Source: an uncultured bacterium (GTDB lineage: Bacteria > Bacillota_I > Bacilli_A > RFN20 > CAG-826). Taken from it: a stretch of 39,805 bases of DNA. Below, piece after piece: positions 1 to 39,805 of this stretch. Where the stretch lies: NCBI GenBank assembly GCA_949299335.1, contig CASGAD010000020.1, positions 1 to 39,805 on the forward strand, given 5' to 3'. Positions within the stretch are counted from its first letter, which is position 1; every line of letters begins with the position of its first letter. The notes under the pieces were generated by a model, which searched no databases, had not been told where the DNA came from, and saw nothing but the letters and a program-made list of their open reading frames with translations. Both the position numbers and the translations under genes were made by a program.

Positions 1-48
1 GAGTTGCAAAAAAAGGCAGCAAGCAAAGACTTAAACAATTTAAAAATT

Positions 49-68
49 AAACATACATAAGTATGTTT
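49..68. repeat. Short inverted repeat left of the ppdK terminator
   Basis: Perfect 8-bp inverted repeat AAACATAC/GTATGTTT around ATAA. On the minus strand it is followed by a T-rich stretch, so it could be a backup terminator for ppdK or the end of a gene lying left of the window. Too short to assign. Confidence 0.35.
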
Positions 69-88
69 AAAAACATAAAAATGTCAAC

Positions 89-143
89 AAAAAAGAGCTG
101 TTGAATCAACCTCTTTTTATTCCAGGTTTTTCAACAGCCCCTC
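89..143 (-). terminator. Rho-independent terminator of ppdK
   Basis: Read on the minus strand, an 11-nt arm (complement of 130-140) pairs with TTCAACAGCTC (105-95). A nested AACCT/AGGTT pair lies inside, and six Ts follow (94-89). It lies just downstream of the ppdK stop codon at 160. Confidence 0.85.
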
Positions 144-159
144 AAATAATTGAGATTAA

Positions 160-2826
160 TTATTTTGTTTTCTTTTGTTCTCTCTTTAAGAGAATTTCAG
201 CTTGAGCAGCTGCTAATCTTGCGATTGGTACTCTGTATGGAGAACATGAGACATAGTCTAATCCAACTCTATTGAAGAAAGCAATTGATTCTGGATCGCC
301 GCCGTGTTCACCGCAAACACCACATAACAATGTAGGTCTTGTAGCTCTTCCATCAGTAACTGCCATCTTGATAAGTTTGCCGACACCTTTTTGATCAACG
401 TGTTGGAATGGATCGGATTCGAAAATCTTATTTTCATAATATGAACCTAAGAATTTTGAAGCATCATCTCTTGAGAAGCCAAATGTCATTTGAGTTAAGT
501 CGTTTGTACCGAATGAATAGAATTCTGCTTCGCTAGCAATTTCTCCTGAAAGTAATGCAGCACGTGGAATTTCAATCATTGTACCAACATGGTATTTCAT
601 CTTAACATTGTTTTCAGCGATAACTTTTTCGACTTCATCAACAATAATCTTCTTAACGAATTTGAATTCTTTAATATCAAGTGTTAATGGAATCATGATT
701 TCAGGTTCAATTTCTCTACCTAAATCTTTGCTTGCTTTGATAGCTGCTTCGAGAATTGCTCTAGCTTGCATTCTTCCGATTTCTGGATAAGTAACATCAA
801 GTCTACATCCTCTATGACCCATCATTGGGTTGAATTCGTGTAAGTAAGCAATTCTTTCTTTGATTGAAGCGACTGATTTATGTAAAGAATCAGCTAATTC
901 TTTAATCATGTCTTCTTCAGTTGGTAAGAATTCGTGTAGTGGTGGATCGAGTAATCTAACGTTAACATTGATGTGTTTTAAATCCTTCATGGAGATAAAT
1001 AATCCATAGAAGTCATCTCTTTGATATGGTAATAATTCAGCTAATGCTGTTTCTCTTTCTTCGACTGTATCAGCAAGAATCATTCTTCTCATATGGAAGA
1101 TTCTGTCTGCAGAGAAGAACATATGTTCTGTTCTACAAAGTCCGATACCCTCAGCGCCGAATTCAGCAGCTTGCATAGCATCTCTTGGAGTATCAGCGTT
1201 TGTTCTAATACTTAATCTTCTATATTTATCAGCAAGTTTCATCATTCTTCCGAAGTTGCCTGCTTTTGTATCTGCTGGGATTAAAGCGATAGCACCTTCA
1301 TAAACTTGGCCTGTTGAACCATCGATTGATAATGTGTCTTTTTCTGTATAAACTTTTTCGTTAATTGTAACTGTTCTATGTTCTTCATCAACAATAGCAG
1401 CACTACAACCAGTGATACAGCATTTACCCATACCTCTAGCAACAACAGCAGCGTGTGATGTCATACCACCACGCATTGTGAGAATACCTTCGGATGAGAC
1501 CATACCTTCAATATCTTCTGGTGATGTTTCAGCTCTAACAAGAATGACTTTTTCGCCTTTTTCTTTTCTAGCCTTTGCATCGTCTGCATCGAATGATAAG
1601 TGACCAACACCAGCACCTGGAGAAGCAGGGTTACCAGCAGCAATAGCTGTATTAGCTTTTAATGCTTTTGGATCAAATGTTGGGTGTAATAATGAATCAA
1701 GTAATTTTGGTTCAACTCTTAAGACTGCTTCGTCTTCTGTAATAACGCCTTCATCTAATAAATCGAGAGCGATTTGAAGTGCAGCAGCAGCTGTTCTCTT
1801 TCCGTTTCTTGTTTGTAAGAAGTAAAGCTTTCCGTTTTCGACAGTGTATTCCATGTCTTGCATATCTTTATAATGTGCTTCCATGTTTTTGATTGTCTTT
1901 TCGAATTGAGCATAAACTTCTGGCATTTGTTCTTTTAAGTAGTCGATGTGGAATGGAGTTCTAATACCAGCAACGACGTCTTCGCCTTGAGCTTGTGGTA
2001 AATACTCAGCGTAAACTTTCTTAGCACCTGTTGATGGGTCTCTTGAGAAAGCAACACCTGTTCCGGAATTAGCATTTAAGTTTCCGAAAACCATTGATTG
2101 AACGTTAACAGCAGTACCCCATTCATAAGGAATAGAGTTCATCTTTCTATAAACGTTAGCTCTTGGGTTATCCCATGATCTGAAGACTGCTTCGACAGCT
2201 TCATGTAATTGAACATATGGATCTGATGGGAAATCTTCACCAAATTTTTCTTTATAGTATGCTTTGTAATCGTTGACTAATTTCTTTAATTGTTCAGTTG
2301 TAACTTCTGTATCGACTTTATAACCGTTATCTTCTTTAATTTTGTCAAGCATTCTATCCATATCTGTTCTTGGCCAACCTTTTGCAATGTTGGTGAACAT
2401 TAAGATAAATCTACGGTATGAATCGTAAGCGAATCTTTCGTTTTGTGAAACTTTTGCGAGGATTTCAACTGATTTGTCATTTAAACCTAAGTTTAAAATT
2501 GTATCCATCATACCTGGCATAGAAACTCTAGCGCCACTTCTAACACTAACAAGAAGAGGTGTCTTTGTTTCATCTAAGCCACCGAATGATTTTCCTGACT
2601 CTTTTTCAACTTCTTTAATTCCTTTGTCGATTTGATCAACAAGTTCTTTTGGCATCTTTTTGCCACTTTGATAATAGAGAGTGCAAGCTTCTGTTGAGAC
2701 TGTGAAACCTTGTGGAATTGGTACTCCAATATATGTCATCTCTGCTAAGCCAGCTCCCTTTCCTCCAAGAAGCTCTTTTCCTAATCCGTGAGCATCTTTG
2801 AAGAGGTATACATATTGTTTTGCCAT
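160..2826 (-). CDS. ppdK: Pyruvate, phosphate dikinase
   Basis: Cytosolic enzyme that interconverts ATP + pyruvate + Pi and AMP + PEP + PPi, linking glycolysis and gluconeogenesis with pyrophosphate energetics. At 888 aa it is full length for the family (about 870-890). Visible parts: N-terminal ATP-grasp domain starting with GKGAGLAEM near residue 23; central swivelling domain with GGMTSHAAVVARG, the phosphoryl-accepting His at about 458 preceded by the Thr-Ser pair that regulatory proteins modify in other species; C-terminal PEP/pyruvate barrel with SFGTNDLTQ and CGVCGEHGG (Cys about 838). The start has GGAGG 7 nt upstream on the minus strand. It is monocistronic, divergent from the FGGY kinase, and has its own terminator. 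No PPDK regulatory protein gene is visible nearby. Confidence 0.97.
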   Translation of the reverse strand: MAKQYVYLFKDAHGLGKELLGGKGAGLAEMTYIGVPIPQGFTVSTEACTLYYQSGKKMPKELVDQIDKGIKEVEKESGKSFGGLDETKTPLLVSVRSGARVSMPGMMDTILNLGLNDKSVEILAKVSQNERFAYDSYRRFILMFTNIAKGWPRTDMDRMLDKIKEDNGYKVDTEVTTEQLKKLVNDYKAYYKEKFGEDFPSDPYVQLHEAVEAVFRSWDNPRANVYRKMNSIPYEWGTAVNVQSMVFGNLNANSGTGVAFSRDPSTGAKKVYAEYLPQAQGEDVVAGIRTPFHIDYLKEQMPEVYAQFEKTIKNMEAHYKDMQDMEYTVENGKLYFLQTRNGKRTAAAALQIALDLLDEGVITEDEAVLRVEPKLLDSLLHPTFDPKALKANTAIAAGNPASPGAGVGHLSFDADDAKARKEKGEKVILVRAETSPEDIEGMVSSEGILTMRGGMTSHAAVVARGMGKCCITGCSAAIVDEEHRTVTINEKVYTEKDTLSIDGSTGQVYEGAIALIPADTKAGNFGRMMKLADKYRRLSIRTNADTPRDAMQAAEFGAEGIGLCRTEHMFFSADRIFHMRRMILADTVEERETALAELLPYQRDDFYGLFISMKDLKHINVNVRLLDPPLHEFLPTEEDMIKELADSLHKSVASIKERIAYLHEFNPMMGHRGCRLDVTYPEIGRMQARAILEAAIKASKDLGREIEPEIMIPLTLDIKEFKFVKKIIVDEVEKVIAENNVKMKYHVGTMIEIPRAALLSGEIASEAEFYSFGTNDLTQMTFGFSRDDASKFLGSYYENKIFESDPFQHVDQKGVGKLIKMAVTDGRATRPTLLCGVCGEHGGDPESIAFFNRVGLDYVSCSPYRVPIARLAAAQAEILLKREQKKTK

Positions 2827-2833
2827 TTAAAAA

Positions 2834-2874
2834 CCTCCATGTAGGCAGTTGTTTAACAACCTAGTAGTATTATA
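2834..2874 (-). promoter_or_regulatory. ppdK promoter -10, 5' hairpin and RBS
   Basis: On the minus strand TATAAT is the complement of 2869-2874; no good -35 is seen (best TTTAAT, 16 nt upstream). The transcript would start near 2862, immediately before a hairpin GTTGTT-A-AACAAC (2860-2848) flanked by TAG/CTA. The RBS GGAGG is the complement of 2834-2838. A hairpin at the extreme 5' end usually protects mRNA, though it could also be an operator. Confidence 0.5.
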
Positions 2875-2983
2875 TCATTTTTTACTAGTGATTAAAGTGA
2901 TTGCATACAAAATTTTCGTGTTTTTGAGTGAAATATTTGCAATATTTTTATTGAATAATTGTAATAATTTTTTAAGAACTGAA

Positions 2984-3016
2984 GGAGTTAAATTTTATAT
3001 ATAAAATTAGACCTCC
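2984..3016. repeat. Palindrome between ppdK and the FGGY kinase
   Basis: Perfect 18-nt palindrome AATTTTATATATAAAATT (2991-3008), with GGAG (2984-2987) and CTCC (3013-3016) able to extend the stem. It lies in the 284-nt gap between the divergent genes. Otherwise that gap holds only AT-rich sequence, the ppdK promoter and the kinase promoter. Role unknown: operator or transcript hairpin. Confidence 0.45.
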
Positions 3017-3075
3017 AAAAATGAAATTTGAATTTAAAACGCACAACAAATAGGGGTTTATCGATAAAAAGATAA

Positions 3076-3104
3076 TTTAGATTGTAGAGGAATTGGAATA
3101 TAAT
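3076..3104 (+). promoter_or_regulatory. Predicted promoter of the FGGY kinase
   Basis: TTTAGA (3076-3081), a 17-nt spacer and a perfect TATAAT (3099-3104). Only six bases separate the -10 from ATG 3111, so +1 would fall on or beside the start codon. Confidence 0.5.
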
Positions 3105-3110
3105 CTAATT

Positions 3111-4688
3111 ATGGAAAATAAAGATTTAGTTATAGCGATTGATTATGGAACGCAAAGTGTCCGTGTATCAATTATTGATAAAAATGGAAAATTTTTAGCA
3201 TTTGAGCATGTTGTTTATGATGAACCATACTTTTCTACTAAGCCAGGCTATTGTGAACAAAATCCTGACTATTATTATAATTGTATGTGTAAAGCTGCAA
3301 AAAAACTTACTTCAAGTCACCCCGAGCTATTAGATAGATGTATTTCTATTTCATCTACTTGTTTTAGAGACACGGCTGTTTATTTAGATAAAGATTTTAA
3401 TGTTATTAGGCCATCAATTATTTGGCTTGACCAAAGACAAGCAAAGTTAGAAAAGAAACTACCTTCTTTATATTCTTTTTTATTTAGTATAGCCGGTATG
3501 ACAGATACAGTTAATTTAAATAGAAAGAGAACCCCTGCTATTTGGTTACAAGAAAATGAACCAGAAAATTATTCTAAAATTAGATACTACGCACCATTGA
3601 ATTCTTATTTTAACTATCGTATGCTAGGTAATTTAAGTGATAGTGCAAGCAATATGACTGGTCATTTTCCAATAAACTATAGAAAAAAACGTTGGTATAG
3701 GAAGAACGCTCTTAAAGGAATTATTTTTAATATTGATCCTCAATTAATGCCAAAAATAGTCAATGAAGGCAGTATAATTGGAAAAATTACAGCTAAATGT
3801 CATGAAGAAACTGGGTTTCCAATTGGTTTACAATATATTGCTACAGGAAACGATAAAAGTTGTGAAGCGCTTGGATGTGGAGCGATAACAAATAAATGTG
3901 CTCATATTAGTTATGGAACTGGAAGCAGTATTGCAGTTGTCGGTGAAAAATACTTTGAGCCAGAAAGGTTTTTACCTGCATATAGCACATGTTTTCCAAA
4001 TGCATATACTGCGGAAGTTCAAATTTATCGTGGTTATCGGATGTTAAAATGGTTTTTACAAGAATTTGGAGAGAAAGAAAGTTTAGAAGCAATGATTGAA
4101 AAAGTTGCCCCTGAAGAAATTTTTAATGAGAAAATTATGCAAATAAATCCAGGTTGTGATGGACTAATTTTACAGCCATATTGGGGACCAGGTTTAAGTA
4201 GACCTTTAGCTAAAGGATCAATTATTGGTTTCTATGATGTACATACAAAATACCATATTTATCGTTCAATCATTGAAGGTATTGGATATGCTTTGAAAGA
4301 GGGACTTGATTCAATTGAAAGAAGAGGAAATGTAAAAGCGCAATATCTAACAGTAAGTGGTGGTGGATCAAAAAGTGATGCAATTTGTCAAATCACTAGT
4401 GATTTATTTAATCTCCCTGTTTATAAAAGTGAGACATATGAGTCTTCAAGTTTAGGCTGTGCAATGGCTCAATTTATTGCGTTAGGAGAATTTAATAATG
4501 TGAGTGAAGCTAAAGAACACATGGTAAGGTACATTAAAAAATTTACTCCAAATAAGTTAGCAGCAAGAGAATATAAAGAACTTTATAATGAAGTTTATAT
4601 TAAAGTATATCCTTCACTAAAGGATATCTATAAATCATTAACTGATTTTAAAGAAAAGAAAGAGAAAGAGGAGATCGAAGTACATTAA
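3111..4688 (+). CDS. FGGY-family carbohydrate kinase (substrate unknown)
   Basis: Predicted cytosolic sugar or polyol kinase of the xylulokinase/glycerol kinase fold, 525 aa. The N-terminal domain begins VIAIDYGTQSVRVSIID (actin-like phosphate 1 loop). The general-base Asp is probably D248 in ATGNDKSCEALG, followed by ISYGTGSSIAVVG. The C-terminal adenosine loop is SGGGSKSDA near 414-421. The substrate cannot be read from sequence and no sugar isomerase or transporter gene is adjacent. I chose ATG 3111 over the in-frame TTG 3093 because a TATAAT -10 box lies between them and the conserved domain begins right after 3111. No good Shine-Dalgarno precedes 3111, consistent with a leaderless mRNA. 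The gene ends in a lysine/glutamate-rich tail. Confidence 0.85.
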   Translation: MENKDLVIAIDYGTQSVRVSIIDKNGKFLAFEHVVYDEPYFSTKPGYCEQNPDYYYNCMCKAAKKLTSSHPELLDRCISISSTCFRDTAVYLDKDFNVIRPSIIWLDQRQAKLEKKLPSLYSFLFSIAGMTDTVNLNRKRTPAIWLQENEPENYSKIRYYAPLNSYFNYRMLGNLSDSASNMTGHFPINYRKKRWYRKNALKGIIFNIDPQLMPKIVNEGSIIGKITAKCHEETGFPIGLQYIATGNDKSCEALGCGAITNKCAHISYGTGSSIAVVGEKYFEPERFLPAYSTCFPNAYTAEVQIYRGYRMLKWFLQEFGEKESLEAMIEKVAPEEIFNEKIMQINPGCDGLILQPYWGPGLSRPLAKGSIIGFYDVHTKYHIYRSIIEGIGYALKEGLDSIERRGNVKAQYLTVSGGGSKSDAICQITSDLFNLPVYKSETYESSSLGCAMAQFIALGEFNNVSEAKEHMVRYIKKFTPNKLAAREYKELYNEVYIKVYPSLKDIYKSLTDFKEKKEKEEIEVH

Positions 4689-4716
4689 CGCTTTTAAATA
4701 GATAAGCGTTTTAAAT
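4687..4716 (+). terminator. Weak hairpin after the FGGY kinase
   Basis: AACGCTT/AAGCGTT stem (4687-4693 with 4704-4710) overlapping the stop codon, followed by TTAAAT rather than a real T-run. Probably only partial termination. The stretch 4717-4857 shows nothing recognisable. Confidence 0.4.
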
Positions 4717-4857
4717 GGGTTAATAAAATTAATTTATATAAATCAAGATTTAATGAAAATTGATTATTTTAAAGAATACTAATTAAAGGTTTTTATAAAC
4801 AAGAGACTCAATTTATTTAAATAATAGTTTTATAAATATACATCTATAAACTGGTAA

Positions 4858-4895
4858 AAAAGATGCAACTGCTATTAAATGAAGTTGCATCTTTT
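4858..4895. terminator. Bidirectional terminator between convergent genes
   Basis: Perfect 13-bp stem AAAAGATGCAACT/AGTTGCATCTTTT with a 12-nt loop. It has A-rich and T-rich edges on both strands and sits between the convergent FGGY kinase and ABC exporter genes. Confidence 0.85.
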
Positions 4896-4922
4896 CATTA
4901 AAATAATTAATTTTTGCAGGGT

Positions 4923-7052
4923 TTAACTATCTAAAACCTCTTTTTCCATTGGGTTTACGCCACTAAATTGAGAGTTATAAAGTTCTGCATAAAAACCGTT
5001 TTTAGCAAGTAATTCTTGATGATTTCCGGTTTCGATAATATGTCCTTTTTTCATAACAATAATAAGTTTAGCGTTTTTAATTGTAGATAATCTATGAGCG
5101 ATGACAAAGCTTGTTCTACCAACCATAATTCTATTTAAAGCATCTTGAATTTGTTGTTCGGTACGAGTATCAACGCTACTTGTAGCTTCGTCTAAAATCA
5201 TAATTTTTGGTTTAGAAATAAGAGCTCTAGCAATAGTTAATAATTGTCTTTGGCCTTGAGAAATATTTTCGCCATCCTCTGTTAACATAAAGTCATATCC
5301 ACCAGGTAAAGTTTGAATAAAGTGATCAATATGTGCCTCTTTACAGGCGTTAACAATCTCTTCTTCAGTTGCGTTAGGGTCTCCGTAAAGAAGATTTTCT
5401 CTAATTGTTCCTCTAAATAACCAAGTATCTTGTAAGACCATTCCGATACTTCCTCTTAAAGTATTACGTGTGTAATTAAAGATAGTCTTTTTATCTAATC
5501 TAATATTTCCGTTATTAAATATATTGTCAATAATAGAAGCAAAGTTTGTGTCAATCTTCTTTTCATCAGCGTTTAATTCTTTAGAAGAAGTAGATTGTGC
5601 TTTTACTAAGTAAGCTAAAGCTATTTCTCTAACATACTTTGTTTTTTCTTGAATGGTAGCAGTAGGATTTAAAGTAATTTCAGGAGTTTCATTTGTTCCA
5701 TATATATCATTAATTTTTTTAGTTACTGAATTATATTTATTAATTAAGTCGTTTTCGTTAGCGATATTTGTAATATCATAAAAACGCATAATTAAGTTAA
5801 CCATTGTAGTTTTTCCAGCACCAGTAGGACCAACTATTGCTACAGTATCTCCTGGGTTAACATGAAGTGTAAAGTCCTCAATTAATGGTTTTTCAACTAA
5901 ATAAGAAAAATAGACATGTTCAAAATCAAATTCACCTTTAATTCCTTCTTCTGAATTAATTGCATTTTCTTTATCTCTAACTTCTTCGGTTTCATCAAGT
6001 AAGGAATAAATACGTTCACCACTAGCTAAAACTGATTGAATAACGTTTGCTATTTGACCAATTTGTTGGAAAGGTCTTGTAAATAAATTTAATAAGGTAA
6101 AGAAAGCGACCATTGTACCAACTTGACCAATTAATCCACCAATAACAGCAATTGCAACATAAGCAACGTTATTAATAAAGATAGTTGTAGGGAAGATAAA
6201 ACCACTTAAGAATTGGCTAAGACCATCAGCTCTAGACATTACTTCATTTACTTGATTAAAGTCTTCTTCAACATCTTTTTGTTTATTAAAAAGCTTGATG
6301 ATATTGAATCCAGCATAATCTTCTTCGATTTTACCATTAAGGATTCCTAGTTCAGTTCTATATTTAATAAATTGCTTTTGGGAATTCTTGGAAATTAACA
6401 TTACAACTATTAAGGTGACAGGAAGAGCACATAGAGCAACTAACGCTAGTCTCCATTCATAAACAAACATTGCAATTAATGAGCCTAAAAATAGACTTAT
6501 GCCGCTAGATAATTGAGTGATAATAGATTGAAGATTTCTAGAAATATTATCTACATCGTTTGTTCCAACTGAGAGAGTGTCTCCATAAGGAACCCTATCA
6601 AAATAGCTTAAAGGTAATAAATCAATTTTCTTAATAATTCTGTCTCTAAATTCATAAGCATATTTAGTTGTTACTGAAACACTAATAAATTCAGCAGCCC
6701 AGCTAAGAATTGCACTTCCTGCATATAAGCCTAATAAAGTTCCAAAGTTTAAGAAGAAATAATCCCACTTTATTCCTAAAAGATTGTTTGTAGTATCAAA
6801 AATGAATAAAGGATTATTAGCCATAGCATCTGGATTTGTTGAAGCGCCACCAGAAGGCAAAGAATTATTTAAAAAATCTGCTAAAACAAGTGGAGCAACA
6901 ATTGTTAATACACTTGATGTAATGCTAAATAAAACGACTAGTAATAGTAAATATTTTTCGCCTTTGAAGTCTTGAAGCATACGTTTGGTGGTAAGTTTCA
7001 TATTCTTAGGTTTGTCAATTAGGCCTCTAGGACCTCCACGCATACCTGGCAT
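4923..7052 (-). CDS. Heterodimeric ABC exporter, catalytic half, with an ATPase-domain insertion
   Basis: Half-transporter (six TM helices then an ATPase domain) of the BmrD/LmrD/TM288 type, expected to pair with the upstream gene and export drugs or lipids. The 709 aa exceed the usual 580-620. It has a Gly-rich N-terminus, TM domain about 35-345, Walker A GPTGAGKTT about 408-416, signature ISQGQRQ about 597, Walker B ILDEATSS with the catalytic Glu, and switch His in VIAHRLST about 650. About 85 residues (428-511), mostly polar and low-complexity, interrupt the domain between RFYDI and NGNIRLDKK, where relatives continue directly. The frame stays open and both flanks align, so this is not a frameshift. 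The RBS (GGAGGT) lies in the end of the preceding gene, with a 1-nt gap, implying coupled translation. Confidence 0.93.
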   Translation of the reverse strand: MPGMRGGPRGLIDKPKNMKLTTKRMLQDFKGEKYLLLLVVLFSITSSVLTIVAPLVLADFLNNSLPSGGASTNPDAMANNPLFIFDTTNNLLGIKWDYFFLNFGTLLGLYAGSAILSWAAEFISVSVTTKYAYEFRDRIIKKIDLLPLSYFDRVPYGDTLSVGTNDVDNISRNLQSIITQLSSGISLFLGSLIAMFVYEWRLALVALCALPVTLIVVMLISKNSQKQFIKYRTELGILNGKIEEDYAGFNIIKLFNKQKDVEEDFNQVNEVMSRADGLSQFLSGFIFPTTIFINNVAYVAIAVIGGLIGQVGTMVAFFTLLNLFTRPFQQIGQIANVIQSVLASGERIYSLLDETEEVRDKENAINSEEGIKGEFDFEHVYFSYLVEKPLIEDFTLHVNPGDTVAIVGPTGAGKTTMVNLIMRFYDITNIANENDLINKYNSVTKKINDIYGTNETPEITLNPTATIQEKTKYVREIALAYLVKAQSTSSKELNADEKKIDTNFASIIDNIFNNGNIRLDKKTIFNYTRNTLRGSIGMVLQDTWLFRGTIRENLLYGDPNATEEEIVNACKEAHIDHFIQTLPGGYDFMLTEDGENISQGQRQLLTIARALISKPKIMILDEATSSVDTRTEQQIQDALNRIMVGRTSFVIAHRLSTIKNAKLIIVMKKGHIIETGNHQELLAKNGFYAELYNSQFSGVNPMEKEVLDS

Positions 7053-7053
7053 A

Positions 7054-8886
7054 TTATTTACCTCCTTCTAATGCAACTTCTTGCATCATTTTAATAGTCT
7101 TATCAACTTCATCAGGATCAAGTTGAGATTTAACGATATCTTGGTAAACTGGGCACGATTTTAATAATTCAGCATGTGTCCCTTTACCAACCATTTTTCC
7201 TTCATTTAAAACAATAATAGTGTCAGCATTTAAAATAGATGAAACTCTTTGAGCTACTACGATAACACTAGAATCTTCGATATATGAATTTAAAGCGTTT
7301 CTTAATCTAGCATCTGTTTTAAAGTCTAAAGCACTAAATGAGTCATCAAAAATATAAATTTCTGGTTTTTTAACTAAAGTTCTAGCAATGGCAAGTCTTT
7401 GTTTTTGACCACCACTGAAGTTTTTACCTCCTTGAGAAACAAAACTATCTAATTTATCAGGAAGTTTATCGACAAAACTATATGCTTGAGCGACTTTTAA
7501 AGCCTCGTTTATTTCTTCATCAGTTGCATCAGCTTTGCCAAATTTAAGGTTATTTCTAATCGTTCCTTTAAATAAAACTGCTTTTTGAGGAACAAAACCA
7601 ACGGATTCTCTTAAATCAGCAATATTTAAGTCCCTAATATCTACTCCATCAAGAGTAATTGAACCTTCAGTAACATCATAAAAACGAGGAATTAAATTAA
7701 TTACCGTAGATTTTCCACTTCCAGTAGAACCGATAATAGCAGTAGTTTTACCTGGTTTAGTTTCAAAACTAATATTAGAAATACAAGATTTATTACTATC
7801 TGGATAAGCAAATGTAACGTTATCAAATTTAATGATTCCTCTAGATTTTCTATTTAAATAAAGATTTTTCTTCTCTTCACTATATTCTTCCTCATCGAAA
7901 GATTTAGGTGCATCTAAAACCTCACTAATACGTTTAGCACATGCGCTTGCTTGAGGATACATAACAGCAATCATTGCTAGCATTAAGAAGGATTGCATGA
8001 TTTGTAAGGAATATTGAGCAACTACGCTAACGTTAGTAATAACTAAAGGAATATCTTGGTTAAATTCTCCACCTGAGAAAATAGGAACATTGTCCAATAA
8101 ATAGAAGCCTAAAGCATAAATTCCTATATAACAAAGATTAAATAAAATAGAAACTGTTGGGTTGACTATACTCATTAAACGATTTACTTTTCTAGAAACA
8201 GAAGTCATATCTTTATTAGCGAAATCAAACTTTTTATATTCAGTATCTTGTTGATTATAAGCTCTAACAACACGCACACCTGTTAAATTTCCACGCAATA
8301 CCACGGTTAAATTATCGATTTTAGTTTGAATCTTTCTAAATAAAGGTGTAGCGAAATGCATAATTAATCCCATAACAACAATGATTAAAGGAATACAAAT
8401 CGCTAATATAATCGATAACATAGCATCTTGAGTTAATGTCTTAATTAAGCCAATAATCATATAGGTTGGTGACATAACAACGATTCTTATTGCCATTAAT
8501 AAATAGCTTTTGACTTGCTCAATATCGTTTGTAGTTCTTGTAATAAGAGTAGAAGTACCAAACTTGTTATACTGAGTTTGATCTAAGTTATTAACCTTAG
8601 CGAAAACCTCTTTTCTTAATTCTCTACCAGCGATAGCACTTAATGTTGCGCCTAAAAAGTTTTGAATGGTTGCTAAAACGACAACACCTACCGAAATAAG
8701 TATCATCCATCCACCATTAATCCAAATGTTAGTTATTCTGTCTGGATCATCGCTCATAATTAACTTAGTAATGTTACCCATATATTCAGGAAGCATTAAT
8801 TGCAAGTAACATTGAGCAATAATCGCAAGCATGACAATTAGAAATAAATACCATTTGTTTTTTAGACATTTGAATACTTTTGCCAT
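7054..8886 (-). CDS. Heterodimeric ABC exporter, degenerate-site half
   Basis: Half-transporter of 610 aa, partner of the downstream ABC gene. TM domain about 15-330; Walker A GSTGSGKST about 385; signature FSGGQKQR about 488. Two catalytic residues are replaced: the Glu after Walker B is Asp (IFDDSFSALD) and the switch His is Gln (VVAQRVSS, about 543). This is the pattern of the inactive-site subunit in asymmetric exporters such as TM287/288, BmrCD and LmrCD (family knowledge). I start at ATG 8886 because AAGGAGG lies at the right distance; the longer upstream frame overlaps tetR and has no signal. The RBS sits over the tetR stop region, so tetR and the two ABC genes form one operon. Confidence 0.93.
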   Translation of the reverse strand: MAKVFKCLKNKWYLFLIVMLAIIAQCYLQLMLPEYMGNITKLIMSDDPDRITNIWINGGWMILISVGVVVLATIQNFLGATLSAIAGRELRKEVFAKVNNLDQTQYNKFGTSTLITRTTNDIEQVKSYLLMAIRIVVMSPTYMIIGLIKTLTQDAMLSIILAICIPLIIVVMGLIMHFATPLFRKIQTKIDNLTVVLRGNLTGVRVVRAYNQQDTEYKKFDFANKDMTSVSRKVNRLMSIVNPTVSILFNLCYIGIYALGFYLLDNVPIFSGGEFNQDIPLVITNVSVVAQYSLQIMQSFLMLAMIAVMYPQASACAKRISEVLDAPKSFDEEEYSEEKKNLYLNRKSRGIIKFDNVTFAYPDSNKSCISNISFETKPGKTTAIIGSTGSGKSTVINLIPRFYDVTEGSITLDGVDIRDLNIADLRESVGFVPQKAVLFKGTIRNNLKFGKADATDEEINEALKVAQAYSFVDKLPDKLDSFVSQGGKNFSGGQKQRLAIARTLVKKPEIYIFDDSFSALDFKTDARLRNALNSYIEDSSVIVVAQRVSSILNADTIIVLNEGKMVGKGTHAELLKSCPVYQDIVKSQLDPDEVDKTIKMMQEVALEGGK

Positions 8887-8896
8887 AAATTCCTCC

Positions 8897-9505
8897 TTAA
8901 TTTGCTTCAAAAAACGTATTATAAATTGACATATGGTCAATCTTTTTAGTAAATAAACCTGGAAATTTGATGTAATTAATAGCAAGACCACTTATAAAAA
9001 TTAAATAGCACTTAATCTTTTCTTTTAATAAAGGCTTATTAAATGAAGGATGTAAATCTAAATAATCTTGAAAAGCCTCATTAAAATATTTATTTATATC
9101 TTTGCTATCAGGGAATAAAGTTTTAGCGTTTGTTAAATTGAATAATTTTGCAAGCGTATATAAATATAGATAATAACAATCGCTTTGGTTTGTAGAAAAA
9201 ATTAAATCTATAAATACTTGATTAATCTCAACTAAGAAATTTGCGTTAGGTTCTCCTTTAGCCATTACATCTCTAATTTTTCCTTCCACGATATTTTTAC
9301 ATAGTCTCCTATGTTCTTCGTATAAATCTTCTTTACTAGAAAAGTAATGATATAAAAGACCGTGAGAGCATCCAACATGCTTAGATATTTCGTCCATTGT
9401 GACGTTTTTAATACCGACGTTAGCAAACAAAATAAGACTCTTTTCTAAAATTTGAGCCTTTCTTTTATCTTTAATTTCCTCGTTTTGTTTAAATGTTCTA
9501 GGCAT
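8897..9505 (-). CDS. TetR-family regulator of the ABC exporter operon
   Basis: 202 aa repressor. N-terminal helix-turn-helix at about 37-67 (MDEISKHVGCSHGLLYHYF, then SSKEDLYEEH) is typical of TetR/AcrR. The C-terminal ligand domain is divergent, so no inducer can be named. It is the first gene of the tetR-ABC-ABC operon, and a perfect inverted repeat over its own -35 box suggests autoregulation and release of the exporter on ligand binding. The start codon has no Shine-Dalgarno, and +1 is predicted only 2-3 nt upstream, so the mRNA may be nearly leaderless. Confidence 0.92.
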   Translation of the reverse strand: MPRTFKQNEEIKDKRKAQILEKSLILFANVGIKNVTMDEISKHVGCSHGLLYHYFSSKEDLYEEHRRLCKNIVEGKIRDVMAKGEPNANFLVEINQVFIDLIFSTNQSDCYYLYLYTLAKLFNLTNAKTLFPDSKDINKYFNEAFQDYLDLHPSFNKPLLKEKIKCYLIFISGLAINYIKFPGLFTKKIDHMSIYNTFFEAN

Positions 9506-9514
9506 AGCAAATAA

Positions 9515-9544
9515 ATGTTAGTTTCGATTGACTAAAATGTCAAT
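9515..9544 (-). promoter_or_regulatory. tetR-ABC promoter with overlapping operator
   Basis: Minus-strand promoter: perfect TTGACA (complement of 9538-9543), 17-nt spacer, TAACAT (complement of 9515-9520). The 18-nt inverted repeat ATTGAC-TAAAAT-GTCAAT (9527-9544) covers the whole -35 box, as expected for a TetR operator. Confidence 0.7.
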
Positions 9545-9617
9545 ATAAAGAAAGTAATTAAAATTAAAATAAACTAAAAAAGAAAAAAATAAAGGTATAG
9601 AATTGTTATACATATAG

Positions 9618-9639
9618 AAGTAAAAAAAGTTTTTTACTT
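9618..9639. repeat. A/T inverted repeat upstream of pth
   Basis: AAGTAAAAAA-AG-TTTTTTACTT, a 10-bp perfect inverted repeat in the gap between divergent tetR and pth. It overlaps the place where a pth -35 box would lie. TATTAT (9661-9666) is a plausible pth -10. Role uncertain. Confidence 0.35.
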
Positions 9640-9683
9640 TCAAAAAGAAATTCGTAATACTATTATAGGTACTTGGTAAGAAT

Positions 9684-10238
9684 ATGATATTAATTGTAGG
9701 TTTAGGAAATAAAGGTAAGGAATACGAACATACAAGACATAACATGGGATTTGATGTTATTGATAAGTTTGCTGATTCGTTAGGTGTCACTTTTGATAAA
9801 AGTGGTTTTAAAGGAGAGTATGCTAAGGCAAGATATTTTGACGAGGACTTAATCTTATTAAAACCAATGACATATATGAATTTAAGCGGGGATTCTGTCA
9901 TTGAAGTGATGAATTTCTTTAAGATTGATATCGACGATATTATTGTAATTTATGATGATATGGATACACCTATTGGTCATATAAAATTAAAAATTAAAGG
10001 CTCAAGTGGTGGACATAATGGTATTAAGTCGATAATTGCTAGAACTGGGCATGAGGATTTTAAAAGAGTAAAAATTGGAATAGGGCACCCTCTTTTTGGA
10101 GTTATAGATTATGTTTTAAATAAGCCTAATAAAGAAGAAACTATTGAAATCATGAAAGCTCAAGATAACGCAGTTGAAGCTTTAAAAATTGCAATCAAAG
10201 AAAGTTTTAATAAAGCAATGACAATGTTTAATAAATAG
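9684..10238 (+). CDS. pth: Peptidyl-tRNA hydrolase
   Basis: 184 aa, normal length. It cleaves peptidyl-tRNAs that drop off ribosomes and recycles tRNA. Motifs: GLGNKG at the N-terminus with the substrate-binding Asn 9, catalytic His 19 in HTRHNMGF, PMTYMNLSG, IYDDMD (the catalytic-dyad Asp region) and GGHNGIKSI. First gene of the core operon, as in Bacillus (spoVC-mfd). The stop TAG is part of the RBS (AGAGG) for mfd. The RBS of pth itself is weak (GGTAAG). Confidence 0.96.
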   Translation: MILIVGLGNKGKEYEHTRHNMGFDVIDKFADSLGVTFDKSGFKGEYAKARYFDEDLILLKPMTYMNLSGDSVIEVMNFFKIDIDDIIVIYDDMDTPIGHIKLKIKGSSGGHNGIKSIIARTGHEDFKRVKIGIGHPLFGVIDYVLNKPNKEETIEIMKAQDNAVEALKIAIKESFNKAMTMFNK

Positions 10239-10247
10239 AGGTATAAC

Positions 10248-13200
10248 TTGATTAATTTTTTTAAAGAAACATTAGATTTATTCGACACGAAAGAGAAAAA
10301 TTCAAATTATGTTGTAGATCCTTTAATTGGAACTATCTTTTTAACATATAAAAAATTTAATGAAAACAATAAATCAATATTAATTTATGCTCATAACGCC
10401 TATGAGGCTAATTTGATTTTTGAAAAAATTAGTAGTTTTATCCCAAAAGATAAAATTGTATATTTACCATCTAACGAATTAATTAGAGTGGAATATATAA
10501 GCGAATCTAAAGAATTAAAAAGCGAATTAATTTATGGATTATATAGATTAAGAAACGAAAAACATCTTGTTGTAATTGCAACTGCCTCAACAGCAATGAG
10601 ATTTTATCCAAGTATTGAGACGTTTGATAATAGTTTTTTATCATTAAAAGTTGGCGATAAAATCGATATCGAGAAGTTTAAAAACAGCTTAGCAAAAATA
10701 GGATATATAAGAGTTAATAAAATAGATCAATCTTTAGAATATGCTTTTAGGGGCGGAGTAATTGATATATTTACTTTAAATTATGAAAATCCAATAAGAA
10801 TTGAATTATTTGATGATGAGATAGAATCAATTAGACTTTTTAATATTGATACCCAAACTTCATATAAAAAAATAAATGAATGTGTAATCATTCCTGCTTC
10901 AATAAATTTATTAAATGAAGATGAAATTGCTAAGGCAAAAAATAAAATAGTTTATCAATTAGAGAATGACTATAAAACAAGGAGTGAAGAAGAAAAAGAG
11001 GAATTAAAAACTAATGTTGAAGAAGATATTAGAGAAATTTTAGAGAGCGGATTTAGCAACAAAAATTATAAATATTATGGGTTTTTGCAGGATTTTCATA
11101 CCAGTTTGATAGATTTTATGCCTAACTCAAAAGTAATTGTTACCTCGAAAGATGATTTTGAAAAATCAAGAAGTACATTATTAAAAGAGTCACAAGAGTT
11201 TTTATTAGAACTTCAACATAATCAAAAAGCCATATCTCATTTAGAGTATTTTAATGAAAGAGCCGCATTATTCACTAATGCTATTTCAACTACAATATTA
11301 AATAGGTTTTATATATCGAAGGATGATGTATCCATTCCTTTAAGAGGTGTACAAGAGTTAAACTCAAAAGAGAAAAACCTTAAATTAATAATTGAGTTTT
11401 TCGTCTCTCAAAACTATAAATTGGTTTTAACTTTTTCTAATGAAAATGAAAAAGAGTTAATAATTGAGACTTTAAAAAAACTAGATATTAATTATTCGTA
11501 TAGTGAAGAATTACGATTTGACGAGACTAGTGTTGTAACAGTATCTAAAAGTATATTTGATTTATCCTTTGAGTTACCTCAAGAGAATATCATAGTTCTT
11601 TCACCGAGTTATTTATTTAGCTCAAAAGGGACTATTAAAGCTTATACTACTAAGTTTAAAGAAGGAAAAATTATTGAGAGCTTTGAAGAACTTGAACCTG
11701 GTGATTATGTTGTTCATGAAAAATATGGCATTGGAAAATTTTCTAAAATTGAAACTATAGATATAGATGGTAAACATAACGACTATATTGAAATTTTATA
11801 TGCTAACGATGACAAACTTTATATTCCTTTGTATCAATTTAATTTGATTAGAAAATATGTTGGAAAAGAAGGTAGTGTACCCAGGCTTACAAATATTGGA
11901 ACAAAGCAACGGGAAAAAACCAAAAAGAAAATCAAAGAAAAAATAAACGATTTAGCGGATAGGCTACTATCTTTATATCAAGAGAGAGCTAAAATCCCAG
12001 GATTTGCTTTTGAAAAGGACGATGATATTCAAAAGTCTTTTGAAATCAGTTTTTCGCACGACTTAACGAAAGATCAAAGAAAATGTGTTGAAGAAATTAA
12101 AGAGGATATGGAAAAGCCACATCCAATGGATAGACTTCTTTGTGGTGATGTAGGATTTGGAAAAACCGAGGTTGCCTTAGAGGTTGCTATGAAAGCTATT
12201 TTAAGTGGCAAACAAGTGTGCTTTTTGTGTCCTACCACATTACTAGCGATGCAACATTATAAGGTTGCAATCGAACGTTTTAAAGAATTTCCTGTAAAAA
12301 TTGAAATTTTGACTAGAATGGTAAATCCACAAAAGGAGAAGTCTATTAAAGAGCTTTTACAAGAAGGAAAAGTTGATCTTTTAATAGGAACGCATAAGGT
12401 TTTATCTAAAGATATAATCTTTAAAGATTTAGGACTACTTATCATTGATGAAGAACAAAGATTTGGTGTAGAACAAAAAGAAAAAATAAAAGAAATGCAT
12501 AAAAATATAGATGTATTGACTTTAAGTGCAACCCCTATCCCAAGAACTTTACAGTCTAGTTTAGTGGGATTAAAGAGTATTTCAACAATTGAGACGCCTC
12601 CAGAAGGAAGATTTCCTATACAAACCTATGTTATTAATTATGATGAGGGTGTAATTAAAGAAATTATTCAACGTGAATTAGGCAGAAAGGGTCAAGTTTA
12701 TTATTTATATAATGATATTGCTTTGCTAGGTAAAAAGGCATTGGTTTTACAAAAGATGGTGCCTGAAGCTCGTATAGGAATCGTTCATGCAAGAATGGAC
12801 AAAGAAGATATTGATGATGTTATGAGTAGTTTCTATAGTGGAGATATCGATATTTTACTTGCAACCACAATTATTGAAAACGGAATTGATGTTAGAAATG
12901 CAAACCTATTATTAGTTGAGAATGCAGATAGATTTGGATTAGCTCAACTTTATCAAATTAAAGGTAGAGTTGGAAGAGGTGATAGAATGGCTTTTGCCTA
13001 CTTAATGATTAAGCAAAACAAAAAGTTAACTGATGATGCTAAAAAAAGGCTTAAAGCAATTCAAGATTTCACTGAATTAGGAAGTGGATATAAAATCGCT
13101 CAAAGAGATTTATTAATTCGTGGAGCGGGTGATATTCTTGGGCCTGAACAAGCTGGTTTTGTTGATTCAGTAGGTATTGATATGTATATTCGTTTATTAA

Positions 13201-13724
13201 ACGAAACTATCAAGGAGAAAAAAGGTGAAAGAGAAGAAAATAGGAATATTAAATCGCTTAATACAATTGATGGTTATATTCCTCAAAAGTTCGCAAAAAG
13301 CGATGAAAAGCTTGAAATTTATCAAAAAATATTACAAACAACTTCAATACCTTTGCTCAATGATTTAAAAGCAACAATTATTGACCAATATGGAAAGTTA
13401 CCTGATAGTGTTTCCTCTCTTTTTATTAAAAGAGCAGTTGATATCTATTTAAGTGAAGAGGAATTTAAAACTTATAATGAGTATCCTAAATACGTTAAAG
13501 TAGTTTTAAGTGATAAATTTTCCACAATTAATGGAATAGGGACAAGTTTATTTACTGCTTTAATAAAATTTGTAAATAGAATTAAAATGTCTTATAAAGA
13601 TAAATTAATTAATATAGACATTGATAAAAATGATGAGTGGGTTTTTACACTTTTAGATGTGTTAGAGGTAGTGCATAAAGTATATGCCTCTCAAAGAAAG
13701 GCGAAAATAGTTGATGAGAATTGA
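10248..13724 (+). CDS. mfd: Transcription-repair coupling factor
   Basis: 1158 aa, full length. DNA translocase that removes stalled RNA polymerase and recruits UvrA to lesions. Domains: degenerate UvrB-like region (about 1-330), CarD-like polymerase-interaction domain about 482-545 (LEPGDYVVHEKYGIGKF), RecG-like helicase with Walker A GDVGFGKTE about 632 and DEEQRFG about 733, then the TRCF C-terminal domain that holds UvrA binding in check. It starts at TTG 10248, with AGAGG 6 nt upstream. The 3' end overlaps rqcP by 11 nt. TGA is the stop and is followed directly by TAA. Confidence 0.96.
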   Translation: MINFFKETLDLFDTKEKNSNYVVDPLIGTIFLTYKKFNENNKSILIYAHNAYEANLIFEKISSFIPKDKIVYLPSNELIRVEYISESKELKSELIYGLYRLRNEKHLVVIATASTAMRFYPSIETFDNSFLSLKVGDKIDIEKFKNSLAKIGYIRVNKIDQSLEYAFRGGVIDIFTLNYENPIRIELFDDEIESIRLFNIDTQTSYKKINECVIIPASINLLNEDEIAKAKNKIVYQLENDYKTRSEEEKEELKTNVEEDIREILESGFSNKNYKYYGFLQDFHTSLIDFMPNSKVIVTSKDDFEKSRSTLLKESQEFLLELQHNQKAISHLEYFNERAALFTNAISTTILNRFYISKDDVSIPLRGVQELNSKEKNLKLIIEFFVSQNYKLVLTFSNENEKELIIETLKKLDINYSYSEELRFDETSVVTVSKSIFDLSFELPQENIIVLSPSYLFSSKGTIKAYTTKFKEGKIIESFEELEPGDYVVHEKYGIGKFSKIETIDIDGKHNDYIEILYANDDKLYIPLYQFNLIRKYVGKEGSVPRLTNIGTKQREKTKKKIKEKINDLADRLLSLYQERAKIPGFAFEKDDDIQKSFEISFSHDLTKDQRKCVEEIKEDMEKPHPMDRLLCGDVGFGKTEVALEVAMKAILSGKQVCFLCPTTLLAMQHYKVAIERFKEFPVKIEILTRMVNPQKEKSIKELLQEGKVDLLIGTHKVLSKDIIFKDLGLLIIDEEQRFGVEQKEKIKEMHKNIDVLTLSATPIPRTLQSSLVGLKSISTIETPPEGRFPIQTYVINYDEGVIKEIIQRELGRKGQVYYLYNDIALLGKKALVLQKMVPEARIGIVHARMDKEDIDDVMSSFYSGDIDILLATTIIENGIDVRNANLLLVENADRFGLAQLYQIKGRVGRGDRMAFAYLMIKQNKKLTDDAKKRLKAIQDFTELGSGYKIAQRDLLIRGAGDILGPEQAGFVDSVGIDMYIRLLNETIKEKKGEREENRNIKSLNTIDGYIPQKFAKSDEKLEIYQKILQTTSIPLLNDLKATIIDQYGKLPDSVSSLFIKRAVDIYLSEEEFKTYNEYPKYVKVVLSDKFSTINGIGTSLFTALIKFVNRIKMSYKDKLINIDIDKNDEWVFTLLDVLEVVHKVYASQRKAKIVDEN

Positions 13725-13983
13725 TAAATATTTAAAATTAACAAGATTAATTAAAAGAAGAACAGTTGCTAAAGAATTACTAGACAGAGGACTTTTTACT
13801 ATTAATGGTAAAGTTGCTAAGCCTTCTAGCGAAGTGAATGAAGGAGATTTAATTGTTTTGCCTCTTGGACGCCATAAATTAACAATTAAAGTAGTTAAAA
13901 TTGCTAGTTACGCTAAAAAAGAAGTGGCTCAAGATTTATATGAATTAATAAGCGATGAAGTAATTGAGACTAATGAAGACTAA
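13714..13983 (+). CDS. rqcP: S4-domain ribosome quality control protein RqcP (YabO)
   Basis: 89 aa S4 RNA-binding protein starting MRIDKYLKLTRLIKRRTVAK, close to Bacillus YabO/RqcP by memory. In that family RqcP binds obstructed 50S subunits and works with RqcH on alanine tailing of stalled chains. Context matches: it directly follows mfd, as yabO does within the Bacillus cluster. ATG 13714 is chosen; TTG 13711 is in frame one codon earlier. The RBS AAAGG (13697-13701) lies inside mfd. The neighbouring Bacillus genes yabP, yabQ and divIC are absent. Confidence 0.88.
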   Translation: MRIDKYLKLTRLIKRRTVAKELLDRGLFTINGKVAKPSSEVNEGDLIVLPLGRHKLTIKVVKIASYAKKEVAQDLYELISDEVIETNED

Positions 13984-15193
13984 TTTAGATAAAAAGAAAA
14001 AATATATTTTAGCTTGTAGTTATGGACCAGATTCCATGGCCTTATTTTCTTATTTAGTTAAAGAAAATATATATTTCGAAATTGCCCATGTAAATTATCA
14101 TATTTTAAAACAAGCTGATGATGATGAAAAAGGCATTATGAAAGAAGCTAGTAAGTATAATATCAAAGTGCATGCTTTAGAAACTCATATGCCTAAAGGG
14201 GTAAACGAAGAAGATTGGGCTAGAGATATTCGATATGATTATTTTGAAAAAGTGTCTATAGAGACTGGGATTAAAGATGTTTTAGTAGCACATAATGAAG
14301 ATGATTTAATCGAGACTTATTTTTTACAAAAAGAAAGAAATAATGTCGTTAGTTATTTTGGCTTAAAAGAAGTTTTAATTAGAAAAAACTATAATGTAGT
14401 TAGACCTTTATTAGGCTACTCAAAAAAATATTTATTAGATTATTGTATAGAAAATAATATTCCATATTCCATAGATCCATCTAACTTTGACTCAAAGTTT
14501 AAACGCAATAAATTTAGAAACGACATAGTTTCAAAGTTAACTCGTGAAGAAAGAAATGCTATTTTAATTGAAATTCAAAATAAAAACGCTGAAATTGCAA
14601 AGTTTTTAAGTTTAAATAAAAGATTTTTTAAAAAGAAAACATTATTAATTAATAAAGATTTTTTAAAAGAAATTAGTGATGATAAGTTTGACATCCTATT
14701 GATTGAATTGCTTAAAAAAAGCGACATTTATGTTCCGATTTCAAAGGGCGCAAGTAAAGAAATTTATTTAGCAATTAAGTCTAAAAAAGGAAATTGGAAA
14801 TACCCTTTAAAGCCTAATTTATACCTATATTATGAGTATGGATTATTGTCTATTCACGAAGATCAAAACGATTATGTGTATAAAATTGATAAACCAGATG
14901 TTAGTGGTGTGTTTATGATTAATTCAAAGGCTAAAAACTTTGATTTAGTAAAAGAAAAATTTCCTCTATTTATTAAAAATGTTAAGCCTAATGAAACATA
15001 TTTTTATGACGGAAAATCATTAAAAGTTAATCGTGAATTTATTTCTTGGAAAGTCCCTCTTTCAATTAGAAGCGTTTGGCCTGGAATATACGATAGTGAT
15101 ATGAACTTAATTTATGTTCCGAAATATCAAACTGGGCGCAATATTAAAGGAGATGGATTACTTAAATTTAACCTTAATGATATTTATGAGTAA
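13973..15193 (+). CDS. tilS: tRNA(Ile)-lysidine synthase
   Basis: 406 aa. It modifies C34 of the CAU-anticodon tRNA-Ile to lysidine using ATP and lysine, so the tRNA reads AUA; essential in most bacteria. The PP-loop is ACSYGPDSMALF (about 14-25), where the usual SGGxDS reads SYGPDS: the second Gly is replaced by Tyr. The downstream motif DNxxED is partly kept (AHNEDDLIETYFLQ), as is the DxSNxxxxxxRNxxR stretch (DPSNFDSKFKRNKFRND). The C-terminus is poorly conserved. ATG 13973 overlaps the end of rqcP; TTG 13964 is an alternative start. In Bacillus hprT comes next; here ftsH does. Confidence 0.9.
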   Translation: MKTNLDKKKKYILACSYGPDSMALFSYLVKENIYFEIAHVNYHILKQADDDEKGIMKEASKYNIKVHALETHMPKGVNEEDWARDIRYDYFEKVSIETGIKDVLVAHNEDDLIETYFLQKERNNVVSYFGLKEVLIRKNYNVVRPLLGYSKKYLLDYCIENNIPYSIDPSNFDSKFKRNKFRNDIVSKLTREERNAILIEIQNKNAEIAKFLSLNKRFFKKKTLLINKDFLKEISDDKFDILLIELLKKSDIYVPISKGASKEIYLAIKSKKGNWKYPLKPNLYLYYEYGLLSIHEDQNDYVYKIDKPDVSGVFMINSKAKNFDLVKEKFPLFIKNVKPNETYFYDGKSLKVNREFISWKVPLSIRSVWPGIYDSDMNLIYVPKYQTGRNIKGDGLLKFNLNDIYE

Positions 15194-15203
15194 GTAAAAA
15201 GTT

Positions 15204-15231
15204 TTGTAAAATTATTTATTAAATGTACAAT
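15204..15231 (+). promoter_or_regulatory. Predicted ftsH promoter
   Basis: TTGTAA (15204-15209), 16-nt spacer, TACAAT (15226-15231), in the 120-nt gap after tilS. This makes ftsH-dus a separately controlled unit with a leader of about 75 nt. Confidence 0.5.
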
Positions 15232-15255
15232 AAATATCGTATCGGTAAATAAGTT

Positions 15256-15271
15256 ACTTTATTTATAAAGT
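15256..15271 (+). repeat. Inverted repeat in the ftsH leader
   Basis: ACTTTAT-TT-ATAAAGT, a perfect 7-bp inverted repeat between the promoter and the RBS. It is neither a CIRCE nor a CtsR box. Could be an operator or a weak leader hairpin. Confidence 0.3.
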
Positions 15272-15313
15272 ATTCATAGTTATATCTATTGACTGAAATG
15301 AAAGGAGAAAAGA

Positions 15314-17446
15314 ATGGAAAAGAAGAAAAACTCTAGATGGTATAGTTTCCTAATTTATGCAGTTATTATTGCCTTAATTGCTTTTTTAGTTTATTTCATT
15401 TTTAATCAAACAAATCAAAGATACAAATATATCGCTAGTTCTGATGCAATTCAACTTGTTCAAAAAGACCAAGATGATAGTCAAAGCTACGATATTTATC
15501 AAGCAAAAGCAGAAGCTAATGGTAATCAAGTTACTTTTTATTTTTCTACGATTGAAAAGAGCGCAACAAATACAAGTGAATATACTGTAACTAGCTTTTA
15601 CACAACATTCATTTATAGTGATTATTACACACCAGTTATTACAACTGCAGATAGTAATTCCAAAATTACAATTTATGAAGCTGTTGTAGAACAAATCAAT
15701 AGATCAAAAGGAAAAGACACTTATCCTTCCACGGTAACTAGTTCAATGTATTATGAAAGTGCACAATATCAAGAAAGTGCCTTAATGAGTTGGTTACCAA
15801 CAATTATTAGTACAGTTTTAATTATTGCTTTAGGATTTATCTTCTTTAGATTTTTAATGAATAGTGCTGGTGGTAATCAAGCCGCACTTGAATTTAATAA
15901 GTCTAAGGCTAGAAGAATCGATGATAGCAAAGTTAAATTTAAAGATGTCGCAGGTTGTGATGAAGAAAAAGCTGAAATGATGGAACTTGTTGACTATTTG
16001 AAGAATCCTAAAAAGTACACAAAATGTGGTGCTAAATTGCCAAAAGGTTTCTTACTAGTCGGTCCTCCAGGTACAGGTAAAACACTTTTAGCTAAAGCTG
16101 TTGCTGGAGAAGTTGGTGTTCCTTTCTTCTCAATTTCTGGTTCTGACTTCGTTGAAATGTTTGTTGGTGCTGGTGCTGGAAGAGTTAGAGATTTGTTTAA
16201 GACAGCTAAACAAAATGCTCCTTGTGTTGTATTTATTGATGAAATTGATGCTGTTGGTAGACAAAGAGGTGCTGGTCTTGGTGGAGGTAACGACGAAAGA
16301 GAGCAAACCCTTAACCAATTACTTGTTGAGTTAGACGGTTTTGAAGAAAATTCTGGAGTCATTATCATTGCTGCAACCAATAGAGCTGATGTTCTTGATC
16401 CTGCATTATTAAGAGCCGGACGTTTTGATAGACAAATTACAGTTAATTTACCTGATAGAAAAGGTAGAGAAGCAATCTTTAAAGTTCATGCAAGCAATAA
16501 GAAGATTGACCCATCAATTGATTTTGATCAATTAGCAAAAAGAACAGTTGGATTTAGCGGTGCTGATATTGCTAATATTCTTAACGAAGCTGCAATTCTT
16601 GCTGTTAGAGGCGGCAGAGAAATGGTTGTTATGGCTGATATCGATGAAGCTATCGATAGAAGAATTGCTGGACCTGCAAAATCTAATAAGCAAATGCAAG
16701 AAAAAGAAAGAAGACAAGTTGCATATCACGAAGCAGGACACGCAATCATTGGTCTTACCTTACCTAACGCAGACAAAGTTAGAAAAATTACAATTATTCC
16801 ACGTGGCCAAACTGGCGGACATGTTTTAATGGGACCTGAAGACGATAGATTCCTTCTCACCAAGAGTGAATTAGAAGCAGAAATCTGTGGATTCCTTGGT
16901 GGAAGATCTAGTGAAGAAATTTTCTTTAAAGATGTATCAACTGGCGCAAGTAATGATATTGAAAGAGCAACTCAAATTGCTAGATCAATGGTAGTTGAAT
17001 ATGGTATGTCTTCATTAGGACCAATTCAATACGAGAAAAATACAGGTAGTGTCTTCCTTGGAAGAGACTATAATTCACAAAAGAATTTCTCTGTTGCTGT
17101 TCAAGATGAAATCGATAAAGAAATTAGAAAGATTATTGAAAATGCTCATAGTTTAGCTTTATCAATAATTGAAAAGAGAAAAGATGATGTTATTTTAATT
17201 GCTGAAACATTACTTACTCATGAAACTATTACCGAAGAAGAAATTAGTTACTTATTAGAACATCGTGAATTACCACCTGAAAAGGTAAGTCAAAAAGATG
17301 CTGCTATGAGTAGCACTAATACTTTGAAAGAAAACGAAACAAAAGAAAGTGAAAACAAACCTGAAAACGAAGTTAAAGATGTAACAAGTGAAAACGCTAC
17401 TCAAGAAACTTCAAGTTCAGAAAACGTAACTCCAAAAGAAAATTAA
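15314..17446 (+). CDS. ftsH: ATP-dependent zinc metalloprotease FtsH
   Basis: 710 aa membrane-bound AAA+ protease degrading damaged membrane proteins and regulators. TM helix about 10-30, extracytoplasmic domain about 31-155, second TM about 158-180. Walker A GPPGTGKT about 250, Walker B VVFIDEID about 307, second region of homology with RAGRFDR, zinc site HEAGH 472-476. The tail (from about 660) is rich in Glu, Asn, Ser and Thr and looks disordered. RBS AAAGGAG. It is followed 1 nt later by dus. Confidence 0.97.
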
Positions 17447-17447
17447 A

Positions 17448-18410
17448 ATGGATTTAACAATTAAGGATTTAAAATTGAAAGGGAAAGTTATTCTTGCTCC
17501 GATGGCAGGAATAACTTCTTTTTCTTACAGAAAATTTATGAATAAATTTAATCCAGCAATTACTTATACTGAAATGATAAGTGATTGTGGTTTAATCTAT
17601 GGGAATAAAAAGACTTTTGAGATGTTAAAAACTGATGGCAGTGATAGACCACTTGGAGTCCAATTATTTGGAGGAAAAAAAGAAACATTATTAAAAGCTA
17701 TTGAGATTTTAGAAAACACAGGAATTAATTATGACGTTTTAGATATTAATTTAGCATGTCCTGTAAATAAGGTTGTTAAGTCAAATGGTGGTTCAACTTG
17801 GCTAAAAGATCAAGATGCTTTACTTGATTTAATGACAGCAATAGTCAAAAAGTCTTCTAAACCAGTAAGTGCTAAAATTAGACTTGGCTATAATGAAATT
17901 AATGTTAATGAGACTGTCCAGACTTTAGAAAAGGCCGGAGTAAGTTTTATTATGATTCATGCTAGAACAAGAAAGGATTTATATCATGGAAAACCAAGAT
18001 TTGAGGAACTTTCAAAAGTTAGGGATTTAATTAAAATTCCTTTTGGAGTAAGTGGAGATATTTATACACCAGTAGATGCTATTAACGCTTTAAAAATAAC
18101 TAGAGCTGATGCAATTTTAGTAGCTAGAGGTGGAGTAGGAAATCCACTATTAATCACTAACATTAATCGCCTTTTAAACAATGAACCACTTGAAGAAACA
18201 ACTTTCGAAAAACAAGTGAACTATTTTAATGAATATAAAAGTTTATTAGTTTTAGAAAAAGGTGAAGCGATTGCCACATCTATTTTAAAAGGAATAGCGC
18301 CTAAATTCTTTTTAATGTTCAAAGATAAATATAAAGAATTGCGTAAATCTTTGGTTTTTGCAACGAATTTAAATGAATTTGATGAAATAATCGCAAAGTT
18401 TTCAAAATAA
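17448..18410 (+). CDS. dusB: tRNA-dihydrouridine synthase
   Basis: 320 aa FMN-dependent enzyme reducing uridines in tRNA. TIM barrel starts LKGKVILAPMAGITSFSYRKF; NLACPVNKVVKSNGG carries the catalytic Cys 104; MIHARTRKDLYHGKP and ILVARGGVGNP bind FMN/phosphate. Its position between ftsH and lysS is that of Bacillus dusB (yacF), though which uridine it modifies is not provable here. It begins 1 nt after the ftsH stop without a clear RBS, so coupling is likely. Confidence 0.92.
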   Translation: MDLTIKDLKLKGKVILAPMAGITSFSYRKFMNKFNPAITYTEMISDCGLIYGNKKTFEMLKTDGSDRPLGVQLFGGKKETLLKAIEILENTGINYDVLDINLACPVNKVVKSNGGSTWLKDQDALLDLMTAIVKKSSKPVSAKIRLGYNEINVNETVQTLEKAGVSFIMIHARTRKDLYHGKPRFEELSKVRDLIKIPFGVSGDIYTPVDAINALKITRADAILVARGGVGNPLLITNINRLLNNEPLEETTFEKQVNYFNEYKSLLVLEKGEAIATSILKGIAPKFFLMFKDKYKELRKSLVFATNLNEFDEIIAKFSK

Positions 18411-18450
18411 TTTTTACTAATTTAAAATATTCAATTATTATTTATTGAAA

Positions 18451-18479
18451 TTGACTTTTAAATTATTGCCTAGTATAAA
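18451..18479 (+). promoter_or_regulatory. Promoter of the two-component operon (leaderless)
   Basis: TTGACT (18451-18456), exactly 17 nt, TATAAA (18474-18479). Seven bases later comes ATG 18487, so +1 falls at the start codon. No Shine-Dalgarno lies before this ATG. Confidence 0.7.
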
Positions 18480-18486
18480 TTTATTT

Positions 18487-19203
18487 ATGGAAACAATTTT
18501 ATATATTGCAATTGTAGAAGATCAACAAGATGATTATGATTCATTAAAGAAATGTTTGGATGCTTTTTCTATTAAGAATAATGTCGAATTTAAAATTTCT
18601 TATTTTGAGAACGCTGTTTTATTTCTTAAGCAATATAGATCTGATTTTGATATCGTATTTATGGATATTGATATGCCTACAATAAACGGATTAGAAGCAG
18701 CCGAAAGTTTACGAAAAATAGACGAAGAAGTTCTGTTGATATTTATTACTAATTTAGTCCAACTTGCTATAAAAGGATACTCTGTCAGTGCTTTTGATTT
18801 TGTTTCTAAGCCATTAAATTATAGTCAGTTTTCGACCTTAATGACCAAAGCTCTTAAAAAAATAAGTTACAAAAAAAGAAAAGAAATAATTATAAATTCA
18901 AACAGAAAAAATTTTAGAATAGACGCGTTGTCTTTACTTTATGTTGAAGTAGTTAATCATAGTTTAATTTATCATACAACTTCAAATGAAATAAATTCGT
19001 GGGGAAGCTTAGCAAAAGTTTACGAAGAATTAAAAACAGAAGGTTTTGTGAAGATAAATAAATCAATAATATTGAATCTGAGGTTTGTTAAAGAAGTTGA
19101 TGGATTTAATATTATTTTGACTAACGGAGAAACGCTTTATCTTTCTCGTTTAGAGAAAAAAAGTTTTTTAGAAAAATTTACAAGGTTTGTTGTTGGTGAC
19201 TAA
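18487..19203 (+). CDS. LytTR-type response regulator
   Basis: 238 aa. Receiver domain (about 4-120) with the acidic pocket VEDQQDD, phosphoacceptor Asp 60 in VFMDIDMP and Lys in VSKPLNY. LytTR DNA-binding domain (about 135-238) starting NRKNFRIDALSLLYVE. This is the AgrA/ComE/LytR class, which binds paired direct repeats as a dimer. The longer in-frame TTG 18445 start is rejected because the -35 and -10 boxes would lie inside it. It is 3 nt from the kinase gene, so the pair is an operon. Targets are unknown; the surface operon just downstream is the nearest candidate. Confidence 0.9.
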   Translation: METILYIAIVEDQQDDYDSLKKCLDAFSIKNNVEFKISYFENAVLFLKQYRSDFDIVFMDIDMPTINGLEAAESLRKIDEEVLLIFITNLVQLAIKGYSVSAFDFVSKPLNYSQFSTLMTKALKKISYKKRKEIIINSNRKNFRIDALSLLYVEVVNHSLIYHTTSNEINSWGSLAKVYEELKTEGFVKINKSIILNLRFVKEVDGFNIILTNGETLYLSRLEKKSFLEKFTRFVVGD

Positions 19204-19206
19204 TTT

Positions 19207-20550
19207 ATGTATGATATTAATAATTTTTTCATCTACAAAATAATCGTTTTAGTTGAGATATTGATTGCTCAATTTATGTTTTTAAAAAGGATGAAAAAAA
19301 GATCCTATTTTTTAATTAGGTTTACTTGCGTTCATATACTTCTAATTGGTTTAACAATGGCAATACCCGTTTTTAGTTATGAAGCTCGGTATATTTCTTT
19401 ATTGTTTATATTTATTTATCTTTTAACAGTAATTGGTCAATTTTTTATTTATGATGTCAAATGGCTTGTTTTGCTTTATTTAACTTCAGCTGGATATATT
19501 ACACAACATTTATCGTATTCGATTGTTCAAATAATAATGATAATGAGTGGGTTAGATGTTAGCTCTGTAATCGGAATGTATGGAGATGAAACGGCGCTTC
19601 AAATGGATTATTTTAGTTTAGCAATAAATATTGAAGTGTTTTTCATCGTCTATTTATTAACTTATGGATTCTTTGCTTCAAAAATTAAAGAAGTTGATTT
19701 TTATATAGATAAAAAGCGGATTTTCTTTTTGTGTGGATTTTTTGCATTTAGTGCAATTGTCTTAAATTCATTTGTTGTTAACTCTAAAGGCGCAAAAGAA
19801 AATGCTGAATATGTCTTAATTTCTTCTTTGTATTCTTTTTGTATATCTTTTTTAACATTGCTTTTTTATTATCAACTAATTTCAGCGAAAAAAGCTGAGC
19901 ATCAAAGAGATATGATTAAAAAAATGTGGCAAGATGATAAGGAACACTATAAAATCGCTAAAGAAAATATAGATATAATTAATACAAAGTGCCATGACTT
20001 GAAGCACCAAATTAGAAAAATGAGACAAGGGAATTCTTTAGATAATAATTACATTGAAGAAATTGAGAATTCTATTATGATTTATGATAGTGTCTTAAAA
20101 ACTGGGAATGATGCTCTAGATGTTGTTTTGGCTGAAAAATCCTTTATTTGTAATAAACAGCAAATTTCTTTAACAGGAATTATTGATGGAGAGAAACTTT
20201 GTTTTATTGAGGAAAGCGATATTTACGCTCTTTTCGGGAACGCAATCGACAATGCAATTGAATACCTAATTAAAATTGAAAATCATAGCGATAGATTTAT
20301 TAGAATTCAGTCAAAAGAAACAAATGGTTTGTTTATCATACGAATAGAAAACTATTTAAAAGAACCTGTTGAATTAAAAGATGGCTTACCAATTACCACT
20401 AAAGAAGATAAAAACTTACATGGTTTTGGTATGAAATCCATGAAGATGATAGTTGAATCGTATGGTGGAGAGTTATTTATAAATCAGGAAAATAATTTAT
20501 TTTCAATAAATATGACTTTTCAGAATAAACCACTTACGAAAGAGAAATAA
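19207..20550 (+). CDS. GHKL-type membrane sensor histidine kinase (AgrC-like)
   Basis: 447 aa. About six or seven TM helices fill residues 5-230 with little outside the membrane, as in peptide-sensing AgrC/ComD kinases. Then a coiled linker and the dimerisation region with phosphoacceptor His 263 in KCHDLKHQ, followed by an HATPase_c_5-type domain: N-box FGNAIDNAIEYL and G-box HGFGMKSM. Partner of the LytTR regulator. No peptide precursor or AgrB-type processing gene is visible nearby, so the signal is unknown. Confidence 0.9.
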   Translation: MYDINNFFIYKIIVLVEILIAQFMFLKRMKKRSYFLIRFTCVHILLIGLTMAIPVFSYEARYISLLFIFIYLLTVIGQFFIYDVKWLVLLYLTSAGYITQHLSYSIVQIIMIMSGLDVSSVIGMYGDETALQMDYFSLAINIEVFFIVYLLTYGFFASKIKEVDFYIDKKRIFFLCGFFAFSAIVLNSFVVNSKGAKENAEYVLISSLYSFCISFLTLLFYYQLISAKKAEHQRDMIKKMWQDDKEHYKIAKENIDIINTKCHDLKHQIRKMRQGNSLDNNYIEEIENSIMIYDSVLKTGNDALDVVLAEKSFICNKQQISLTGIIDGEKLCFIEESDIYALFGNAIDNAIEYLIKIENHSDRFIRIQSKETNGLFIIRIENYLKEPVELKDGLPITTKEDKNLHGFGMKSMKMIVESYGGELFINQENNLFSINMTFQNKPLTKEK

Positions 20551-20568
20551 CTTGTTGCGAAATGTAGG

Positions 20569-20597
20569 TTGTAAGCGCTTACATCAATAATTAATAT
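20569..20597 (+). promoter_or_regulatory. cre/LacI-type operator overlapping the surface-operon promoter
   Basis: TTGTAAGCGCTTACA (20569-20583) fits the CcpA cre consensus WTGNAANCGNWNNCW at every position and contains a perfect 14-bp palindrome. A promoter TTGTAA (20569-20574) -17 nt- TAATAT (20592-20597) uses its left part as -35, so binding should block initiation. The RBS AAAGGAG follows. A dedicated LacI-family repressor is equally possible; none is encoded in the window. Confidence 0.75.
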
Positions 20598-20618
20598 TAT
20601 TACAAAGGAGTTAAATTC

Positions 20619-22964
20619 ATGAAAAGAAGAAAATTATTATTTTTAGCAGCCTTTGCATTAATTGGTTTGGGTGTTACAGGCTGTACAACAACTGAAAAGC
20701 CTGATGATAATGATAATCCAGGTATTACAGACAATGAGAAAGTTGAAGTTAGCGAGATTAGTATTGAACTCGATAAAGCAACAGCAAAAGTTGGAGATAT
20801 TTTGACACCAACAATTAAAATTAGACCAACAAACGCAACTAACAAAGAATACGTTTTAAGTAGTAGTGATGAAGAAGTTGCTAAAATTGAAGATGGAAAA
20901 ATCCATTGTTTAGCAGAAGGAAGTGTATTTATCACCGCTAGATCGAAAGATAATCCTAATAAGAAAGGTGAAGTCAAACTAGATGTTTTTGGTGTTGATG
21001 AAGAAGGAAGAGTTGAAAATATTTTTGAAGCCGAAGAAGGCAATGTTATTCCTGCAGAAAACGGGACAATTAGAGTCGAAGATGTAGTTGATGATAGAGT
21101 TAGTGGAACAGGAGTTGTAGGCTCACTTTCAAAAGGCGATAGAATCATTTGGGGAATTAATTCTTCAGCAAAAGACGATAACGCTTTATTAAAAATGAGG
21201 CTTATGGGGCCAAGTGGATGGTTAGGATATTGGGATTCAATACCATATAATTTTTCTGATCGGTATACTATTAAGATTAATGGAAAAATTTTAGATACCG
21301 AATCAATTTCTGTTGAGGGTACTGAAAAACAAGGATCAAGCGCTGATTATTATGCAATGGTTGACGTTGAACTTGGTCAAATTAGTTTAAATGAAGGATT
21401 AAATACAATAACCTTTGTTTGTTCAAATAGATTTGATCAATCTACTATCAATCAAGGCATTTATAATGGAACAATTTCTTGCTTTGGGAATGTTGATAGA
21501 ATCTCTGTTAAGAGTTCTAAAGATTTAAGTTATGTAGCTAATACTACTGAAGTAGAGAATGCAGACCCAGATATTTTATATAAATCTTTAAAACTCGAAG
21601 TTGAATCTTCAACCACAAGAATTTATGAAAACAAAGACAATCCTTTAGTTGATTTAGGCGATAAGACTTCTGTTGAATTTAAAGAAAAAATGAATATCAT
21701 GATGGGAGTAAATGCCGATTCAACAATCAAAGCAAAACTGAATTTGAATATTGCGACACCTTTTGAAAACTCTCTTGAAAAAGGCAACGATGTAGCATTA
21801 AAAGATATTCTTACACTTAATATTAATGGTAAAAAAGTTGATATTGAAAACATTACTTTAAAAGCTGGAGAAATTGATGACAGAAATACTTTCAATGTTG
21901 TCACAACTGGTTGGATAGAAATACCTGAAGGCAACAATGAAATAAGTGTTGTTGTTAACTCTGATTTAAGTAAGTATGATTTCAAAGGTGCTCTTGACTA
22001 TGTTGAAATTCAATCAGTTTCTGGAACTTTAACTCCATTTTTAAATGAAGAACCAATGCCTTCAACAACTTATAAATTTGAAGCTGAAGCGAATACTACA
22101 AAACGTGTTGGCTATCCTGAATTAAGTAGTGGTGCAACTTATGTTGAATTTATTGATGCAAAAAAAGTCCAAACAGATGTTTACACTAATAAGTTAGAAA
22201 CAACTAAAATTATTTATGGTATTGAAGCAAGTGCAGACACATTTGTTACAATTTCAATGAATATGGCCACACCTTATGTTGATGAAAACACAACCATTGA
22301 AGATGTTGGAGCAGGAAGTATTGGTGATCTTTGGGTCAATGGCACATTAATTAGTACGCCAAACACTTTAAAAGGAAATAATAAAAAAGGTGCAAAAGAC
22401 AATTTCACTTATTTCACAATTGAAGAGCAAGTTGAATTAAAAGCTGGCAAAAATAGAATCGTTTGGGAACCTCAAAATTATACAGGCAACGAATATGCTT
22501 ATTTTGGAGCTTTAGATTATATTGAAGTTACAGCAAGTGCAAATTTAACAGCTTACGAAGTCAATATGTGGACTGATAGAAATACATATTTCGACGATGC
22601 TAATAACGAACCAATTTATGTAACTGTTGATAAAGTTAGTGAATCAAGTCCAAATACATGCTGGGTAGGATTATATAAAGAAGAAGATTCTGTTGAAGAA
22701 AATCAACCAGGTTCTTTATATTGGTATTATCCAACAAACAGCGCTTATAATAGTGACCAAGTCTATTATCTTAATAAACCTTGTGATATTACTAGACAAA
22801 ATCCAAATTCAGAACGTCCATTAATTGGGGCTGAAACAGGCGGTTATTATAAGATTGTTTACATGGAAAAAGATACAACTAACGCCAATAATGGTTATGA
22901 TGTAACTGATGTCGTTCATATAAGCGTATGGAATGATCCAGATGTTTATGGTCGTATTAACTAA
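20619..22964 (+). CDS. Surface lipoprotein with Ig-like and carbohydrate-binding-like modules
   Basis: 781 aa. Lipoprotein signal peptide with lipobox VTGC (Cys about 22). A bacterial Ig-like (BIG2) domain follows at about 43-125 (VSEISIELDKATAKVGD onward, ending in a VFITARS strand). Then come three beta-rich modules: about 134-300 (starts IFEAEEG), 318-470 (SLKLEVES) and 482-640 (TYKFEAEAN). Modules 2 and 3 share ATPFEN/ATPYVDEN and GALDYVEI/GALDYIEV, so they are internal repeats resembling CBM6/CBM35-type sandwiches. A C-terminal domain of about 140 aa is Trp/Tyr-rich. No catalytic domain is recognisable. First gene of a three-gene operon with a phosphoesterase and a GH3 glycosidase; it probably captures a glycan at the cell surface. 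Exact family membership is inference. Confidence 0.8.
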   Translation: MKRRKLLFLAAFALIGLGVTGCTTTEKPDDNDNPGITDNEKVEVSEISIELDKATAKVGDILTPTIKIRPTNATNKEYVLSSSDEEVAKIEDGKIHCLAEGSVFITARSKDNPNKKGEVKLDVFGVDEEGRVENIFEAEEGNVIPAENGTIRVEDVVDDRVSGTGVVGSLSKGDRIIWGINSSAKDDNALLKMRLMGPSGWLGYWDSIPYNFSDRYTIKINGKILDTESISVEGTEKQGSSADYYAMVDVELGQISLNEGLNTITFVCSNRFDQSTINQGIYNGTISCFGNVDRISVKSSKDLSYVANTTEVENADPDILYKSLKLEVESSTTRIYENKDNPLVDLGDKTSVEFKEKMNIMMGVNADSTIKAKLNLNIATPFENSLEKGNDVALKDILTLNINGKKVDIENITLKAGEIDDRNTFNVVTTGWIEIPEGNNEISVVVNSDLSKYDFKGALDYVEIQSVSGTLTPFLNEEPMPSTTYKFEAEANTTKRVGYPELSSGATYVEFIDAKKVQTDVYTNKLETTKIIYGIEASADTFVTISMNMATPYVDENTTIEDVGAGSIGDLWVNGTLISTPNTLKGNNKKGAKDNFTYFTIEEQVELKAGKNRIVWEPQNYTGNEYAYFGALDYIEVTASANLTAYEVNMWTDRNTYFDDANNEPIYVTVDKVSESSPNTCWVGLYKEEDSVEENQPGSLYWYYPTNSAYNSDQVYYLNKPCDITRQNPNSERPLIGAETGGYYKIVYMEKDTTNANNGYDVTDVVHISVWNDPDVYGRIN

Positions 22965-22972
22965 TATTAGTT

Positions 22973-24355
22973 ATGACAATTAAAAAAATAATCCCTCTTA
23001 TCTTTTGCTTATCTTTAGTTAGCCTTGTTGGGTGTACCAATAACACCCAACAAGATGATCCTAATGATGAACCATTAATAAAAGAAGATATTACTAGTCA
23101 ATATCTTGAAATAAATTATTACCATGACTCTGAAATAAAAAACTCTGCAGAAGGCTTATTATTAATAAGAAAAAAGGAAAACATTGATTTAAGTTCTTTT
23201 TCTTTATCGGTCAAATGGGGTAATGATAATAATGCTTTTAAAGATTATGACTCTTTATTTTCTATAGAAAATATAAAAGCAACAGAGTATGAATATGAAT
23301 TTAAAGAAAATAGTTTAATTCCTATTAGGGCAACTAAACTATGGGTTGAAATTCTTGATAAAAACGATATTGTCGATAAAGGTACAATCGATGTCACTGC
23401 ATATAAAAAGGATGTGGAACTTGTAACAAGTTTTGAAGTGATTAGTGATCAACAAGTAAATACATCAACAAAAGGTTTTTATAGAAGAAGTGTAAAAGCG
23501 TTTAAAGATATAAAAGAAAATAATCCTAATTCTTTTGGAATTTTTGTTAATGGTGATATTGTTGATGAGTGCAGTGCTGCAAATTATGATGAATTCTATA
23601 AATCATATGCTGAAGTATTTAAAGAAAACGAAATTCCTATGTATGTTGGAATCGGAAATCATGAATTTATTAAGCTAAGTGAGAATGCTTACTATGAAGG
23701 AATGAGTGAAAGTCAAATTTCTAAAAATTTCAATGAAAGATTGAATTTACGGAAAGAAAAAACAGGCAATGAATCACAATATTATTCTATTGATAATGGT
23801 GATATGAAATTTATCTTTTTGGGAACAACTAGAATGCCAATGGCTCTTGATGGTAATTCTAGAGCAGATTGCTATTTGGGTGAAGAGCAGCTACTTTGGT
23901 TAGAAAGTGAAATTAATCAAAGCAAAGATAAAAAAATTTTCATTATGTCTCATGGCAGCTTAAGAGATACTGTTAGTGGTTCCTTAACTTCTTTAAAACA
24001 AACGTGGTATGGATATAATAAAGAAGAAGAAAGTAAGATTAGAGAAATAATAGATGGCAAAGATAATGTTTACTTTTTTTCAAGCCATTCTCATTGGTGT
24101 TTTGAAAGCGAAAACCCTTATTTAATTGAAGAAGGCGGTCCATCATTCTTCAACACCGGAGCAATTGGATATTTATGGGAAGGTAACGGTGATGGTAAAC
24201 ATTATAAAGATGGTAATTATGAAAATGGCGGAGCTCAAGGACTTTATGTTGAAGTTTACAAAGATCAAATTCATATAAAAGGAAGAGAGTTCGAAGATGT
24301 TGATGGAACAAGTCAATATTGGTTTAGTAATTATCAAGTTGTAATTGAAATATAG
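22973..24355 (+). CDS. Calcineurin-like metallophosphoesterase lipoprotein
   Basis: 460 aa. Lipoprotein signal with lipobox LVGC (Cys about 21), a beta-rich N-terminal domain (about 45-150), then the metallophosphoesterase fold. Metal ligands are visible in order: SDQQ (Asp 159; the usual D-x-H is D-x-Q), NGDIVD, GNHE (228-231), His 327 in SHG, and SHSHW (His 372/374, usually GHxH). So it should be a two-metal phosphatase or phosphodiesterase acting outside the membrane; substrate unknown. It lies 8 nt after the lipoprotein gene and 8 nt before the GH3 gene, so it is co-expressed with a glycan binder and a glycosidase. Confidence 0.85.
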   Translation: MTIKKIIPLIFCLSLVSLVGCTNNTQQDDPNDEPLIKEDITSQYLEINYYHDSEIKNSAEGLLLIRKKENIDLSSFSLSVKWGNDNNAFKDYDSLFSIENIKATEYEYEFKENSLIPIRATKLWVEILDKNDIVDKGTIDVTAYKKDVELVTSFEVISDQQVNTSTKGFYRRSVKAFKDIKENNPNSFGIFVNGDIVDECSAANYDEFYKSYAEVFKENEIPMYVGIGNHEFIKLSENAYYEGMSESQISKNFNERLNLRKEKTGNESQYYSIDNGDMKFIFLGTTRMPMALDGNSRADCYLGEEQLLWLESEINQSKDKKIFIMSHGSLRDTVSGSLTSLKQTWYGYNKEEESKIREIIDGKDNVYFFSSHSHWCFESENPYLIEEGGPSFFNTGAIGYLWEGNGDGKHYKDGNYENGGAQGLYVEVYKDQIHIKGREFEDVDGTSQYWFSNYQVVIEI

Positions 24356-24363
24356 GAGTTTTT

Positions 24364-27303
24364 ATGAAAAAAGGTTTTAAAATAGCATTATTTTCATCTC
24401 TTTTAGTATTAAGTGGCACGATTATTGTTGGTAATATTTTAGTTTATAATGTTTTTGGAAAAGACTTTATCAACAGTGCTATTGTTGGCAGTTCATCTTC
24501 TTATGGTGATGAAGAAAGTCAAAAACTAGGAGCTGATTTGGTTAGAAAAATTAGTGAAGGCGGAACAGTTTTATTGAAAAATGAAAACAATGTATTGCCA
24601 TTAAATACCAAAGAAAATAACAAAATCAATGTTTTTGGATATACGGCTTTAGATAATGCATGGGTTTTTACTGGTGTTGGTTCTGGTTCTTGTAAACCTG
24701 ACCCAGCTAAAAGAGTTGGAATACTTGGAGGATTAGAACAAGCTGGCTTTGAATACAATGAAGAAATTATTAATAAGTATAAAGAAGCTATTCCTACTAC
24801 AGATCCATGGATGTCGATGAATCAAAACGGAAAAATAATTCAACCTGATTCAAGTTTTTATACTGATGAATTAATCGAAAACGCGAAAGAATTTTCCGAC
24901 ACTGCTTTAGTTGTTTTATCTAGAATAAGTGGAGAAAATGTTGGTGAAATTCCTACAGTTTCGACGGATTATCTTAGTGGGGAAGTTGATACTTCAAGGT
25001 CTTATTTAGATTTGGCTAAAAAAGAAGAAGAAATGTTAGAAATTGTTGAAGAGAATTTTGATAAGGTAATTGTTTTATTAAATACAACTAATAATATGCA
25101 ATGTGAATTTTTATTAGATGGAGGTATCGATTCAGCATTATATTGTGGGGCTACTGGATTATGTGGAGCTGAAAGCGTTGCAAATTTACTTGCTGGGAAA
25201 AAGACAGTATTAAACGAGGATGGGGAAAAGGAGGAAGTGCTTGTTTCTCCTAGCGGAAAACTTGCTGATACGTATGTTTTTGATTATAAAAACGAACCAG
25301 TCTATGCTAATTGTTTTGTAACAAATAAGTCAACTACTGGTGGAAATATAGTTTATCAAGAAGGGATTTATTTTGGTTATCGTTGGTATGAAACTGCCAA
25401 CAAAGAAGGATTCTTTTCTGGATTAAAAAATGGTTATGATTCAGCAGTTATTTATCCTTTTGGATATGGTTTAAGTTATACAAATTTTGATTGGGAAGTA
25501 ATTAATGTAAGTCTACCTGAAGACTCAAATATCAACAAGGATTCTAAAATTAATATTGTAGTTAGGGTAACAAATAAAGGAAATTATCCTGGTAGGGATG
25601 TTGTTCAACTTTATTATAGCGCGCCTTATTATGATGGTGAAATTGAGAAAAGCGCTGCAAATTTAGTAGATTTTGTTAAAACACCAACAATTGAACCTGA
25701 CAAATATTATGATATTCAACTTACCGTAGACGCTTATTCTATGGCAAGTTATGATTGTTATGACAAAAACAATAATTTAAACACAGGTTATGAATTGGAT
25801 GCTGGGCAATATGAATTATCTTTAAGAACTGATGCACATAACTTAAAAAATATGAGTAGAAATATTATTACTTATAATGTTAAGGAAGATATTTTATTTC
25901 AAAAAGATCCAGTTACTAATTATGATGTCATCAATAGATTTACTGGAGAGGATGCATATGCTGGAGTAAGTATTGACGGATCAAACGTTGGGATAAACGA
26001 AACATATTTAAGTAGAGAAGATTTTATTGCGACATTTAGGGATCGTGCTGCTAGTTTACCAAAAGATCAAACAAAAATAAGTAAAGCAAGAACGTATGTA
26101 AGTAAAGCAAACAATCAAGAAGAAATGCCAAAATTCGAAGAAAACAACGAACTTTATGTTGTTACGAAAAAAGATGGTACAAAAGCCTCTTCAGAAGAGT
26201 TAAAGAATTCTAAAGATTTAATTTTTAATGATAACTTAGTGGATGAACTTACTAAGGACTATGATGGTGAACTTTGGGATAAATTAATTAATCAAGTTTC
26301 AAAATCAGAAGCGAAAGCTTTAGTTGAAAGAAGTGGTTTTGGCTCTGAAACTATTGAGTCTATTGGAAAACCAAGTACACTTGATTTTGACGGACCAAGT
26401 GGATTTAATGAAAACACTCAAAAAGTAGCAGAAGATAAATCATTATGGACAAGTTATCCAGCAGAATGTGTAATTGGATGTACATTTGATGTTCAATTGG
26501 CTAATGAAATTGGAAAATCAATGGCATTTGAAGCAAATAAGAGTGGCATTAACGGTTGGTATGCACCAGGAGTAAATTTACATAGATCAAATTATAACGG
26601 AAGAAACTATGAATATTATAGTGAAGACCCAATCGTTTCTGGAAAGTTAGCAAGTGCGACAATTCAAGGTGCTAAATCTGGTGGATTATATTGCTATTTG
26701 AAACATTTTGTTTTAAGTGAAGAAGGAGACAACGCAAAAGGTGTAGATACTTGGATTACCGAACAAGCTCTTAGAGAACTTTATTTAAAGCCATTTGAAA
26801 TAGCTGTTAAAGATGGTGCAAACGGCATTATGACTGCCTTTAATCGAGTAGGACCGGTTTGGGCAGGTGCTTCTTATGATTTATGCACAGAAATTTTAAG
26901 AAATGAATGGGGATTTAAAGGCAGTGTGATTACTGACTGGAGTAGTGGCGATGACATCATGAATACACAAATGGGTGTAGTTGCTGGAAACGACATGTGG
27001 TTAAATCCTTTAAATAATAACGGAAAACCATTAGATGTTAATGATCCAACAGAGATGTATTGTGCTAAACTCGCATTAAAACATAATTTATATACCTATG
27101 TTTCTACTTATAAATATGCTAGAGATTATACTTCGGATGATGATTATAAAATTAATGCCGGCGTTATTGGTGGAGGTCAAGCACAAGACTGGGTTACTCC
27201 AAGAATAATCGCAATTGATTTGACAGTTTTTGGATGTACCATTATTTCGGCTTTGTACTTATTCGAACCTTGGAAATACTTTAAAAAAGAAAAACAAGAA
27301 TAA
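24364..27303 (+). CDS. Membrane-anchored GH3 glycosidase with swapped domain order
   Basis: 979 aa. N-terminal TM segment about 7-29 and C-terminal TM segment about 945-967 followed by KKEKQE, which would place the catalytic part outside. The order is reversed relative to most GH3 enzymes: the alpha/beta sandwich comes first (EGGTVLLKNENNVLPL about 51-66), then an Fn3-like domain (GYGLSYTNFDWEV, then NKGNYPGRDVVQLYY), then the TIM barrel last, with LKHF (Lys 780, His 781), a reduced substrate loop, and nucleophile Asp 858 in VITDWS. Such inverted GH3s are known, e.g. in Butyrivibrio and Ruminococcus beta-glucosidases (family knowledge). Likely removes beta-linked sugars; specificity unknown. 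Last gene of the operon, with a terminator behind it. Confidence 0.9.
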   Translation: MKKGFKIALFSSLLVLSGTIIVGNILVYNVFGKDFINSAIVGSSSSYGDEESQKLGADLVRKISEGGTVLLKNENNVLPLNTKENNKINVFGYTALDNAWVFTGVGSGSCKPDPAKRVGILGGLEQAGFEYNEEIINKYKEAIPTTDPWMSMNQNGKIIQPDSSFYTDELIENAKEFSDTALVVLSRISGENVGEIPTVSTDYLSGEVDTSRSYLDLAKKEEEMLEIVEENFDKVIVLLNTTNNMQCEFLLDGGIDSALYCGATGLCGAESVANLLAGKKTVLNEDGEKEEVLVSPSGKLADTYVFDYKNEPVYANCFVTNKSTTGGNIVYQEGIYFGYRWYETANKEGFFSGLKNGYDSAVIYPFGYGLSYTNFDWEVINVSLPEDSNINKDSKINIVVRVTNKGNYPGRDVVQLYYSAPYYDGEIEKSAANLVDFVKTPTIEPDKYYDIQLTVDAYSMASYDCYDKNNNLNTGYELDAGQYELSLRTDAHNLKNMSRNIITYNVKEDILFQKDPVTNYDVINRFTGEDAYAGVSIDGSNVGINETYLSREDFIATFRDRAASLPKDQTKISKARTYVSKANNQEEMPKFEENNELYVVTKKDGTKASSEELKNSKDLIFNDNLVDELTKDYDGELWDKLINQVSKSEAKALVERSGFGSETIESIGKPSTLDFDGPSGFNENTQKVAEDKSLWTSYPAECVIGCTFDVQLANEIGKSMAFEANKSGINGWYAPGVNLHRSNYNGRNYEYYSEDPIVSGKLASATIQGAKSGGLYCYLKHFVLSEEGDNAKGVDTWITEQALRELYLKPFEIAVKDGANGIMTAFNRVGPVWAGASYDLCTEILRNEWGFKGSVITDWSSGDDIMNTQMGVVAGNDMWLNPLNNNGKPLDVNDPTEMYCAKLALKHNLYTYVSTYKYARDYTSDDDYKINAGVIGGGQAQDWVTPRIIAIDLTVFGCTIISALYLFEPWKYFKKEKQE

Positions 27304-27309
27304 AAATAG

Positions 27310-27346
27310 AATCCCTTGTTAAATTAAATTAATAAGGGATTTTTTA
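27310..27346 (+). terminator. Terminator of the surface operon
   Basis: AATCCCTT/AAGGGATT stem (27310-27317 with 27334-27341), then a run of T. It ends the lipoprotein-phosphoesterase-GH3 operon. Confidence 0.85.
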
Positions 27347-27447
27347 TTAAACTTTTGGAATAAAAACCTATTTTTAGTATTATTTTTTGCTTCTTTTGGC
27401 TTCTTATTAAAGTTATTAAAGATTTATCTTTAACTAAACGATATTAG

Positions 27448-27476
27448 ATGAAAAATTATATAAACTTGTTTATAAT
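27448..27476 (+). promoter_or_regulatory. Predicted lysS promoter
   Basis: ATGAAA (27448-27453), 17-nt spacer, perfect TATAAT (27471-27476). RBS GAGAGGG follows. The short leader (about 20 nt) leaves no room for a T-box riboswitch. Confidence 0.55.
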
Positions 27477-27502
27477 ATTCTAGAAAATTGAGAGGGTAAA
27501 AT

Positions 27503-28987
27503 ATGGAACGCAAACTTACAGATCAAGAACTTGCTAGAAGAGAGAAACTTAATAAATTACAAGAGTTAGGTGTTAATCCTTGGGGACAAAAGTACGAAAG
27601 AACTGATACATCTGAAACTTGCAAAGAAAAAGCAAAAGATAAAACAAATGAAGAGTTAGAAGCAAATCCAATTCATGTAAATGTTGCTGGAAGAGTAATG
27701 TTTTTACGTAAAATGGGAAAAGCATCTTTTTTAAACTTACAAGACAAATTCGGAAAAATCCAAGCCTATTTATCAATCGATTCAGTTGGTGAAGAAAACT
27801 ATAACATTTTTAAACTTACTGATATTGGAGATATTGTTGGTTTAGAAGGTCATTTGATGTTAACTAGAACTGGTGAATTAACTATTAAAGTTAGTAAATT
27901 TACATTCTTAACAAAAGCTTTAAGACCTTTACCAGAAAAATTCCATGGCTTAACAGATGTTGAAGAAAGATATAGACATCGTTATGTTGACTTAATAATG
28001 AATGAAGATGCAAAAAGAGTAGCTTTACTTAGACCAAAAATTGTTAGAAGTATGCAACATTATTTCGATAATTTAGGTTTTGTTGAAGTTGAAACTAGTG
28101 TACTCCAACCAATTTTAGGCGGAGCAAATGCTAGACCATTTATTACTCATCACAACACACTTGATAAAGATTTTTATTTAAGAATCGCTACCGAACTTCA
28201 ATTAAAAAGATTAATTGTTGGCGGATTAGAAAAAGTTTATGAATTTGGTAGATTATTTAGAAATGAAGGCATGGATACTAAACATAATCCTGAATTTACT
28301 ACTGTAGAACTTTACGAAGCTTATGGTGATTTAGAATCAATGAGACAACTTTGTGAAGGTGTAATCAGAAACACATGTAAAGAATGCTTAGGAACAACCA
28401 AAATAAATTATCAAGGTAAGGAAATAGATTTTGGTCCAGAATTTAGATGGGTTTCAATGGCTGAACTTGTTAAAGAAAAAACAGGTTTGGATTTTGAAGG
28501 AGATATTACTTTTGAAGAAGCAGTTAATTATGCTAAGTCAAAAGGAATTAAAATTGAACCACACTGGACAACTACTGGTTATATTTTGAATGCTTTGTTT
28601 GAAGAACTTTGTGAAGAAGATTTAGTCCAACCAACATTTGTACATGGACACCCAATTGAGGTCTCACCTTTAACTAAAAAGAGTGCAGATCCTCGTTTTA
28701 CCGAGAGATTTGAGTTATATATTAATTCAACAGAATATGCAAATGCTTATAGTGAGTTAAACGATCCATTAGATCAAAGAGAAAGATTTGAAGCACAATT
28801 AAGAGCTAAAGAATTAGGTGATGATGAAGCTAATGAAATGGATAATGATTTCTTAGAATCACTCGAATATGGAATGGCTCCTACAGGCGGAATAGGAATT
28901 GGTATTGATAGACTTGTTACATTATTAGCTAACGAGCCATCAATTAGAGAAGTTATTCTCTTCCCATGTATGAGAGATCAAAAGTAA
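27503..28987 (+). CDS. lysS: Lysyl-tRNA synthetase, class II
   Basis: 494 aa, full length. It charges tRNA-Lys with lysine using ATP. N-terminal OB-fold anticodon domain (about 50-145, VAGRVMFLRKMGKASFLNLQ); class II core with motif 1 near RPKIVRSMQHYFDNLGFVEVET, motif 2 FRNEGMDTKHNPEFT, and motif 3 GGIGIGIDRLVTLL. Normally adjacent to dusB in Bacilli; here 9 kb of accessory genes lie between. Own promoter and terminator. Confidence 0.97.
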   Translation: MERKLTDQELARREKLNKLQELGVNPWGQKYERTDTSETCKEKAKDKTNEELEANPIHVNVAGRVMFLRKMGKASFLNLQDKFGKIQAYLSIDSVGEENYNIFKLTDIGDIVGLEGHLMLTRTGELTIKVSKFTFLTKALRPLPEKFHGLTDVEERYRHRYVDLIMNEDAKRVALLRPKIVRSMQHYFDNLGFVEVETSVLQPILGGANARPFITHHNTLDKDFYLRIATELQLKRLIVGGLEKVYEFGRLFRNEGMDTKHNPEFTTVELYEAYGDLESMRQLCEGVIRNTCKECLGTTKINYQGKEIDFGPEFRWVSMAELVKEKTGLDFEGDITFEEAVNYAKSKGIKIEPHWTTTGYILNALFEELCEEDLVQPTFVHGHPIEVSPLTKKSADPRFTERFELYINSTEYANAYSELNDPLDQRERFEAQLRAKELGDDEANEMDNDFLESLEYGMAPTGGIGIGIDRLVTLLANEPSIREVILFPCMRDQK

Positions 28988-28991
28988 ATAT

Positions 28992-29016
28992 AAGAGGCTT
29001 TGCCTCTTTTATTTTT
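28992..29016 (+). terminator. lysS terminator
   Basis: AAGAGGC-TTT-GCCTCTT stem (28992-29008) followed by TTATTTTT, directly after the lysS stop codon. Confidence 0.85.
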
Positions 29017-29090
29017 GGCAAAACGGAAAAAATAAAATTATGAATTTGTTGTACTTATGTAAACGACCAAATTCGTTATTTCATTAATAC

Positions 29091-29119
29091 TTTACAAAGT
29101 ATGCCGTTTTCGATAAAAT
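29091..29119 (+). promoter_or_regulatory. rpsF operon promoter
   Basis: TTTACA (29091-29096), 17-nt spacer, TAAAAT (29114-29119), about 77 nt before rpsF. Both boxes match 5 of 6 consensus bases. Confidence 0.65.
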
Positions 29120-29123
29120 ATTA

Positions 29124-29196
29124 AAGCACTTTATAAGTGTTCTTCTCTGCTCTAACAGAATTGATTAGGGCCAGATGTCCAAAGGGAGGTTAAAAA
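29124..29196 (+). promoter_or_regulatory. Structured rpsF leader (possible S6:S18 element)
   Basis: The predicted transcript opens on hairpin AGCACTT-TAT-AAGTGTT (29125-29141). A short TCTG/CAGA hairpin and a GGGC/GTCC hairpin follow, then RBS GGGAGG. Many bacteria control rpsF-ssb-rpsR by S6:S18 binding to such a leader. I cannot confirm the conserved CCG bulge here, so the assignment is tentative. Confidence 0.35.
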
Positions 29197-29484
29197 ATGA
29201 AAAAGTACGAAATTATGTACATTCTTAAATCCAGCCTTGATGACGCTGCAAGAAAAGCTCAAATCGAGAAACTCCATGGAATCATTACTAAAAATGGTGG
29301 TAAGGTTAACAATGTTAACGAATGGGGATTAAGAGATTTAGCTTATCCTATTAAGAAAGAAATTAAAGGATACTATGTAGTAATCAAAGTTGAAGCTGAC
29401 AATGTCGCTCTTAAAGAATTTGATCGTCTTACAAGATTCGATGTCAATGTTTTAAGAACATTAGTAACAGTCGACCAAGATTAA
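29197..29484 (+). CDS. rpsF: 30S ribosomal protein S6
   Basis: 95 aa. MKKYEIMYILKSSLDD start and the NEWGLRDLAYPIKKEIKGYYV segment are diagnostic. It binds S18 on the central domain of 16S rRNA. First gene of rpsF-ssb-rpsR. Strong RBS GGGAGGT. Confidence 0.97.
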   Translation: MKKYEIMYILKSSLDDAARKAQIEKLHGIITKNGGKVNNVNEWGLRDLAYPIKKEIKGYYVVIKVEADNVALKEFDRLTRFDVNVLRTLVTVDQD

Positions 29485-29493
29485 GGAGAAAAA

Positions 29494-29937
29494 ATGATTA
29501 ATAGAGTAGTTTTAGTCGGTAGACTAACAAAAACACCAGAGTTAAAGACCACTACAAGCGGATTATCTGTTTTGACGTTTACCTTAGCTTTTGATAATAA
29601 AACTAAAGGTGCTGATGGTCAAAAAACAAGCAGTTTTATTAATTGTACTGCTTGGAGACAACAAGCAGAATTTATTGCTAAATACTGTGAAAAAGGTACA
29701 CAAATCGGAGTTGATGGAAGTCTTCAAGAAAGAAGATATCAAAGAAGAGATGGAAGTAATGCTAGCACAATAGAGGTGGTTGTAGATTCAGTGACTTTGT
29801 TAAACTCTAAAAATCAAGGAACTACAAACAGTCAACCTGTAAATCAATCAGCAACAGCTTATGTTCCTGATGAAATGCCTTCCGATGATTTATTGTCAGA
29901 TGAGGGAGATTTGGCAGATGACGATTTACCATTCTAG
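29494..29937 (+). CDS. ssb: Single-stranded DNA-binding protein
   Basis: 147 aa. OB fold starts MINRVVLVGRLTKTPELK. The linker is Ser/Asn/Gln-rich and the acidic tip DDDLPF, which recruits replication and repair partners, is intact. It covers ssDNA at the fork. Placed between rpsF and rpsR as in most Firmicutes, 9 nt after rpsF, RBS AAGGAG. Confidence 0.97.
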   Translation: MINRVVLVGRLTKTPELKTTTSGLSVLTFTLAFDNKTKGADGQKTSSFINCTAWRQQAEFIAKYCEKGTQIGVDGSLQERRYQRRDGSNASTIEVVVDSVTLLNSKNQGTTNSQPVNQSATAYVPDEMPSDDLLSDEGDLADDDLPF

Positions 29938-29955
29938 GTAGAAAGGATTAAGAAA

Positions 29956-30183
29956 ATGGCATACTTAAAAAAGAGACCAAAGAAAAAGGTTTGTTATTTT
30001 ACAAAAAATAAAGTTAAATACATCGATTACAAAGATGTTGAAACATTAAAGAAATTTATCACTCCAAGTGGTAAAATTAGTGCTCGTAGAATGACAGGAA
30101 CCAGTGCTAAATATCAACGTCAATTAGCTAAAGCTATTAAGAATGCACGTTATATGGCTCTTCTTCCATACATTCAAGACTAA
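29956..30183 (+). CDS. rpsR: 30S ribosomal protein S18
   Basis: 75 aa. [19 protein letters not shown] and a C-terminal half ending [19 protein letters not shown] are diagnostic. A single N-terminal Cys remains, so this is not the full zinc-ribbon form. Last gene before a strong terminator. Confidence 0.97.
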
Positions 30184-30197
30184 TTTAGAAGTATTTG

Positions 30198-30222
30198 CCC
30201 CATACAAAGTATGGGGTTTTTT
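30198..30222 (+). terminator. Terminator of rpsF-ssb-rpsR
   Basis: CCCCATAC-AAA-GTATGGGG (30198-30216), a perfect 8-bp stem with a T6 run. Confidence 0.92.
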
Positions 30223-30230
30223 AATGGGAA

Positions 30231-30265
30231 AATATTTATGCATAAATTTATTATGCATAAATATA
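30231..30265. repeat. Twin ATGCAT palindromes upstream of gdpP
   Basis: AATATTTATGCATAA (30231-30245) and TTATGCATAAATATA (30251-30265) form a near-perfect inverted repeat (14 of 15) around ATTTA. Each arm is also locally palindromic (ATTTATGCATAAAT in the first). It has no T-run and sits after the rpsR terminator and before the gdpP promoter, so an operator is more likely than a terminator. Confidence 0.5.
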
Positions 30266-30276
30266 TTTTCATTTTG

Positions 30277-30305
30277 TTTATATAAACTCTTCAATATTGT
30301 ATAAT
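30277..30305 (+). promoter_or_regulatory. Predicted gdpP promoter
   Basis: Perfect TATAAT (30300-30305) with a weak TTTATA -35 (30277-30282) at 17 nt. Transcription would start about 10 nt before ATG 30322, just including the AAAGG RBS. Confidence 0.5.
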
Positions 30306-30321
30306 TATTAAAGGTATTTTT

Positions 30322-32346
30322 ATGCAAAAAAAGATTAATAAATTAAAGATCCAAGTTTTAATTGTTACATTAATCCAACTATTATTTGTTGGTATATTTT
30401 TGACATTATATTTATTTAATGCATTCGATATGGATAGCTATGTTTTACCTGAATACATTGCTTATGTATGTTGCGGCATTGCTGTTTTTGATTGTTTCTT
30501 TATTTGGATGGTTATTTTTAGTGTATTTAAACTTCGTCAAAAAAGTGATATTAGAACTAGCGATATCGTTGGAAATGATATTCAAGAAGCATATTTATTT
30601 GGAAAACTTGGCTTTGCTGTAGTTGATGAAGAAGGAATCGTTTTATGGACAAGCGATTTATTTAGTCAAAGATCGATTAATATTGTTAATACCTCAATTT
30701 ATGATTGGTGCCCAAAATTAAAAGATTTTATTGAAAAAGAAACTGGCGATAGTTTACAAATTAATAGTCATGGTTTTGATTATTCAGTAAAATTCTTGAG
30801 AACTGCAGGGTTATTTATTTTTAAAGACGTTTCTGAATACGAAAATTTGTCTAAATTTACAACAGATCAAGCAACTTGCGTTGGTATTATTAATATTGAT
30901 AACTATAACGACATCACTCAATCTAGTGAAGGAAATAACGATGCTATCACTCAAGTTAAAGCCTTAATTTCTGATTATGCAAGAGAGTTTAATGTTTTGT
31001 TAAGAGTAATTAGAAACGATTCTTATTTTGCTGTTTGCAATTTTCAATCTTTAAAAAAGATGGAAGAAGATAATTTTTCTATTCTAGATAAAATTAGGAA
31101 AGTTCAATTTAGAGAAGATGCTAGACCTACTTTGTCAGTTGGCTTTGCTCACGATTTCCCTGATGTAAATAAATTAAATGAAATGGCATCTAACGCTATA
31201 GAAATTGCGATGAGTAGAGGTGGAGATCAAGCAGTTGTTTCAAAATACGGTTCAGAGCTTAAGTTTTATGGCGGAAGAACTGAAGCAATTGAAAATAGAA
31301 GTAAAGTTAAAGTAAGAGTATTTGCTAACTCGCTTATTTCTCTTATTAAAAGAAGCTCAAATGTTATTATTATGGGCCATACCGATATGGATATGGATGC
31401 TCTAGGAAGTTGTTTAGGTGTTAAGGCAATTTGTGAATATTGCAAAAAACCTGCATTAATTGTATACGATGGCAAACTTACAGAAAGAAAAACTAAGAGT
31501 GCGTTTATCTCAACTTTCTCAAATGATGAATTATCTAAATTAGTTGTTTCTCCTAAAGATGCTCCAGACAAAATTAAGCCTACATCACTTGTAATTGTAT
31601 GTGATATTTCAAGACCAAAAATGACTATGTGTCCTAAATTACTTGAAGCAACTGAAAAAGTTGTTGTCATAGACCACCATAGAAGAGCTGAAGACTTTAT
31701 TGAAAAGCCAGTTCTAAGTCAAATCGAAACAAGTGCATCGAGTGCTAGTGAATTGGTAGCTGAAATTATACGTTACAATAGTGAGAATCCAGGTATTACT
31801 CTTGATGAAAGATATGCAACGATTATGCTAAGTGGTATTTTCTTAGATACTGGATTCTATAAATCAAAAACAGTTGGTTTACGTACTTTTGAGGCTAGTA
31901 TGATTTTAAAGGAATTTGGAGCTGATAATGGAAAAGCTGATGATTTCTTAAAAGATGAGTATGAAGAATATACTTTAGTAAATAGACTTGTAGATACAAT
32001 GAAAACCCCGTTTTATGGTGTTGTTTATTGTCAAGGCGATGAAAATGAATACTACGAAAGATCAACACTTGCTAAAGCCGCTAACCAATGCTTGCAATTA
32101 AAAGGTGTTAATGCTTGCTTTGTAATTGGCAAAACTGCTGAAAACGAAACAAGAATTAGTGCAAGAAGCGATGGAACGGTTAATGTTCAAATTCTATGTG
32201 AAAAATTTGGAGGTGGAGGCCATTTTACAATGGCAGCTGCTTTATTCAAAGACACATCAATTAAGAAGGCTGAAGAGATTTTATTAGAAACTTTGAATTC
32301 TAACTTAACAGATGCAAGAAACGAAATTGCAAAGAAGGGAGAATAA
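30322..32346 (+). CDS. gdpP: Cyclic-di-AMP phosphodiesterase GdpP
   Basis: 674 aa membrane enzyme hydrolysing c-di-AMP to pApA, setting the level of a messenger that controls K+ and osmolyte uptake and wall stress. Two TM helices (about 10-30, 37-62), a PAS-like domain (about 85-170), a degenerate GGDEF domain (about 180-330), then the DHH/DHHA1 unit: [12 protein letters not shown] (His 353, Asp 355, 357, 359), VIDHHR (Asp 451, His 452-453), and [11 protein letters not shown] (His 634). All catalytic metal ligands look intact. Placed with rplI and dnaB as in Bacillus (yybT-rplI-dnaC). Confidence 0.96.
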
Positions 32347-32347
32347 T

Positions 32348-32797
32348 ATGGAAGTAATATTATTACAAGATGTAAAAGGAATTGGTAAAAAAGGTGAAAC
32401 TAAATCAGTAGCTGATGGTTACGCCCAAAATTTTTTAATTCCTAGAAAATTAGCTATAAAAAAGACTCTTGAAACTGTCAAAGAGTTAAATAGACAAAAC
32501 GAGCTTGAGGCTAAGCGCCAAGAAGCTTTAAAAGAAGAAGCAATAAAAAATAAAGAAAAATTAGATTCATTAGTACTTGAATATAAAGCAAAAGCTCATG
32601 CAGATGGTACTATGGCTGGTTCAATTTCAACTAAAGAAATTGAAAAAGATTTATTGGAAAAATATCAAATTAAAATCGATAAAAGAAAATTTATTGATAA
32701 ATTTTTATTAAATGCTTTTGGTTACACCAATCTAAAAATTGAATTATATAAAGGCGTAATCGGAACAGTGAGAATCCATATTAGTGAGGAAAAATAA
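32348..32797 (+). CDS. rplI: 50S ribosomal protein L9
   Basis: 149 aa. [17 protein letters not shown] and the N-terminal domain [13 protein letters not shown] are diagnostic, then a long helix and a C-terminal domain. ATG 32348 is chosen; the upstream in-frame TTG 32312 lies inside gdpP. RBS AAGGGAG overlaps the end of gdpP, and the stop overlaps dnaB (TAATG). Confidence 0.97.
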
Positions 32798-34275
32798 TGA
32801 TTAAAAATTATCCTTCTGATGAATTAAGCGAAATGACCGTCTTAGGCATCGCCATGCTCGATGCAAAAGAAGCCTCAACTGTTGTTGTCAGCCTTACAGA
32901 GGATGATTTTTATGCTGCAAATTTAAAGAATAGAAAAGTTTTCCATGCTATGAGATTACTTTATGATGCAGGTAAAGCAATCGATATAACAACTGTAACT
33001 ACTCAATTAATGGATTTAAAAGAACTTGAAAGTATAGGCGGAGTTAATTATTTAATTGAGATTACGGATAAAGTAACCAATTTTACTAATGTTGAATTTT
33101 ATATTACAAACTTAAAAGATAAATCCATTTTAAGAAATCTATTAATGGAAATCGATAAGATTGAAAGCGATTATGAATCAAAAAAAATCGAAGATGTTAA
33201 TGGATTTATTGCTGAGTGCGAATTAAGAATAAATAAAATTACAAATAGAAGAAGAGTAAGCGATTTTATTAGTGCAAAAGAGGCTGCTAGAACTATTGGT
33301 GATAAAATTCAAAGAAGTTATGGTATTGAGGGATCTATTACAGGCATTGCTACTGGATTTAGTAATTTAGATGCTCTTATCAATGGTTTAAACAAAAGTG
33401 AACTTATTATTTTAGCTGCACGTCCTAGTGTTGGAAAAAGTGCTTTCGCTTTAAATATAGGATATAACGCTGCTAGTAGAACTAGAAGACCAGTTGCTAT
33501 ATTCTCTTTGGAAATGTCTGTTGATATGATTTTTAAAAGATTATTTGCTTCACAAAGTTGTATCTCATATGACAACATTCAAAAAGGTATCTTAACTAAA
33601 GAAGAAAGATTAAAACTAAAAGAAGTCGAAAACGATTTAGTTGAAGTTCCTTTATATGTTGATGATAGTAGTGGCGCTTCAATCGATGATATAGTTTTAA
33701 AATCTAGAAAGTTAAAAGAAAATAAGGGTGATTTAGGGTTAATTATCGTTGACTATATTGGTCTTATTAATGATAACAAGAACATTTATAAAGATAATGA
33801 ACAAGCCAAAATTGCGGCGTTTTCTCGTAGATTAAAGACTTTAGCGATGGAATTAGAATGTCCTGTTTTATGTCTTTCACAATTGAATAGACAAACAGAA
33901 GCAAGGGACAATAAAAAGCCACAACTTAGTGATTTAAGAAGTTCAGGTGCTATTGAACAAGACGCAGATAAAGTCATGTTTTTATATCGTCCATCTTATT
34001 ATTCAGACCAAGGAATCAGTCTTAACGCTCAAAAGAAAAAGTTTGGTCAACAAAATAATGAATCAAGTAACGAAGAACCTAAAGCAGAAGAAACAAGAAC
34101 TAGTGCAAATGACTTTGTTGAAATTATGGTTGCTAAAAATAGAAGTGGTAAAATCGGAACAACTCAAGTTTTATTTATGAAGAACTATGGCCGATTCTTT
34201 ACTCCAGACAAATCTCATGAAGCGAGTTTTAATTCTATAAAAAATAAATACGAGAGTATTGATGAAGATGATTAA
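32797..34275 (+). CDS. dnaB: Replicative DNA helicase
   Basis: 492 aa. Hexameric helicase that unwinds the fork and binds primase. N-terminal domain about 1-110, linker, RecA-like core with Walker A RPSVGKSAFA about 209, FSLEMS, and the C-terminal RSSGAIEQDADKVMFLYR motif (DnaB arginine-finger region). An Asn/Glu-rich insert (about 415-440) precedes the last strand. Called dnaC in Bacillus. No intein seen. Confidence 0.97.
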   Translation: MIKNYPSDELSEMTVLGIAMLDAKEASTVVVSLTEDDFYAANLKNRKVFHAMRLLYDAGKAIDITTVTTQLMDLKELESIGGVNYLIEITDKVTNFTNVEFYITNLKDKSILRNLLMEIDKIESDYESKKIEDVNGFIAECELRINKITNRRRVSDFISAKEAARTIGDKIQRSYGIEGSITGIATGFSNLDALINGLNKSELIILAARPSVGKSAFALNIGYNAASRTRRPVAIFSLEMSVDMIFKRLFASQSCISYDNIQKGILTKEERLKLKEVENDLVEVPLYVDDSSGASIDDIVLKSRKLKENKGDLGLIIVDYIGLINDNKNIYKDNEQAKIAAFSRRLKTLAMELECPVLCLSQLNRQTEARDNKKPQLSDLRSSGAIEQDADKVMFLYRPSYYSDQGISLNAQKKKFGQQNNESSNEEPKAEETRTSANDFVEIMVAKNRSGKIGTTQVLFMKNYGRFFTPDKSHEASFNSIKNKYESIDEDD

Positions 34276-35008
34276 TTTACATGTAATAGCTAGCGGATCC
34301 AAAGGGAATGCTAGCTTAATTTATGATGAGGAAACTTTAATATTAGTCGATCTTGGAATTAGTAAAGAAAGACTTATTGAAGGATTGAACGAAATAGGAA
34401 AATCTTTAAATGATATTAGCTATGCTTTTTTCACTCACGACCATTCAGACCACATAAAAAGTTATGAATTTATTGATGAACATAAAAGGTTTGCTTTAAG
34501 TAAAACCATTCCTTTAATCAAAACTAATGTTTTAAAAGCATATAACGAATACACTTTTGGATCTTTTTTAGTAACTCCTATTAAAACAAGTCATGATGCT
34601 TCTTCACCTTGTGGTTATTTATTTAAAAATGAAGGGGAAACTTTAGGCTATATCACTGACACTGGTTTATTAACTCCTAGAGCTTTGAAACTATTAACTA
34701 ACTTAAACTATTATTATTTTGAATCTAATTATGATGAAAACATGCTTTTAAATAGTGGTCGTCCCTCGATTTTAATTGCTAGAATTTTATCTAATAAAGG
34801 CCATTTATCTAACGATTTAAGTGCAAAATATTTAAGTATGCTTGTTGGCTCTAATACCAAAGAAGTCATTTTATGCCATCTTAGCGAGGAATGTAATGAA
34901 GAAAACGTCGCTTTAAATACACACTTTGATTATTACGATAAACTTGGTTTAGATATGTCAAATATTATTTATAAATGTGCTAAGCAACGGGAGAGTGTTG
35001 ATTTATGA
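34262..35008 (+). CDS. walJ: MBL-fold hydrolase WalJ (YycJ)
   Basis: 248 aa metallo-beta-lactamase-fold protein. Starts with INLHVIASGSKGNASLIY, then THDHSDHIKS (two-metal ligands), GYITDTG, and a late His in KGHLSNDLSA. The YycJ/WalJ family is a predicted nuclease linked to cell-wall and replication control, with exact role unsettled. In Bacillus it ends the walRK operon; walR and walK are absent from this window. ATG 34262 has GAGAG 5 nt upstream; ATG 34268 is an alternative. It overlaps dnaB and rlmH. Confidence 0.9.
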   Translation: MKMINLHVIASGSKGNASLIYDEETLILVDLGISKERLIEGLNEIGKSLNDISYAFFTHDHSDHIKSYEFIDEHKRFALSKTIPLIKTNVLKAYNEYTFGSFLVTPIKTSHDASSPCGYLFKNEGETLGYITDTGLLTPRALKLLTNLNYYYFESNYDENMLLNSGRPSILIARILSNKGHLSNDLSAKYLSMLVGSNTKEVILCHLSEECNEENVALNTHFDYYDKLGLDMSNIIYKCAKQRESVDL

Positions 35009-35475
35009 TTAAAATTAACATCTATTGCGTTGGTTCATTAAAAGAACAATATTTAAAAGACGCTATTAATGAATATAAAAAAAGACTATCTCGTTATGCT
35101 AAAGTGGAAATTATTGAAGTAAAAGAAGCTAAAGTTGATGAAACTAATATCACCAAAGGACTAAATGAAGAAGGAGAAAACATTCTTAAACGAATTAAAG
35201 ACGGTGAGTACTTAATTTTAAGTGATTTACATGGAAAAGAGATTACTAGTGAGGAATTCTCTAAATCATTAAGGGAATTAATTGATAAAGGAATAAGCCC
35301 AATAAGTTATGTGATTGGCGGAACCTATGGATTAAGCAATGAGTTAAGAAAAAGAAGTAATGATAAAATTTCTTTATCAAAACTTACTTTTACTCATCAA
35401 ATGACCAGAGTTATATTATTAGAGCAAATATATAGAGCTTTTAAAATTATAAATAACGAAAATTATCATCATTAA
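35005..35475 (+). CDS. rlmH: 23S rRNA pseudouridine1915 N3-methyltransferase
   Basis: 156 aa SPOUT methyltransferase acting on helix 69 of assembled 70S ribosomes. MIKINIYCVGSLKEQYLKDAI start, SYVIGGTYGLSNELR (AdoMet knot), and the C-terminal THQMTRVILLEQIYRAFKII followed by the NENYHH tail are diagnostic. ATG overlaps the walJ stop (ATGA). Confidence 0.96.
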   Translation: MIKINIYCVGSLKEQYLKDAINEYKKRLSRYAKVEIIEVKEAKVDETNITKGLNEEGENILKRIKDGEYLILSDLHGKEITSEEFSKSLRELIDKGISPISYVIGGTYGLSNELRKRSNDKISLSKLTFTHQMTRVILLEQIYRAFKIINNENYHH

Positions 35476-35486
35476 GGAGAAAAAAT

Positions 35487-35828
35487 ATGGAAATGATTGA
35501 ATTTAATAATTTAACAAAAGTAGTGGATGAGCGCTATCCTCATATTAATAAATATGAATTGGATGATGGATCTACTTTTTTTGTAGAGCCAAATTTTTAT
35601 ACTCAATTAGAATATTCTAAAGAGCATTTTAGAAACGATTTTGATAAAGTTATTGAAAAAATGTATGAAATAGTTAGAAGAAATAAAAGAATTATTTTTA
35701 CTGGAGATTATGAAGCCCCAGTTGTATATTTAGATGATTATTTCTATAGAGAAATTGATGATGTATTAGGGGAACTTAAATTATCATTTGATAATAAAGG
35801 TAACCCACATAGCGATTGGAAAGACTAA
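35487..35828 (+). CDS. Small protein of unknown function after rlmH
   Basis: 113 aa, not recognised. Acidic and aromatic-rich, with no signal peptide, TM segment or Cys. Segments such as YPHINKYELDDGSTFFVEP, and FTGDYEAPVVYLDDYFYREID near the end, suggest a small soluble alpha/beta protein. A good RBS (AAGGAG), the 11-nt gap after rlmH and a terminator behind it support a real, co-transcribed gene. Confidence 0.75.
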   Translation: MEMIEFNNLTKVVDERYPHINKYELDDGSTFFVEPNFYTQLEYSKEHFRNDFDKVIEKMYEIVRRNKRIIFTGDYEAPVVYLDDYFYREIDDVLGELKLSFDNKGNPHSDWKD

Positions 35829-35839
35829 GTAAATAAGAA

Positions 35840-35870
35840 CCCTTGGCTATAATGCCAAGGGCTATTTTTT
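35840..35870 (+). terminator. Terminator of the gdpP-rlmH operon
   Basis: CCCTTGGC-TATAAT-GCCAAGGG (35840-35861), a perfect 8-bp stem, then CTATTTTTT. It separates this operon from the convergent membrane gene. Confidence 0.9.
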
Positions 35871-35884
35871 AGTTAAGGTTATTG

Positions 35885-36997
35885 TTATTGTTGATAAGCT
35901 GGACGTAAGTATTTCATCGATAAGAACATTACTCTAAATGAGTAAGTCAATAAGAATAGCATTGCTCCAAATGAAGGTACTATGAATCCTAAAATTAATG
36001 ATATGATAGCTGGAGAGATAGACATCCAGAATGCTATGCTATAGCATTGAAGGAACTTAGTTGATCTATTAGGATTATTTTTACCTCTAGTCATAAGGAA
36101 GACAATTAATCCCATAATAATCATAATGCCGCCATTTAATCCGGAATAAATTCCAAATGTTACCCATGTGTTTACATTATGTGGATCAACATACACTTTA
36201 TTAAGATAAGATGCAAAATTATTAATCACTGCTTCTTGCTTTACATCAATTGTTGCTGAAGAAGAAATATTGTATTTAAGAATATCAGTAAATGTATAAT
36301 TCGAACTTGTTCCAGCATCTGGGAAGCTTTCTAAAATATATTTATAATTGCCAGAAATTGATGAAGAAGAAGTTGAATCTACATATAATCTTGCGTAGAA
36401 ATAATATTTAGTAAATAAAATAAATGAGGATGTTCTTACATATTTTACATCTTTTAATGTTTCTCTAGTTGCATCATTGGCGTCTCCGTAATTTGGATTT
36501 GAAGCAACAATGTTATTAATTAATGTTGTGTCATCTTCACTATTTGAAACATAAATATCTAAAACATGAGAACCATCTCTAGTGTATGCATAAAATGGTT
36601 TAGTAACACTAAGGACTTGGTCTTCATAGACGTAGTCTTTATAAGTTTCTTCGTGATATGTGCCTGTTAAGGAAGCATTAGCTTTATCGAAAGTAATTGT
36701 TAAATCTTCGTTTTCGCTAGCATCGTTTAAGTAGGCGTTAATTCCATAATAGAATGGATCACTAGTAGTTTGAGTGACAAGTTGACTGCCTTGAACTTGA
36801 GCAGCACTTACTGTAGGTTGAACAACCGAAATTAAAATCGCAAAAATAAAGACAATTAAGCTCCAAAACCATTTTAAAGAAGTTGCGATTTCTAAACATA
36901 TTCCATTATTAATTAATGACTTAAGGCAATAAAAAACCTTTGCCCAAGGGAACGGCTTTTTATTTTTGACAACTTTTGCTTTAACTTTATTACTCAT
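35885..36997 (-). CDS. Membrane protein with a large extracytoplasmic domain, unknown function
   Basis: 370 aa. Basic N-terminus, TM about 40-62, then about 220 residues outside (63-285, rich in Ser, Thr, Asp and Tyr), and three TM segments at about 286-308, 322-345 and 346-364. The layout (one TM, external domain, three TM) recalls DUF1189-type proteins, but I see no diagnostic motif. RBS AAGAGGT. Transcribed alone from a promoter covered by a 20-bp palindrome. Confidence 0.8.
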   Translation of the reverse strand: MSNKVKAKVVKNKKPFPWAKVFYCLKSLINNGICLEIATSLKWFWSLIVFIFAILISVVQPTVSAAQVQGSQLVTQTTSDPFYYGINAYLNDASENEDLTITFDKANASLTGTYHEETYKDYVYEDQVLSVTKPFYAYTRDGSHVLDIYVSNSEDDTTLINNIVASNPNYGDANDATRETLKDVKYVRTSSFILFTKYYFYARLYVDSTSSSSISGNYKYILESFPDAGTSSNYTFTDILKYNISSSATIDVKQEAVINNFASYLNKVYVDPHNVNTWVTFGIYSGLNGGIMIIMGLIVFLMTRGKNNPNRSTKFLQCYSIAFWMSISPAIISLILGFIVPSFGAMLFLLTYSFRVMFLSMKYLRPAYQQ

Positions 36998-37019
36998 TTT
37001 CTAACCTCTTAAATAATCT

Positions 37020-37053
37020 TTAATAGTATATACTATTAAGGGCGTTTACTCAA
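37020..37053 (-). promoter_or_regulatory. Promoter with a 20-bp palindromic operator
   Basis: Minus-strand TTGAGT (complement of 37048-37053), 17-nt spacer, TATACT (complement of 37025-37030). A perfect palindrome TTAATAGTATATACTATTAA (37020-37039) covers the -10 and part of the spacer. It drives the membrane gene at 35885-36997. Confidence 0.65.
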
Positions 37054-37261
37054 ATATTTTTAATACTAAAAAAAGACTAAAATCTATTGTAAAAGTGGCA
37101 ACATAAAAAATATAAAATTTAAGATGGTTATCTTAGATATATTATACGGTTTTAAAAGAATATTTTTCTTAATCTATTAAATAAAAAATTGGTTATATGA
37201 GTAATAAGTATGCAAAAATCCCATATTTTTAAAATAATACACAATTTGGTATTGCTAGAAA
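37054..37261. other. AT-rich intergenic stretch before ssrA
   Basis: About 208 nt with no open frame of note, no tRNA and no clear terminator. The upstream A/T tracts could act as an UP element for the ssrA promoter. Nothing else seen. Confidence 0.5.
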
Positions 37262-37290
37262 TTGACATAAATAATAGATTAGGGTATTAT
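37262..37290 (+). promoter_or_regulatory. ssrA promoter
   Basis: Perfect TTGACA (37262-37267), 17-nt spacer, TATTAT (37285-37290), about 11 nt before the mature tmRNA 5' end. Confidence 0.8.
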
Positions 37291-37301
37291 GTATATCCAA
37301 T

Positions 37302-37657
37302 GGGGATGTCTTGGTTTCGACATAGATTCTTTGGCATAGATTGCAGTCGAGTTGTGACGTAATCACTAATCGATAATATCTGGCAACAGAAATTATAACT
37401 ACGCATTTGCTGCTTAGTCAGCACTCTTAAAGAGTTTTGCGGGAACCTAATTAGTCTTTCTTTCGCTAGTTAACGTTTCTCATTAAAGGAAGAATAGGCT
37501 TTACTTAATGACTATAGAGTAAGGATGAAAATTTATAGTCTAGTGGCGTAAAGTTCGTAGAAATTGATAAACCATGAATTCATAAATTTCTACTAAACTG
37601 TAGTAGTTTATGTAGGGGGATTTATGGACCGGAGTTCGATTCTCCGCATCTCCACCA
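37302..37657 (+). ncRNA. ssrA: tmRNA
   Basis: Transfer-messenger RNA of about 356 nt that rescues stalled ribosomes. The 5' end GGGGATG pairs with CATCTCC at the 3' end, followed by an encoded CCA. T-arm sequence GGAGTTCGATTCTCC is present. The tag frame begins at GGC 37382 and reads GNRNYNYAFAA, then TAG (37415-37417). With the tRNA-derived Ala the tag is AGNRNYNYAFAA. The resume codon GGC is inferred by analogy with Bacillus; the YAFAA end is the usual protease signal. Confidence 0.95.
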
Positions 37658-37663
37658 AGATTA

Positions 37664-37705
37664 AAAAATCTGTCTAAGCTCTTAATAGAACTTAGACATT
37701 TTTAT
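37664..37705. terminator. Bidirectional terminator between ssrA and tetR
   Basis: TGTCTAAG (37671-37678) pairs with CTTAGACA (37691-37698). TTTTTAT follows on the plus strand, and GATTTTTT on the minus strand (complement of 37664-37670). It ends both ssrA and the convergent tetR. Confidence 0.85.
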
Positions 37706-38228
37706 TTACTAATATCGTAAGGCTGAGAATAATACTTTTTCATGAGAACCAGTAATTCGTCAGGAGTTGATTTCATGTCATCATCTAACCAAGCCAATAT
37801 CCATCCATATAAACCATAAATTAAAAAATTTAAGCCGTATTTTTCGGCTGTGTTTTTTGGAGTAATCTTTTTGTTAATGTGCTTTTCTATAGCCTTTTTG
37901 ATAATCTCAGTTAAATTTTGCTTATATAAAGTGATATAAAATTCTTTATTTTTAATATAATGTTTTGAAAGTTCATATAAAAAAGAAGTAGCACTTTTGT
38001 GTTGGATATTTTCATAATCATTATTAAATTCAGTTGCTAAGACATCTTCATGTTTGATCAAAATATCCTCGATAGAAGTAAAGTTTCTATAGAATGTTGC
38101 TCTTCCTACTTGGGCTAAATTCACCAATTCGCAGACGCTAATATCATTAATGCTTTTAGTTCTTAAAAGATTTAACGTGGCTGCAAGTAATTGTTTTTTG
38201 CATAAGCGTTTTCTTCTGAATTATTCAT
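37702..38228 (-). pseudogene. TetR-family regulator with a frameshift in an A-run
   Basis: From ATG 38228 the frame reads MNNSEENAYAKNN and stops at a TAA after about 18 codons. The next frame encodes QLLAATLNLLRTKSINDISV, then CELVNLAQVGRATFYRNF and the rest of a TetR protein to 37702. One extra A in the run of six (minus-strand 38199-38194) would restore a 175-aa protein, normal for a small TetR. So the gene is broken, read by slippage, or miscalled at a homopolymer. The HTH is VCELVNLAQVGRATFYRNF. The 141-aa open piece alone would lack the first DNA-binding helix. It faces a divergent promoter with operator-like repeats, so it presumably repressed the neighbour now displaced by the IS. Confidence 0.8.
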
Positions 38229-38271
38229 GATGATTCAAAACAACCCCCAATGTATCATTTTTAAAAAAATA

Positions 38272-38321
38272 TGTTGATACAATTGGCACATCACATTTTT
38301 GACAATACAATTGTATCAACA
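38272..38321. promoter_or_regulatory. Paired TetR-type operator sites
   Basis: TGTTGATACAATTG (38272-38285) and CAATTGTATCAACA (38308-38321) are perfect inverse copies 22 nt apart. Each contains the CAATTG centre of a presumed operator GTTGATACAATTGTATCAAC; the second site is the more complete palindrome (ATACAATTGTAT). Centres are 28 bp apart. They lie in the divergent promoter region of the frameshifted tetR. Confidence 0.65.
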
Positions 38322-38328
38322 CTACGAT
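38299..38328 (+). promoter_or_regulatory. Rightward promoter of the displaced target gene
   Basis: Perfect TTGACA (38299-38304), 18-nt spacer holding the second operator site, TACGAT (38323-38328). An AGAGGAG Shine-Dalgarno follows at 38357-38363. No gene follows: an IS starts at about 38385, where the coding sequence should be. Confidence 0.55.
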
Positions 38329-38390
38329 ACCAAAAATTAGAACTAGTGTAAATATGAGAGGAGTTTTCAGATTACGTTTCATAATTGTAG

Positions 38391-38449
38391 GTAACAAATT
38401 TAAAAGGAGCCTTTATAATTTAAGTTTGTTAAGTAAAGAAAGGGCTCCT
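38391..38449 (+). promoter_or_regulatory. IS internal promoter and RBS-sequestering hairpin
   Basis: Internal promoter GTAACA (38391-38396), 17 nt, TATAAT (38414-38419), with -35 starting in the left repeat; +1 near 38426. AGGAGCC (38405-38411) pairs with GGCTCCT (38443-38449), extendable to about 10 bp, burying the AAAGG RBS (38439-38443). Only RNA started upstream of 38405 carries both arms. Confidence 0.55.
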
Positions 38450-38451
38450 AT

Positions 38452-39771
38452 ATGGATATTATACTTGATTTTAATGAATTATCACAAACAACAAATGCAA
38501 CAGAAAAAATTTTAAAGCAGTTCCCGAAAATTAGCATTGATAACGTAATAAAAATCGTTTATGGAAAATTTAAAGAAATGCTTTCAAACTATTTAGAGCA
38601 AATAGATAGGAAAATTTCACTTGAACTAAGTTCGAATAATAATGTCAAGCTAGTAAGTAAAAGAAAGAAAACTATTAAAACTCCTTTTGGACTATTCACT
38701 TTTTATAGACGTTATTATCTTTACAAACTCGAACACAGTGAAACGTATTTTTACGCGTTAGATGAACTACTAGGCATTAGGCCTAGGACTCAATACACAG
38801 ATGGTTGCAAGTTAGAATTAGCCTTTAAAGCGAGTGAACTAACTTATAGGCAAGCTGGCGAAACTATTTCAAATGAATTTGTTGCAAGCAAATCAACAGT
38901 TTATAGATCAATTAAAAATTTGAATGTTAAACAAGTTATACCAACTAAAATTACTAATAATCAAGATAAAATACACCTTCAAATAGATGAAAAATATGTA
39001 TCAATACGCAACGAAAAACATAAGAAAAGACTTTATACGGCCACAATTTTCAAAGGTAGATTTTTATACGGGAAAAATAAAAACAAAGCAAAACTGCTAA
39101 ATAAAACCGTTTTTTCTGCAAATTCTGTTCCGCTATTAGCACTCAAAGCCAATGAAATATTAAAAAAAGTTTATAATTGTAATCCAAATGAGGAAATTTA
39201 TATTTCTGGAGACATGGCAAGTTACATTCGAAATTTTAATGAAAGAATAACTACTGCTAATGCAATTTATGTAGCTGATAAATTTCATGTATTTAGAGAT
39301 TTCATGAAGTATACAGGAATTCATTTAGAGAATGATTCTTTTGATAGCAACGAAAAGATTTTAGAACACCTTAACGAACTGCAAGCAATCAAGGAAGAAA
39401 AGATTCTACTTAATCCGGAATTCAAAAAATTATTAAATTTATTAAAAAGTCAGCCGGATTCTCTAAGACACTATAACGATGAAAAATATCAAGGTTGCTC
39501 TCAGGAATGTATGAACTCTCGAATTTATGCGGTAAGATTTGGCAAACTAACAAACAAATTTAATTTCAATACAATACTTAAGTTATCAGAGATAAAAGAA
39601 GCTATAATTAATGACTCAAAATTAACACTAGAATTTAAACAAGGTGACTGCTATAAGCATTCAATTATTAATTCTATTGAAAGAATGGAACTTGAAAAAT
39701 ACGTTATTGATACATCTGGAATGAGTTACTCAATGAGAAAACTATTTACAAACATCAAATATGGTCATTAA
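38452..39771 (+). CDS. ISLre2-family transposase (UPF0236-like)
   Basis: 439 aa. The N-terminal region has IKTPFGLFTFYRRYYLYK and YALDELLGI, the signature start of ISLre2/UPF0236 proteins, then a helix-turn-helix-like segment (LTYRQAGETISNEFVASKSTVYRSIK, about 138-165). A DDE-type core follows, with candidate acids in LQIDEKYVSI, YISGDMASYIRNF and YVADKFHVFRDF. It ends at 39771, 34 nt before the right end. Length is slightly below the usual 450-490 but no break is visible. ATG 38452 has AAAGG 8 nt upstream. Confidence 0.88.
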   Translation: MDIILDFNELSQTTNATEKILKQFPKISIDNVIKIVYGKFKEMLSNYLEQIDRKISLELSSNNNVKLVSKRKKTIKTPFGLFTFYRRYYLYKLEHSETYFYALDELLGIRPRTQYTDGCKLELAFKASELTYRQAGETISNEFVASKSTVYRSIKNLNVKQVIPTKITNNQDKIHLQIDEKYVSIRNEKHKKRLYTATIFKGRFLYGKNKNKAKLLNKTVFSANSVPLLALKANEILKKVYNCNPNEEIYISGDMASYIRNFNERITTANAIYVADKFHVFRDFMKYTGIHLENDSFDSNEKILEHLNELQAIKEEKILLNPEFKKLLNLLKSQPDSLRHYNDEKYQGCSQECMNSRIYAVRFGKLTNKFNFNTILKLSEIKEAIINDSKLTLEFKQGDCYKHSIINSIERMELEKYVIDTSGMSYSMRKLFTNIKYGH

Positions 39772-39805
39772 ATATATGATAGAAATTTTTAGGCTCTACC
39801 TACAA

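Follow-up and report, generated by a model that had tools for sequence, protein, structure and literature searches.

What does the inverted repeat around the transposase ribosome-binding site of this insertion sequence (IS) do, and which strand does it serve? The window, the whole stretch of 39,805 nucleotides analysed here, comes from an uncultured bacterium and ends within an ISLre2-like element that lies behind a putative promoter reading into it. IS10 and IS50 are protected from outside transcripts, and most of what is known about antisense control of transposition comes from IS10 and a few other elements. The preliminary description of this locus held that the repeat would silence transposase made from outside transcripts, by folding over the ribosome-binding site. 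Here we argue, at a probability of roughly 80%, that the IS encodes a small antisense RNA in cis, for which the repeat provides both the stem and the intrinsic terminator.

The element is 1,451 bp long and is divided over two contigs of the same genome (Table 1). Its ends, GATTACGTTTC... at 38370 and ...GAAACACAATC on contig C24, carry imperfect terminal repeats of 24 bp, and since GAGTTTTCA stands beside both, C20 (the window) and C24 flank one IS copy with a 9-bp duplication; terminal inverted repeats with an 8-9 bp target duplication are marks of the ISLre2 family. The two contigs share exactly 141 bases (window 39665-39805), which looks like an assembler k-mer overlap. By its Pfam match (cut-off 24 bits) the transposase is of the UPF0236/ISLre2 type. 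Its best NCBIfam model is ISLre2 NF033529, where it misses the equivalog cut-off of 200 bits, and for that reason we file the element only as ISLre2-like; its relatives score 98-197 bits on the same model. Another mark of ISLre2, a site 15-17 bp upstream of a sigma-A promoter that adjoins the right end, has no obvious counterpart by eye in the right flank; the insertion lies downstream of a promoter, between the one divergent from a TetR gene and the gene for a 62-residue membrane protein. The strong outside promoter that the preliminary description saw reading into the IS is there in the form of a consensus match. The TetR gene (37702-38228, minus strand), putative repressor of that promoter, looks frameshifted, and may be broken, slipping or an assembly error: the frame opened by its ATG ends after 18 codons, and the remainder, HTH included, is encoded in a different frame beyond a run of six A. 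Elsewhere in the window (35885-36997, minus strand), a membrane protein of 370 residues without a Pfam match is predicted.

Table 1. Annotated and predicted features at the left end of the insertion sequence (window coordinates).
Feature	Position	Strand	Basis
Outside promoter TTGACA-18-TACGAT, would read into the IS	38299..38328	+	consensus scan
Target-site duplication GAGTTTTCA, left copy, 9 bp	38361..38369		identical 9 bases after right end on C24
ISLre2-like insertion sequence	38370..39805 plus 15 nt on contig C24, same genome	+	terminal repeats, 9-bp duplication, transposase PF06782
Left terminal inverted repeat GATTACGTTTCATAATTGTAGGTA	38370..38393	+	matches right end in reverse complement
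-35 of predicted internal transposase promoter, GTAACA	38391..38396	+	consensus scan, 17-nt spacer
Predicted antisense RNA, about 50 nt, one stem-loop	38398..38450	-	prediction only
A-tract, minus-strand U-tract of predicted antisense terminator; short here, last base stem-paired	38402..38405	+	A-rich 8 nt adjoins left arm in 47/50 copies
Left arm AGGAGCC	38405..38411	+	sequence, fold, co-variation
-10 of predicted internal promoter, TATAAT; predicted mRNA start ~38426	38414..38419	+	consensus scan; between arms in 44/46 copies
Shine-Dalgarno GAAAGGG	38438..38444	+	sequence
Right arm GGCTCCT, between Shine-Dalgarno and start codon; touches Shine-Dalgarno	38443..38449	+	sequence, fold
Transposase gene, 439 aa	38452..39771	+	PF06782 95 bits; NCBIfam ISLre2 113 bits, below cut-off
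Predicted antisense -10, TATAAT, within codons 3-4	38458..38463	-	consensus scan, copy comparison
Predicted antisense -35, TTGTGA, 18-nt spacer	38482..38487	-	consensus scan

Both arms, the Shine-Dalgarno sequence and the internal TATAAT are located as first described, ahead of the transposase ATG at 38452. Folded as a sense RNA of 91 nt, this leader forms a 10-bp stem at -19.5 kcal/mol (z -2.5), equalled by 3 of 200 shuffles, and among 200 dinucleotide shuffles of the leader, 2 do as well as its best stem ending at most 3 nt from the start. Taken alone, the stem of the window copy is only moderately beyond chance, and the decisive evidence is the co-variation in other copies. Searches with window sequences were unproductive in genome contigs (single protein query) and in plasmids (window DNA or protein), as was a search of viral contigs with alignment A2. 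For the comparison, transposase relatives were drawn from the same order and from a second one within the class; they gave 50 leaders, 40 of them non-redundant. The leaders usually run A-tract, left arm, TATAAT-like -10, Shine-Dalgarno, right arm, 0-3 nt and start codon, and their arms are 16-98 nt apart. That the arms should be conserved and compensatory in other ISLre2 copies, the test set by the preliminary description, is borne out: in the 50 ISLre2-type copies, pairing extends to 8.4 of 9 positions between the two arms of one copy, against 3.4 when arms are swapped between copies. The arm pairs differ widely and change together, from GGAGCC/GGCTCC in the window to GAACCC/GGGTTC, GGAGTTC/GAACTCC, GGTTAAAACC/GGTTTTAACC, GGAAGACC/GGTCTTCC, GAGAAAAC/GTTTTCTC and GTGATTAATCTC/GAGATTAATCAC in relatives. 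Over 35 distinct arm pairs, from copies at roughly 20-40% protein identity, 98.9% of cells are paired and covariation is 1.24 against 0.30 after shuffling (0/500), far above shuffled and slid controls, in a count that favours pairing through arms anchored at the stem base, an artificial linker and pre-selection of the arms for pairing. Given this pre-selection, the unbiased tests are the leader shuffles. Even within one genome, two copies (L004 and L006) differ by a compensatory arm change, L006 also having one mismatch. Aligning whole antisense RNAs with MAFFT and RNAalifold put the arms out of register and left the consensus structure weak or absent. A chance origin is rejected on the host-gene and shuffle controls.

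So what is on the other strand? The preliminary description considered the sense strand only, and missed both the A-tract and a minus-strand extended -10 in the first transposase codons. An A-rich stretch of 8 nt adjoins the left arm on its outer side in nearly all copies (Table 1). Codons 3-5 of the transposase follow the pattern ATN-NTA-NCA, which on the minus strand is the extended -10 TGNTANNAT, and its placement puts the predicted RNA start at the base of the stem. Read in that direction, TGNTANNAT in codons 5-3 is followed by 6-9 nt, the stem, the loop, the closing arm and a T run, and the loop holds ATTATA, which is complementary to the sense -10, together with a CUCCUU-like anti-Shine-Dalgarno sequence. 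The consensus over the 40 non-redundant copies is T36 G37 N T39 A40 T29 A23 A39 T39. Codon 4 is NTA in 39/40 non-redundant copies (49/50 of all), and codon 5 is NCA in 34/40 (43/50 of all) with a residue varying between P, S, A and T; it should be noted that the analyst assigned start codons on the basis of alignment and position, a procedure that could work slightly in favour of these codon criteria. Where codon 4 encodes isoleucine it is ATA in 28 of 29 cases, compared with 29% elsewhere in gene bodies, and up to about position 50-67 the protein alignments show no invariant residues other than M1/I3. This codon pattern points to a constraint on the DNA, not on the protein. Furthermore, four predictions fixed before 18 new copies were read gave the stem in 18/18, the A-tract in 17/18, codon 4 NTA in 17/18 and codon 5 NCA in 16/18; all four together occur in 38/50 IS copies versus 0/28 host genes.

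The signals vary between copies. Several lack the TG of the extended -10 and show a 4-of-6 match to a -35 instead, the window copy among them with TTGTGA-18-TATAAT. The U-tract of the window copy is short, the A-tract is missing from L148 and from the GC-rich L156, and L018/L019 have a GC stem of only 5 bp. G.U pairs lean to the minus strand (11 versus 3 A.C, P 0.03), in a weak strand test, since two of the 11 lie outside the true stem of L018 and full stems give 14 to 8; this bias weakly favours antisense pairing.

An antisense RNA whose stem is also its terminator explains the A-tract, the extended -10 in codons 3-5 and the minus-leaning G.U pairs together. The minus-strand promoter in these codons, an extended -10 in most copies and a -35 plus -10 in the window copy, would start an RNA at the stem base, beside the start codon. 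This RNA would run outward through the complement of the Shine-Dalgarno sequence and of the mRNA 5' end, until the complement of the left arm closes the stem and transcription stops at the U-tract. By pairing with the transposase mRNA it would then keep ribosomes from binding, in the manner of RNA-OUT in IS10. The predicted antisense RNAs are 50-120 nt long (median 67.5 nt) with an MFE of -15.6 kcal/mol. For an intrinsic terminator, the arm loops of 16-98 nt are long, though several are predicted to contain inner helices. That both promoters are transcribed, that the RNA terminates and represses, and that repression brings a benefit are all steps that we infer from sequence.

The sense strand may add a second layer. 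The internal -10 is found between the arms at a 5/6 match or better in nearly all copies, downstream of the left arm, so that mRNA from the internal start should lack this arm; only read-through mRNA would hold both arms and hide its own ribosome-binding site in a fold. By prediction, a median of 11.9 kcal/mol is needed to open the translation start region in read-through RNA versus 4.5 kcal/mol in internal RNA, and the former is higher in 45/46 copies. We would give even odds to read-through protection as an effect beside the antisense RNA; it is plausible for any copy behind an outside promoter, the window copy included. Hiding of the ribosome-binding site would in any case come free with an antisense stem at such a place, and the two functions could not be separated from sequence alone.

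Could this sense-strand effect be all there is, with no antisense RNA made? The co-varying arms, the position of the -10 and the opening costs agree with what the preliminary description had read from the sense strand, and to that extent its idea stands, but it leaves the minus-strand signals unexplained. Protection from read-through alone predicts neither the A-tract beside the left arm (47/50), nor the NTA-NCA codons (49/50 and 43/50), nor a stem that begins at transcription-start distance from a minus-strand -10, and we regard it as an unlikely sole function. The arms might instead act as DNA, as inverted binding sites for the transposase (inner terminal repeats or an operator), and in several copies the inner right end does resemble the left-arm and -10 region by eye, while imperfect pairs occur as well. 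Such sites would not be expected to vary in spacing from 16 to 98 nt while keeping a constant 0-3 nt to the start codon, nor to differ from copy to copy so that arms of different copies do not match each other; with the codon and U-tract signals also left unexplained, we hold this reading to be very improbable. That the stem and U-tract, which face the minus strand only, merely insulate by stopping minus-strand transcription from leaving the IS, with no regulatory RNA, is scarcely credible beside a dedicated minus-strand promoter at the stem base that is kept against codon preference, and beside the antisense RNA and sRNA of such form that Rfam holds for IS256-family elements.

The antisense RNA that we propose has a close parallel in RNA-OUT of IS10, a 69-nt antisense RNA that pairs through its first 35 nt with the start region of the transposase (PMC5006887). 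As in the pIN/pOUT system of IS10, a short outward RNA would arise just inside the transposase gene and be complementary to the translation start region (PMC5006887): in the ISLre2-type copies, the sequence holds a putative minus-strand promoter just inside the gene, and a stem-loop RNA complementary to that region and ending near the IS end is predicted, of a length similar to RNA-OUT. Unlike these copies, IS10 has an IS4-family transposase; the likeness is one without homology. In the ISLre2-type unit, moreover, the antisense -10 lies in codons 3-5, and the stem, directly next to the start codon, doubles as terminator. The antisense principle itself is known from IS10; what would be new is its family-wide scope in ISLre2-type elements. 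Among the papers searched, none was found that links ISLre2 or TnGBS to an element-encoded antisense RNA, and the main text of the ISLre2 family description does not mention a hairpin or ribosome binding (PMC3942029).

Annotated members of the ISLre2/TnGBS family (p-MULT 3) share transposase homology, terminal repeats and the 9-bp duplication with the window element, although its transposase scores under the NCBIfam ISLre2 cut-off, and they carry the same stem: on plasmids of Ligilactobacillus, Lacticaseibacillus, Enterococcus, Geobacillus and Thermaerobacter, annotated ISLre2 elements have stems of 11-18 bp at or near the start codon, most of them with the A-tract. The device was not found in 11 ISLre2-like copies from genomes of mollicute type. 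Among IS256-family elements, the stem also occurs in IS1310 and a Limosilactobacillus element, and was not found in IS1542, ISTth4, ISAba26 and ISRm3. Moreover, two orphan Rfam sRNAs lie antisense to IS256-family start codons (L174/L177, L175 and L178: IS905, a Streptococcus satellite-phage copy and ISEf1). Spy392987 (RF02592), a 63-nt antisense RNA of S. pyogenes, scores 75 and 97 bits at IS905 and at a Streptococcus mutator transposase (Javan121), and in both it begins at the start codon. It shares the anatomy of the ISLre2-type unit, with a stem GGAAUAAAUC/GAUUUAUUCC closed by a U-run and a loop over the Shine-Dalgarno; its host elements belong to IS256 (p-MULT 1), not to ISLre2. Ref64 (RF02847, Enterococcus sRNA 64) is 69 nt long and has the same position and shape at the start of ISEf1, likewise an IS256-family host, where the copy scores under the family cut-off (36.9 of 44.3 bits). 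One ISLre2 leader matches Spy392987 below cut-off (28.8 of 47 bits), and in the window 38300-38560 gave no Rfam match, RF02592 included, at E up to 5. We think it fairly probable that Mutator-type bacterial IS share a control device, an RNA-OUT-like unit of first-codon promoter, stem by the start codon and U-tract, across ISLre2 and the IS905/ISEf1/IS1310 group of IS256, and that Spy392987 and Ref64 belong to it.

If our reading is right, a large IS family of the Bacillota would carry an antisense RNA in nearly every intact copy, with the antisense promoter written into the first transposase codons. The conserved N-terminus M-x-I-[ILV]-x would be accounted for as a DNA constraint, Spy392987 and Ref64, so far unexplained, would gain a likely target, and annotation of such antisense RNAs would have a simple signature.

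Two further observations concern single copies and element ends. At about 480-531 of L162, from an Anoxybacillus plasmid, a similar hairpin GACAGGTTCC/GGAACCTGTC stands after AAAAAAA and before an ATG out of the transposase frame, perhaps as a second or decayed leader. In several copies (e.g. L102, L094 and L006), the inner right end repeats, by eye, part of the left-arm/-10 region; the annotation may understate the length of the inner terminal repeat, and a second inward -10 may lie at the right end.
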